A stretch of 43,911 nt of DNA from Deltaproteobacteria bacterium (GTDB lineage Bacteria; Desulfobacterota; Syntrophia; Syntrophales; UBA2210): assembly GCA_019313695.1 (NCBI GenBank), contig JAFDAS010000035.1, positions 1 through 43,911 on the forward strand, read 5' to 3'. Within the stretch, counting starts at the first letter, position 1, and the number at the start of each line of letters is the position of its first letter. Below the pieces are notes generated by a model. The model made no database searches and was not told where the DNA came from. It saw only the letters and a program-made list of their open reading frames with translations. Both the position numbers and the translations under genes were made by a program. Below, piece by piece: positions 1-43,911 of this stretch.

Positions 1-93
1 GTTGCATTGACGCTGATGATTGCCATGAGTGATCCGAAGGAAAAAGACGTCATAACAAAAATAATTGTTAATCTTATAAATAAGGATAACTGA
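1..93 (+). CDS. 3' end of an unidentified gene (partial)
   Basis: An open frame enters from the left edge and ends at a TGA, giving about 30 residues (ends IVNLINKDN). The piece is too short to assign to a family. It is in a different frame from the decayed gene that follows, so it is not obviously part of it. It could equally be chance coding potential. No function is proposed. Confidence 0.25.
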   Translation, partial: VALTLMIAMSDPKEKDVITKIIVNLINKDN

Positions 94-638
94 CTGCCGG
101 TATCCCGGCTGAGCGACTGGACAGCATGCAGAAAGAAATTTTGGAATTAGGCTATAAAATTACGCCGCACTACCATCCGGTGATAGTGCCTTGTGTGATT
201 GAGGAGATCGTTATCAAGCATCCTGACAGGGCCGAGGCGGATCGTTTTTTCAATTATCCCTTTGATGCCTTGGAAGAAGCCCTTGTCAATGCAGTGTATC
301 ATCGCAGTTATGAAATCCGTGAATTTGTGAGTTATTTTTCTGCTCATCCCCTTGCAGTTTTGAAAGAGACCGCACAAGTCGGCACCAAGTCGGGACCAAG
401 TCGGAACCAAGTCACCGCACAAGTCACCGCACAAGTCTTGAATTTTTGCCAGGAACCGCGCAAATCCTCGGAAATCATGGAACTGATTGGTATTAAACAC
501 TGGAAAACTTTCCAGGCAAACTATCTAAAACCTCTTCTCCGGCAAGGGCTACTTGCTATGACCATTCCTGAAAAACCAACGAGCAGCAAGCAGCGGTATA
601 TAACAACCGAAGCAGGGAACGAGGTCGTAAAAACATGA
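90..638 (+). pseudogene. Decayed AlbA_2/RecG-like ATP-binding transcriptional regulator
   Basis: The frame is open from the stop at 87-89, with the first ATG at 126. The 170 residues match three separated parts of the common 'ATP-binding protein / RecG-like' family (AlbA_2 plus HATPase-like domain plus winged-helix tail). An N-terminal piece (QKEILELG...HYHP) is joined directly to the middle (IKHPDRAEADRFF...LVNAVYHRSYE). That is joined to the C-terminal tail (GTKSGPSRNQVTAQVTAQV, then the helix-turn-helix ending QRYITTEAG). Intact members, as I recall them, are about 400-500 residues and have long segments between these blocks. The locus therefore appears to have lost two internal stretches without losing frame. 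Such proteins normally act as DNA-binding regulators or in defence-linked roles; this remnant is unlikely to work. Confidence 0.6.
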
Positions 639-1162
639 AATTCGAGGGGCACCTTACTAATTTCGGCAATGCAATATCTGATGGACTCGTAAAAAGCTCC
701 GCTATGCCAACACGTCGGCATTATAATTGGAAGTTGTAACTTATGTTTTTAGCAAATCCGTTATTTCTGGCAAATATTTCGCAATATTAAGTACTTATAG
801 CGAATTTGTAAATTTAAGTTACTTGGAAGTCGAAATATATACACAATTTTGTCATTCCCGTGAAAACGGGAATCCAGTCCCGACGAGTCGGGATTAAGTA
901 GTTATGCGCTTCTGGATTCCCGCCTACGCGGGAATGACAGACTTTTGTAGAAAGCATCATATCTAAAATGTGAGTGAATATTTCAGACAGCAGGGGCTTG
1001 CTGGCCAGATGGCATCTTTTAGATTGAAAATAATGCATTTTAGATTGGGAACTACGGTGCTGTTGACTGCTAACTTAGGGAGATTATACGTTTTACTGCC
1101 AAGCTAACCGAAGGTGAAATGGAAGAGTTTTTAAATTGAGGGAATTAAAAGGAGTATCGGCT
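639..1162. other. Spacer with repeats and a possible gene remnant
   Basis: This stretch has no convincing gene. Near 686 it holds a half-site ACTCGTAAAAAG that resembles the end of the R1 repeat, then AT-rich sequence, then R1 copy 1. Just before sdaA, the frame at 1074-1139 encodes a peptide ending RFTAKLTEGEMEEFLN and stops at TGA; it may be the tail of a lost gene. No strong promoter could be picked out. Confidence 0.4.
828..949. repeat. MITE-like palindromic repeat R1, copy 1
   Basis: An imperfect inverted repeat whose arms read GTCATTCCCGTGAAAACGGG and CCCGCCTACGCGGGAATGAC, with a smaller palindrome CCCGACGAGTCGGG in the loop. It is nearly the same as the copy at 5895-6013 apart from that loop insertion. 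The outer ends are degenerate here. It lies in the spacer between the decayed regulator and sdaA, so it could fold in RNA. It codes for nothing. Confidence 0.7.
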
Positions 1163-2395
1163 ATGCAATCTCTTCGTGAGCTTTATCGGATCGGAATGGG
1201 ACCATCGAGCAGTCATACTATGGGGCCGCGTTATGCCGCTCTCAGATGGAAGGGACTTAACCCGAATGCCGCATCCCACCGGGTAACTCTTCACGGTTCA
1301 CTGGGAGCGACAGGCAAGGGACACCTGACCGATAAAGCAATCATAGACGCTCTGGCTCCAGTTCCCGTTGAAATCATCTGGAAAGACGATGTCGTCCTTT
1401 CTCAGCATTCCAATGGGATGTTGTTTGAGGCTCTTGATTCTAACGGAAATGTCACAGACAACTGGATGGTTTTCAGTGTGGGCGGAGGTGTCTTGCAGGA
1501 AGATGACCGATTTTCACTTTTGGAAACAGCAGCGGGAACCGATCAAACCTATAATCTTAATTCCATGGATCAAATCCTCAAATGGTCAAAGAATTCCGGT
1601 CAGCCCTTGTGGAAATATGTTGATGAACAGGAAGATGAGGGTATATGGGATTATTTAGCCGAGGTTTGGAAAACCATGCAGGACACCATCGACAGGGGAC
1701 TGATCTGCGAAGACGTCCTCCCTGGATCGCTTCATCTGGCGCGAAAAGCGAGGAGCGTTTATCAACAGTCCGAAAACCTTTCGGAAAAACGAACCTGTCT
1801 CCTAGCCGCTTATGCCCTGGCCGGCAGTGAAGAGAATGCCTCGGGCGGAATCGTTGTGACCGCTCCCACCTGCGGTTCATCGGGCGTTTTGCCTGCCATA
1901 TTGCGATATCTCCAGGAAACCATGTCTATCGATGAAAGCATGGTATTGAAAGCTATTGCTACTGCCGGTCTCGTGTGCAATCTTGCCAAGACCAATGCTT
2001 CGATTTCCGGTGCGGACGTAGGATGCCAGGGTGAAATCGGCGTTGCGTGTTCCATGGCATCTGCCGCCGCTGCCGGGTTATTAGGCGCTACTCCTTTTCA
2101 GATAGAATACGCTGCCGAAATGGGTCTCGAGCATCATCTCGGCCTTACCTGTGATCCTGTTGCCGGTATGGTGCAGATTCCATGTATCGAACGTAATGTT
2201 ATGGCCGCTCTCCGCGCTCTCGATTGTGCCAGATATGCGCTCTTTTCCGATGGCCGCCATCATGTTACTCTCGACCAGGTAATTGAAACGATGTATAAGA
2301 CCGGTCGCGATCTTCTGCCGCTGTATCGCGAAACCGCAAGCGGAGGCCTTGCCCTGCATATCGGCGCCATCCGTGATGCACGCAATAATGATTGA
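1163..2395 (+). CDS. sdaA: L-serine ammonia-lyase, iron-sulfur type
   Basis: Converts L-serine to pyruvate and ammonia in the cytoplasm using a 4Fe-4S cluster instead of PLP. The 410-residue chain has the beta domain first (RIGMGPSSSHTMGP at the start) and the alpha domain from about residue 170. The alpha domain carries the cysteine-bearing motifs APTCGSSGVLP, GADVGCQGEIG and LTCDPVAGMVQIPC, which are the usual cluster ligands. This is the single-chain type. The ATG chosen has AAAAGGAG eight bases upstream; an in-frame TTG at 1136 is less likely. It stands 85 bp before era and reads the same way. Its product, pyruvate, is a possible substrate of the biotin enzyme encoded further right, but no link is shown. 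Confidence 0.93.
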   Translation: MQSLRELYRIGMGPSSSHTMGPRYAALRWKGLNPNAASHRVTLHGSLGATGKGHLTDKAIIDALAPVPVEIIWKDDVVLSQHSNGMLFEALDSNGNVTDNWMVFSVGGGVLQEDDRFSLLETAAGTDQTYNLNSMDQILKWSKNSGQPLWKYVDEQEDEGIWDYLAEVWKTMQDTIDRGLICEDVLPGSLHLARKARSVYQQSENLSEKRTCLLAAYALAGSEENASGGIVVTAPTCGSSGVLPAILRYLQETMSIDESMVLKAIATAGLVCNLAKTNASISGADVGCQGEIGVACSMASAAAAGLLGATPFQIEYAAEMGLEHHLGLTCDPVAGMVQIPCIERNVMAALRALDCARYALFSDGRHHVTLDQVIETMYKTGRDLLPLYRETASGGLALHIGAIRDARNND

Positions 2396-2480
2396 CGGAC
2401 TGATATGGCTTGAACCAGTGTGTTTGATGTGTTATTCCACCTCGCGCGCGTTAATCTAAAGATAATACAAGGAGTCAACA

Positions 2481-3371
2481 TTGTTTAAATCAGGTTTTGT
2501 TGGAATCATAGGAAAGCCAAACGCGGGAAAGTCTACTCTCATGAATTTCGTGGTGGGTGAAAAGATAGCGATAACCACACGTAAGCCCCAGACAACCAGA
2601 AACAGGATTATGGGGATCAGGAATACCGAGGCGGGCCAGTTTATCTTTCTGGACACCCCGGGGATACATAAGGCAAGAACACCGCTCAACCGCCAGATGG
2701 TATCAGCCGCGATGAGCACATTTAATGATGTAAATATGCTGCTCCTCCTTATCGATGCCGGGGTGCCGATCGGTGAAGACGATAATCTTATCGTAAAATC
2801 ACTCAAAAAGACGAAGATGCCTGTCGTGCTGGTGATTAACAAGATCGATCTGATAGACAGGGAAAAACTGCTGGTATTGATTGACAATATCAGGCACCTT
2901 CATCCCTTTGAAGAGATTGTGCCCATCTGTGCCCTGAAGGGATTTAATGTTGACAGGCTCCTGGATATAATATGGAATACCCTGCCGGAAGGACCGCAAT
3001 ATTTCCCGGATGACATGATAACGGACCGTTCCGAAAGATTTTTAGCGGCTGAAATAATCAGGGAAAAGATAACCATATTAACACACAAGGAAGTGCCCTA
3101 CTCAACCGCCATCATAATTGAGTCTTTCAAGGAGGATGAGGCAAAGGGTCTGATACATATACAGGCAACTGTAAATGTGGAGAAAGACTCACAGAAAGGC
3201 ATTATCATCGGCAAGAGGGGCAGCATGCTGAAAAAGATAGGAACCGGCGCGCGGCTGGAGATGGAAAAGTTTTTCGGTACCAGGATATACTTGGAGCTGT
3301 TTGTCAGAGTGCAGAAGGATTGGACACAGAATTCGAGAATGCTTGGAGAATTCGGATATTCGAATGAATAA
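2481..3371 (+). CDS. era: GTPase Era
   Basis: Essential GTPase that binds the 3' end of 16S rRNA during small-subunit assembly. The 296 residues show G1 GKPNAGKST at about 11-19, the switch region with TTR/TTRNR, G3 DTPGIH at 58-63 and G4 NKID at 120-123. A C-terminal KH RNA-binding domain follows (GIIIGKRGSMLKKIG, then the FFGTRIYLEL strand). The start is TTG, supported by AAGGAG six bases upstream and by the normal N-terminal length of the family. It is followed after 13 bp by der, so the two GTPases are probably co-transcribed. Confidence 0.95.
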   Translation: MFKSGFVGIIGKPNAGKSTLMNFVVGEKIAITTRKPQTTRNRIMGIRNTEAGQFIFLDTPGIHKARTPLNRQMVSAAMSTFNDVNMLLLLIDAGVPIGEDDNLIVKSLKKTKMPVVLVINKIDLIDREKLLVLIDNIRHLHPFEEIVPICALKGFNVDRLLDIIWNTLPEGPQYFPDDMITDRSERFLAAEIIREKITILTHKEVPYSTAIIIESFKEDEAKGLIHIQATVNVEKDSQKGIIIGKRGSMLKKIGTGARLEMEKFFGTRIYLELFVRVQKDWTQNSRMLGEFGYSNE

Positions 3372-3384
3372 AGGATGAATATAG

Positions 3385-4704
3385 ATGAAACCAATAGTAG
3401 CAATCGTAGGCAGGCCGAATGTCGGAAAATCAACACTGTTCAACCGGCTGTCTGAAACCAGAAAAGTCATCGTCATCGACCAGCCGGGAGCCACAAGAGA
3501 TAGAAACTACACGGATTCTAACTGGAACGGCAAGACATTCATGATAATCGATACGGGAGGATTTGAGCCCGCGACCAGTGAAAGAATGCTTATACAGATG
3601 CGTGAGCAGACAAACCTGGCCATCGAGGAAGCCGATGCCATCATCTTTCTTATGGATGGCCGGGAGGGCCTTACCCCTTCGGACATCGAGATTACGGATT
3701 TGCTGAGGAAAACAAAAAAGCCAGTCTTCTACGTTGCAAACAAGATAGACAATCCCAGGCAGGAAGAGCTGGCCTTTGACTTCTACAGGCTGGGCGTAGA
3801 TCGTATCTATTCCATATCATCACAGCACGGGCTCGGTGTGGGCGATCTGCTGGATGACGTCGTGGAGCACCTTCCGGAAATCCCTGTCGAAGAAGAAACC
3901 GAAGAAAGGATAAGAATAGCCGTAATCGGAAAACCCAATGTGGGGAAATCCTCCCTGATAAACAAGATTCTCGGATATGAGCGCACGATAGTCAATCCCA
4001 CACCCGGAACCACGAGGGATTCGGTGGACACCGCCTTTGACCTTAATGACAGGAAATATCTCCTGATAGACACCGCCGGAATAAGGAAAAAGAGCAAGGT
4101 CAGTCTGAAACTGGAGAGATACAGTGTTATAGAAGCAATAAAGACGCTTGACCGGTGTGACATAGCCCTTATTATGATAGACGCGCAGGAAGGCGTCACC
4201 GAGCAGGATACAAAAATAGCCGGTCTGGCCTATGAGAGAGGCGCGGCATGCATTATAATCCTGAACAAATGGGACCTTATTGAAAAAGACAATTCCACGA
4301 TCGGCACACATGTAAGACATGTAAAAGACAGCCTGAAATATCTGGATTTTGCACCCATAATCTCCGTATCGGCGCTCTCCGGGCAGAGACTGACAAAGGT
4401 ATTCGATCTTATCGACAATGTTTATGATCAGTATACAAAAAGAGTTTCCACATCTCTCTTAAACACAAAACTCGCGGAATTCACTGAAAGGCTCTCTCCC
4501 CCACGCTACAGGAACAGGCCTAATAAAATAAACTACGCAACCCAGATATCTGTAAAACCCCCCACCTTTGTGTTTTTTGTTCGCGAAGCAAAGGCTGTAT
4601 ATTTTTCCTATGAGCGCTATCTGGCCAACAGAATACATGAGGAACTGGGTTTCGAAAATACACCTGTAAGGTTGATTTTCAGAAAGAAAGGGGCGCAACG
4701 CTGA
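3385..4704 (+). CDS. der: Ribosome-associated GTPase Der (EngA)
   Basis: Double GTPase needed for maturation of the 50S subunit. The first G domain has GRPNVGKST at about 9-17, DTGGF and NKID. The second has GKPNVGKSS (from about residue 180), DTAGIRKKSKV and NKWD. A KH-like C-terminal domain ends with the arginine/lysine-rich tail VRLIFRKKGAQR. At 439 residues it is the usual length. It lies between era and a solute-binding protein gene that starts 15 bp downstream, a close spacing that suggests one transcript. Confidence 0.95.
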   Translation: MKPIVAIVGRPNVGKSTLFNRLSETRKVIVIDQPGATRDRNYTDSNWNGKTFMIIDTGGFEPATSERMLIQMREQTNLAIEEADAIIFLMDGREGLTPSDIEITDLLRKTKKPVFYVANKIDNPRQEELAFDFYRLGVDRIYSISSQHGLGVGDLLDDVVEHLPEIPVEEETEERIRIAVIGKPNVGKSSLINKILGYERTIVNPTPGTTRDSVDTAFDLNDRKYLLIDTAGIRKKSKVSLKLERYSVIEAIKTLDRCDIALIMIDAQEGVTEQDTKIAGLAYERGAACIIILNKWDLIEKDNSTIGTHVRHVKDSLKYLDFAPIISVSALSGQRLTKVFDLIDNVYDQYTKRVSTSLLNTKLAEFTERLSPPRYRNRPNKINYATQISVKPPTFVFFVREAKAVYFSYERYLANRIHEELGFENTPVRLIFRKKGAQR

Positions 4705-4719
4705 ACAAGGGAGAAAGAT

Positions 4720-5889
4720 ATGGATTTTAAAAAATCTTTAATAATCATACTTGTCTCGCTTTTAATTTCTGGCATTTCATCCTCCATCTGCGCAGCGGAA
4801 AAACCGGGCGTCATAAGAATAGGGGTGTATCTGCCCATGACCGGTCCCATGGCATCCCAGGGACAGACCGAATATGCCGGCATCAGGATCGCGAACAGTA
4901 TAAAGCCGGAAGCGCTCGGGAGAAAAGTAGAGCTGTTTCTGGTCGACACTGCGGCGGAGGATACAGGCACAGCCGGCGCCACCATCCAACTGATCAAAGA
5001 AAATAAGGTCTGTGCAATTATAGGAGAGATATCCGGTTCTGATCCACTTGGGGGAATAACTATCGCCGGGAAGAAAGGGACGCCTACGGTTATTCCCGCT
5101 TATACGGAATCCATGGCAACAAAGGGCAGGCGATACGCGTTTCGTGTGTGTCTCACCGATTCCCTTCAGGGTGAAGCTGCCGCCAGGTACGCCTGTTCTA
5201 ATCTCAAGGCAAGAAAAGCGGCTGTTCTAATGACCATAGACAGGGATCATTCCATAGAGCTGGCCAACATCTTCGCGAAGAATTTCACCAGAATGGGGGG
5301 AAATATAGTCGCGATAGCGTACTGCCAGACGGAAGACAGGGATTTTACCACCCAGCTGTCATCAATAATAGCGGCAAAACCCGATGTGCTTTATCTGCCG
5401 GATTCTTATTCCACGGTTGCCCTTATATGCAGACAGTCTGTGGACATGGGGGTCAACACCCACATTCTTTCTTCCAGCAATGTGCATGTTTCCGAATTTA
5501 TCAGCACAGGGGGCGAATATGTGGAAGGGGTTACATTCACTGGTGATTTTGATGGAAGAAGCGCGCCTGCGGATATCGTCCGATTATATATCGACGCGTA
5601 TGAAGAGGAAACAGGGAGCAAAACCGGCAGGTTCGACGTGCTCGGAGCGGACGCATATTTTCTGCTGATAGATGCCCTGGAAAGGGCTCAGTCCACGGCA
5701 GGACCAAATATAAGAAAAGCCCTCGCAGACACAAAAGGATTCAGTGGAATATCCGGGGTCATGAATATGGATAAGGACGGTAATGTGGTGAAAGAAGTTG
5801 GGATGATGCATGTGAAGGATGGCGGGTTTCAGTACCTGGAGACGCTGGGTTTCGGGGAGCAACAGAAGGCACAGGGCAACAAAGATTGA
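4720..5889 (+). CDS. Liv-type ABC transporter substrate-binding protein
   Basis: Periplasmic binding protein of the leucine/isoleucine/valine type (Peripla_BP_6), 389 residues. An N-terminal signal peptide is visible: basic MDFKK, a hydrophobic run LIIILVSLLISGISS, and a likely cleavage after CAA at about residue 25. The mature start IRIGVYLPMTGPMASQGQ is the usual first strand and ligand loop. No lipobox cysteine is clear. It sits directly behind era-der and converges on the Liv permease operon, which has its own binding protein (10052-11182). It may supply a second ligand specificity to that permease, or serve another transporter. The ligand cannot be told from sequence; amide and branched-chain amino acids are both possible. 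Confidence 0.85.
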   Translation: MDFKKSLIIILVSLLISGISSSICAAEKPGVIRIGVYLPMTGPMASQGQTEYAGIRIANSIKPEALGRKVELFLVDTAAEDTGTAGATIQLIKENKVCAIIGEISGSDPLGGITIAGKKGTPTVIPAYTESMATKGRRYAFRVCLTDSLQGEAAARYACSNLKARKAAVLMTIDRDHSIELANIFAKNFTRMGGNIVAIAYCQTEDRDFTTQLSSIIAAKPDVLYLPDSYSTVALICRQSVDMGVNTHILSSSNVHVSEFISTGGEYVEGVTFTGDFDGRSAPADIVRLYIDAYEEETGSKTGRFDVLGADAYFLLIDALERAQSTAGPNIRKALADTKGFSGISGVMNMDKDGNVVKEVGMMHVKDGGFQYLETLGFGEQQKAQGNKD

Positions 5890-5894
5890 TGTTT

Positions 5895-6013
5895 TCGTAA
5901 AAAATCGAAATATGCACAATTTTGTCATTCCCGTGAAAACAGGAATCCAGTGTTTTTAAATAGTTATACGCTTCTGGATTCCCGCCTACGCGGGAATGAC
6001 AGACTTTTTACGA
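5895..6013. repeat. MITE-like palindromic repeat R1, copy 2 (most complete)
   Basis: 119 bp with terminal inverted repeats: left TCGTAAAAAATC, right GACTTTTTACGA (11 of 12 pairs). Inside are the arms GTCATTCCCGTG... and ...CGCGGGAATGAC. It begins six bases after the stop of the binding-protein gene and could act as a transcription stop between the converging genes. The same terminal word TCGTAAAAAGTC is found at 9821 and 16657-16668 (inverted). Confidence 0.75.
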
Positions 6014-6033
6014 GTTCATCAAGATTAGAGTGG

Positions 6034-6120
6034 TATCGTGTCAATCAAGAAATGTCATTTCGACCGCAGGGAGAAATCCAGGATTTCTCAGTCGTGAAAA
6101 CTCCTTCGAAATGACAGAGT
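6034..6120. repeat. MITE-like repeat R2, truncated copy
   Basis: Matches the reverse complement of the element at 37609-37728: GTGTCAATCAAGAAATGTCA, then CGACCGCAGGGAGAAATC, then TCTCAGTCGTGAAAACTCC. Its far end is cut off just before the livF stop codon. The centre forms a hairpin (GAGAAATCC / GGATTTCTC). It is next to R1 copy 2, so the spacer between the convergent genes is almost entirely repeat. Confidence 0.75.
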
Positions 6121-6126
6121 GGGGTT

Positions 6127-6837
6127 CTAAAAGCCAAGATATGCCTTTTTCACTTCCTCATTTGCAAGGAGGTTTTCTGACAAGTCTGTGAGTGTTATAC
6201 GACCATTCTCCATGACATAGCCCCTGGCGGCTACCTTGAGCGCCAGGTTGGCGTTTTGCTCCACTAAAAAAATGGTTGTATTATTTTCCGCGTTTATCTT
6301 GATTAATATCTCAAATATCTGTTTGACAATAAGCGGGGCAAGACCGAGTGAAGGTTCATCGAGAAGAAGGAGCCTGGGCCTGGCCATAAGCGCCCTGGAT
6401 ATAGCCAGCATCTGTTGCTCTCCCCCGCTCAATGTCCCTCCGGCCTGATGACGTCTCTCCGCGAGGATCGGGAAAAGATCAAAGACATATTCCATATCCT
6501 TTTTTATTTCCGCCCTGTCATTCCTCAGGAAGGCGCCCATATCAAGGTTCTCGGCAACCGACAGATAGGGAAAGATGCGACGGCCTTCAGGCACCTGGCA
6601 GATGCCAAGTGAGACGATTTTGTCCGGCTCCATACCGGTTATCGGTTCGCCCATAAAAGATATCTCGCCCGATCTCGGCGGGACTATGCCACAGACAGCC
6701 ATAAGCGTCGTGGTCTTTCCGGCCCCGTTCGCGCCTATGAGAGTGATTATTTCCCCTTCTGAAATCTCTATGGTGACATCCTTTAACGCCTGGATATTTC
6801 CGTAGAAGGTCTGTACGTTCTTAAGCTTAAGCATCAA
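6127..6837 (-). CDS. livF: Branched-chain amino acid ABC transporter ATPase LivF
   Basis: Cytoplasmic ATPase subunit of the Liv importer, 236 residues, the normal length. Walker A GANGAGKTTT (about 34-43), the LivF-typical segment EGRRIFPYLSV, signature LSGGEQQMLAI, Walker B LLLLDEPSLGL and switch His/Gln region IFLVEQNA are all present. Its start overlaps the livG end by 11 bp, so translation is coupled. It is the last gene of the livKHMGF operon. Confidence 0.95.
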   Translation of the reverse strand: MMLKLKNVQTFYGNIQALKDVTIEISEGEIITLIGANGAGKTTTLMAVCGIVPPRSGEISFMGEPITGMEPDKIVSLGICQVPEGRRIFPYLSVAENLDMGAFLRNDRAEIKKDMEYVFDLFPILAERRHQAGGTLSGGEQQMLAISRALMARPRLLLLDEPSLGLAPLIVKQIFEILIKINAENNTTIFLVEQNANLALKVAARGYVMENGRITLTDLSENLLANEEVKKAYLGF

Positions 6838-7618
6838 CCTCTTCTCCGAGATAGGCCTTTATTACAACAGGGTTATTCCTTACTTCCTCCGGGGTGCCCT
6901 GCGCGATCTTCTTGCCGTAATCCACGACAAATATCCTGTCGGACAGGCTCATAACAAGTTTCATATCATGTTCTATCAGGAGTATGGAGATCCCTTCTTC
7001 GTCACGAATCTGTTTTATCAGCTCGTCAAGTTCCTGTGTTTCGTTGGGATTCATACCCGCGGCGGGTTCATCCAGGAGAAGCAAAAAGGGTTCTGTGGCC
7101 ATTGCCCTGGCTATTTCGAGACGTCTCTGCGCCCCATATGGAAGGTTTTTGGCAAACTCGTCCACAAACTGGGCGAGACCTATCTTTTCCAGGATAGCAT
7201 AGCTGTCTTCCACCGCCTTTTTTTCTTCCTTTATCGTCGATTTGCCTCTCAGTATGGCTCCCAACACACCCGCGTGCATGCGGCAGTGACGTCCGATCAT
7301 CACATTCTCAAGGACTGTCATATTGGGGAATAAACGGATGTTCTGGAAGGTCCGGGCCAGACCTTTTTCGGTAACCCTGTTCGGTTTTATGCCATTTATC
7401 CTCTCCGGCCTGTCACTGCCATGCGTGAATATCAGCACATCACCATCGGTGGGGGGATATATTCCGGTTATGCAATTAAAGAAGGTGGTCTTCCCCGCGC
7501 CGTTGGGACCGATAAGAGCGACAATTTCATTTTTGTCGACATCCAGGTCCAGATCATCAAGCGCCCTCAGGCCCCCGAAGTTCATACCTAAGTTTTGAAC
7601 TTTCAGTACAGGTTCCAT
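6827..7618 (-). CDS. livG: Branched-chain amino acid ABC transporter ATPase LivG
   Basis: Second ATPase of the Liv importer, 263 residues. Walker A is GPNGAGKTTFFN and the family-typical ARTFQNIRLFPNMTVLENVM follows. The signature region is LPYGAQRRLEIARAMA (the usual LivG variant of LSGGQ), with Walker B LLLLDEPAAGMNP and the H-loop ILLIEHDMKLVM. The C-terminal IAQGTPEEVRNNPVVIKAYLGEE is the family's usual ending. It lies 6 bp after livM. Confidence 0.95.
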   Translation of the reverse strand: MEPVLKVQNLGMNFGGLRALDDLDLDVDKNEIVALIGPNGAGKTTFFNCITGIYPPTDGDVLIFTHGSDRPERINGIKPNRVTEKGLARTFQNIRLFPNMTVLENVMIGRHCRMHAGVLGAILRGKSTIKEEKKAVEDSYAILEKIGLAQFVDEFAKNLPYGAQRRLEIARAMATEPFLLLLDEPAAGMNPNETQELDELIKQIRDEEGISILLIEHDMKLVMSLSDRIFVVDYGKKIAQGTPEEVRNNPVVIKAYLGEEVDA

Positions 7619-7624
7619 ATCTTA

Positions 7625-8851
7625 TCAGCTCTTGTCAGCGCTCTTCACGCCCTCAAATTTATATACGCGGCGTACATTGGGTATAAACCCGCCTGGACGA
7701 AAGATCATCATCACAACGAGCATCGTGCCAAACGCCAGCATCCTGTACTCAGAAAACGCGCGCAGATATTCAGGTGTAAGTATCAACACAAGCGCCCCCG
7801 CTATAACCCCAATTATGGACCCCATGCCTCCCAGCACAACGATACACAGAATCATGATCGATTCCCAGATGGTAAAGCTTGCTGGATTTACAAAGGTAGT
7901 TTTTGCCGCAAACATAACCCCGGCCATACTCGCCCATGTCGCTCCAAGGGAAAATGCCGTCAATTTGGTTTTTGCCTTGTCGATCCCCATGGCCTCGCAG
8001 GCGACTTCATCCTCCCTGAGCGCGATCCACGCCCTGCCGATCCTGGAGTCCTGCAGACGGTTCACCACAAAAACAGTAAAAAGGCACAGGGCAATCATAA
8101 TGTAATAGATATATATTATAGAGCTGTGGACCGACAGATCTATTCCAAACAGGGAAGGCCTCGGGATATTTGCTATGCCGCTGGGTCCGAAGGAAAATTC
8201 ATTCCAGTTTTCCAGAATAATGCGTATGATTTCGCCAAATCCCAGCGTAACGATGGCAAGATAATCTCCACGGAGCCGGAGCACCGGAAAACCCAGCAGT
8301 ATTCCAAAGATGGCCCCCAGAACCCCTCCTATCGGCAACGCCATCCAGAAACCGAGTCCGAAGTGATAATTCAACAGGGCGTAAGCATAAGCGCCCACCG
8401 CGTAAAAGGCGACATATCCCAGGTCGAGAAGACCCGCAAGGCCCACGACAATGTTAAGGCCCAGCCCAAGCATGACGTAGATCAACGCCGTTGTCATGAT
8501 AGTGGTTTGATACATTGAAAAAATGAGAGGGAAAACCATTGTGAATACCCCAATGGCAACCAGACCGGGTATGTATATCCTTTTCTCTCCCAGGATTCTC
8601 TGGGCCAGGGGAATCGTGCCCGTTTCTTCTCCGGCCTCGGTCTTTTTGACACCAAGTTCCTTTCGCTTCATGAGATAATTCCAGACAAACGAAAGGAGAA
8701 AGCTCCCGATTCCCACCAGTATCATGTTCTTCCAGCGCCATTCCACAATCCGTTCCACAGGATTGACGCGGATTACCATAATAGGAAACGTCAAAAACAT
8801 GAACCATATGGACACCAGAAAGGCTCTTTTTATCTCATTAAATTTAATCAA
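7625..8851 (-). CDS. livM: Branched-chain amino acid ABC transporter permease LivM
   Basis: Integral inner-membrane permease, 408 residues, rich in hydrophobic segments throughout. The family signature GLNIVVGLAGLLDLGYVAF and the EAA-like loop around RIGRAWIALREDEVACEAMG are clear. The end GGFIPNVRRVYKF is also typical. About 100 residues precede the conserved core and include two extra hydrophobic spans and a charged linker (MKRKELGVKKTEAGEE); such long forms of LivM are common. It follows livH after 33 bp. Confidence 0.93.
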   Translation of the reverse strand: MIKFNEIKRAFLVSIWFMFLTFPIMVIRVNPVERIVEWRWKNMILVGIGSFLLSFVWNYLMKRKELGVKKTEAGEETGTIPLAQRILGEKRIYIPGLVAIGVFTMVFPLIFSMYQTTIMTTALIYVMLGLGLNIVVGLAGLLDLGYVAFYAVGAYAYALLNYHFGLGFWMALPIGGVLGAIFGILLGFPVLRLRGDYLAIVTLGFGEIIRIILENWNEFSFGPSGIANIPRPSLFGIDLSVHSSIIYIYYIMIALCLFTVFVVNRLQDSRIGRAWIALREDEVACEAMGIDKAKTKLTAFSLGATWASMAGVMFAAKTTFVNPASFTIWESIMILCIVVLGGMGSIIGVIAGALVLILTPEYLRAFSEYRMLAFGTMLVVMMIFRPGGFIPNVRRVYKFEGVKSADKS

Positions 8852-8884
8852 TTTATAAAACCCTGCAAAAAATAGATTATCCCG

Positions 8885-9787
8885 CTATATTTTATATTTC
8901 TCGGATCGTCCCAAAATGCCCGCGGGCCTGAAGATCAGAATAAGAACAAGAAACAGGAAGGCGAAAACATCTTCATAATCACTCGAAACATATCCGGTAG
9001 CAAAGCTTTCTGTCCAACCCAGTATAAAACTGCCTAAAACGGCCCCGGGGATGCTTCCGATCCCCCCCAGAACCGCGGCGACGAATGCCTTTATCCCTGC
9101 TATGAAACCGACATAGAAATTAATCATGCCGACATGAGAAGCTATAAGCACTCCTCCTATCGCCGCCGTCGCCGAACCCACGATAAACGTGACGGAAATA
9201 ACGCGATTTACATTAATACCCACCAGCATCGCCATCGTCTTATCCTGGGATGTCGCCCGCATCGCCTTGCCGATCTTCGTAAACTTTATCATGATGGTAA
9301 GAAGAACCATAACAACAGCCGTTGTTATGAGGATAACGATCTCCGTCGAACCGATGATGTGCGCGTACGGCTCCATAAACTCAAAGTCAGGAATCAGGCA
9401 CGGAAAGGGCAGGAAATCGGATGTCTGCGCCAGGAGCACATAATTCTGTAGAAACAGAGACATTCCGATGGCGCTGATGAGGGCCGAAAGACGAGGCGCG
9501 TTGCGCAGTGGCTTATAGGCTATCTTTTCAACGGTATAGCCATAGGCGCTCGAATATATGACGGCAATCACTCCGGCTATTACAAGTATGGCAAGTGTGT
9601 TCATACCCATAAGGGTAAGAACGGATATTACAATCAGCGCGGTGAACGCGCCGATCATGTAAATCTCACCATGGGCGAAATTTATCAGTCCGATAATGCC
9701 ATATACCATGGTATAGCCGAGGGCAATAAGGGCGTAAATACTCCCGCGGGTAAGTCCGCCCAGAAACAACTCAAGAAAATAATCCAT
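8885..9787 (-). CDS. livH: Branched-chain amino acid ABC transporter permease LivH
   Basis: Inner-membrane permease partner of LivM, 300 residues and mostly hydrophobic. Family marks are GGLTRGSIYALIALGYTMVY near the start, INFAHGEIYMIGAF, and the cytoplasmic loop KAMRATSQDKTMAMLVGINV, which contacts the ATPases. The end is the usual LILIFRPAGILG. It is separated from livK by 264 bp that hold a repeat and a hairpin, so the binding protein can be made in excess over the membrane subunits. Confidence 0.95.
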   Translation of the reverse strand: MDYFLELFLGGLTRGSIYALIALGYTMVYGIIGLINFAHGEIYMIGAFTALIVISVLTLMGMNTLAILVIAGVIAVIYSSAYGYTVEKIAYKPLRNAPRLSALISAIGMSLFLQNYVLLAQTSDFLPFPCLIPDFEFMEPYAHIIGSTEIVILITTAVVMVLLTIMIKFTKIGKAMRATSQDKTMAMLVGINVNRVISVTFIVGSATAAIGGVLIASHVGMINFYVGFIAGIKAFVAAVLGGIGSIPGAVLGSFILGWTESFATGYVSSDYEDVFAFLFLVLILIFRPAGILGRSEKYKI

Positions 9788-9820
9788 CTTAAATAAATCT
9801 ATCCCCTAAACTTGATGCAT

Positions 9821-9950
9821 TCGTAAAAAGTCAGAAAGCACCATTTTTTGTCATTCCGGCGGAAGCCGGAATCCAGTAATTTCAATATGTTCTGGATGCC
9901 CCCGTATCAAGTACGGGGCAGGCTTATCAAGTCCGGCATGACGTTTTTGG
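9821..9950. repeat. MITE-like palindromic repeat R1, divergent copy 3
   Basis: Starts with TCGTAAAAAGTC, the R1 terminal word, followed by a hairpin GTCATTCCGGCGGAAGCCGG and a second one CCCCGTATCAAGTACGGGG. The far end (GGCATGACGTTTTTGG) is degenerate. It lies in the livK-livH gap, where folded RNA could protect the upstream livK message. Confidence 0.6.
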
Positions 9951-9990
9951 GAAACCTTAACTTCTTCCAGGTTACTGAATATCAATAAAT

Positions 9991-10020
9991 CAGGGGTCAG
10001 GCACAAGCGCCTGCCCCCTG
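9991..10020 (-). terminator. Hairpin between livK and livH (terminator or attenuator)
   Basis: The arms CAGGGGTCAGGC and GCCTGCCCCCTG pair with one mismatch around a short loop. On the minus strand the hairpin comes about 30 nt after the livK stop and is followed by ATTTATT, not a clean U run. A partial terminator that lowers livHMGF expression relative to livK would fit the usual need for excess binding protein. Confidence 0.5.
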
Positions 10021-10051
10021 ATAAGGCTTTAATATTACTCTACCTTCTGCA

Positions 10052-11182
10052 CTATTTTAGTTCGACATACTTGCCGTTCTGCACCTGATATATGGAGAAG
10101 CCGATTCCGGTAGCATCACCCTTATTGTCAAATTTAATCTTCCCCAAGGGTGTCTCAACATATTCGGTTTTCAGGGCCTTTGAAACCGCGTCATAGTCGG
10201 TCGATCCTGCTTTTTCAATCGCGTTCAGCAGGGCCTGTGTCGCGGCATACGCATTAAGGAAGAATGCGCCCGGATCAGCGCCATATGCCTTTTTATGCGC
10301 TTCGATAGCGGCAATCGCCAGAGGATTCGAAGATGTGTCTCTCGGACCGGTGGCATAGACACCTTCCGCGTATTTACCCGCAACCTTGATAAAGGTATCG
10401 TCTTTTACACCGTCATCAGAAATAAACACCGTCTTCATTCTCTTTTTGCGCATCTGCATGATAATCTTTGACGCCTCGGGATGATAACCACCAAATATCA
10501 CCGCATCTGCCTTTGAACGCCTTATCTTCTGAACAACAGCTGAATAATCGACAGCCCCGGGCGTGACGCCTTCATACAACACCACTTCAGCTCTGGGGTC
10601 TTGTTCAATAAAACTCTTCGCGAATTCCGCCAATCCCTTGCCATAATCGCCCTTGTCATGCAGTACGGCAATCTTTTTGGCTTTCAGTACATCAAGCGCG
10701 TAATCCACCTCAAGCCGTGCCTGGGCATCATCCGAGGCAATAGTCCTGTAAAAATTGGGGTAATCGCCGCTCTGTGTCAGGGCCGGGTTCGTCGCGGATG
10801 GCGCCATGCAGATAATGTTCTCGGCCTTGTATATGCCGAGAGCGGCCTTGGTAGCGCCGCTGCAGATGTGCCCCATAACAACATCAACACCCTGAGACAG
10901 CAGCTTTGTAGCTGTACTTGTAGCAACCTCCGGTTTGCATACATCATCTTCCACAAGAAGTACCACCTTCTTGCCCAGGATTCCCCCCTTCGCGTTGACA
11001 TCTTTGACCACAAGCTCAGCGGCCTTCACGGAAGGTATCCCATAGGACGCAAGGTCTCCGCTGTGAGCACCGGCGACGCCCAGTTTTATCGTATCAGCCG
11101 CAAGTCCGGCTCCCGGCATCATGGATACTGCAAATACCAGAACAATTGCAGCGACAAAAACTTTTCCGAAATATCTTTTCAT
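10052..11182 (-). CDS. livK: Branched-chain amino acid ABC transporter substrate-binding protein
   Basis: Periplasmic binding protein of the Liv importer, 376 residues. The signal peptide is MKRYFGKVFVAAIVLVFAVS... with likely cleavage after GLAA (about residue 28). The mature part has the family blocks IKLGVAGAHSGDLASYG, VVKDVNAKGGILGKKV and VMGHICSGATKAA, and the end YQVQNGKYVELK. An excellent ribosome site (AAGGAGGAGG) and a recognisable promoter lie upstream. It is the first gene of the operon and is separated from livH by a hairpin. The ligand is probably a branched-chain amino acid, but the family also takes up other small amides. Confidence 0.93.
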   Translation of the reverse strand: MKRYFGKVFVAAIVLVFAVSMMPGAGLAADTIKLGVAGAHSGDLASYGIPSVKAAELVVKDVNAKGGILGKKVVLLVEDDVCKPEVATSTATKLLSQGVDVVMGHICSGATKAALGIYKAENIICMAPSATNPALTQSGDYPNFYRTIASDDAQARLEVDYALDVLKAKKIAVLHDKGDYGKGLAEFAKSFIEQDPRAEVVLYEGVTPGAVDYSAVVQKIRRSKADAVIFGGYHPEASKIIMQMRKKRMKTVFISDDGVKDDTFIKVAGKYAEGVYATGPRDTSSNPLAIAAIEAHKKAYGADPGAFFLNAYAATQALLNAIEKAGSTDYDAVSKALKTEYVETPLGKIKFDNKGDATGIGFSIYQVQNGKYVELK

Positions 11183-11233
11183 AATTCCAACCTCCTCCTT
11201 ATTGTTTTAAATCATAAACCCTGAAAGCCTTCT

Positions 11234-11262
11234 TTTATAATGGGATAAAAAAGTCAAGTCAA
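11234..11262 (-). promoter_or_regulatory. Probable sigma-70 promoter of the liv operon
   Basis: Read on the minus strand there is TTGACT, a 17-bp spacer and TATAAA, with transcription expected to start near 11227. This leaves a leader of about 45 nt with a strong Shine-Dalgarno before livK. TTGACT is directly repeated (TTGACTTGACT), which gives a second possible -35. Confidence 0.5.
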
Positions 11263-11447
11263 GCTAAAAGCATATAAAAAAGAGCCCTCCCCTGTTTTTG
11301 CACCCATTACAGACATATTTAAACTCGGATCACCCTCAGAGACCGCTTTTTGCCGACCCCCAAAGGACACATTCCTATTCTCAACCGGATCAGCCCGGTA
11401 ATCTTTAAAATCAATAAGGCTGGCTTCAGTGGGAAAATTTGCTTTAC

Positions 11448-11633
11448 CTAAAAACGGAAGAAGAAATCAAGGAACGGATCGTCAAATCTCTTCTGCATCT
11501 TTTTAAATCGATAACTGATTGAGGTTACCCCTATGCCTATAAGTATGAGCACAGACGCTACTATGATCGACAAGAGCGGTGGATAAACAGCTATAAGAAC
11601 ACCCGCAACAATCAAGATTATTCCCAGAATCAT
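11448..11633 (-). CDS. Small membrane protein, DUF3096-like
   Basis: 61 residues: two closely spaced hydrophobic stretches (ILGIILIVAGVLIAV and LLSIIVASVLILIGIGV) joined by YPP, then a basic segment (YRFKKMQKRF) and an aromatic end (FLDFFFRF). The two-span hairpin with a proline turn is like DUF3096-type small inner-membrane proteins, but this is a weak match by eye. It starts 9 bp after aspC and is probably its co-transcribed last partner. No function is known. Confidence 0.55.
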   Translation of the reverse strand: MILGIILIVAGVLIAVYPPLLSIIVASVLILIGIGVTSISYRFKKMQKRFDDPFLDFFFRF

Positions 11634-11642
11634 TTCACACCT

Positions 11643-12836
11643 CTATCCCAGATTTTTTACGGCATCTTCAATCCTCGTGATACCTTCCCGGATGTTTTTC
11701 ATAGACGTGGCGTAGGAAAGACGTATGTGATCATCGCTGCCGAAAGCAATACCGGGAACCACCGCAACATTTGCAACATCAAGAAGATATTCCGCAAGAG
11801 ATGCCGAACCTGTTATCAATTTTCCATCATAGCTCTTGCCATACAGTGAAGACACGTCGGGAAAGACATAAAAGGCCCCCTCGGGATTCATGCAGGTTAT
11901 ACCCGTCATGCCATTAAGGGCGTCTACGATATAATGACGCCTTTTTCCGAATTCTTCAACCATTTCACTTATTACACCCTGATCTCCATTCAGCGCTTCA
12001 ACCGCGGCCTTCTGGGAGATTGATGCCGGGTTTGATGTATTCTGACTCTGGATCTTTGTCATCGCTGAAATGATATCTTCCGGGCCGGCGGCGTATCCGA
12101 TTCTCCACCCCGTCATGGCATAAGCCTTCGAGACGCCGTTGACGACAACTGAAAGTTTTTTCACATCTTCATTGACCATGGCAATGCTGGAGAAGGGAAA
12201 CCCGCCATATACAATTTTTTCATAGATTTCATCCGAGATTACAAGTATGTTCTTTTCGACTATAACTTTCGCAAGCGCCTCTAACTCCGCAAAAGTATAT
12301 GTCGATCCGGTTGGATTGGAGGGGCTGTTCAAGATAAGGGCCTTCGTTCTTTTATTGATTGCGCCCTCGAGTTGATCAGGGGTTACCTTGAAACCATCCG
12401 CCTCTCCTGTTTCAAGAATTGAGGGCACAGCGCCGGAAAGCAGAACAATGTCCGGATAAGAAACCCAGTAAGGCGACGGGATAATAACCTCATCACCTTC
12501 GTCAAACAGGGCCTGCGCGAGGTTGTAAAGTGCGTGTTTCGCGCCGCAGGATACAACTATCTCCGATTTTTTATATATGAGCTGATTGTCACGCCGGAAT
12601 TTTTCAATGATGGCGTCCTTAAGTTCAGGTATTCCTCCTACAGGAGTGTACCTGGTAAATCCATCCTGTATCGCGCTGACAGCCGCATCCCGGATGTTCA
12701 CGGGTGTGTTAAAATCCGGCTCACCGGCGCCGAAACTTATAATATCTCTCCCCTCCGCCCGGAGCGCGTTTGCCTTTGCGGTTATGGCGAGTGTTTGTGA
12801 AGGTTTTACCCTTTCTACTCTTTTCGCAAATTTCAT
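11643..12836 (-). CDS. aspC: Aspartate aminotransferase, class I
   Basis: PLP enzyme that moves the amino group between aspartate and 2-oxoglutarate, cytoplasmic, 397 residues. The N-terminal KPSQTLAITAKANAL and FGAGEPDFNTP are typical of the AspC subgroup Ib. Further marks are NSPSNPTGSTY, ISDEIYEKIVY and the PLP lysine in NGVSKAYAMTGWRIGYAAGP. An arginine near the end (DDHIRLSYA) binds the substrate carboxylate. It follows coaD by 33 bp. With asd nearby it fits aspartate-family amino acid synthesis; a wider amino-acid range cannot be excluded. Confidence 0.9.
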   Translation of the reverse strand: MKFAKRVERVKPSQTLAITAKANALRAEGRDIISFGAGEPDFNTPVNIRDAAVSAIQDGFTRYTPVGGIPELKDAIIEKFRRDNQLIYKKSEIVVSCGAKHALYNLAQALFDEGDEVIIPSPYWVSYPDIVLLSGAVPSILETGEADGFKVTPDQLEGAINKRTKALILNSPSNPTGSTYTFAELEALAKVIVEKNILVISDEIYEKIVYGGFPFSSIAMVNEDVKKLSVVVNGVSKAYAMTGWRIGYAAGPEDIISAMTKIQSQNTSNPASISQKAAVEALNGDQGVISEMVEEFGKRRHYIVDALNGMTGITCMNPEGAFYVFPDVSSLYGKSYDGKLITGSASLAEYLLDVANVAVVPGIAFGSDDHIRLSYATSMKNIREGITRIEDAVKNLG

Positions 12837-12869
12837 ATAGTCTTTCCCTGGTTATAAACGTCTCTGCTG

Positions 12870-13379
12870 TTATCTTCCCGAATTGTTGTTTTTCATATCA
12901 GGAAGTTTTTCCTTAAGTCTTTTTAAAACAAGGTCGGGAACCATACCCTTGACCGATCCCCCCAAACCGGCAGCCTCTTTTACGATGCCGGAATTGCAAT
13001 AGAACCACTTGGATCCGGTCATCAGGAACACCGTTTCTATCTTTCTATTCAGCCTCCTGTTGATGAGGGCCAGCTGAAATTCATACTCAAAATCAGACAT
13101 GGCCCGGAGCCCTCTTAATATACAGGACGCCTCCGATTTCTTCACATAATCCACAAGAAGACCGGAAAAGGAATCAACCTCAATCCTGGGATTATCCCCA
13201 ACGACCTCTCTGATCATGGAGACCCTCTCTTCCACGGAAAACAGAGTCGTCAACTTGTTCGGGTTATATCCGACAAGGACAATTATCTTATTAAATACAC
13301 CCAGTCCCCTGTCAATTATATCCACATGACCGTTTGTTATGGGATCGAATGAACCGGGATATACCGCCGTTTTTCCCAT
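12870..13379 (-). CDS. coaD: Phosphopantetheine adenylyltransferase
   Basis: Transfers AMP from ATP to 4'-phosphopantetheine, the penultimate step of CoA synthesis. The 169 residues carry the nucleotidyltransferase motif YPGSFDPITNGH at 7-18, RGLRAMSDFEYEFQ for the pantetheine site, and NSGIVKEAAGLGG in place of the usual SSxxVKEIA motif. It follows rsmD after 19 bp, the widely conserved rsmD-coaD pair. Confidence 0.95.
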   Translation of the reverse strand: MGKTAVYPGSFDPITNGHVDIIDRGLGVFNKIIVLVGYNPNKLTTLFSVEERVSMIREVVGDNPRIEVDSFSGLLVDYVKKSEASCILRGLRAMSDFEYEFQLALINRRLNRKIETVFLMTGSKWFYCNSGIVKEAAGLGGSVKGMVPDLVLKRLKEKLPDMKNNNSGR

Positions 13380-13398
13380 TTTTCTTACTCCCCCCTTT

Positions 13399-13950
13399 TT
13401 ACAATCTTAATTTTAAGAAAGATATTACAGTATCTCCATATCGCCTCTGATCAGTCAGAACAAATTCATCGCTGTCCGCTATATTTTCTCTGAAGGAATG
13501 TTCCACAACCAGGGTGCCTTCCCCTGAGATCAGGCCACTCTTTCCAAGCAGACCCCAACTCGTCGGGGCTGCCAGTCCTCTGTCATAGGGAGGATCGGCA
13601 AATACAACATCAAACCGCCGGCGGCGTCCCGACAAAACATGAATTCCTTTTTCTGCAGACGCAACAATCACTTCACCTAATTCTTCAAATCCGCACAGCT
13701 TCAGGTTCTTCTCAAGCGTCCTCGCGTGAAGCGGTTCTTTTTCAATAAACACGACTCCGGCGCTTCCCCTGCTGAGCGCTTCAATGCCGACACTGCCCGT
13801 ACCCGCAAATATATCCAGGAATAATGCCCCCTCCATGGACGGAAGAATATCAAACAGTGACTCCCTGACCATGTCGGAAGTTACTCTGATCTTGTCGCTC
13901 TTCGGCGCGTATATTTTCCTGCCCCGCGCGCGTCCTCCCGTTATTCTCAT
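13399..13950 (-). CDS. rsmD: 16S rRNA (guanine(966)-N(2))-methyltransferase
   Basis: SAM-dependent methyltransferase acting on helix 31 of 16S rRNA. In 183 residues it shows the start MRITGGRARGRKI, RVTSDMVRESLFDIL, the SAM loop FLDIFAGTGSVGIEALSRG, and the catalytic FADPPYDRG (DPPY form of the N-methyltransferase motif IV). It begins 3 bp after asd and is followed by coaD. Confidence 0.94.
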   Translation of the reverse strand: MRITGGRARGRKIYAPKSDKIRVTSDMVRESLFDILPSMEGALFLDIFAGTGSVGIEALSRGSAGVVFIEKEPLHARTLEKNLKLCGFEELGEVIVASAEKGIHVLSGRRRRFDVVFADPPYDRGLAAPTSWGLLGKSGLISGEGTLVVEHSFRENIADSDEFVLTDQRRYGDTVISFLKLRL

Positions 13951-13953
13951 GTA

Positions 13954-14973
13954 TCAATCCAGGTGCTTATCGATCAGTATCTCAGCTATCTGCACAGCAT
14001 TCAGGGCAGCTCCCTTTCTTATGTTGTCGGCCACAATCCACATATTTATCCCGTTCGGGATGGATTCATCTTCTCTGATTCTCCCGACAAAGGTATCATC
14101 TTTCCCGGCTGCATCACTGGCAAGGGGATATTCCGACAGATCCGGATTATCTATTACTGTGACTCCGGGGGCGCTTGAAAGTATCTCTCTCACCTCGTCC
14201 GGGGTGATTTTTCTCTCTGTTTCAATGTTAACAGATTCCGAGTGACCGTAAAAAACCGGCACTCTCACTGTCGTAGCGGTAACAGCCATGGAGGGAGTTT
14301 TAAGAATTTTTCTGGTTTCATCGACCATCTTCATTTCTTCCTTCGTATAGCCGTTATCCAGGAATACATCTATGTGTGGAAGACAGTTAAAGGCTATCCG
14401 GTGTGGGTACACTTTTATCTCGAGCTCTTTCAGGCTCAGGAGCGCCCTGGTCTGTCCTGTAAGCTCTTCAATGGCATCCTTGCCGGTACCGGACACAGCC
14501 TGATACGTGGACACCACTATCCGTTTTATACCGACCGCGTCATGAATGGGTTTTAACGCCACAACCATCTGTATGGTCGAACAATTGGGATTCGCTATAA
14601 TCCTCCTTGTGCCATATGCGCCGATATCTTCTGGATTCACCTCGGGGACAACCAGGGGGATGTCCGGTTCCATTCTGAAGGCGCTGGTGTTGTCTATAAC
14701 TACACAACCATCCTTCGCAGCTACAGGCGCAAATCGCCGGCTGATATTTCCTCCGGCAGAAAACAGCCCTATTTCAACATCTTTGAAAGAATCCTCACTT
14801 AAAACCCTGACAGGGTAATCCTTGCCCCTGAAAGTCAGTTCCCTTCCCAGCGAGCGTTCCGAAGCAAGGAGGATAAGCTCTTTTACCGGGAAATTTCTTC
14901 TTTCCAGCGTGCTTATCATCTCTGTTCCGACTACTCCCGTCGCGCCCACAACGGCAACATTATATTCTCTCAT
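13954..14973 (-). CDS. asd: Aspartate-semialdehyde dehydrogenase
   Basis: NADPH-dependent reduction of aspartyl phosphate to the semialdehyde, leading to lysine, diaminopimelate, methionine and threonine. It has 339 residues: NADP loop VGATGVVGTEMI at the start, catalytic cysteine in NPNCSTIQ, STYQAVSGTGK, and RVPVFYGHSESV with the active-site His. GINMWIVADNIRKGAALNAVQIAE closes the chain. It follows pssA after an 83-bp gap with a hairpin, and leads rsmD-coaD-aspC. Confidence 0.95.
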   Translation of the reverse strand: MREYNVAVVGATGVVGTEMISTLERRNFPVKELILLASERSLGRELTFRGKDYPVRVLSEDSFKDVEIGLFSAGGNISRRFAPVAAKDGCVVIDNTSAFRMEPDIPLVVPEVNPEDIGAYGTRRIIANPNCSTIQMVVALKPIHDAVGIKRIVVSTYQAVSGTGKDAIEELTGQTRALLSLKELEIKVYPHRIAFNCLPHIDVFLDNGYTKEEMKMVDETRKILKTPSMAVTATTVRVPVFYGHSESVNIETERKITPDEVREILSSAPGVTVIDNPDLSEYPLASDAAGKDDTFVGRIREDESIPNGINMWIVADNIRKGAALNAVQIAEILIDKHLD

Positions 14974-15025
14974 ACAGACACCTTTTTATGTATTTTTTAC
15001 AGGAACTACCAGACAAATAGACTGA

Positions 15026-15050
15026 AGGCTGATTAATAGCGTATCAGCCT
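15026..15050 (-). terminator. Hairpin after pssA
   Basis: Perfect 8-bp arms AGGCTGAT and ATCAGCCT with a 9-nt loop, lying 7 nt past the pssA stop on the minus strand. The following bases are only moderately U-rich, so it may be an RNA-end or processing hairpin and not a full terminator. Confidence 0.4.
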
Positions 15051-15056
15051 GAGTAG

Positions 15057-15827
15057 TTATATTCTGTTGTCATATCTTTCCGCCTCGCCCTGTTTCTGTC
15101 TCTTTGCAATCTTAAATAACATCCATACAGGACCGGAAAGGCTATAACTCAGAGCCAGCACAAAGAGCATAATCTGCGGCTCAAGCACAATTACCGTCAG
15201 CATAAATATGATCAGAACAAAGGTCATGAAGGGTTTTCTCGAAAAGAAATCCATGTCTTTGAAACTATGGTATTTTATGTTGCTTACCATCAGCAGAGAC
15301 AGGGCAACGGTACCCGCCAGAACAGACACGTGATTAAACTGCCCCTCCCCACCCAGATAATAGAAGAACAGGACTGACGTAGCGATGACAACCGCGGCTG
15401 CCGGAATGGCCAGGCCGTTAAATACCTTGCTGTTTATAATGCCGATCTGCACATTGAACCTTGCAAGCCTGAGCGCTCCGCATACCACAAAGAGAAATGC
15501 GGCAAGCCATCCATATCTCCCGAACGATACGAGCGCCCATGAATATGCAAGGATTGCCGGCGCCATGCCAAACGCAATAAGATCGGAGAGAGAATCATAC
15601 TCGGCGCCGAATTTGCTGGTCGTATTTGTGACTCTGGCAATCTTTCCATCAAGACCATCCAGGATACAGGATATTATTATGGCAACGGCTGCCTTTGAAA
15701 AATCTCCCCCTATGGAGGCTATTATCGAATAAAATCCGAAAAACAGGCTCGCCGTCGTGAAAAGGTTCGGGAGTATATAAATGCCCTTCTTCATGTTGTC
15801 ACGATTTATTCTGGATTTTTTCTTCAT
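15057..15827 (-). CDS. pssA: CDP-diacylglycerol--serine O-phosphatidyltransferase
   Basis: Inner-membrane enzyme making phosphatidylserine from CDP-diacylglycerol and serine. The CDP-alcohol phosphatidyltransferase motif is seen as DGLDGKIARVTNTTS followed by FGAEYDSLSDLIAFG, which carries the metal-binding aspartates. Several hydrophobic spans follow, and the 256-residue length fits the Gram-positive/delta-type PssA. ATG overlaps the psd stop by 4 bp, so the product of one gene feeds the other from coupled genes. Confidence 0.93.
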   Translation of the reverse strand: MKKKSRINRDNMKKGIYILPNLFTTASLFFGFYSIIASIGGDFSKAAVAIIISCILDGLDGKIARVTNTTSKFGAEYDSLSDLIAFGMAPAILAYSWALVSFGRYGWLAAFLFVVCGALRLARFNVQIGIINSKVFNGLAIPAAAVVIATSVLFFYYLGGEGQFNHVSVLAGTVALSLLMVSNIKYHSFKDMDFFSRKPFMTFVLIIFMLTVIVLEPQIMLFVLALSYSLSGPVWMLFKIAKRQKQGEAERYDNRI

Positions 15828-16468
15828 ATCAGATATCCTATTCTGGTTTCTCCAGCCCTTACCCTGTCTCCGGCTTTTACATGAATTGTGGTATCGAGAG
15901 GCATAAAAACTTCGAGGCGCGAACCGAATTTGATAAGCCCGAAACGCTCACCTTTCTGAATCTGCATACCTTCTTTGATCCAGCAGACTATCCTTCTTGC
16001 GATTATCCCCGCTATCTGCGTGGTAAGTATCTTTCTTCCATCTTCAGTTTCGATAAGAACTGAATTTTTCTCGTTGAGCTCTGACGCCTTGTCAAGATCC
16101 GCGGGGAAGAACTTGCCTTTCCTGTAACTGATCGCTTTTACCGTGCCGGTACAGGGCGCCCTGTTCACGTGGACATTAAAGACGCTCATAAAAATACTTA
16201 CTTTTCTAACCTTCTCATTCAGCAGCTCTTTTTCCTCCACCTCTTCTATCTTTAGAACCCTGCCGTCTGCGGGTGATATTATCGCCTTTTCGTCTTCAGG
16301 GGTCACCCTGTTGGGATTACGGAAAAACCACATCACAAAAAGAGTGGCGGCAAGAAAAAAGACGCCCGCCCATGTAACTCCAAGGCATGCAAATATTACC
16401 GCCAGGACAGCGAGGGGTATGATGAAGAAAAACCCGTCGGGGATAATGGGAAAAGTTTTATTATTCAT
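15824..16468 (-). CDS. psd: Phosphatidylserine decarboxylase, small soluble-type precursor
   Basis: Makes phosphatidylethanolamine by decarboxylating phosphatidylserine with a pyruvoyl group. The chain of 214 residues from this ATG has two hydrophobic spans near the start (FFFIIPLAVLAVIFACLG and FFLAATLFVMWFF). It then has the core SPADGRVLKIE, FMSVFNVHVNRAP and the self-cleavage site FGSRLEVF, where Ser becomes the pyruvoyl group of the alpha chain. An in-frame TTG at 16519 would add 17 residues, but the ATG gives the family's usual N-terminus. Neither start has a strong ribosome site. Confidence 0.92.
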   Translation of the reverse strand: MNNKTFPIIPDGFFFIIPLAVLAVIFACLGVTWAGVFFLAATLFVMWFFRNPNRVTPEDEKAIISPADGRVLKIEEVEEKELLNEKVRKVSIFMSVFNVHVNRAPCTGTVKAISYRKGKFFPADLDKASELNEKNSVLIETEDGRKILTTQIAGIIARRIVCWIKEGMQIQKGERFGLIKFGSRLEVFMPLDTTIHVKAGDRVRAGETRIGYLI

Positions 16469-16573
16469 AGAAATACCATCGGCTTCAAACCGTTTCTTTT
16501 TATCAGACACACCAGCCAAGTCGGTCTATATTAGATAAAACGGCCTGTGTCAACACATTCACGCAGGACCAGT

Positions 16574-16597
16574 GGGGACAGGTTTAAACCTGTCCCC
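16574..16597. repeat. Perfect 24-bp palindrome
   Basis: The half-site GGGGACAGGTTT is followed directly by its exact reverse complement. It lies in the gap between tsaB and psd. Perfect symmetry suits a dimeric protein site or a REP-like element. It abuts the truncated R1 repeat. Confidence 0.7.
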
Positions 16598-16615
16598 GAT
16601 TGTTTAGCCGGGCAA

Positions 16616-16668
16616 TGACAGTCCCGACGAGTCGGGAGTTCTGAGTGAAGAAAACTGACTTTTTACGA
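16616..16668. repeat. R1 repeat, truncated copy 4
   Basis: Contains AATGACAGTCCCGACGAGTC, sharing the CCCGACGAGTCGGG loop palindrome of copy 1, and ends with GACTTTTTACGA, the R1 right terminus. The other half is missing. It lies five bases past the tsaB stop codon (minus strand). Confidence 0.55.
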
Positions 16669-16673
16669 AGCCG

Positions 16674-17330
16674 TCAGCCCTTTGTCGCGTAAGAGGCACG
16701 GAGATAATCAGGAGTCAGGGTCATTATATCGGATATATCACCGGCATGAAACTTTTTCCGCCCTGCAAGACCCACTGTGCGCGCCTTTACGTGATTAAGG
16801 TGTGGGGGCACAAAAAACGATCTGCCAGGCAGCAAATCCTCGATAACATGACGGTATTTCTCAACTCCATCACCCAGGAACATGACTTCTCCGTCCATTG
16901 AATCCAGAAATTCATCCGGACGTACAACGCATTCTTCTATCGTCTTCTCATATGCCCCCTTTTCAGAGTGGACATAGAGCGCGGTGTATACCTCTCCCCT
17001 TCCGGCATCCATAACAGGACAAATAGCAACCTCTTTAAGCGGAAGGTCCAAAACGTTCAGGACAAGCGCATCCAGAGTACAAATGCCGACAACCGGTTTC
17101 TGCAGAACAAATGCCAGACCTTTAATGGTGCTTGCACCCACCCTCAATCCAGTAAAGGAACCTGGTCCCACGGTAAAGGCAAGCAGGTCTATACCCGAAA
17201 AGGGCGCCTTCTGCTCTGCCTTGATCCCCACGGAGGCAAACAGCTTCTCAATAGTCGGCAGAAGTGTTTCCGCATGATTTCTTCCCGTACTCATAAAAAG
17301 TTCGGCCAGGACATTGTCATCCTCAAGCAA
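16674..17330 (-). CDS. tsaB: tRNA threonylcarbamoyladenosine biosynthesis protein TsaB, N-terminus altered
   Basis: TsaB pairs with TsaD and TsaE to put threonylcarbamoyl on A37 of ANN-decoding tRNAs. Recognised from LLPTIEKLF, the strongly conserved VGPGSFTGLRVGASTIKGLA, and DAGRGEVYTALY. Family members begin with a strand of the form ILAIDTST just before SVALLEDD. Here the in-frame sequence ahead of SVALLEDD reads NGTTTRNSKIET back to the rseP stop, with no Met and no DTS motif. The only standard start is the TTG at 17330, which drops about 15 usual residues. The 657-bp frame is otherwise intact. It may still work from this start, or be damaged; TsaB is normally essential. Confidence 0.82.
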   Translation of the reverse strand: MLEDDNVLAELFMSTGRNHAETLLPTIEKLFASVGIKAEQKAPFSGIDLLAFTVGPGSFTGLRVGASTIKGLAFVLQKPVVGICTLDALVLNVLDLPLKEVAICPVMDAGRGEVYTALYVHSEKGAYEKTIEECVVRPDEFLDSMDGEVMFLGDGVEKYRHVIEDLLPGRSFFVPPHLNHVKARTVGLAGRKKFHAGDISDIMTLTPDYLRASYATKG

Positions 17331-17388
17331 CGCAACGCTCGTCTCGATTTTCGAGTTTCGGGTTGTTGTGCCGTTGTGCTTTTGACAC

Positions 17389-18459
17389 TCAATTACTTAG
17401 TATTCGGGCTATGTCATTATAGAAAACAAATATCATCAGGAGTATCAGGAGAAAAAATCCAACCTGCTGTGCTACCTCTCTCCACTTTATGTTAACCTCC
17501 CTACCCGTAACAGCTTCTATCAGAAAGAAGCAAAGATGTCCTCCGTCAAGCACAGGAACCGGCAGCAGATTCAACACCCCCAGGTTCACGCTCAATACCG
17601 CCATAAGAAATATAAAGGGCAAGAAGCCCTTGCGCACCTGCGAGCCCGCCATCTGCGCAATCAGTATGGGTCCGCCCAGTTCCTTCGGGGAAACAACTCC
17701 CTGTACTATCTTGACAATACCGAGACATGTAAGCTTTGTCCACGCCCATGTCTGTTTAACCCCGGAATAAAGTGCACCCATCGGGCCCTGCCGTTCCATA
17801 AACGTTTCATCGGATATACCTACTCCTATTCGATAGGTATCGATCTCTTCGCCAAAGAGATTTTTAGATTTTACAAGTTCAGGTGTCACGTGTATATTAA
17901 GAAATTTATTCCCCCTGTCTACGCTTATCCTGAGTCTGTCGCCGCTGCTACCGCTGACAACATTCGCCAGTTCCGACCAGCGTGAAATCTCCATGTCATT
18001 TATTGCGACAATGACATCCCCGCTCTGCATGCCCGCCTCAAAGGCCGCTCCGGCTTCCTGTACGTCTCCAATCCTGGACGTGGAAACGGGAACTCCGACG
18101 GCGTACACCACGGCAAAAGCAATAATGGCAAAGAGGAAATTGAAGAGAGGGCCTGCCGCCACTATCGCTATCTTTTTCAGAACGGACTGTTTCTGGAATG
18201 ACCGCTTCTCCTCATCCGGTGACAGCTCCTCCTCATCTCCGGATTCGCCAAGCATCTTCACATACCCTCCAAGCGGTATCGCGGATAGCACATATTCCGT
18301 TTCCCCCACTTTTTTACCAACCAGCCTGGGACCGAACCCGAGTGAAAATTTCAGCACGCCCACACCGGACCACTTTGCCACAAGAAAGTGCCCCAGTTCA
18401 TGCACAAAAATCAATATCCCCAGCAGGATTATCACCGATATAATATTTATACCAATCAA
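17389..18459 (-). CDS. rseP: Site-2 intramembrane metalloprotease RseP
   Basis: Inner-membrane zinc protease that cleaves anti-sigma factors and remnant signal peptides. 356 residues: HEXXH in FVHELGHFLVAKWSG at the start of the first span, a PDZ domain around residues 115-195 (AFEAGMQSGDVIVAINDMEI), and the second zinc motif PVLDGGHL in a later span. Hydrophobic C-terminal spans follow. Its start overlaps the dxr stop by 4 bp. The order uppS-cdsA-dxr-rseP is widely conserved in bacteria. Confidence 0.95.
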   Translation of the reverse strand: MIGINIISVIILLGILIFVHELGHFLVAKWSGVGVLKFSLGFGPRLVGKKVGETEYVLSAIPLGGYVKMLGESGDEEELSPDEEKRSFQKQSVLKKIAIVAAGPLFNFLFAIIAFAVVYAVGVPVSTSRIGDVQEAGAAFEAGMQSGDVIVAINDMEISRWSELANVVSGSSGDRLRISVDRGNKFLNIHVTPELVKSKNLFGEEIDTYRIGVGISDETFMERQGPMGALYSGVKQTWAWTKLTCLGIVKIVQGVVSPKELGGPILIAQMAGSQVRKGFLPFIFLMAVLSVNLGVLNLLPVPVLDGGHLCFFLIEAVTGREVNIKWREVAQQVGFFLLILLMIFVFYNDIARILSN

Positions 18460-19622
18460 GATACCTTCCTTTTCTCAACAATCTCTACGGCCCTGATTCG
18501 TCCCCAGCAGTCTGCATCGAGAACATCCTCGACGGTGTCAATCTCCTTTGTTCGATGTGAATCAAGAACCTCTTTTATAACGAGAGGAATATCCCCAAAC
18601 CCTATTTTATCTTCAATGAAGGCATCCACGGCCACCTCATTCGACGCATTCAGAACCGCCGGCGCGGATCCGCCCCTCCCGGCAGCCTCATATGCAAGCT
18701 CCAGCGCCGGAAATTTAGTATGGTCAGGGGACATGAACTCCAGCGTTCCGACACTGCACAGGTCCAGAGTGTCCACCGCACCCTGCAATCTTTCCGGGTA
18801 TGAAAGGGCATACGATATGGGGCCTCTCATATCGGGCACCCCCATCTGAGCTATAACGGAACCATCAACATATTCCACCATTGAATGCACGATGCTCTGC
18901 GGGTGAACACAGACATCTATCCTGCCCACATCCATACCAAACAGCCATCCGGCCTCTATGACTTCGAGCCCCTTGTTCATCATGGACGCGGAGTCTATGG
19001 TGATTTTCCGTCCCATTTCCCAGTTTGGATGTCTGAGCGCGTCTTCAAGTTTTATATACGCGAATTGCTCCAGAGGGAGGTGTAAGAAGGGTCCTCCCGA
19101 GGCTGTAAGTATGAGCCTCTCTACTTCTTTTATGTTGTGACCTGCCAGACACTGAAAGATGGCGTTGTGTTCACTGTCAACAGGAATAATGTTCACTCCG
19201 CGCGATGCGGCTTTAGCTACGACCAACTCCCCTGCCATAACCATTGTTTCCTTGTTGGCAAGCGCGATGTCTTTCCCAGCATCAATAGCCGCGATCGTCG
19301 GAGAAAGCCCCGCCGCTCCGGCTATGGCCGACACAACCATGTCCGTCTTTTTCCACGACGCGACTTCCCTGTATCCGCCATCGCCCGACAGTATCTTCGG
19401 CACAGCAGGGTGACCGAGCATTTCACGCAACTGATAGGCATGCTCGTCATCAATAACGGAGACTATATCCGGCTCAAATTTGTCTATCTGTTCCTTGAGA
19501 AGCGGAAGATTTCTGCCCGCGGCAAGGGCGACCACCTTGAATCTGGAGGGGTTTCGGGCTATGACGTCCAGGGTGTTGACCCCTATAGAGCCTGTTGATC
19601 CCAGAATAGATATATTTTTCAT
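18456..19622 (-). CDS. dxr: 1-deoxy-D-xylulose 5-phosphate reductoisomerase
   Basis: First committed step of the MEP isoprenoid pathway: DXP to 2-C-methyl-D-erythritol 4-phosphate with NADPH. The 388 residues show [49 protein letters not shown] and [15 protein letters not shown], the last including metal and substrate residues. It overlaps cdsA and rseP by 4 bp on each side. With UppS upstream it supplies the isoprenoid carrier for the cell wall. Confidence 0.95.
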
Positions 19623-20425
19623 CTGATCACTAAGACGCTGTAATAATACACAAAGGGGATCATAAAGCTAAGGGAATCCACGCGATCAAGTATCCCTCCA
19701 TGGCCCGGGAGGAGGAATCCGGAGTCTTTAACCATGGAGATCCTCTTGACGGACGATTCGCAAAGATCTCCCAACTGGCCGACAATACTCACCATAAAAC
19801 CGAGGGTCATCGCGTGAACAACGGGAAGGTCATGGAAAAACAGAATCTTAAACAACAAACACCCTAACACGGTGCCAACAATGGAACCTATTGCGCCCTC
19901 TACCGTCTTTCCCGCACTGACCGCGGTCATCAGCTTGGTCTTCCCCAGGGATCTTCCGGCATAAAAAGCGCTGCTGTCTCCCACGAAGGCGGCAGCTATA
20001 ACGAAGAAGACCCAGGCAATACCATTATCAGAACATCTTAGAAGAATAATATACGATAGAAGAAAGGGTATATACATAAAGCCGAACACAACCCTGGCAA
20101 GCGCCGCAAGGTCGGCCGGACCTTTTTTCATCCTCATGAGAAAAAGCATAAAAACTATGATAAACGAAAAGGTAACCGTGGCAAACATCAGCTGAACACC
20201 ACCGAAATATGCCGCCAGGGGCATAAGAAAAGCTATGACCAATCCTTCGGTCTTTTCCCAATAGTATTTTCCCTTAAAGGCCATGGAATTATACTCAAAA
20301 ACACCCCCCACTACGAACAGGGCTATAACTATGGAGAAAAGCAGAGAAGAACCGTACAGGATAACCGCAAAGAGTGTGGGTATCGCTATAATCGCTGTAA
20401 TCAATCTTTTTGCATGAGAGCTCAT
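19619..20425 (-). CDS. cdsA: Phosphatidate cytidylyltransferase
   Basis: Makes CDP-diacylglycerol, the common precursor for PssA and other phospholipid enzymes. 268 residues, about seven or eight hydrophobic spans. The signature is at the C-terminus: GRSLGKTKL..., [48 protein letters not shown]. It begins 4 bp after uppS and overlaps dxr by 4 bp. Confidence 0.94.
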
Positions 20426-20429
20426 AACG

Positions 20430-21173
20430 CTACTCCTTCGATAATTGATCGCTTATCAACCCGAATCGTCTTTCTCTTCGTTGATAATCCATTATGGCTT
20501 CTATTAGATCATCCCTTGAGAATTCCGGCCACAAAACATCTGTAAAATAAAGTTCCGTATAGGTCAATTGCCATAAGAGAAAATTACTCAGCCTGTGCTC
20601 TTCACCCGTCCTTATCAACAGATCCGGATCGGGTATATTCGCGGTGTAGAGGTAACTTGAGAAAAACTCTTTCGTGATCGTGTTTTCATCTATATCTCTT
20701 GATTTGCTATCCTTGAGAACTCGTTTTACCGCACTTACAATCTCGTCTCTGCCACCATAACTCAAGGCGAGATTCAATATCATCCCACTGTTTTCCGATG
20801 TTTCCTCAATTGCCCTGAAAAGCGCGTCCCTGACCGTTTTTGGAAGTCTGCCGGAATCGCCTATCGTAATCAGCCTTATTCCGTTGTCTTTCATCTCCTG
20901 AAGTTCCGTCCTGAGATATTTTTCAAGAAGTAATGTCAGCGCCCTTATTTCACTTTTCGGGCGCTGCCAGTTTTCAATCGAAAATGCGAAGAGGGTGAGA
21001 TATTGTACACCCAGTTCACGACAGGTCTTCACCACAGTCCGGACCGAATCGGCGCCCTTCTCATGTCCCAGTACCCTTTTCAACGTGTTTTTCTTAGCCC
21101 ATCTGCCGTTGCCATCCATTATAACGGCTATATGGCGCGGAAGCTTTTCCTTGATAATCCGGTGCATATACAT
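20430..21173 (-). CDS. uppS: Undecaprenyl diphosphate synthase (cis-prenyltransferase)
   Basis: Condenses isopentenyl diphosphate units onto farnesyl diphosphate to make the C55 carrier for peptidoglycan. 247 residues: [15 protein letters not shown] with the catalytic Asp, [36 protein letters not shown] and [20 protein letters not shown] with the diphosphate-binding arginines. A second ATG two codons in (21167) has slightly better spacing from the weak GGAAA ribosome site. It is first in its unit, after the frr terminator. Confidence 0.94.
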
Positions 21174-21248
21174 TTTCCAATCTTCGAGTCAAGTACCACA
21201 GCACCCTGGTATTTTCAATATGTATCTCAGGGTCTCTGCTTTGCGCAT

Positions 21249-21270
21249 AAAAAAGGGGCCCGCAGGCCCC
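21249..21270 (-). terminator. Rho-independent terminator after frr
   Basis: On the minus strand GGGGCC, loop TGCG, GGCCCC, then six Ts. It lies about 20 nt past the frr stop and ends the rpsB-tsf-pyrH-frr unit before uppS. Confidence 0.85.
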
Positions 21271-21291
21271 TGTCATTCATTATTGACAACC

Positions 21292-22571
<1,280 letters not shown>

Positions 22572-22611
22572 TCAATCCTATCCCTGCTCCCTGCTCCCCG
22601 GTCCCTGCCCC

Positions 22612-23211
22612 CTATAGATCCTCACCCAGCTGGAATCTTGCGAACCTTCTCACCACAATATTTTCGCCTGTTTTTGCTATCATATTGTTCACCAGCGTCT
22701 GAATCGTAATATCCATGTCCTTCACAAATTTCTGATTCAAGAGGCACACTTCCTCATAAAACTTTTTGACTTTGCCTTCAATAATCCTGTCGATAATCTT
22801 TTCGGGTTTTCCCTCGGCCAGGGCCTGCTCCCGATATATACTATTCTCCCGCCCTATAACATCTTCCGGAACGTCATCGGGTTTCAGGTAAGTGGGATTC
22901 GCAGCCGCAATGTGCATGGCAATATCCTTTGCCATTGTCCTGAAATTATCGGTTTTGGCAACAAAATCTGTCTCGCAGTTTACTTCCACCATAACCCCTA
23001 TCTTCCCATTCATATGGATATAAGAGGCGACCACCCCATCTTTCGCCGCCTTCGAAGACCTCTTTGTCGCAGCAGATAATCCCTTTTTCCTCAAATATTC
23101 AACGGCCTTCTCAAGATCGCCTCCAGAGGCGGAAAGCGCCTCCTTACAATCCATCATGCCCGCATTTGTTTTGTCCCTCAACTCTTTTACCATAGATGCT
23201 GTAATGTCCAA
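22612..23211 (-). CDS. tsf: Elongation factor Ts, short form
   Basis: Guanine-nucleotide exchange factor for EF-Tu. At 199 residues it is the short form with a single core subdomain, as in Thermus, and not the 280-residue E. coli type. The UBA-like N-terminus (VKELRDKTNAGMMDCKEAL) and the EF-Tu contact TDFVAKTDNF are present, and it ends FARFQLGEDL. It starts two bases after rpsB. Confidence 0.95.
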   Translation of the reverse strand: MDITASMVKELRDKTNAGMMDCKEALSASGGDLEKAVEYLRKKGLSAATKRSSKAAKDGVVASYIHMNGKIGVMVEVNCETDFVAKTDNFRTMAKDIAMHIAAANPTYLKPDDVPEDVIGRENSIYREQALAEGKPEKIIDRIIEGKVKKFYEEVCLLNQKFVKDMDITIQTLVNNMIAKTGENIVVRRFARFQLGEDL

Positions 23212-23213
23212 TT

Positions 23214-24071
<858 letters not shown>

Positions 24072-24190
24072 ACAATCCTCCCTGGTTGTTTTTTCCTCCA
24101 CCCCCATCATCTTGTCAAGGGACCTGACTTCAGGCAACTCCCTGACAATCAAGGGGTGAGCGTAATAAGTTGGAGCGGGATACCATATCC

Positions 24191-24219
24191 AGTATAAATA
24201 ATCAAGGCAAATCAGGCAA
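24191..24219 (-). promoter_or_regulatory. Probable sigma-70 promoter of rpsB-tsf-pyrH-frr
   Basis: Minus strand: TTGCCT, 17-bp spacer, TATACT. It overlaps the end of argJ and leaves a leader of about 110 nt before the S2 ATG, long enough for autoregulation by S2, although no known leader motif was recognised. Confidence 0.5.
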
Positions 24220-24220
24220 A

Positions 24221-25405
24221 TCAGCTGCTGTAGAGAGCGTTTATATCCACATACTCGTGGGAAAGATCGGACGTATATACCCTGAATGCTTCTTTTCCCA
24301 TGCCAAGCCGCACCAGAACCCGTATATTGTCCGGTTTCATGATCCCGGCAGCCTGTTTTCCCGAAATTCCCCTGCCATTTATAAACAGGGGCACATCCTC
24401 AATATAGAGTTCCAGAGAATCGGTTGAGAATGGAATCCCCGTTGAACCTGCCGCCGATATGATTCTCCCCCAGTTTGGATCTTCGCCGAAGAATGCCGTT
24501 TTTACAAGATTGGAATTTGCTATGGCATACGCTATCTTTTTCGCATCGCCGACTACCCTGGCTTCTTCGACGACAATCTCAATCAGTTTTGTCGCGCCCT
24601 CTCCGTCTTTCACGATGGATTTAGCGAGAGAATCCATAACACCCGACAGGGCCTCTCTGAATTGCACCAGGTTACCGGAAGTTTCCGTGACAAGATCGTT
24701 ACAAGCAACGCCGTTGGCTAACATAATGGCTGTGTCATTCGTGCTCATGCACCCATCAACTGTTATAGCATTAAAACTTTTAGCTGCAGACTCTTTAAAG
24801 ACGCTGGACAGACAGGCATGCTCAATATCGGCATCCGTCATTATGAAAGAGAGCATCGTCGCCATGTTCGGTTCTATCATTCCCGCCCCTTTGGCAATTC
24901 CGCAGATTGTAACCTCTTTGCCGCCAACAGAACATTTCCGGCATTCTATCTTCAGAAACCTGTCGGTAGTAATAATACCCTTCGCAACGGCGGGCATGCC
25001 ATCAGTACTCAAGCCCTCGACGAGAGGTTTGATTGACCGGACGATCTTTTCTATGGGAAGTTTCTCACCGATGATACCGGTAGAGGCGACAAGGACAAGG
25101 TCATCCTCTATATCCAGAGCTTCGGAAATGACCCTCGACATGGTGGCGGCATCTTCATCACCCTCTTTGCCGGTCGCCGCGTTGGCATTACCGCTATTCA
25201 CTATGACGGCCTGGGCCAGGCCTTTTTTTATCCTTTCCATATCGAGGACAACAGGAGCCGCCTTAAAACGGTTGGTGGTGAACACACCCACCGCCCTGGC
25301 GGGAACTTCTGAAAATATAAGGGAAAGATCCCTGTCTCCCCCACCCTTTATGCCGGCGGCTACCCCATTACCAAGAAATCCGGGAACTTGAACACTGTCA
25401 TACAT
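24221..25405 (-). CDS. argJ: Bifunctional ornithine acetyltransferase / N-acetylglutamate synthase
   Basis: Recycles the acetyl group from N-acetylornithine to glutamate in arginine synthesis. 394 residues. The nucleophilic threonine of the self-cleavage site is seen in [15 protein letters not shown]. Other marks are [35 protein letters not shown] and [16 protein letters not shown]. The ATG chosen has GGAG six bases upstream; longer starts run toward secA. It begins 17 bp after secA. Whether it also uses acetyl-CoA (bifunctional) cannot be read with certainty. Confidence 0.93.
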
Positions 25406-25422
25406 AGTCATCTCCATCGCTG

Positions 25423-27945
25423 TCATCTGCCGCAACAATGCTTGTATTTCCTGCCACTGCCACATGGACAGGGTGCGTTTCTGCCTACCTTTTCCCCTTT
25501 TCTCTTAACAGTGGCCGGGGTCGCGCCGCTCTCCCCCCTGCTCATCACATAATCCCTTTTCTGCTTTTCCTGAATCTGGGTCACATCTTCATCACTCTGT
25601 ATCTGCACTATACAGAGCTTCTGCAGGGTATCTTCCTTGACACGATACACCATCTCCATAAACATATCGTATCCCTCTTTTTGATACTCCCTGACGGGAT
25701 CCTTCTGTCCATAGCCACGCAGACCGATACCCTCCTTGAGGTGGTCCATGCCGAGAAGGTGATCCTTCCAGTTAGAATCTATAGTCTGGAGCATAATCAC
25801 CTTCATTATGTGCTCCATGAGGGACTCGCCGAACCTCTCTTCCTTTTCCCGCAAAAGCGCCCTGACATCCGAAACAATCGTTTTTACAATATCTTCCCTG
25901 TCTGTACCGTCCCTGTTTGAATCATCCAGATTCCACTTCAGGGAAAACTGTTTGTATATGACATCACTCAGACCCTTAATATCCCATTCGTCCGGACGGA
26001 TTTTTTCGTCCAGATAATCGTAGGCCATGTCTTCAACAATCTCTTCCAGCATATCGTCGACAGTCGACCACAAATTACTTCCATCAAGAACATTCCTGCG
26101 CTGTTCATAGATCACCTGTCGCTGTCTGTTCATCACATCATCATATTCAAGGAGGTGTTTCCTTATATCAAAATTCTGCCCCTCCACCCGTCTCTGAGCG
26201 CTTTCAATCGCCTTGCTGATAAGATTGTGCTCTATGGGCTGCCCCTCTTCCACTCCGATCCTGTCCATAACGGACGATATTCTCTCAGCCCCGAATATTC
26301 TGAGGAGATCGTCTTCAAGAGATAGGTAGAATCGTGACGAGCCATTGTCTCCCTGCCTTCCCGATCTGCCTCTCAGCTGATTATCTATACGACGGCTCTC
26401 GTGGCGCTCCGTGCCTAATATATGAAGACCACCGATGTCAGCCACGCCTTCTCCCAGCTTTATGTCGGTTCCTCTTCCCGCCATATTGGTGGATATCGTA
26501 ACAGACCCCGGCTGTCCGGCCTGAGCTATTATTTCCGCCTCTTTTTCGTGATTCTTGGCGTTCAGGATATTGTGCCTGATTCCTCTTTTGGAAAGATATT
26601 TACTGAGCAATTCAGATTTTTCAATAGAGATTGTCCCTACCAGGACCGGCCGGTTCTGATCATGCAGTTCTTTTATCTCTTCAATAACGGCCTCAACCTT
26701 TTCCTCTTCCGTCTTGTAGATAACATCCGTATGGTCAGCCCTTATCATCAGCATATTTGTGGGTATAACAACCACATCAAGATTGTATATCTTCTTGAAC
26801 TCTGTAGCTTCAGTATCCGCTGTTCCGGTCATCCCTGACAACTTTTCATACATCCTGAAGTAGTTCTGGAATGTCACAGAGGCCAGCGTCTGGTTTTCTC
26901 TTTCTATCTTAACCTTTTCTTTCGCCTCAAGGGCCTGATGGAGACCGTCGCTGTACCTTCTGCCGGGCATTACCCTCCCCGTAAATTCGTCAACGATAAC
27001 AACCTGTCCGTCCTTGACAAGATAATCAATATCCTTCCTGAACAGGGCATGCGCCTTTAACGCCTGGTTTACATGGTGGAGAATCTCCATATTCTTAGGC
27101 TCATACAGGTTTTTAACGTTGAGCAGTTTTTCGGACTTGGCTACGCCCTCTTCCGTCAGAACAACCGCCCTGCTTTTCTCATCTATCGTATAATCATGCT
27201 CCTTTTTCAGTCGCGGAATAATCTGATTAACTTTGTAATACTTGTCTGTAGATTCTTCAGACGGCCCGGAGATAATAAGGGGAGTTCTCGCCTCATCTAT
27301 AAGGATACTGTCCACTTCGTCGACTATAGCGTAGTAAAATTCTCTCTGGACATAATTTTCAAGCTGGAAGCTCATATTGTCGCGCAGATAGTCGAACCCA
27401 AATTCGTTGTTGGTGCCATACGTTACATCGCAGTTGTATGCATTGCGTCTTTCAGTATCGTCTACCCCATGGACAATCACACCAACGGAGAGACCGAGAA
27501 ATTCATAGATGGGTCCCATCCAGTTTGCATCCCTCTTTGCCAGGTAGTCATTCACGGTAATCACATGTACGCCCCTGCCGGTCAGTGCGTTCAGATATAC
27601 AGGCATGGTTGACGCCAGGGTCTTTCCTTCACCCGTTTTCATCTCCGCGATCCTGCCCTCATGCAAAACTATACCGCCTATCACCTGGGCATCAAACGGC
27701 CTCATTTCCAGGGTCCTCTTCGACACCTCCCTGACAACGGCAAATGCCTCCACAAGGATGTCATCAAGTTCGGCGCCCCCCGCGAGCTTATCCTTAAAAT
27801 ATGGCGTCTTCGCCCTGAGCTCGGAATCGGTCAAGCTCTCCATCAGAGGTTCCAGTTCATTTACCTCTTTCATGATAACGGTCAGGCGTTTTATTTCCCT
27901 GTCATTCTTAGTTCCGATGATTTTTTTCAACACATAATTCAACAT
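25423..27945 (-). CDS. secA: Preprotein translocase ATPase SecA
   Basis: Motor ATPase of the Sec pathway, working at the membrane with SecYEG. About 840 residues: Walker A region [54 protein letters not shown] and [14 protein letters not shown]. The C-terminal zinc/SecB-binding tail [19 protein letters not shown] is complete. An ATG at 27945 gives the usual [17 protein letters not shown] start; a GTG two codons earlier is possible. No strong ribosome site is seen, which may mean tight control. Confidence 0.96.
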
Positions 27946-27956
27946 AAACACACCAC

Positions 27957-27985
27957 AAAAAAACCCGGCAAGCGATATTACCGGG
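27957..27985 (-). terminator. Rho-independent terminator after the M23 peptidase gene
   Basis: Minus strand: CCCGG, 12-nt loop, CCGGG and seven Ts. It is placed 40 nt after the peptidase stop and just before secA, so it separates the carboxylase-peptidase unit from secA. Confidence 0.75.
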
Positions 27986-28024
27986 GGAGTCTAACAGATA
28001 GGCAGTAACCAGGGCCCGTTCGCA

Positions 28025-28933
28025 TTAAAAAAGATGCCTCCGTGGATTCACGTAAACGCCATTTACACAAACACCATAGTGAAGATGAGAACCGGTACTC
28101 CTGCCGGAATTGCCCACATATCCTATTACATCTCCTCTTTTTATCTTTTGTCCCTTCTTGAGGTTGCTCTTTTTGAGCAGATGTCCATAAATCGTCACCA
28201 TGCCGTTTCCGTGGCTTATCTTAACCAGGTTACCCATAGATTTTTCCTTCGCTACGCTGGCCACGATGCCATCCGCGGGAGCCACAACATCCCTGCCAAT
28301 CTCTGTTGCGATATCGATACCTTTATGGGACTCTCTGTTTCCCGTAAAGGGGGAAATCCTGTATCCAAACTCTGAAGTTACCCAGCCTATCACAGGCCAT
28401 ATGGACGGCGTAGAGGCAAGTATTGATTTCTGCTTCTCAAGAAAATTAAGCAGCTCTGTAAAACTGTCTTTTTGAAGAGCGGATTCGTCAAGCAGCTGAT
28501 CCATATTTTCATGTATTCTATCAATAAGAGCGGACTCTGCCTCTGCCACACGCGAAATCGCTTTCCCCTCTCCGGGCACCGGCCCTCCGACACCAAGCAG
28601 TGGGCTGCCACTATGCTTATTGTCAAGATTCGTCATTATCCTTATTTTTTTATCGAATTGCGCCAGATCCATCATTTTTTTCTCAAAGTCGCCAACCTTG
28701 CTTTCCAGAAAGTTGAGCTGGTTCTTTTGAAAAAGGGTTGTCTGCTCCAGCGTGGCAAGTTTTTTTATTTTGTCTCTGGTTTCCACATAATTATAAGAAA
28801 GGTAACAGATTGATAATAAAGCAGTTATCATTGCGATAGAGACGAATGATAGAAGTGCGGTTGAAATCTTCAACTTTTTTATTGGTCCCTTCCCCTGGGG
28901 AATGGCAAGAATGGTATAATATTTATTTCCCAT
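28025..28933 (-). CDS. M23-family peptidoglycan endopeptidase, membrane-anchored
   Basis: Probable cell-wall hydrolase or activator (NlpD/MepM-like). 302 residues from the ATG with AAAGGA upstream; a GTG five codons earlier is also open. One membrane span at about residues 25-48 (ALLSFVSIAMITALLSICYL) is followed by a coiled-coil-like region (KLATLEQTTLFQKNQLNFLE). The C-terminal LytM domain has SHKGIDIA (zinc His and Asp), GNLVKISHGNGMVTIYGHL, and SGRSTGSHLHYGV with the second His pair. All zinc ligands look present, so it is probably active. It lies between the carboxylase genes and secA. Confidence 0.87.
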   Translation of the reverse strand: MGNKYYTILAIPQGKGPIKKLKISTALLSFVSIAMITALLSICYLSYNYVETRDKIKKLATLEQTTLFQKNQLNFLESKVGDFEKKMMDLAQFDKKIRIMTNLDNKHSGSPLLGVGGPVPGEGKAISRVAEAESALIDRIHENMDQLLDESALQKDSFTELLNFLEKQKSILASTPSIWPVIGWVTSEFGYRISPFTGNRESHKGIDIATEIGRDVVAPADGIVASVAKEKSMGNLVKISHGNGMVTIYGHLLKKSNLKKGQKIKRGDVIGYVGNSGRSTGSHLHYGVCVNGVYVNPRRHLF

Positions 28934-29116
28934 CCCGGATCCTTTCACGCAACTTCCAACACAAACCCTTAGAAAGCCCTGTCGGCCTTCCTGTAAAATC
29001 CATTTTTAATAAATCCTGAGGCGTCCGCAGATTATACATGGCACTTTCGACAACAACATCTCTCAGGGCAAGCTACCATAGATGTCTTAAATGTCAAGTA
29101 AAGATTGGAAGATTTA

Positions 29117-31051
29117 CTATGCTCTTTTTTCAACTACTATGAGAGGATCGCCTACATCCACCTCGTCTCCGGGTGATACCAGTACATCTGAAACCACTCC
29201 ATTTATTTCAGAGATTATGTTGTTGAGCATTTTCATCGCTTCAAGGATAATCAGTATTTGCCCCGCCGAAACCTCTTCCGTCTCTGTAACGGGGACTTCG
29301 CTTACTGTTCCCTTTATGGGAGACCGGACATCTCCCGATTGCGCTAACTTTTCTATTTCTTTGGCTGAAAGTGTAACTTTTCTTTCTTTCTTATCGCCTT
29401 CCTGTTCAAGTTCCGTCAGTATGGGCTCGGGATGGTAATTTATGGTCAGATAAGTAACGGCATCCCCTGCCTTTGTTTTTCGTTTCGGGCCTATCTCGAT
29501 GATGTGATGTTTCCCATAGGCATCAGGAAATTCAAACCTCTCTCCAAGATTAAATCCACCTTTCTTAAACCACACACCGGGAGGCAACACCCATGTTTTG
29601 CCATATTTCTCTTCAAATTTAAAGAAATTCACCGCATCATTGGGATGTTGCAGATACAACACAAATTCATCTTCCGTGGCCGCCCGTCCAAGGCGATGCT
29701 CAAGCACCCTTCTGTCCACATCCAGATCGATATCTTCTATCTTCTGATATCCTTTTTCCTTTTCCGTTAGTTCCTTCCAATCCGGCCCGAATACCGCCTC
29801 ATATATGTTATCGGACGGCTTGTAAAAGGGAAGTTCTCCATATCTTCCAAGCATCAGGTTTTTCAAGTCATCGTTCGCGTTTTTATATCTTTCACCGTTG
29901 AGAACATTATTGACAGCCGTGGTCCACAGGATCTGCGAACCCGGAGTCACGCTCCACCAGTTTCCAAGCTCGACCTGAACGCGTGGCAACTCTTTCTGGA
30001 GGATCTCCGGCATCAAATGCAGGAAACCACCATTGACCGCCTGTTCAAAACTCGATCCCGTCGCCCCGCCAGGCAGTTTATGGGTCTGAACCGTGGGATC
30101 AAATCCAAGAAACTGAGATTCAAGATCCTTGTAATGCTCTCTCTCCGGACGCAGTTTATTCGAGGTATCAATAACCGACTGCCTGTCTATACCCAGCGCA
30201 TGGTGTCCATATTCATTCAGCGTATCGATGACCGTCAATATAGGGGGGGGGCCGTAGAAACCGGTGAAGGCATGATCTGCCGCATCCACAATCTTCGCCC
30301 CGTTTCTCACAGATTCAACGACTCTTCCCACATCATTTCCATCCGTGTTGTGGCCGTGGTAGTGGATAATGAGATCCGGATACCTGTCCAGGATGGATTT
30401 TGTCAGATCTCCAATCCTCTTGGCGGTTCCCAGACCACCATGATTTTTTATACAGAGGATTATATCCTCACCGGTAACATCAAGTATCTCTCCCACCTTT
30501 TGAACATAGAACCCGTCAGTGTGTTCCGGTCCCGTCGAGAAAGATATCGAAGGCTCCAGTATGCACCCGGCATCCTTTACCTCCTCGAACACCGCAGTCA
30601 TATTGGGTATGTAATTAAGAAAATCAAAGACCCTCCAGAGATGTACGTAACGGGCGAAACTTCGAACTGTCAAGCGAATCACATTTTCAGGATATGGCCT
30701 GTAACCGAAAAGATTGATCCCCCTGCAAAGAGTCTGGAACATCGTATCGGGCATTAACGAACTGAGAATCTGCAGCTTTTCCAGGGGATTGATCTGCCTG
30801 CGCAGCATATCCACATGAACCGATGCCCCTCCCGTTATCTCAAGAGAAAGGTACCCGGAGTCATTCCTCTCTTTGGAAACCAGAATCTGGGTGTGCGGCA
30901 TTATGCGGTTTTTGAAGTCGGATTGAGAGAGGTCTCTCTCTGTATTGGTTATATAATATCCATCTCCCGCCCTGATCTTGTCGAGAACATGTCGTACCCC
31001 GCCCTCACGCAAATCGCGAGGAGTAATTCTTTCATCGATAATCTGCTGCAC
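29117..31051 (-). CDS. Carboxyltransferase-biotin carrier subunit, PycB/OadA-like, divergent
   Basis: 644 residues: an HMGL-type carboxyltransferase barrel (about 35-310), a PYC/OADA conserved domain (about 320-480) and a biotinyl domain with the biotin lysine in LEAMKMLNN near the end. Family signs include LSLEITGGASVHVDMLR, LCRGINLFGY and LWRVFDFLN. Key motifs differ from pyruvate carboxylase and oxaloacetate decarboxylase. The metal-binding D-TT-RDAHQS appears as NTERDLSQS, the lysine motif KDMAG as KNHGG, and H.H.HDT as HYHGHNT. About 35 extra residues precede the barrel. With the biotin carboxylase encoded just upstream it forms a two-subunit enzyme, but pyruvate as substrate is not certain. 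Confidence 0.85.
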   Translation of the reverse strand: MQQIIDERITPRDLREGGVRHVLDKIRAGDGYYITNTERDLSQSDFKNRIMPHTQILVSKERNDSGYLSLEITGGASVHVDMLRRQINPLEKLQILSSLMPDTMFQTLCRGINLFGYRPYPENVIRLTVRSFARYVHLWRVFDFLNYIPNMTAVFEEVKDAGCILEPSISFSTGPEHTDGFYVQKVGEILDVTGEDIILCIKNHGGLGTAKRIGDLTKSILDRYPDLIIHYHGHNTDGNDVGRVVESVRNGAKIVDAADHAFTGFYGPPPILTVIDTLNEYGHHALGIDRQSVIDTSNKLRPEREHYKDLESQFLGFDPTVQTHKLPGGATGSSFEQAVNGGFLHLMPEILQKELPRVQVELGNWWSVTPGSQILWTTAVNNVLNGERYKNANDDLKNLMLGRYGELPFYKPSDNIYEAVFGPDWKELTEKEKGYQKIEDIDLDVDRRVLEHRLGRAATEDEFVLYLQHPNDAVNFFKFEEKYGKTWVLPPGVWFKKGGFNLGERFEFPDAYGKHHIIEIGPKRKTKAGDAVTYLTINYHPEPILTELEQEGDKKERKVTLSAKEIEKLAQSGDVRSPIKGTVSEVPVTETEEVSAGQILIILEAMKMLNNIISEINGVVSDVLVSPGDEVDVGDPLIVVEKRA

Positions 31052-31071
31052 TACTTTTATTCCTTTCAGGT

Positions 31072-31296
31072 ACTAATCCCGACAAGCGGGATAAGTCCCA
31101 CTAAAGAGGGATAAGTGCGATAACGAAGTTGCTTTCTGCGAGGAAGCAACTTCTATCTTACTAATGCGTTAACGAAATTCTTCCCTGCAAAAAGCGCAGG
31201 AAACAATTTCTAACTTACTATCCCCGACAAGCGGGATAAGTGCGTTAACGAAATTCTTCCCTGCAAAAAGCGCAGGAAACAATTTCTAACTTACTA
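31072..31296. repeat. Direct-repeat and hairpin region between the two carboxylase genes
   Basis: A 55-nt unit (starts GCGTTAACGAAATTCTTCC, ends CTAACTTACTA) occurs twice exactly, at 31166-31220 and 31242-31296. A divergent third copy precedes it at 31116-31163. Between copies lie CCCGACAAGCGGGATAAGTG words. Each unit can fold (GAAATT...AATTTC; AGTTGCTT...GGAAGCAACT). The last copy contains the stop codon of the biotin carboxylase gene. In RNA this would be a string of three hairpins. Confidence 0.85.
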
Positions 31297-32751
31297 ATAC
31301 GCGTAGGGGTTGATCTTCTTCGCATGGATCTCCGCGATCAACTGCGAGAGCTTGGCAATCTCCCGCTTGTTCTCCGGATAGTCAAACACCTCGGCATGTG
31401 TGTCCAGATAAGATGTATTGAATTCACCTTTCTGGAAATCGGGTTCATCACAGATCGCCAGGTAAAATGGTATTGTCGTCTTAGGGCCGACAATCAGAAA
31501 GTCATTCAGCGCCCTCTTGAGACGCTGTACAGCCTGTTCCCAGTTATGCCCACGAACGGTCATCTTTACCAGAAGCGAATCATATTCAGTCGGAATCTTG
31601 TATCCCTGATACGCTATACCATCCAGTCTTATACCGGGACCTCCGGGAGACTGGTATACCTCCACCCTTTTTCCACCTTCAGGCATGAAGTTGTTTCTCG
31701 GATCTTCCGCATTAACCCTTACCTGGATAGCCTTGCCCAGAAGATGAAATCGCACTTCGGGAATCTTCAGATGTTCCCCCTGTGTTATCATTATCTGTTC
31801 TCTCACGATATCTACACCGGTCAGCATCTCGGTAACCGTGTGTTCAACCTGAAGTCTTGTGTTAATCTCCATAAACCAGAACTTATTTGTGGCGGGATCA
31901 ACCAGAAATTCAACAGTTCCCGCATTTATATAACCTGACTCTCTGGCCGCCAGCATGGCCGTCTCACACATCGATTCAAGGACATCAACCGGAAGATCTG
32001 CGGGCGCAATTTCTATCAGCTTCTGGTGTCTCCGCTGGATGGAACAATCCCGCGAGCCGAGGTGAATGACTTTTCCGTGCTGGTCCGCCAGTATCTGGAT
32101 CTCAACGTGGCGGGGGTTCTCGATATACTTCTCTATATAGATATTATCATCATTGAAGGCATGCAAGGCTTCCGCCCTTGCAAGAGGTATCTGGACCAAC
32201 AGATCTTTTTTATCTTCAACCTTTCGTATCCCCCTCCCTCCCCCGCCGGAGGATGCCTTCAGCATAAGGGGAAACCCACATTTCTCACCAAATTCAATGG
32301 CGTCTTTTATCCCTTCTTCACCGGAAGCAAGATTCCCAGTGCCCGGCGTGACAGGTATGCCCGCCTTTTTCATGATTTTTCTGGCAACAACCTTATTGCC
32401 CAGGTCATGTATAACGTTGGGAGGAGGGCCGATGAAAGCGATATCGGCCTTTTCACAGGCGCTGGAAAAATCGGGATTCTCCGCCAGAAATCCATACCCG
32501 GGGTGTATCGCGTCGGCGCCGCTCTTGCGGGCCGCCCAGATCATCCTGTCAATGTCAAGATAATCCTTTCTCGGCCCATCGCCTATCATGATAGCGTCAT
32601 CCGCAAATCTGATAAAGAGCGCTTCTTTATCAGGGTTCTCGTAAACGGCTACTGACCCGAGCCCCAGTTCTTTGATCGTCCGAATCAGCCTCAGGGCTAT
32701 TTCACCCCTGTTGGCAACCAGAACTTTATTTATCTTTTTGCCTGTCGTCAT
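31294..32751 (-). CDS. Biotin carboxylase subunit (PycA/AccC-like)
   Basis: Uses ATP and bicarbonate to carboxylate the biotin on its partner. 485 residues. N-terminal VLVANRGEIALRLIRTIKELG, IHPGYGFLAENPDF, the ATP-grasp glycine loop KASSGGGGRGIRKV, HLGSRDCSIQRRHQKLIE, and FMEINTRLQVEHTVTEM (metal Glu/Asn and catalytic Arg) are all intact. The gene leads an operon with the carboxyltransferase gene. Its ribosome site (TTGGAAGG) lies partly in the 9-bp duplication made by the neighbouring insertion sequence, and the likely promoter is now 1.3 kb away. Confidence 0.92.
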   Translation of the reverse strand: MTTGKKINKVLVANRGEIALRLIRTIKELGLGSVAVYENPDKEALFIRFADDAIMIGDGPRKDYLDIDRMIWAARKSGADAIHPGYGFLAENPDFSSACEKADIAFIGPPPNVIHDLGNKVVARKIMKKAGIPVTPGTGNLASGEEGIKDAIEFGEKCGFPLMLKASSGGGGRGIRKVEDKKDLLVQIPLARAEALHAFNDDNIYIEKYIENPRHVEIQILADQHGKVIHLGSRDCSIQRRHQKLIEIAPADLPVDVLESMCETAMLAARESGYINAGTVEFLVDPATNKFWFMEINTRLQVEHTVTEMLTGVDIVREQIMITQGEHLKIPEVRFHLLGKAIQVRVNAEDPRNNFMPEGGKRVEVYQSPGGPGIRLDGIAYQGYKIPTEYDSLLVKMTVRGHNWEQAVQRLKRALNDFLIVGPKTTIPFYLAICDEPDFQKGEFNTSYLDTHAEVFDYPENKREIAKLSQLIAEIHAKKINPYAY

Positions 32752-32758
32752 TATTACC

Positions 32759-32767
32759 CTTCCAAAT
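32759..32767. repeat. Target-site duplication, left copy
   Basis: CTTCCAAAT directly outside the left inverted repeat of the insertion sequence; identical to 34089-34097. Read on the minus strand it contains ATTTGGAAG, part of the ribosome binding region of the carboxylase gene. Confidence 0.9.
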
Positions 32768-32794
32768 CAGTAATTTCCGGTTAGGTTTTTGCAT
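32768..32794. repeat. Terminal inverted repeat, left
   Basis: Begins CAGTAATTTCCGGTTAGG and is the exact reverse complement of 34062-34088 over 27 bp. The transposase stop codon lies inside it. Confidence 0.95.
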
Positions 32795-33954
32795 ATAAGT
32801 GCCAGTCGTTCTGTTCTTTGAAATTTTGTAAGCTTTCTGCATTGGAATCTGTGCTGAAAGCTGAGTTACGCAGCTCATTCTGAATCTGAATGCGCAGTTG
32901 CCGCACCCTCTTGATGGAAACCTTTTCCTGATACTGCTCGTGACAATAGATCGCAAGCAACAGATAGGTTATTAAACCAGCAAGGATCTGAACCATAAGC
33001 CCATGCCTGCTCCTGGCAATCAAGTGATAAACCTTGAGATGCCTTTTCCACCATGCGAAAAAGTTCTCTATATCCCACCTGAGCTTGTACGCCTGTGCTA
33101 TCTGTTCAGCTGACAGGTCATAACGGTTTGTGGCAATCCAGTATTTTACACCGTCAATCTCATAACCGACAAGCCGAAGTTCTTTCTCAGTCTGATTTGT
33201 TCCGGCAGTGCCAAGCCTGACAACAGAATCATAAAAGACAATGCCGTCAGGATCTACATGATTGGCTCGGATGACAGTCTTCCTTGTATTGGCCTTGATA
33301 CGGCAGATAAAGAACTTATTCTCTCCCTGCCACAGATCAAAGCTTTTGTGACACTGGTATCCACGATCAGTAACGCTTGTATCTCCGGGAGAAAGTATCT
33401 GACTTACAAATGGCCTTTCAGCGCCCTTGCCTTCAGTGAAGAATATCTTTCTCGGAATACCCCGGTTCAGATCGAAACCGATATGAGGCCTTTGCTTTCT
33501 TGGATCCCTTTCTGTAGTCGGCCCAATACATGGAAAGAGTTGCGTCGATCAGAGAACCATCAATAGCGACAAGGTTTCCGAGTTCAGGGTGACGATTCGG
33601 CAGGATCCCTGCAGCCTGTTCCTGCAGAGCTTTAAAGACATGCATAAACTGTTCAAGACCTCTTGAATTGGTGGCCTCTGAGAAGCTGCTCTTTTTGATA
33701 CCCTCTTTGGGTGCTATCTGACTGCGGGCAAACTCGTCTTCTTCAAGCACCTGCAGCAGATGTTGTGCTGATGTATGCTCTTCGAGGTGAAAAAATACCA
33801 ATGCCCTGAGATGTTCGTCAAAACTCATTTGCAACGGTCTGTCTCCTCGTGATGTAAGTGGTGGCATGGTGGCCATTGCATTGCGAACCGGTTTATAGAG
33901 TGTTTTGAAGGATGGCGCATAATTTTTCCTTCGTGGGTAAAAAGTGCGTGGCAT
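32781..33954 (-). pseudogene. IS4-family transposase, one-base frameshift
   Basis: DDE transposase of about 390 residues if read through. The first frame (start MPRTFYPRRKN, ribosome site AGGAGG eight bases upstream) holds the first catalytic Asp in NLVAIDGSLIDA and runs to KKAKA. There one extra T at 33486 shifts the frame and the plain reading stops at 33433. Dropping that base continues as HIGFDLNRGIPRK..., with the second Asp in VTDRGYQCHK and the Glu in YKLRWDIENFFAWWK. The stop TAA lies in the left inverted repeat. A +1 programmed shift is unlikely, so this is a mutation or a sequencing error. Confidence 0.9.
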
Positions 33955-33965
33955 ATCGCTAACCT

Positions 33966-33990
33966 CCTGATATTACTATATAATATCAGG
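33966..33990 (-). promoter_or_regulatory. Hairpin covering the transposase ribosome site
   Basis: Perfect 10-bp stem (CCTGATATTA / TAATATCAGG) with a 5-nt loop. Its 3' arm overlaps the Shine-Dalgarno AGGAGG by three bases. A transcript starting outside the element would fold it and hide the ribosome site; one starting inside the hairpin (AT-rich, possible -10) would not. This is the logic used by IS10 and IS50. Confidence 0.6.
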
Positions 33991-34061
33991 GCGCGCCCAC
34001 ACTGCCAGCCAAATGTCAAGTAAAAAAACAACTTAATATGCTGATTTTATAACTTATTCAC

Positions 34062-34088
34062 ATGCAAAAACCTAACCGGAAATTACTG
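34062..34088. repeat. Terminal inverted repeat, right
   Basis: Begins ATGCAAAAACCTAACCGG and pairs exactly with 32768-32794. Confidence 0.95.
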
Positions 34089-34097
34089 CTTCCAAAT
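34089..34097. repeat. Target-site duplication, right copy
   Basis: CTTCCAAAT, identical to 32759-32767. It marks the original joint between the carboxylase leader and its promoter. Confidence 0.9.
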
Positions 34098-34117
34098 AGA
34101 GATGTGAGAAATTGTGC

Positions 34118-34146
34118 ATGCTATATTTATCGGTTTATCATGTCAA
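34118..34146 (-). promoter_or_regulatory. Probable original promoter of the carboxylase operon
   Basis: Minus strand: TTGACA (perfect -35), 17-bp spacer, TAGCAT (-10, four of six). Start expected near 34111, only about 14 nt before the duplicated target site. Before the insertion the leader would have been roughly 35-40 nt. Now transcription from here crosses the whole insertion sequence. Confidence 0.55.
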
Positions 34147-34154
34147 GAAAATAG

Positions 34155-34235
34155 GCGTCCATCCCCTCTCGCTCCCACTCCAGGTGAGCACTCTGCCGGG
34201 TGCATCCCCGGATCATATTGATTTTTCATGGACGC
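34155..34235. other. Structured spacer upstream of the promoter
   Basis: Outer arms GCGTCCAT and ATGGACGC enclose about 65 bp that include a smaller hairpin CCGGGTGCATCCCCGG. It lies upstream of the -35, so it is not in the carboxylase transcript. It might be an operator region, a small RNA or a repeat remnant. The rest of 34236-34487 shows no gene and no clear signal. Confidence 0.3.
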
Positions 34236-34487
34236 GATAATATCTTATCCGTGAGGAAAAACAAGCTCAAAAATCTGACAATTGACTAATGTACATGATT
34301 CTTCACCAGCCATTACTGGTTTAATCAAGGATGCTGTCCCTGAAATTCACCTTAAGTGATGGCAATTCTGTAAATTTTTCCTTTGTTTTAATCTTATACA
34401 GTGGTATCTGAAATTTTAATATCAATTGTCGGAATTCGTAAGAAATATGGAAGCCCTCACAAAGAGTGGTTTTTCAGGTTTTTCAAA

Positions 34488-34535
34488 CCGCTTGCTTCAG
34501 GAGACATAATCCCGCTTGCTTCAGGAGACATAATC
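34488..34535. repeat. 24-bp tandem duplication holding a ribosome site
   Basis: Two exact copies of a 24-nt unit beginning CCGCTTGCTTCAGGAG. Each copy includes AGGAG. The second copy ends 3 bp before the ATG of the Nudix gene, so AGGAG lies 11 bases upstream. The frame is open through the repeat (LASGDII twice), so a longer protein start at 34401 is formally possible. Confidence 0.85.
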
Positions 34536-34538
34536 AGG

Positions 34539-35555
34539 ATGAAGAAGAGGTTGTTCTGCTGTTATTGTGGGAACACAATAACACAGTCTGAGATAGAGGG
34601 AAAACCACGGGATTACTGCCGTCACTGCCACACCGTATTCTACGAGAATCCCCTCCCCGTTGCGAGCTGCATCGTAGTTAACGAGGCGAGGGAAGTCCTG
34701 CTTGTAAAGAGAAAAAACGACCCCTACAGCGGAATGTGGTGCCTGCCTATCGGTTTTGCGGAAACGGGGGAGGAAGTGAGAAATGCAGCCCTCAGGGAAC
34801 TGGAGGAAGAAGCTGGAATCGAGGGAAAGATAATAAGACTGATCGATGTTGATACCATAGAGAACTACTTTTACGGCAGCATGGCCATAGTCACCTATGA
34901 GGCCGAAGCTGCGGGAGGGACGCTCAGAGCGGGTGATGATGCCAGCGATGCCGGTTATTTCCCCATTATGAAACTCCCAAAACTTGCATGGTCATCCAAC
35001 AGGAAGGCCATCGACATATACATTGATCAAAACAAAGACTCTTGGGCAATGGTCGATTCCTTCAAGCGATTATTTCCCGATATGAACCCGAAGGAGAAAT
35101 TTTCACCCAAAACAGAAGAACAGAAAAGGCTCCTGTCGAATATTCTCATGAAAATCATTGAGAGGGACACGGAAGAGATCTCCCTCAACTGGGCGGAGGA
35201 TATAAAGTCGATGGCGCCAAACCTCACCTTACACCTCGAAGCGCTTGTCAAGATGAACAAAGATGTCCTGAGGGCGATTCGGCACTGGCTGCAGGGTAAA
35301 TCCCGGGCCATCGATTTTGAGAAATTCACAAAAATGGGTGAAAACCTTTCCAGACTCGACATACCTTTGCCTGATGCCCTTAATGCTATGGCCCTGAGCA
35401 GGAAATCCATATGGGTGCACGTTGTGCGAAAGAAGATACTATTCTCACCTCTTGAGATATACACAACACTGGAGTTTAATAATCGGATTATTTTTATTTA
35501 TGACAGGATAAATTACTACATCACCACGGGATATTGTGGCAGCCCAAATGCCTGA
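34539..35555 (+). CDS. Zinc-ribbon Nudix hydrolase fused to an RsbRD-like domain
   Basis: 338 residues from this ATG. Residues 7-30 form a zinc ribbon (CCYCG ... YCRHC), as in NudC-type proteins. The Nudix fold follows, with the complete Nudix box GFAETGEEVRNAALRELEEE at about 72-91 (G-x5-E-x7-REUxEE form), so pyrophosphohydrolase activity is likely. From about residue 185 there is a second, all-helical domain (ILMKIIERDTEEISLNWAED ... PLPDALNAMALSRKSIWVHV ... IIFIYDRINYYITTGY). It resembles the RsbRD N-terminal sensor domain (non-heme-globin-like) found in stress regulators. The enzyme may therefore sense or be regulated through that domain. The substrate is unknown. Confidence 0.8.
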   Translation: MKKRLFCCYCGNTITQSEIEGKPRDYCRHCHTVFYENPLPVASCIVVNEAREVLLVKRKNDPYSGMWCLPIGFAETGEEVRNAALRELEEEAGIEGKIIRLIDVDTIENYFYGSMAIVTYEAEAAGGTLRAGDDASDAGYFPIMKLPKLAWSSNRKAIDIYIDQNKDSWAMVDSFKRLFPDMNPKEKFSPKTEEQKRLLSNILMKIIERDTEEISLNWAEDIKSMAPNLTLHLEALVKMNKDVLRAIRHWLQGKSRAIDFEKFTKMGENLSRLDIPLPDALNAMALSRKSIWVHVVRKKILFSPLEIYTTLEFNNRIIFIYDRINYYITTGYCGSPNA

Positions 35556-35843
35556 CAGCCTTTCAGCCGGCTGATAATCAAAGAATCAGGACCTGATCAG
35601 GATTTGCGAATTAATGCTTTGCGCTCACCGTTTTTTACCTGTACATTAGCATGGCTTTTCTTATCAATAAAAAATAAGGAGGGATCTGTCAACATATCCT
35701 GAAACAATCTCGCCAATATAATTTGCTGGCAAATAAGTAGATCTAAGATAGTGCTTTCCTACACTCTTTTTTTCGTAGATTTATCCCGTTTTAGATGACG
35801 GGGGATGACTCAGATATACAAATAAACAAAAAAGGAGGGAAAC
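35556..35843. promoter_or_regulatory. Spacer with possible promoter elements before the acyl-CoA cluster
   Basis: No gene is seen. Features are a palindrome CCTGATCAGG at 35592-35601, a perfect -10 word TATAAT at 35717-35722 without a good -35, and a hairpin-like ATCCCGT...ACGGGGGAT near 35781-35807. The promoter of the following operon most likely lies here, but its exact place is not certain. Confidence 0.3.
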
Positions 35844-36239
35844 ATGGCAGTATTTGAAAGTACGGAAAAGATGTATGAGGTTTTGGGCAGCTTGTTTGAG
35901 CATTTGATGAACGATCCGGTAGCTGGTCCAAAGTTTGTTGCGGCAAATCTTATCATAAAATTCACAATTACAGATCCGGACGGGTACATCTGGCTTACAG
36001 ATGAACCAAAAGTTATCTGCGGTGATGCGGATCTCAAGCCGACCATCGAGATGATATTGAGCGGTGATTCCTGCCACAGGTTCTGGTTAAAAGAGCTGAA
36101 ATTGCCCGTGGCGCTTGCAAAAGGTCTGATTAAAGCGAAAGGGCCGATGCCCAAAGTGCTGAAACTTCTCCCACTTCTGAAACCTGCCTACGAGGCATAT
36201 CCCGATATCGCAAAGAAACACAATCTTCCAATCGGCTAA
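35844..36239 (+). CDS. SCP2-like sterol/lipid-carrier domain protein
   Basis: 131 residues, no signal peptide. The pattern of an early helix (MYEVLGSLFEHLMNDP), strands with IIKFTITDPDGYIWL, and VICGDADLKPTIEMILSGDSCHRFWL is that of bacterial SCP-2 domains, which bind lipids or acyl-CoAs in a hydrophobic tunnel. A GLIKAKGPMPKVLKLLPLL helix fits the C-terminal lid. It leads the cluster with a strong ribosome site (AAGGAGG). In context it may hold or present a hydrophobic acyl substrate; this is inference. Confidence 0.75.
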   Translation: MAVFESTEKMYEVLGSLFEHLMNDPVAGPKFVAANLIIKFTITDPDGYIWLTDEPKVICGDADLKPTIEMILSGDSCHRFWLKELKLPVALAKGLIKAKGPMPKVLKLLPLLKPAYEAYPDIAKKHNLPIG

Positions 36240-36267
36240 ATATTTCGTCACTTAAGGAGGAAAAATC

Positions 36268-36945
36268 ATGAGCCTGGAAAGAAGTATGCGTCAATTCGAA
36301 GAAGACAGGAAAGAGGCGGTTGAGATAGCTGCAAGGCTTCTCCTTGCCTCTGCGACTACCGCACCCCGTGTGGGCGGGGTAGGAGAGTGCACAACCCATA
36401 TTCTGGAAGATGAATGCGATATAGAAGACCTGTGCCAGCAGATCGAAAAAATGTCCGAAGAAAACACGGCGTGGGATTTTTTTAAGAGAGATGCCGTTAT
36501 CCTGCGCGATGCGGATGCGGTCTTGATAGTGACGTCATTGAGAAGCCTGACCGATCCGGCTGACATTAACTGCAACATGTGCGGAAAACTCACCTGTGAG
36601 TATCTGCGAGAGGAGGAAAAACTACCGCGGGAACCGGGCATTGCATTTACTGGACCCCTCTGCTCCTTCAGAGCAAACAATATATCCTACGCGATAGACG
36701 GCATCATATCTATGGCTCGAAACCTGGGTATTGATTATGGTGTTTACTGGTCAGCGGGGGCTGCGGCCATGAGGATGGAGATCGTTCCCAAAGCTACCGG
36801 ATTCGCCATCGGTGTCGGCATCTCTGTTACGGAAAAGAGCCCGTTCAGAGACATACCTCTCAGATACGACGAAATAAACGATAAGACGATGAATGACCGC
36901 ATTATACAGAGGCTCTGGCCTCAGTTCAGGTCAATATACAGTTAA
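36268..36945 (+). CDS. DUF2148 ferredoxin-domain protein, first copy
   Basis: 225 residues. The central cysteine motif CNMCGKLTC followed about 35 residues later by GPLCSFRANN makes a four-cysteine set suited to one 4Fe-4S cluster. Around it lie the DUF2148 blocks (RDADAVLIVTSL before; YAIDGIISMARNLGID and the FAIGVGISV strand after). No membrane span or signal peptide, so cytoplasmic. DUF2148 proteins have no agreed function. It is followed after 14 bp by a second, divergent member, so the two may form a complex that passes electrons. Confidence 0.82.
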   Translation: MSLERSMRQFEEDRKEAVEIAARLLLASATTAPRVGGVGECTTHILEDECDIEDLCQQIEKMSEENTAWDFFKRDAVILRDADAVLIVTSLRSLTDPADINCNMCGKLTCEYLREEEKLPREPGIAFTGPLCSFRANNISYAIDGIISMARNLGIDYGVYWSAGAAAMRMEIVPKATGFAIGVGISVTEKSPFRDIPLRYDEINDKTMNDRIIQRLWPQFRSIYS

Positions 36946-36959
36946 GAAAGGAGGTCGAC

Positions 36960-37610
36960 ATGGCTATTATTGAAATGGATGATTTGATTAAAAACGGCCT
37001 GGACAAAGCTGTGGAGTTGATGGCCGTTGCCGCTCATAACAGTTTCAGGTTCGGCAATAGAAATACAATGAAGATGATTTCCGTGGGGAATGAGGAACTG
37101 GAGCAGATCGCGGAATTCTGCTTTTCTCTCGGTGATATGTCACCCCTTGCCGCGCGTGACGGCAGGTTTGTCATGGAACTGATAAAAGAACCGGCCGCAC
37201 TGCTGATTTTTGGAGATACCCGCAAATCTCCCTATAATTTTAACTGCGGCGCCTGCGGATACAGGACATGCGCGGAGATGAACAAGGCGGAGGAGGTGGA
37301 ATCCCTGACTGCCAACGGTCCGAGCTGTCAGTTCAAAAATATCAATCTGAATATCGCCGCAAATGCCGCCGCCTCACTGGCGTGGCGTCTGGGTCTGCAC
37401 TGCCGGGTCTTCAGCACGCTCGGGTTCGGTGCACGCGCAATGGAGATTATTGAGGATGTCGATCTGGCGGTAAGTGTCTCGGTGAGTGTGGCAAAAGTTG
37501 ATCCCTATTTTGACAGGCACAAATTCTGGACCCAGGAATACTGGGATGAGATATTCAAAAAAGAATTTCCAACCTTTGACAGGGGATTTATCGGCGCTGT
37601 TGAAGATTAG
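36960..37610 (+). CDS. DUF2148 ferredoxin-domain protein, second copy
   Basis: 216 residues, with the same layout as its neighbour: four cysteines in NCGACGYRTC and GPSCQFKN, then NLNIAANAAASLAWRLGLHC and FGARAMEIIEDVDLAVSVSV. The two proteins are clearly different in sequence, so the duplication is old and the pair is likely a heteromeric unit. An AAAGGAGG site precedes the ATG. The TAG stop codon overlaps the end of a MITE-like repeat, which may have replaced the original 3' end. Confidence 0.82.
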   Translation: MAIIEMDDLIKNGLDKAVELMAVAAHNSFRFGNRNTMKMISVGNEELEQIAEFCFSLGDMSPLAARDGRFVMELIKEPAALLIFGDTRKSPYNFNCGACGYRTCAEMNKAEEVESLTANGPSCQFKNINLNIAANAAASLAWRLGLHCRVFSTLGFGARAMEIIEDVDLAVSVSVSVAKVDPYFDRHKFWTQEYWDEIFKKEFPTFDRGFIGAVED

Positions 37611-37728
37611 TGTCATGTCAACGATACTCTGTCATTTAGAAGGAGTCTTCACGACTGAGAAATCTTAGATTTCTCCCTGCGGTCGAAATGACATTTCTTG
37701 AATGACATTTCTTGATTGACACGACACT
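37609..37728. repeat. MITE-like repeat R2, complete copy
   Basis: 120 bp with terminal inverted repeats AGTGTCATGTCAA and TTGACACGACACT (12 of 13 pairs) and TA at both outer joints, the pattern of IS630/Tc1-type non-autonomous elements. The centre is a hairpin GAGAAATC-TTA-GATTTCTC. ATGACATTTCTTGA is tandemly duplicated in this copy. A truncated relative lies in the opposite orientation at 6034-6120. It sits inside the operon, between a DUF2148 gene and the ligase gene. Confidence 0.8.
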
Positions 37729-37761
37729 ATAGTTAAAGAAAACACTTCAAGGAGGTGACTC

Positions 37762-39375
37762 ATGTCGTCAAAGGCTTATCTTAACCAGGTAATCGCTTCA
37801 CATATGGTCGAGATAAAGGCGGAACAGAAACCTGATAAAGAGATATATATCTTCGAAAAGGGTGAACACGGCGAGGATATACTGACCTACAAGGATCTTT
37901 ACGAAAATTCCAACAAGATAGCGAGGCTTCTTCTGGAGAGTGGTATTGAAAAGGGGGACACTTACGGGGTATTCATGAGAAATCACCCGGAATATGTCTA
38001 TTCCCTGCTGGCCGGGCCTACAATCGGGGCCGTAATGGTCCCTCTTGATCCGAGATCCAGAGGAGACAGGTTGAAGTTTCTCTTGAATAATTCCGGTGTA
38101 AAGGCCATATTCGTTTCCGATGAATGCCTGGAGCAACTCGAAGAGGTAATAGGTGATGCCCCGAATGTAAAGCTTGTTTCAGTTGCCTACAGACCCGAAC
38201 ACAACATTCCCGTTTCTGAGAAATATCCTTCCTTGAATGAAACGATTGAGAAGGATTCCTGGGAACATGTCGAGCAGCAGATAATGGATGTGAGACATCC
38301 GATGCAGATTATCTATACCTCGGGAACAACCGGTGATCCGAAGGGGGTCAAGATACGGAATAACAGAACGGGGCTGTATACCATACTCACACAGCTCGTA
38401 TGGAAATACAAACCCAGCGATGTCCTGTACAACGGTCTCTCCCTCACACACGGAAACGCCCAGGCGGTGACTCTGTTCCCGGCGCTCTATATGGGTATCA
38501 AGGCGGTCTTCAGTCCCCGTTTCACGAAGAGCAGGATCTGGGATATATGCCGGAAATACGGCTGCACCACCTTCTCTCTTCTCGGGGGAATGGCCTCCGG
38601 AATCTACAATGAACCGGAAAGGCCGGACGATGCGGATAACCCGGTAAGGGTTGTAATCAGCGCGGGCACGCCGGCGCCGATCTGGGAGACATTTGAAAAG
38701 AGATTCGATGTCAAGATTCTGGAGTGGTACGGCGCGGTGGAAGGGGGGTTTGCCTACAGGCCGGTTGGAAAAGGTCCTATCGGTTCCTTCGGAAAACCGA
38801 TACCGGGCATTATGGAATTCAAGGTGGTTGACGAGAACGACAGTAAGGTTTCTCCGGGAAAAAGCGGGGAGCTTGTCTGCAGGATGATCAAGGGGGATAC
38901 AAAGGTGGATTATCTCGGCCTTCCCGATGCCTCAAGGGACAAGACAATGGGGGGCTGGCTGAGAACGGGAGATATAGTCCACAAGGATGATGAAGGATGG
39001 TATTTTTTCGATTACAGAAAGGGAACCGAGCTGAGGAGGGCGGGTGACTTTATACAGCCGGAGCATGTGGAGAAGGTTATCGGCGAGCATCCCGATGTAA
39101 GCGAGATCTGCGTCTACGGCATACCAGCAGCCTCCGGCGCCCCAGGTGAAAGCGACCTCGTTGCGGCAGTTTCTCCGTTCGAAGGGAAATCCATAGACCC
39201 CGCGGCGATCTATGAAAAATGCAAAAAAGACCTGGAGTCCAATTTTGTCCCGTCCTTTTTGCAGGTTGTCGAGGATATGCCGAAGACCGTGTCGGAGAAG
39301 GCCCTGGACAGGAAGCTGAAAGAGCAGTTTGAAAGGGGAGAAGGCACAATATACAGATATGAGGACTACCGGTAG
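37762..39375 (+). CDS. Acyl-CoA synthetase (AMP-forming), CaiC-like
   Basis: Activates a carboxylic acid to its CoA thioester through an acyl-adenylate. 537 residues, usual length. Motif A3 IYTSGTTGDPKGVKI, the EWYGAVEGG region (A5-like), GWLRTGDIVHKDDEGWYFF with the hinge, and the C-terminal lysine region MPKTVSEKALDRKL are all present. The sequence is nearest, by eye, to crotonobetaine/carnitine-CoA ligase-like enzymes. The substrate is not readable. The ribosome site AAGGAGGTGA is nearly ideal. Confidence 0.9.
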   Translation: MSSKAYLNQVIASHMVEIKAEQKPDKEIYIFEKGEHGEDILTYKDLYENSNKIARLLLESGIEKGDTYGVFMRNHPEYVYSLLAGPTIGAVMVPLDPRSRGDRLKFLLNNSGVKAIFVSDECLEQLEEVIGDAPNVKLVSVAYRPEHNIPVSEKYPSLNETIEKDSWEHVEQQIMDVRHPMQIIYTSGTTGDPKGVKIRNNRTGLYTILTQLVWKYKPSDVLYNGLSLTHGNAQAVTLFPALYMGIKAVFSPRFTKSRIWDICRKYGCTTFSLLGGMASGIYNEPERPDDADNPVRVVISAGTPAPIWETFEKRFDVKILEWYGAVEGGFAYRPVGKGPIGSFGKPIPGIMEFKVVDENDSKVSPGKSGELVCRMIKGDTKVDYLGLPDASRDKTMGGWLRTGDIVHKDDEGWYFFDYRKGTELRRAGDFIQPEHVEKVIGEHPDVSEICVYGIPAASGAPGESDLVAAVSPFEGKSIDPAAIYEKCKKDLESNFVPSFLQVVEDMPKTVSEKALDRKLKEQFERGEGTIYRYEDYR

Positions 39376-39426
39376 GTTAGACGTTGAAGATTAACACCGT
39401 TCACGAAAACAAAAAAGGAGGATGAT

Positions 39427-40662
39427 ATGGCCTATACAGAACTCAATCTTGAATTGTCGGACGAACATGAGGCACTGAAGGAAAATGTCCATAAATTTGC
39501 CGTGGAGGTTCTAAGACCGGCTTCACTGGATCTGGACAGGATGTCCCCGGAGGAGGTAATAGCGGAAGGCTCCATATACTGGGACTGCATGAAAAAGATG
39601 TATGCGAACGGATATCATACGGCATTGATACCGGACGAATACGGGGGCCTTGGTCTGGATCCCCTCGGGGTCCACATCGTTTTTGAAGAGATGTCTTACG
39701 GCAGCGTCGGTCTTACCGTTTCACTCGGTGTCTGCTGCTTTTCGGCGTTTTTTGCATCTTTGATAGCCGAAGACCACCTGATAGACAACATCATTTTGCC
39801 TTTTGTAAATTGCAAGGATGCAAGCATTATGTCATGCTGGGCGATCACAGAGCCTGAACATGGGGCTGATATTCTGATGCCCTTCACGTCATTTTTCAAC
39901 GACCCTAAGATAACCCAGCAGCTGAGAGCCGAAAAGAAGGGGGATCAGTGGATTATAAACGGCCAGAAGGCTGCATGGGTCTCCAACGGACCCATTGCGA
40001 CGCATGCCGCCCTGTTTGTTGGAATAGACAAGTCGCAGGGGATGGCCGGGGGCGGTATCTGCCTCATTGATCTCGATCAACCTGGCGTTTCCAGGGGCAA
40101 ACCGCTTGATAAAATGGGACAACGGGATTTGCCGCAGGGGGAAATATACTTTGACGATGCCGTTTGTCCGGAAGAATATATGATCATTGACCCGGAGAGC
40201 TATGAGATGTTTACCGATATAACCCTGGCGACGGCCAATGGTTGTATGGGTGCATTCTTTACCGGCGTCGCCCAGGCCGCCTATGACCTGGCTCTTGACT
40301 ACTGCAGAGAACGTGTGCAGGGGGGGAAACTTCTCTATGAACACGCGACGGTACAGAGGACGCTCTTCGAAATGTTTATGATGATAGAAACCTCGAGGGC
40401 TTATTCCCGCGCCGCCTTGCAGTACAACCTGTCGATGAATCCACCGGCGACGCAGTATTCGATTGCTTCGAAGGTTTATTGCACCGAGGCTGCCTTCAAG
40501 GTGACCAGCATGGCGCTCCAGCTTTTAGGGGGTAACGGTCTGACGAAAGAGTATCCCATTGAAAAGCTTTTCAGAGATGCCCGCGCGGGAATGATTGAAG
40601 ATGGATCAAATGATACCCTCGCCTTAGCGGCGGCCAACCTGATTCTTAAAAGTGAAGAGTAA
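39427..40662 (+). CDS. Acyl-CoA dehydrogenase
   Basis: FAD enzyme that oxidises an acyl-CoA at the alpha-beta bond. 411 residues with the usual three parts: an N-terminal helical domain, the middle beta domain (CWAITEPEHGADI and WIINGQKAAWVSNGP, FAD contacts), and the C-terminal helical domain (QLLGGNGLTKEYPIEKLFRD). At the place of the usual catalytic glutamate (YEGTNE) this protein has IEDGSND, so the base is Asp or lies elsewhere. Electrons normally go to ETF; no ETF genes are in the window, while ferredoxin-domain proteins are. AAGGAGG precedes the ATG. Confidence 0.92.
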   Translation: MAYTELNLELSDEHEALKENVHKFAVEVLRPASLDLDRMSPEEVIAEGSIYWDCMKKMYANGYHTALIPDEYGGLGLDPLGVHIVFEEMSYGSVGLTVSLGVCCFSAFFASLIAEDHLIDNIILPFVNCKDASIMSCWAITEPEHGADILMPFTSFFNDPKITQQLRAEKKGDQWIINGQKAAWVSNGPIATHAALFVGIDKSQGMAGGGICLIDLDQPGVSRGKPLDKMGQRDLPQGEIYFDDAVCPEEYMIIDPESYEMFTDITLATANGCMGAFFTGVAQAAYDLALDYCRERVQGGKLLYEHATVQRTLFEMFMMIETSRAYSRAALQYNLSMNPPATQYSIASKVYCTEAAFKVTSMALQLLGGNGLTKEYPIEKLFRDARAGMIEDGSNDTLALAAANLILKSEE

Positions 40663-40689
40663 AAATATCCTTAAACGAGGTGTATGACT

Positions 40690-41928
40690 ATGGATGATGT
40701 TTATGTAATCGGTATCGGAATGATTCGCTTCAACAAGTATCCGAATGCTACGGTAACGGGTATGGCGACTGAGGCCGTTGATCTCGTACTGAAAGACGCA
40801 GGACTTGAAAAAGATGACCTTCAGGCGGCCTATGTTTCGAACACGTTCTGGGGCATGTTTTCCAACCAGCATTCCATACGGGGCGAGGTGATGTTGTGGC
40901 ACATGGGTATCGACAAAATACCGATCGTGAATGTGGAAAATGCCTGCGCGGGGGCGTCAACCGCTTTCCTTCTGGGGTATACTTCAATAAAAGCCGGCAT
41001 GCATGACGTGGTTCTTGCCCTGGGGTCAGAGAAGATCACCCATGAAAACAAGGCTCTTTCCCTGGGCGCCTATGCGAGCTGTATGGACGTGGAACACTTC
41101 GATGAACACATAAAGATGTTCGAAGAGGTGAGCAAACAGATAAAGGTCAAGATTCCCGAGGGGCAGACACCCCCCGGTGAGGGACGGAGCATTTTTATGG
41201 ACGCTTACGCCATGGGAACCAGGTGGCATATGGACAGATACGGTTCCACCCAGAGACAACTTGCCGTTATATGCGCAAAAAACCACTGGCACGGATCACT
41301 CAATCCCCTGTCTCAGTATCAGCAGGATATGACTGTTGAAGAGGTGCTTGCGGACAGACCCGTTGCCTGGCCCCTGACAAGGGCAATGTGCGCTCCGGTC
41401 GGTGATGGTGCTGCCGCGGCTATCCTGTGCTCAGCTTCATACCTGAAAAAGCTGAAAGGTGTCCGTCCTGTAAAGATCAGAGCGGCGGTTCTTGGCTCGG
41501 GATCGGACAGAGACCTCGACGGCCCTGATATCGGCGAGAGGCTCTCAAGGCAGGCATACGCAATGTCCGGGCTCGGCCCGGAAGACATAGACCTTGCGGA
41601 GCTGCATGACGCAACAGCCTACGGTGAATTACACCAGAGTGAGGTAATGGGATTCTGCCCGGTCGGAGAAGGCGGAATATTCGCGGAATCAGGCGCCACT
41701 AAACTGGGCGGTAAGATGCCCATCAATACCAGCGGCGGCCTGGAATGTCGCGGCCATCCAATAGGCGCTTCTGGTCTGGCACAAATATACGAGGTAGTGC
41801 ATCAGCTTCGTGGTGAAGCGGGAAAACGCCAGGTCGAGGGTGCCAGAATAGGACTCACGGAAAATGGTGGTGGAAACATAGGCGTGGAAGAGGCGTCAAT
41901 GGCCATACATATACTCGAAAAGGTATAA
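40690..41928 (+). CDS. SCP2-type thiolase-like enzyme
   Basis: 412 residues of the lipid-transfer/SCP2 thiolase group. The first catalytic cysteine is kept in VENACAGASTAF, and the histidine in CRGHPIGASGLAQI. ELHDATAYGELHQSEVMGF is typical of this group. The last motif reads ENGGGNIG, with Asn where true thiolases have the second cysteine (CGGG). It may therefore cleave or condense by another route, as do the aldolases of steroid side-chain breakdown, but no DUF35 partner gene is seen here. The second ATG is chosen because it lies nine bases from GAGG; one at 40684 is too close. Confidence 0.87.
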   Translation: MDDVYVIGIGMIRFNKYPNATVTGMATEAVDLVLKDAGLEKDDLQAAYVSNTFWGMFSNQHSIRGEVMLWHMGIDKIPIVNVENACAGASTAFLLGYTSIKAGMHDVVLALGSEKITHENKALSLGAYASCMDVEHFDEHIKMFEEVSKQIKVKIPEGQTPPGEGRSIFMDAYAMGTRWHMDRYGSTQRQLAVICAKNHWHGSLNPLSQYQQDMTVEEVLADRPVAWPLTRAMCAPVGDGAAAAILCSASYLKKLKGVRPVKIRAAVLGSGSDRDLDGPDIGERLSRQAYAMSGLGPEDIDLAELHDATAYGELHQSEVMGFCPVGEGGIFAESGATKLGGKMPINTSGGLECRGHPIGASGLAQIYEVVHQLRGEAGKRQVEGARIGLTENGGGNIGVEEASMAIHILEKV

Positions 41929-41930
41929 AG

Positions 41931-42875
41931 GTGAAAAATGTTTTCATAACGGGTGTTTCAGGCTATTTTGGCTCCAAGCTGGTATCTCTCTTCGAAAAGA
42001 AGAACGAAATAGATACAATTATCGGCGTGGATGTAAATCCTCCGGCATTCTCATCAAAAAAGCTGAAATTTAGAAGACACGATGTAAGAGATGACATGTA
42101 TCCTTTGATTGCCGGGGGAAATATAGACTGGGCAATTCATGCAGCCTTTATTCTTCCACCCCTGCACAACAAGGACCTGATGGAAGACATCAATATTAAC
42201 GGAACGAAAAACTTCCTGAATGCATGCGAAAAGGCAAAGATAAAACAGATACTCCACTGTTCTTCCACCACTGCCTATGGGTTTCACAAAGATAATCCTC
42301 CGCTCCTTACGGAGGATAGCCCGCTCCGGGGGAATAACGATTTTACCTACTCAAAAAACAAGAAAGAACTGGAATTTATATGCAGTGAATTCAGGGGTTC
42401 CCATCCCGAAATCTGTTTTACCATAATAAGACCCTGCTTTGTTGTCGGTCCCGGTTTTGATAATCCGCTTTCCAGACACTTGAAAAGAAAGATAGTGCTC
42501 CTGCCCAGAAAAACGGCACCCTTTCAGTTCATCCATGAGGACGATCTGGTTGAGATCATGTACAGACTGCTAAAAGAGAAGAAAGGAGGCGTTTACAACC
42601 TTGCCGCGAACGGCACCATGGGTTTTGATGAAATGATTGATATTCTCGGAAACTGGCTCCTGAAACTGCCCTCACCCCTCATGTCACCACTTAATAATCT
42701 GATGTGGTTCCTTCGTTTAAAATTCATAACGGAATTTCCGAGTCCGGGATTGAACCTGGTAAAATATCCGTGGATTGCCGGCAACGAAAAAATAAAAGAA
42801 GAATTAAACTACAAGTTCAAGTATACGACAAGGGAAGCATTTGAAGATTTTGCAAGGCACGTCAGTTCAAACTAA
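41931..42875 (+). CDS. NAD-dependent epimerase/dehydratase family protein
   Basis: 314 residues, extended SDR. The Rossmann motif is TGVSGYFGS at the start, GVDVNPPA ends the second strand, and the active site is seen as HCSSTTAYGF and TYSKNKKE (Tyr and Lys). RPCFVVGPG is the usual substrate-side block. The start is GTG two bases after the thiolase gene, so the two are translated together. It could act on a hydroxyacyl-CoA or another hydroxylated substrate; a sugar substrate is less likely in this setting. Confidence 0.85.
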   Translation: MKNVFITGVSGYFGSKLVSLFEKKNEIDTIIGVDVNPPAFSSKKLKFRRHDVRDDMYPLIAGGNIDWAIHAAFILPPLHNKDLMEDININGTKNFLNACEKAKIKQILHCSSTTAYGFHKDNPPLLTEDSPLRGNNDFTYSKNKKELEFICSEFRGSHPEICFTIIRPCFVVGPGFDNPLSRHLKRKIVLLPRKTAPFQFIHEDDLVEIMYRLLKEKKGGVYNLAANGTMGFDEMIDILGNWLLKLPSPLMSPLNNLMWFLRLKFITEFPSPGLNLVKYPWIAGNEKIKEELNYKFKYTTREAFEDFARHVSSN

Positions 42876-42910
42876 AGAGCACTGCATAGATTAAAAAAAG
42901 GGGGAGATGA

Positions 42911-43765
42911 ATGGGGTTGGACTTTGCCGGAAAAACCGTATTAATCACAGGTTCCTCCATGGGAATAGGCCGGGGACTATCCAAGTGTTTTGCCCAGGAC
43001 GGTGCAAATCTTGCGCTGACGGACCTTCCATCCGAGAAAGTAAATCTTGATAACTGGGCCGGTGAACTTGAGGCTTCTTACGGAGTGAAGACCTGGACAT
43101 TTACAGCCGATCTGACCGATTCCGGAGGTCCTGAAAATCTTCACAGGGAGGTTGTGGATGCGGTAGGGAATGTATATTGCCTGGTAAACAATGCGGGAAT
43201 CTGCTGGTGGGGGGCTTTTGCGGATATGCCCTTTAATGATCGTCTGGAAAAGATGGTACTACTCAACTGCATGGCCTATGCAAAGCTGACCCATCTCTTT
43301 TTACCTGCCATGATCGAGAATGACGAGGGAGCCATCCTCAATGTATCTTCTGTGGCGGCCTTTCAACCCCTTGCAAATATGGCGCTCTACGCGGCGACAA
43401 AAGCATTTGCCCAAAACCTGAGCGAAGCGATACGTTATGAACTGCCGCGAAGGAGCAGGATTGTAATTTCGACCCTGAATCCGCCTTTTACAAAAACGGG
43501 GCTTCTGAAAGATGCCTGCATACCCGATGATTTTATTCCATTCTCTATTTCCTGCAAAGATGTTGATACGGTGACGGAAGCGGGATATCGCGCCTTCAAG
43601 AGGGGCAGAATGCTTTACGCGGCGGGCTGGCAGAACAAGCTTATGCACCAGTTTGTGCCCCGTCTGTTTCCGAGACGGATGATTAACAGAATATCCTGGT
43701 TTCTGTGTCATCGCTGGTCCGATCTTCTGCCGGAGAGGGTAACAGGATTCTTCAGGCGTAGTTGA
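42911..43765 (+). CDS. Short-chain dehydrogenase/reductase
   Basis: Classical SDR of 284 residues. Cofactor motif TGSSMGIGRGL near residue 13, the NNAG motif in LVNNAGICWWG, catalytic Ser in LNVSSVAAF and Tyr/Lys in LYAATKAFAQN. An aspartate after the second strand (LTDLPSE) favours NAD over NADP. A C-terminal tail of about 50 residues (LFPRRMINRISWFLCHRW) is hydrophobic and basic and may touch the membrane. Ribosome site GGGGGAG. It is the last full gene of the cluster here and is likely to oxidise or reduce a 3-hydroxy group. Confidence 0.88.
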   Translation: MGLDFAGKTVLITGSSMGIGRGLSKCFAQDGANLALTDLPSEKVNLDNWAGELEASYGVKTWTFTADLTDSGGPENLHREVVDAVGNVYCLVNNAGICWWGAFADMPFNDRLEKMVLLNCMAYAKLTHLFLPAMIENDEGAILNVSSVAAFQPLANMALYAATKAFAQNLSEAIRYELPRRSRIVISTLNPPFTKTGLLKDACIPDDFIPFSISCKDVDTVTEAGYRAFKRGRMLYAAGWQNKLMHQFVPRLFPRRMINRISWFLCHRWSDLLPERVTGFFRRS

Positions 43766-43911
43766 GCTCATCCGGGGACACGATCCCGATTCTCGGGTCA
43801 TGTTTGAATGCATAAGTAAAAAAGATTGAAGGAAACCTCCAAGCGGTTCACAATGTTTACATGTAAACTGCCGGGTCGAGATGAACTCGCCCAGAAATAA
43901 ACCACAAGGAG
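43766..43911. promoter_or_regulatory. End spacer with a 14-bp palindrome and a ribosome site
   Basis: GTTTACATGTAAAC at 43855-43868 is a perfect palindrome, a possible site for a dimeric repressor. The last bases CACAAGGAG form a Shine-Dalgarno, so another gene probably starts just beyond the window. Confidence 0.4.

Follow-up and report, generated by a model that had tools for sequence, protein, structure and literature searches.

The carboxyltransferase (CT) gene at positions 29117-31051 and its biotin carboxylase (BC) neighbour probably encode a divergent two-subunit pyruvate carboxylase (PC) with an anaplerotic role, for which we infer pyruvate as the substrate. Both genes lie in the window, a stretch of 43,911 nucleotides from a Desulfobacterota genome. 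The CT tree places the CT subunit in a well-supported second clade (clade II) of Desulfobacterota enzymes, which appears to be old and little studied.

The CT gene is real. It was a single intact ORF of 644 codons with a GTG start (protein P0001), located on the minus strand, a point missing from the initial annotation. Named relatives with 91-93% identity were from Syntrophales/Syntrophaceae and related deltaproteobacterial MAGs, and full-length orthologues were found in many Syntrophales and other Desulfobacterota. Compared with relatives that were 91-92% identical, the gene was under purifying selection (dN/dS 0.043/0.557 and 0.048/0.772). The BC gene (31294-32751, 485 aa) was upstream on the same strand, separated by a spacer of 242 bp (31052-31293). 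Copies of a dispersed ~76-bp repeat filled this spacer, two of them exact over 56 nt and one degenerate, and the repeat had nine matches in the genome. In close relatives the spacer was often only 20-100 bp long. A GAAAGGA directly ahead of the GTG is a possible ribosome-binding site, and an Rfam search of the region gave no match. Upstream of the BC gene, also on the minus strand, a 173-aa ORF (33433-33954) looked by eye like a transposase fragment.

The protein had the PycB/OadA-type design and the biotin lysine that had been claimed for it. An N-terminal helix segment (residues 1-28; 30968-31051) was followed by a TIM-barrel carboxyltransferase domain (residues 30-312; 30116-30964), by the PYC_OADA conserved carboxylase domain recognized by domain search (residues 321-518; 29498-30091; PF02436, E 4.9e-38), and by a biotin carrier domain (residues 575-639; 29135-29329), whose EAMKM motif (29228-29242) carried the biotin Lys607. 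EAMKM was kept in all family rows except one truncated row. The barrel and the PYC_OADA domain place the protein in the PYC/OADA-type superfamily. Against PDB chains, phmmer matched it to the PycB of M. flagellatus with an E value of 6e-59, and the comparison of family profiles gave a probability of 100% (hhalign), a homology well above chance level. The best-scoring NCBIfam model was a pyruvate carboxylase, over residues 9-641; the scores for PRK09282 (289 vs 402) and PRK12999 (332.6 vs 965, the latter for a full-length model) stayed below the curated cut-offs. The segment preceding the barrel had been described as extra. It is so only against PycB, OadA and 5S, because residues 1-28 align with the N-terminal CT helix of single-chain PC. 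The barrel-side start in PycB and 5S corresponds to about residue 28-30, and the predicted structure pairs with the L. lactis PC from residue 4.

Three altered motifs had been reported, and all were present, with their changed residues fixed in the family: TNTERDLSQS (residues 35-44; 30920-30949), KNHGG (residues 202-206; 30434-30448) and HGHNT (residues 232-236; 30344-30358). The metal Asp, which was thought to be lost from the first motif, is kept. We compared the protein by phmmer with PDB chains, by mafft with PycB, OadA, 5S and two PCs, and by hhalign of family profiles. All three alignments paired R39-D40 of TNTERD with the R-D of DxTxRDAHQ, and the metal ligand is the Asp of this R-D pair. 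The first Asp of DxTxRD, whose position is occupied by Glu in 5S, is on this alignment not a metal ligand, and the initial annotation had taken the wrong Asp. They also matched K202 to the KDMAG Lys, H232 and H234 to the HTHDT His pair, and T369 to the Thr in the VTP motif (residues 368-370; 29942-29950).

For the active-site positions we assume the R. etli PC numbering D549, D590, R621, Y628, K718, H747 and H749. On this numbering, D40 corresponds to the metal Asp D549, K202 to the carbamylated metal Lys K718, and H232 and H234 to the metal His H747 and H749; R39, Q43 and R110 correspond to R548, Q552 and R621. The S. aureus PC index, which differs from that of R. etli by 7 and then by 6, reproduced all listed R. 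etli positions. The 5S chain index had an offset of 11, anchored by the Met186Ile and A59T entries, so that the R-D Asp of 5S is D23, which we take to be the published metal ligand.

Taken together, the catalytic residues R39, D40, Q43, R110, Y117, K202, H232, H234 and T369 and the biotin Lys607 were kept. D40, Y117, K202, H232 and H234 were invariant in the 108 family rows, some of which represent the same genome counted twice, and R39, Q43, R110 and T369 were kept in 108/108. The initial annotation had held that an intact Asp/Lys/His/His set would speak against its reading, and this set was found in the sequence. Since the R-D Asp is the ligand and D40 is kept, the metal ligand set of Asp, carbamyl-Lys, His and His is intact in sequence, and metal binding is predicted. 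In PC, Arg548 and Gln552 bind pyruvate (PMC10653868), and Thr882, the catalytic Thr to which T369 corresponds, is essential in the R. etli enzyme (PMC5895798). A loss of the catalytic Thr through the PGGxx[ST]N motif (Gly332 here) was considered and rejected, because by S. aureus/R. etli numbering Thr882 maps to the kept VTP motif.

The changes were in the second shell: the equivalent of D590 was His79, KDM became KNH, and HTHD became HGHN. N36, H79, N203, H204, G233 and N235 were each found in 108/108 family rows. G233 and N235 replace residues already variable among PycB, OadA and 5S, which have HAHAT or HCHST; the description of the motifs as nearly fixed in pyruvate and oxaloacetate enzymes goes too far for HTHDT. 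H79 was common to the whole of clade II, and KNH was restricted to the subfamily of the window and its sister subfamily, one member of which had KNY. The KDM Met corresponds to Met186 in 5S, a position at which a mutant (Met186Ile) has been solved. The family alignment presents H79, N203-H204, G233 and N235 as old, fixed differences. Within the clade, a metal ligand did change in two sister-subfamily proteins (L116 and L117), in which the second metal His of HGH was Cys (HGC).

In an AlphaFold model of the CT subunit with its biotin carrier domain (mean pLDDT 82, pTM 0.77), the barrel had eight strands: D40 came directly after the first, K202 was at the end of the sixth, and H232 and H234 were at the end of the seventh. 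These modelled positions are as expected for this fold. The model confidence dropped in stretches near the active-site loops (62-83). Compared with CT structures of PC, the model reached Z scores of about 41-43 over about 520 residues (41.6 over 521 residues, with an rmsd of 3.3 Å, for the PC-pyruvate complex 4m6v), and its residues 4 to about 550 aligned on residues 497-1051 of the L. lactis PC. The fold also matched 5S and OadA.

In the maximum-likelihood tree of CT domains, a 100/100 branch separated the clade II forms and single-chain enzymes of 1230-1271 aa from PC, PycB, OadA, 5S and their Desulfobacterota relatives. The window CT was outside the clade of the five reference enzymes (100/100 branches). 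Membership in a clade with proven PC activity, the other observation that had been named as evidence against a distinct enzyme, was therefore not found. A very long branch, flagged as a long-branch join, parts clade II from every solved enzyme; because the deep joins are flagged in this way, the branching within clade II is less certain. The homologue table, tallied by hand for 297 genomes of the phylum, contained three forms: full-length orthologues with at least 59% identity (28/297 genomes), a form with 50-55% identity that ends before the biotin domain (14/297), and a form of about 690 aa with 39-44% identity (about 32/297). In the sister subfamily (L116-L121), the CT of about 550 aa ended before the biotin domain and had a BC gene adjacent. 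No biotinyl motif was found in the fetched flanks of these loci, and their carrier protein must thus be encoded elsewhere. One locus (L098) had its BC as two overlapping ORFs and its CT cut at the C terminus, probably due to frameshifts of a draft assembly.

Clade II also included single-chain PCs of the Desulfovibrio type (DVU_1834-like; L134, L154-L159). They had every catalytic residue in common with the window CT, as well as the signatures GGAxxH, YHxHxTDG and VTPGSQ, with a CT identity of only about 28-32%. In contrast to the window CT, which is a separate subunit with KNHGG, they had the BC fused N-terminally and kept KDMAG, and their BC fell in another branch. The seven proteins had 1230-1271 aa and masses of 136-140 kDa. 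Two of the genes examined (L154 and L156) were preceded by a biotin ligase and followed by a PPDK_N/PEP-utilizer gene; a third (L155) had the downstream gene, and a fourth (L134) the biotin ligase upstream. The Pc of D. vulgaris is DVU_1834, with 136.3 kDa, and is encoded beside PpsA DVU_1833 (PMC10920352). From size and synteny, we infer that the single-chain clade II genes are orthologous to Desulfovibrio Pc. In D. desulfuricans, the 13C patterns seen in threonine and proline agree with a formation of oxaloacetate from pyruvate, drawn as proceeding via pyruvate carboxylase (PMC7547702).

With the PycA/PycB enzyme of M. flagellatus (5KS8), the pair shares the fold and the distribution of BC on one chain and CT with the biotin carrier on the other, and the metal and pyruvate residues of PycB are kept. 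The identity to PycB was only about 27%, and the window CT was outside the PycB clade. It differed from PycB by an N-terminal helix and a C-terminal region of the single-chain PC type, and by the changes from KDM to KNH, from HAHAT to HGHNT, and from the D590 equivalent to H79. The fold of the single-chain PCs (R. etli, S. aureus, L. monocytogenes, L. lactis, human) was matched including the N-terminal helix, and the differences were the split into two genes and the changed second-shell motifs. OadA and 5S have the same barrel and metal ligands. They need no BC, whereas the window CT has a dedicated BC gene, and it did not belong to either group. CfiA, the 2-oxoglutarate carboxylase of Hydrogenobacter, is likewise a PYC/OADA-type CT with a biotin carrier domain and a separate BC.

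The window BC kept the equivalents of the E. coli AccC catalytic residues K116, K159, E201, K238, E276, E288, N290, R292, E296 and R338, and wherever a family locus had sufficient flank, a BC gene adjoined the CT. This constant adjacency argues for a carboxylase, and against both a decarboxylase and a transcarboxylase. At the sequence level, both a BC partner and a biotinylatable carrier Lys, as required for a PC, were thus present. In the BC tree, the window BC grouped with the BCs of canonical PycA and PC (93/91) and not with those of other clade II enzymes. An exchange of BC partners in clade II is possible. Separate divergent BCs were also found beside fused ACC-type carboxyltransferase genes (families f22, f42 and f79). 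At five loci (G107:C9, G017:C16, G055:C3, G261:C14 and G195:C1) a divergent BC of about 470-540 aa was adjacent to what looks like an AccA/AccD fusion, an ORF of about 756-775 aa whose two weak Carboxyl_trans matches come in swapped order.

The window CT was the only PYC_OADA protein found in its genome. No PEP carboxylase of either type, classical or archaeal, was found there, and a PEP carboxykinase was present. Three other genomes with the CT (G107, G218 and G261) gave no match for classical or archaeal PEP carboxylase, GTP- or ATP-dependent PEP carboxykinase, or malic enzyme. Several genomes with the CT also had an archaeal-type or a classical PEP carboxylase. The CT is therefore not always the only source of oxaloacetate, and the genome profile supports an oxaloacetate-forming role rather than proving it. 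In many Syntrophales, the BC-CT pair had secA, argJ, rpsB and a peptidase gene as neighbours, and elsewhere its neighbours were unrelated genes. Apart from BC, no metabolic gene was a constant neighbour of the CT in the loci inspected, which suits a housekeeping enzyme.

The pair would then work in three steps. With ATP and bicarbonate, the BC, whose residues are intact, would carboxylate the biotin on Lys607. The carrier would then swing into the barrel. There, a divalent metal bound by D40, carbamyl-K202, H232 and H234, together with R39, Q43, R110 and T369, would move the carboxyl group to pyruvate, giving oxaloacetate. From the genome content, oxaloacetate would feed amino acid synthesis and, via the PEP carboxykinase, gluconeogenesis. 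The physiological role of the pair would thus be oxaloacetate supply.

There is a small chance that the substrate is another 2-oxoacid (2-oxoglutarate, or a branched or hydroxylated one), with H79, N203, H204 and N235 making room for its side chain. The changed residues adjoin the metal site and do not vary at all within the family, the clade stands apart from every solved pyruvate enzyme, and the PEP carboxylase of several carriers is another oxaloacetate source. Against this, the pyruvate-contact residues are kept, no other C3-carboxylating enzyme was found in G107, G218 and G261, and the neighbourhoods described above are not substrate-specific. A literature search returned no described KNHGG-type enzyme and no proof of activity in Syntrophus, and we know of no activity for any close relative. 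The initial annotation had proposed a distinct carboxyltransferase with another substrate or metal geometry. Its first part stands, as the CT has its own lineage and a changed second shell and is outside the clade with the proven enzymes. The second part is unsupported, because the pyruvate-holding and proton-moving residues of R. etli PC are all kept and the genome content fits a PC.

A different proposal, which we consider unlikely and which does not compete with a PC for the CT subunit, is that the BC also serves the acyl-CoA carboxyltransferases of the genome. It was the only BC found there (one Biotin_carb_C match), as in several other Syntrophales, and Carboxyl_trans proteins are encoded elsewhere in the genome. 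However, these may be decarboxylases or parts of a transcarboxylase that need no BC, and no BC was found in a complete Syntrophales genome (G030). Six genomes (G000, G067, G157, G182, G206 and G271) had one BC found per genome. It is very unlikely that the CT is a subunit of a methylmalonyl-CoA:pyruvate transcarboxylase or an oxaloacetate decarboxylase, as in the propionate metabolism of syntrophs: the fold is that of 5S and OadA and syntrophic relatives carry such enzymes, but the CT contains a biotin domain itself and is encoded beside a BC dedicated to it, no 12S or Na+-pump subunit was a neighbour at the window locus or at those related loci that we inspected, and the same order has other, canonical-clade CTs without a BC found nearby, some of them beside a Carboxyl_trans (12S-type) gene, as expected for a transcarboxylase. 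An acyl-CoA carboxylase function of the CT was rejected, as fold and residues are of the PYC type.

As a divergent pyruvate carboxylase, the pair would show that the metal set can stay unchanged while the second shell around it is rebuilt, the KDM Met and Asp590 among the residues replaced. There is a small chance that the KNH/HGHN second shell instead gives a non-pyruvate 2-oxoacid specificity or a different proton path, pointing to an unrecognised carboxylation in syntroph carbon assimilation; with another substrate, the pair would be a new biotin carboxylase. On the preferred reading, as a pyruvate carboxylase, the pair is likely to be what forms oxaloacetate in many uncultured syntrophs and sulfate reducers, and in some of these no other route was seen.
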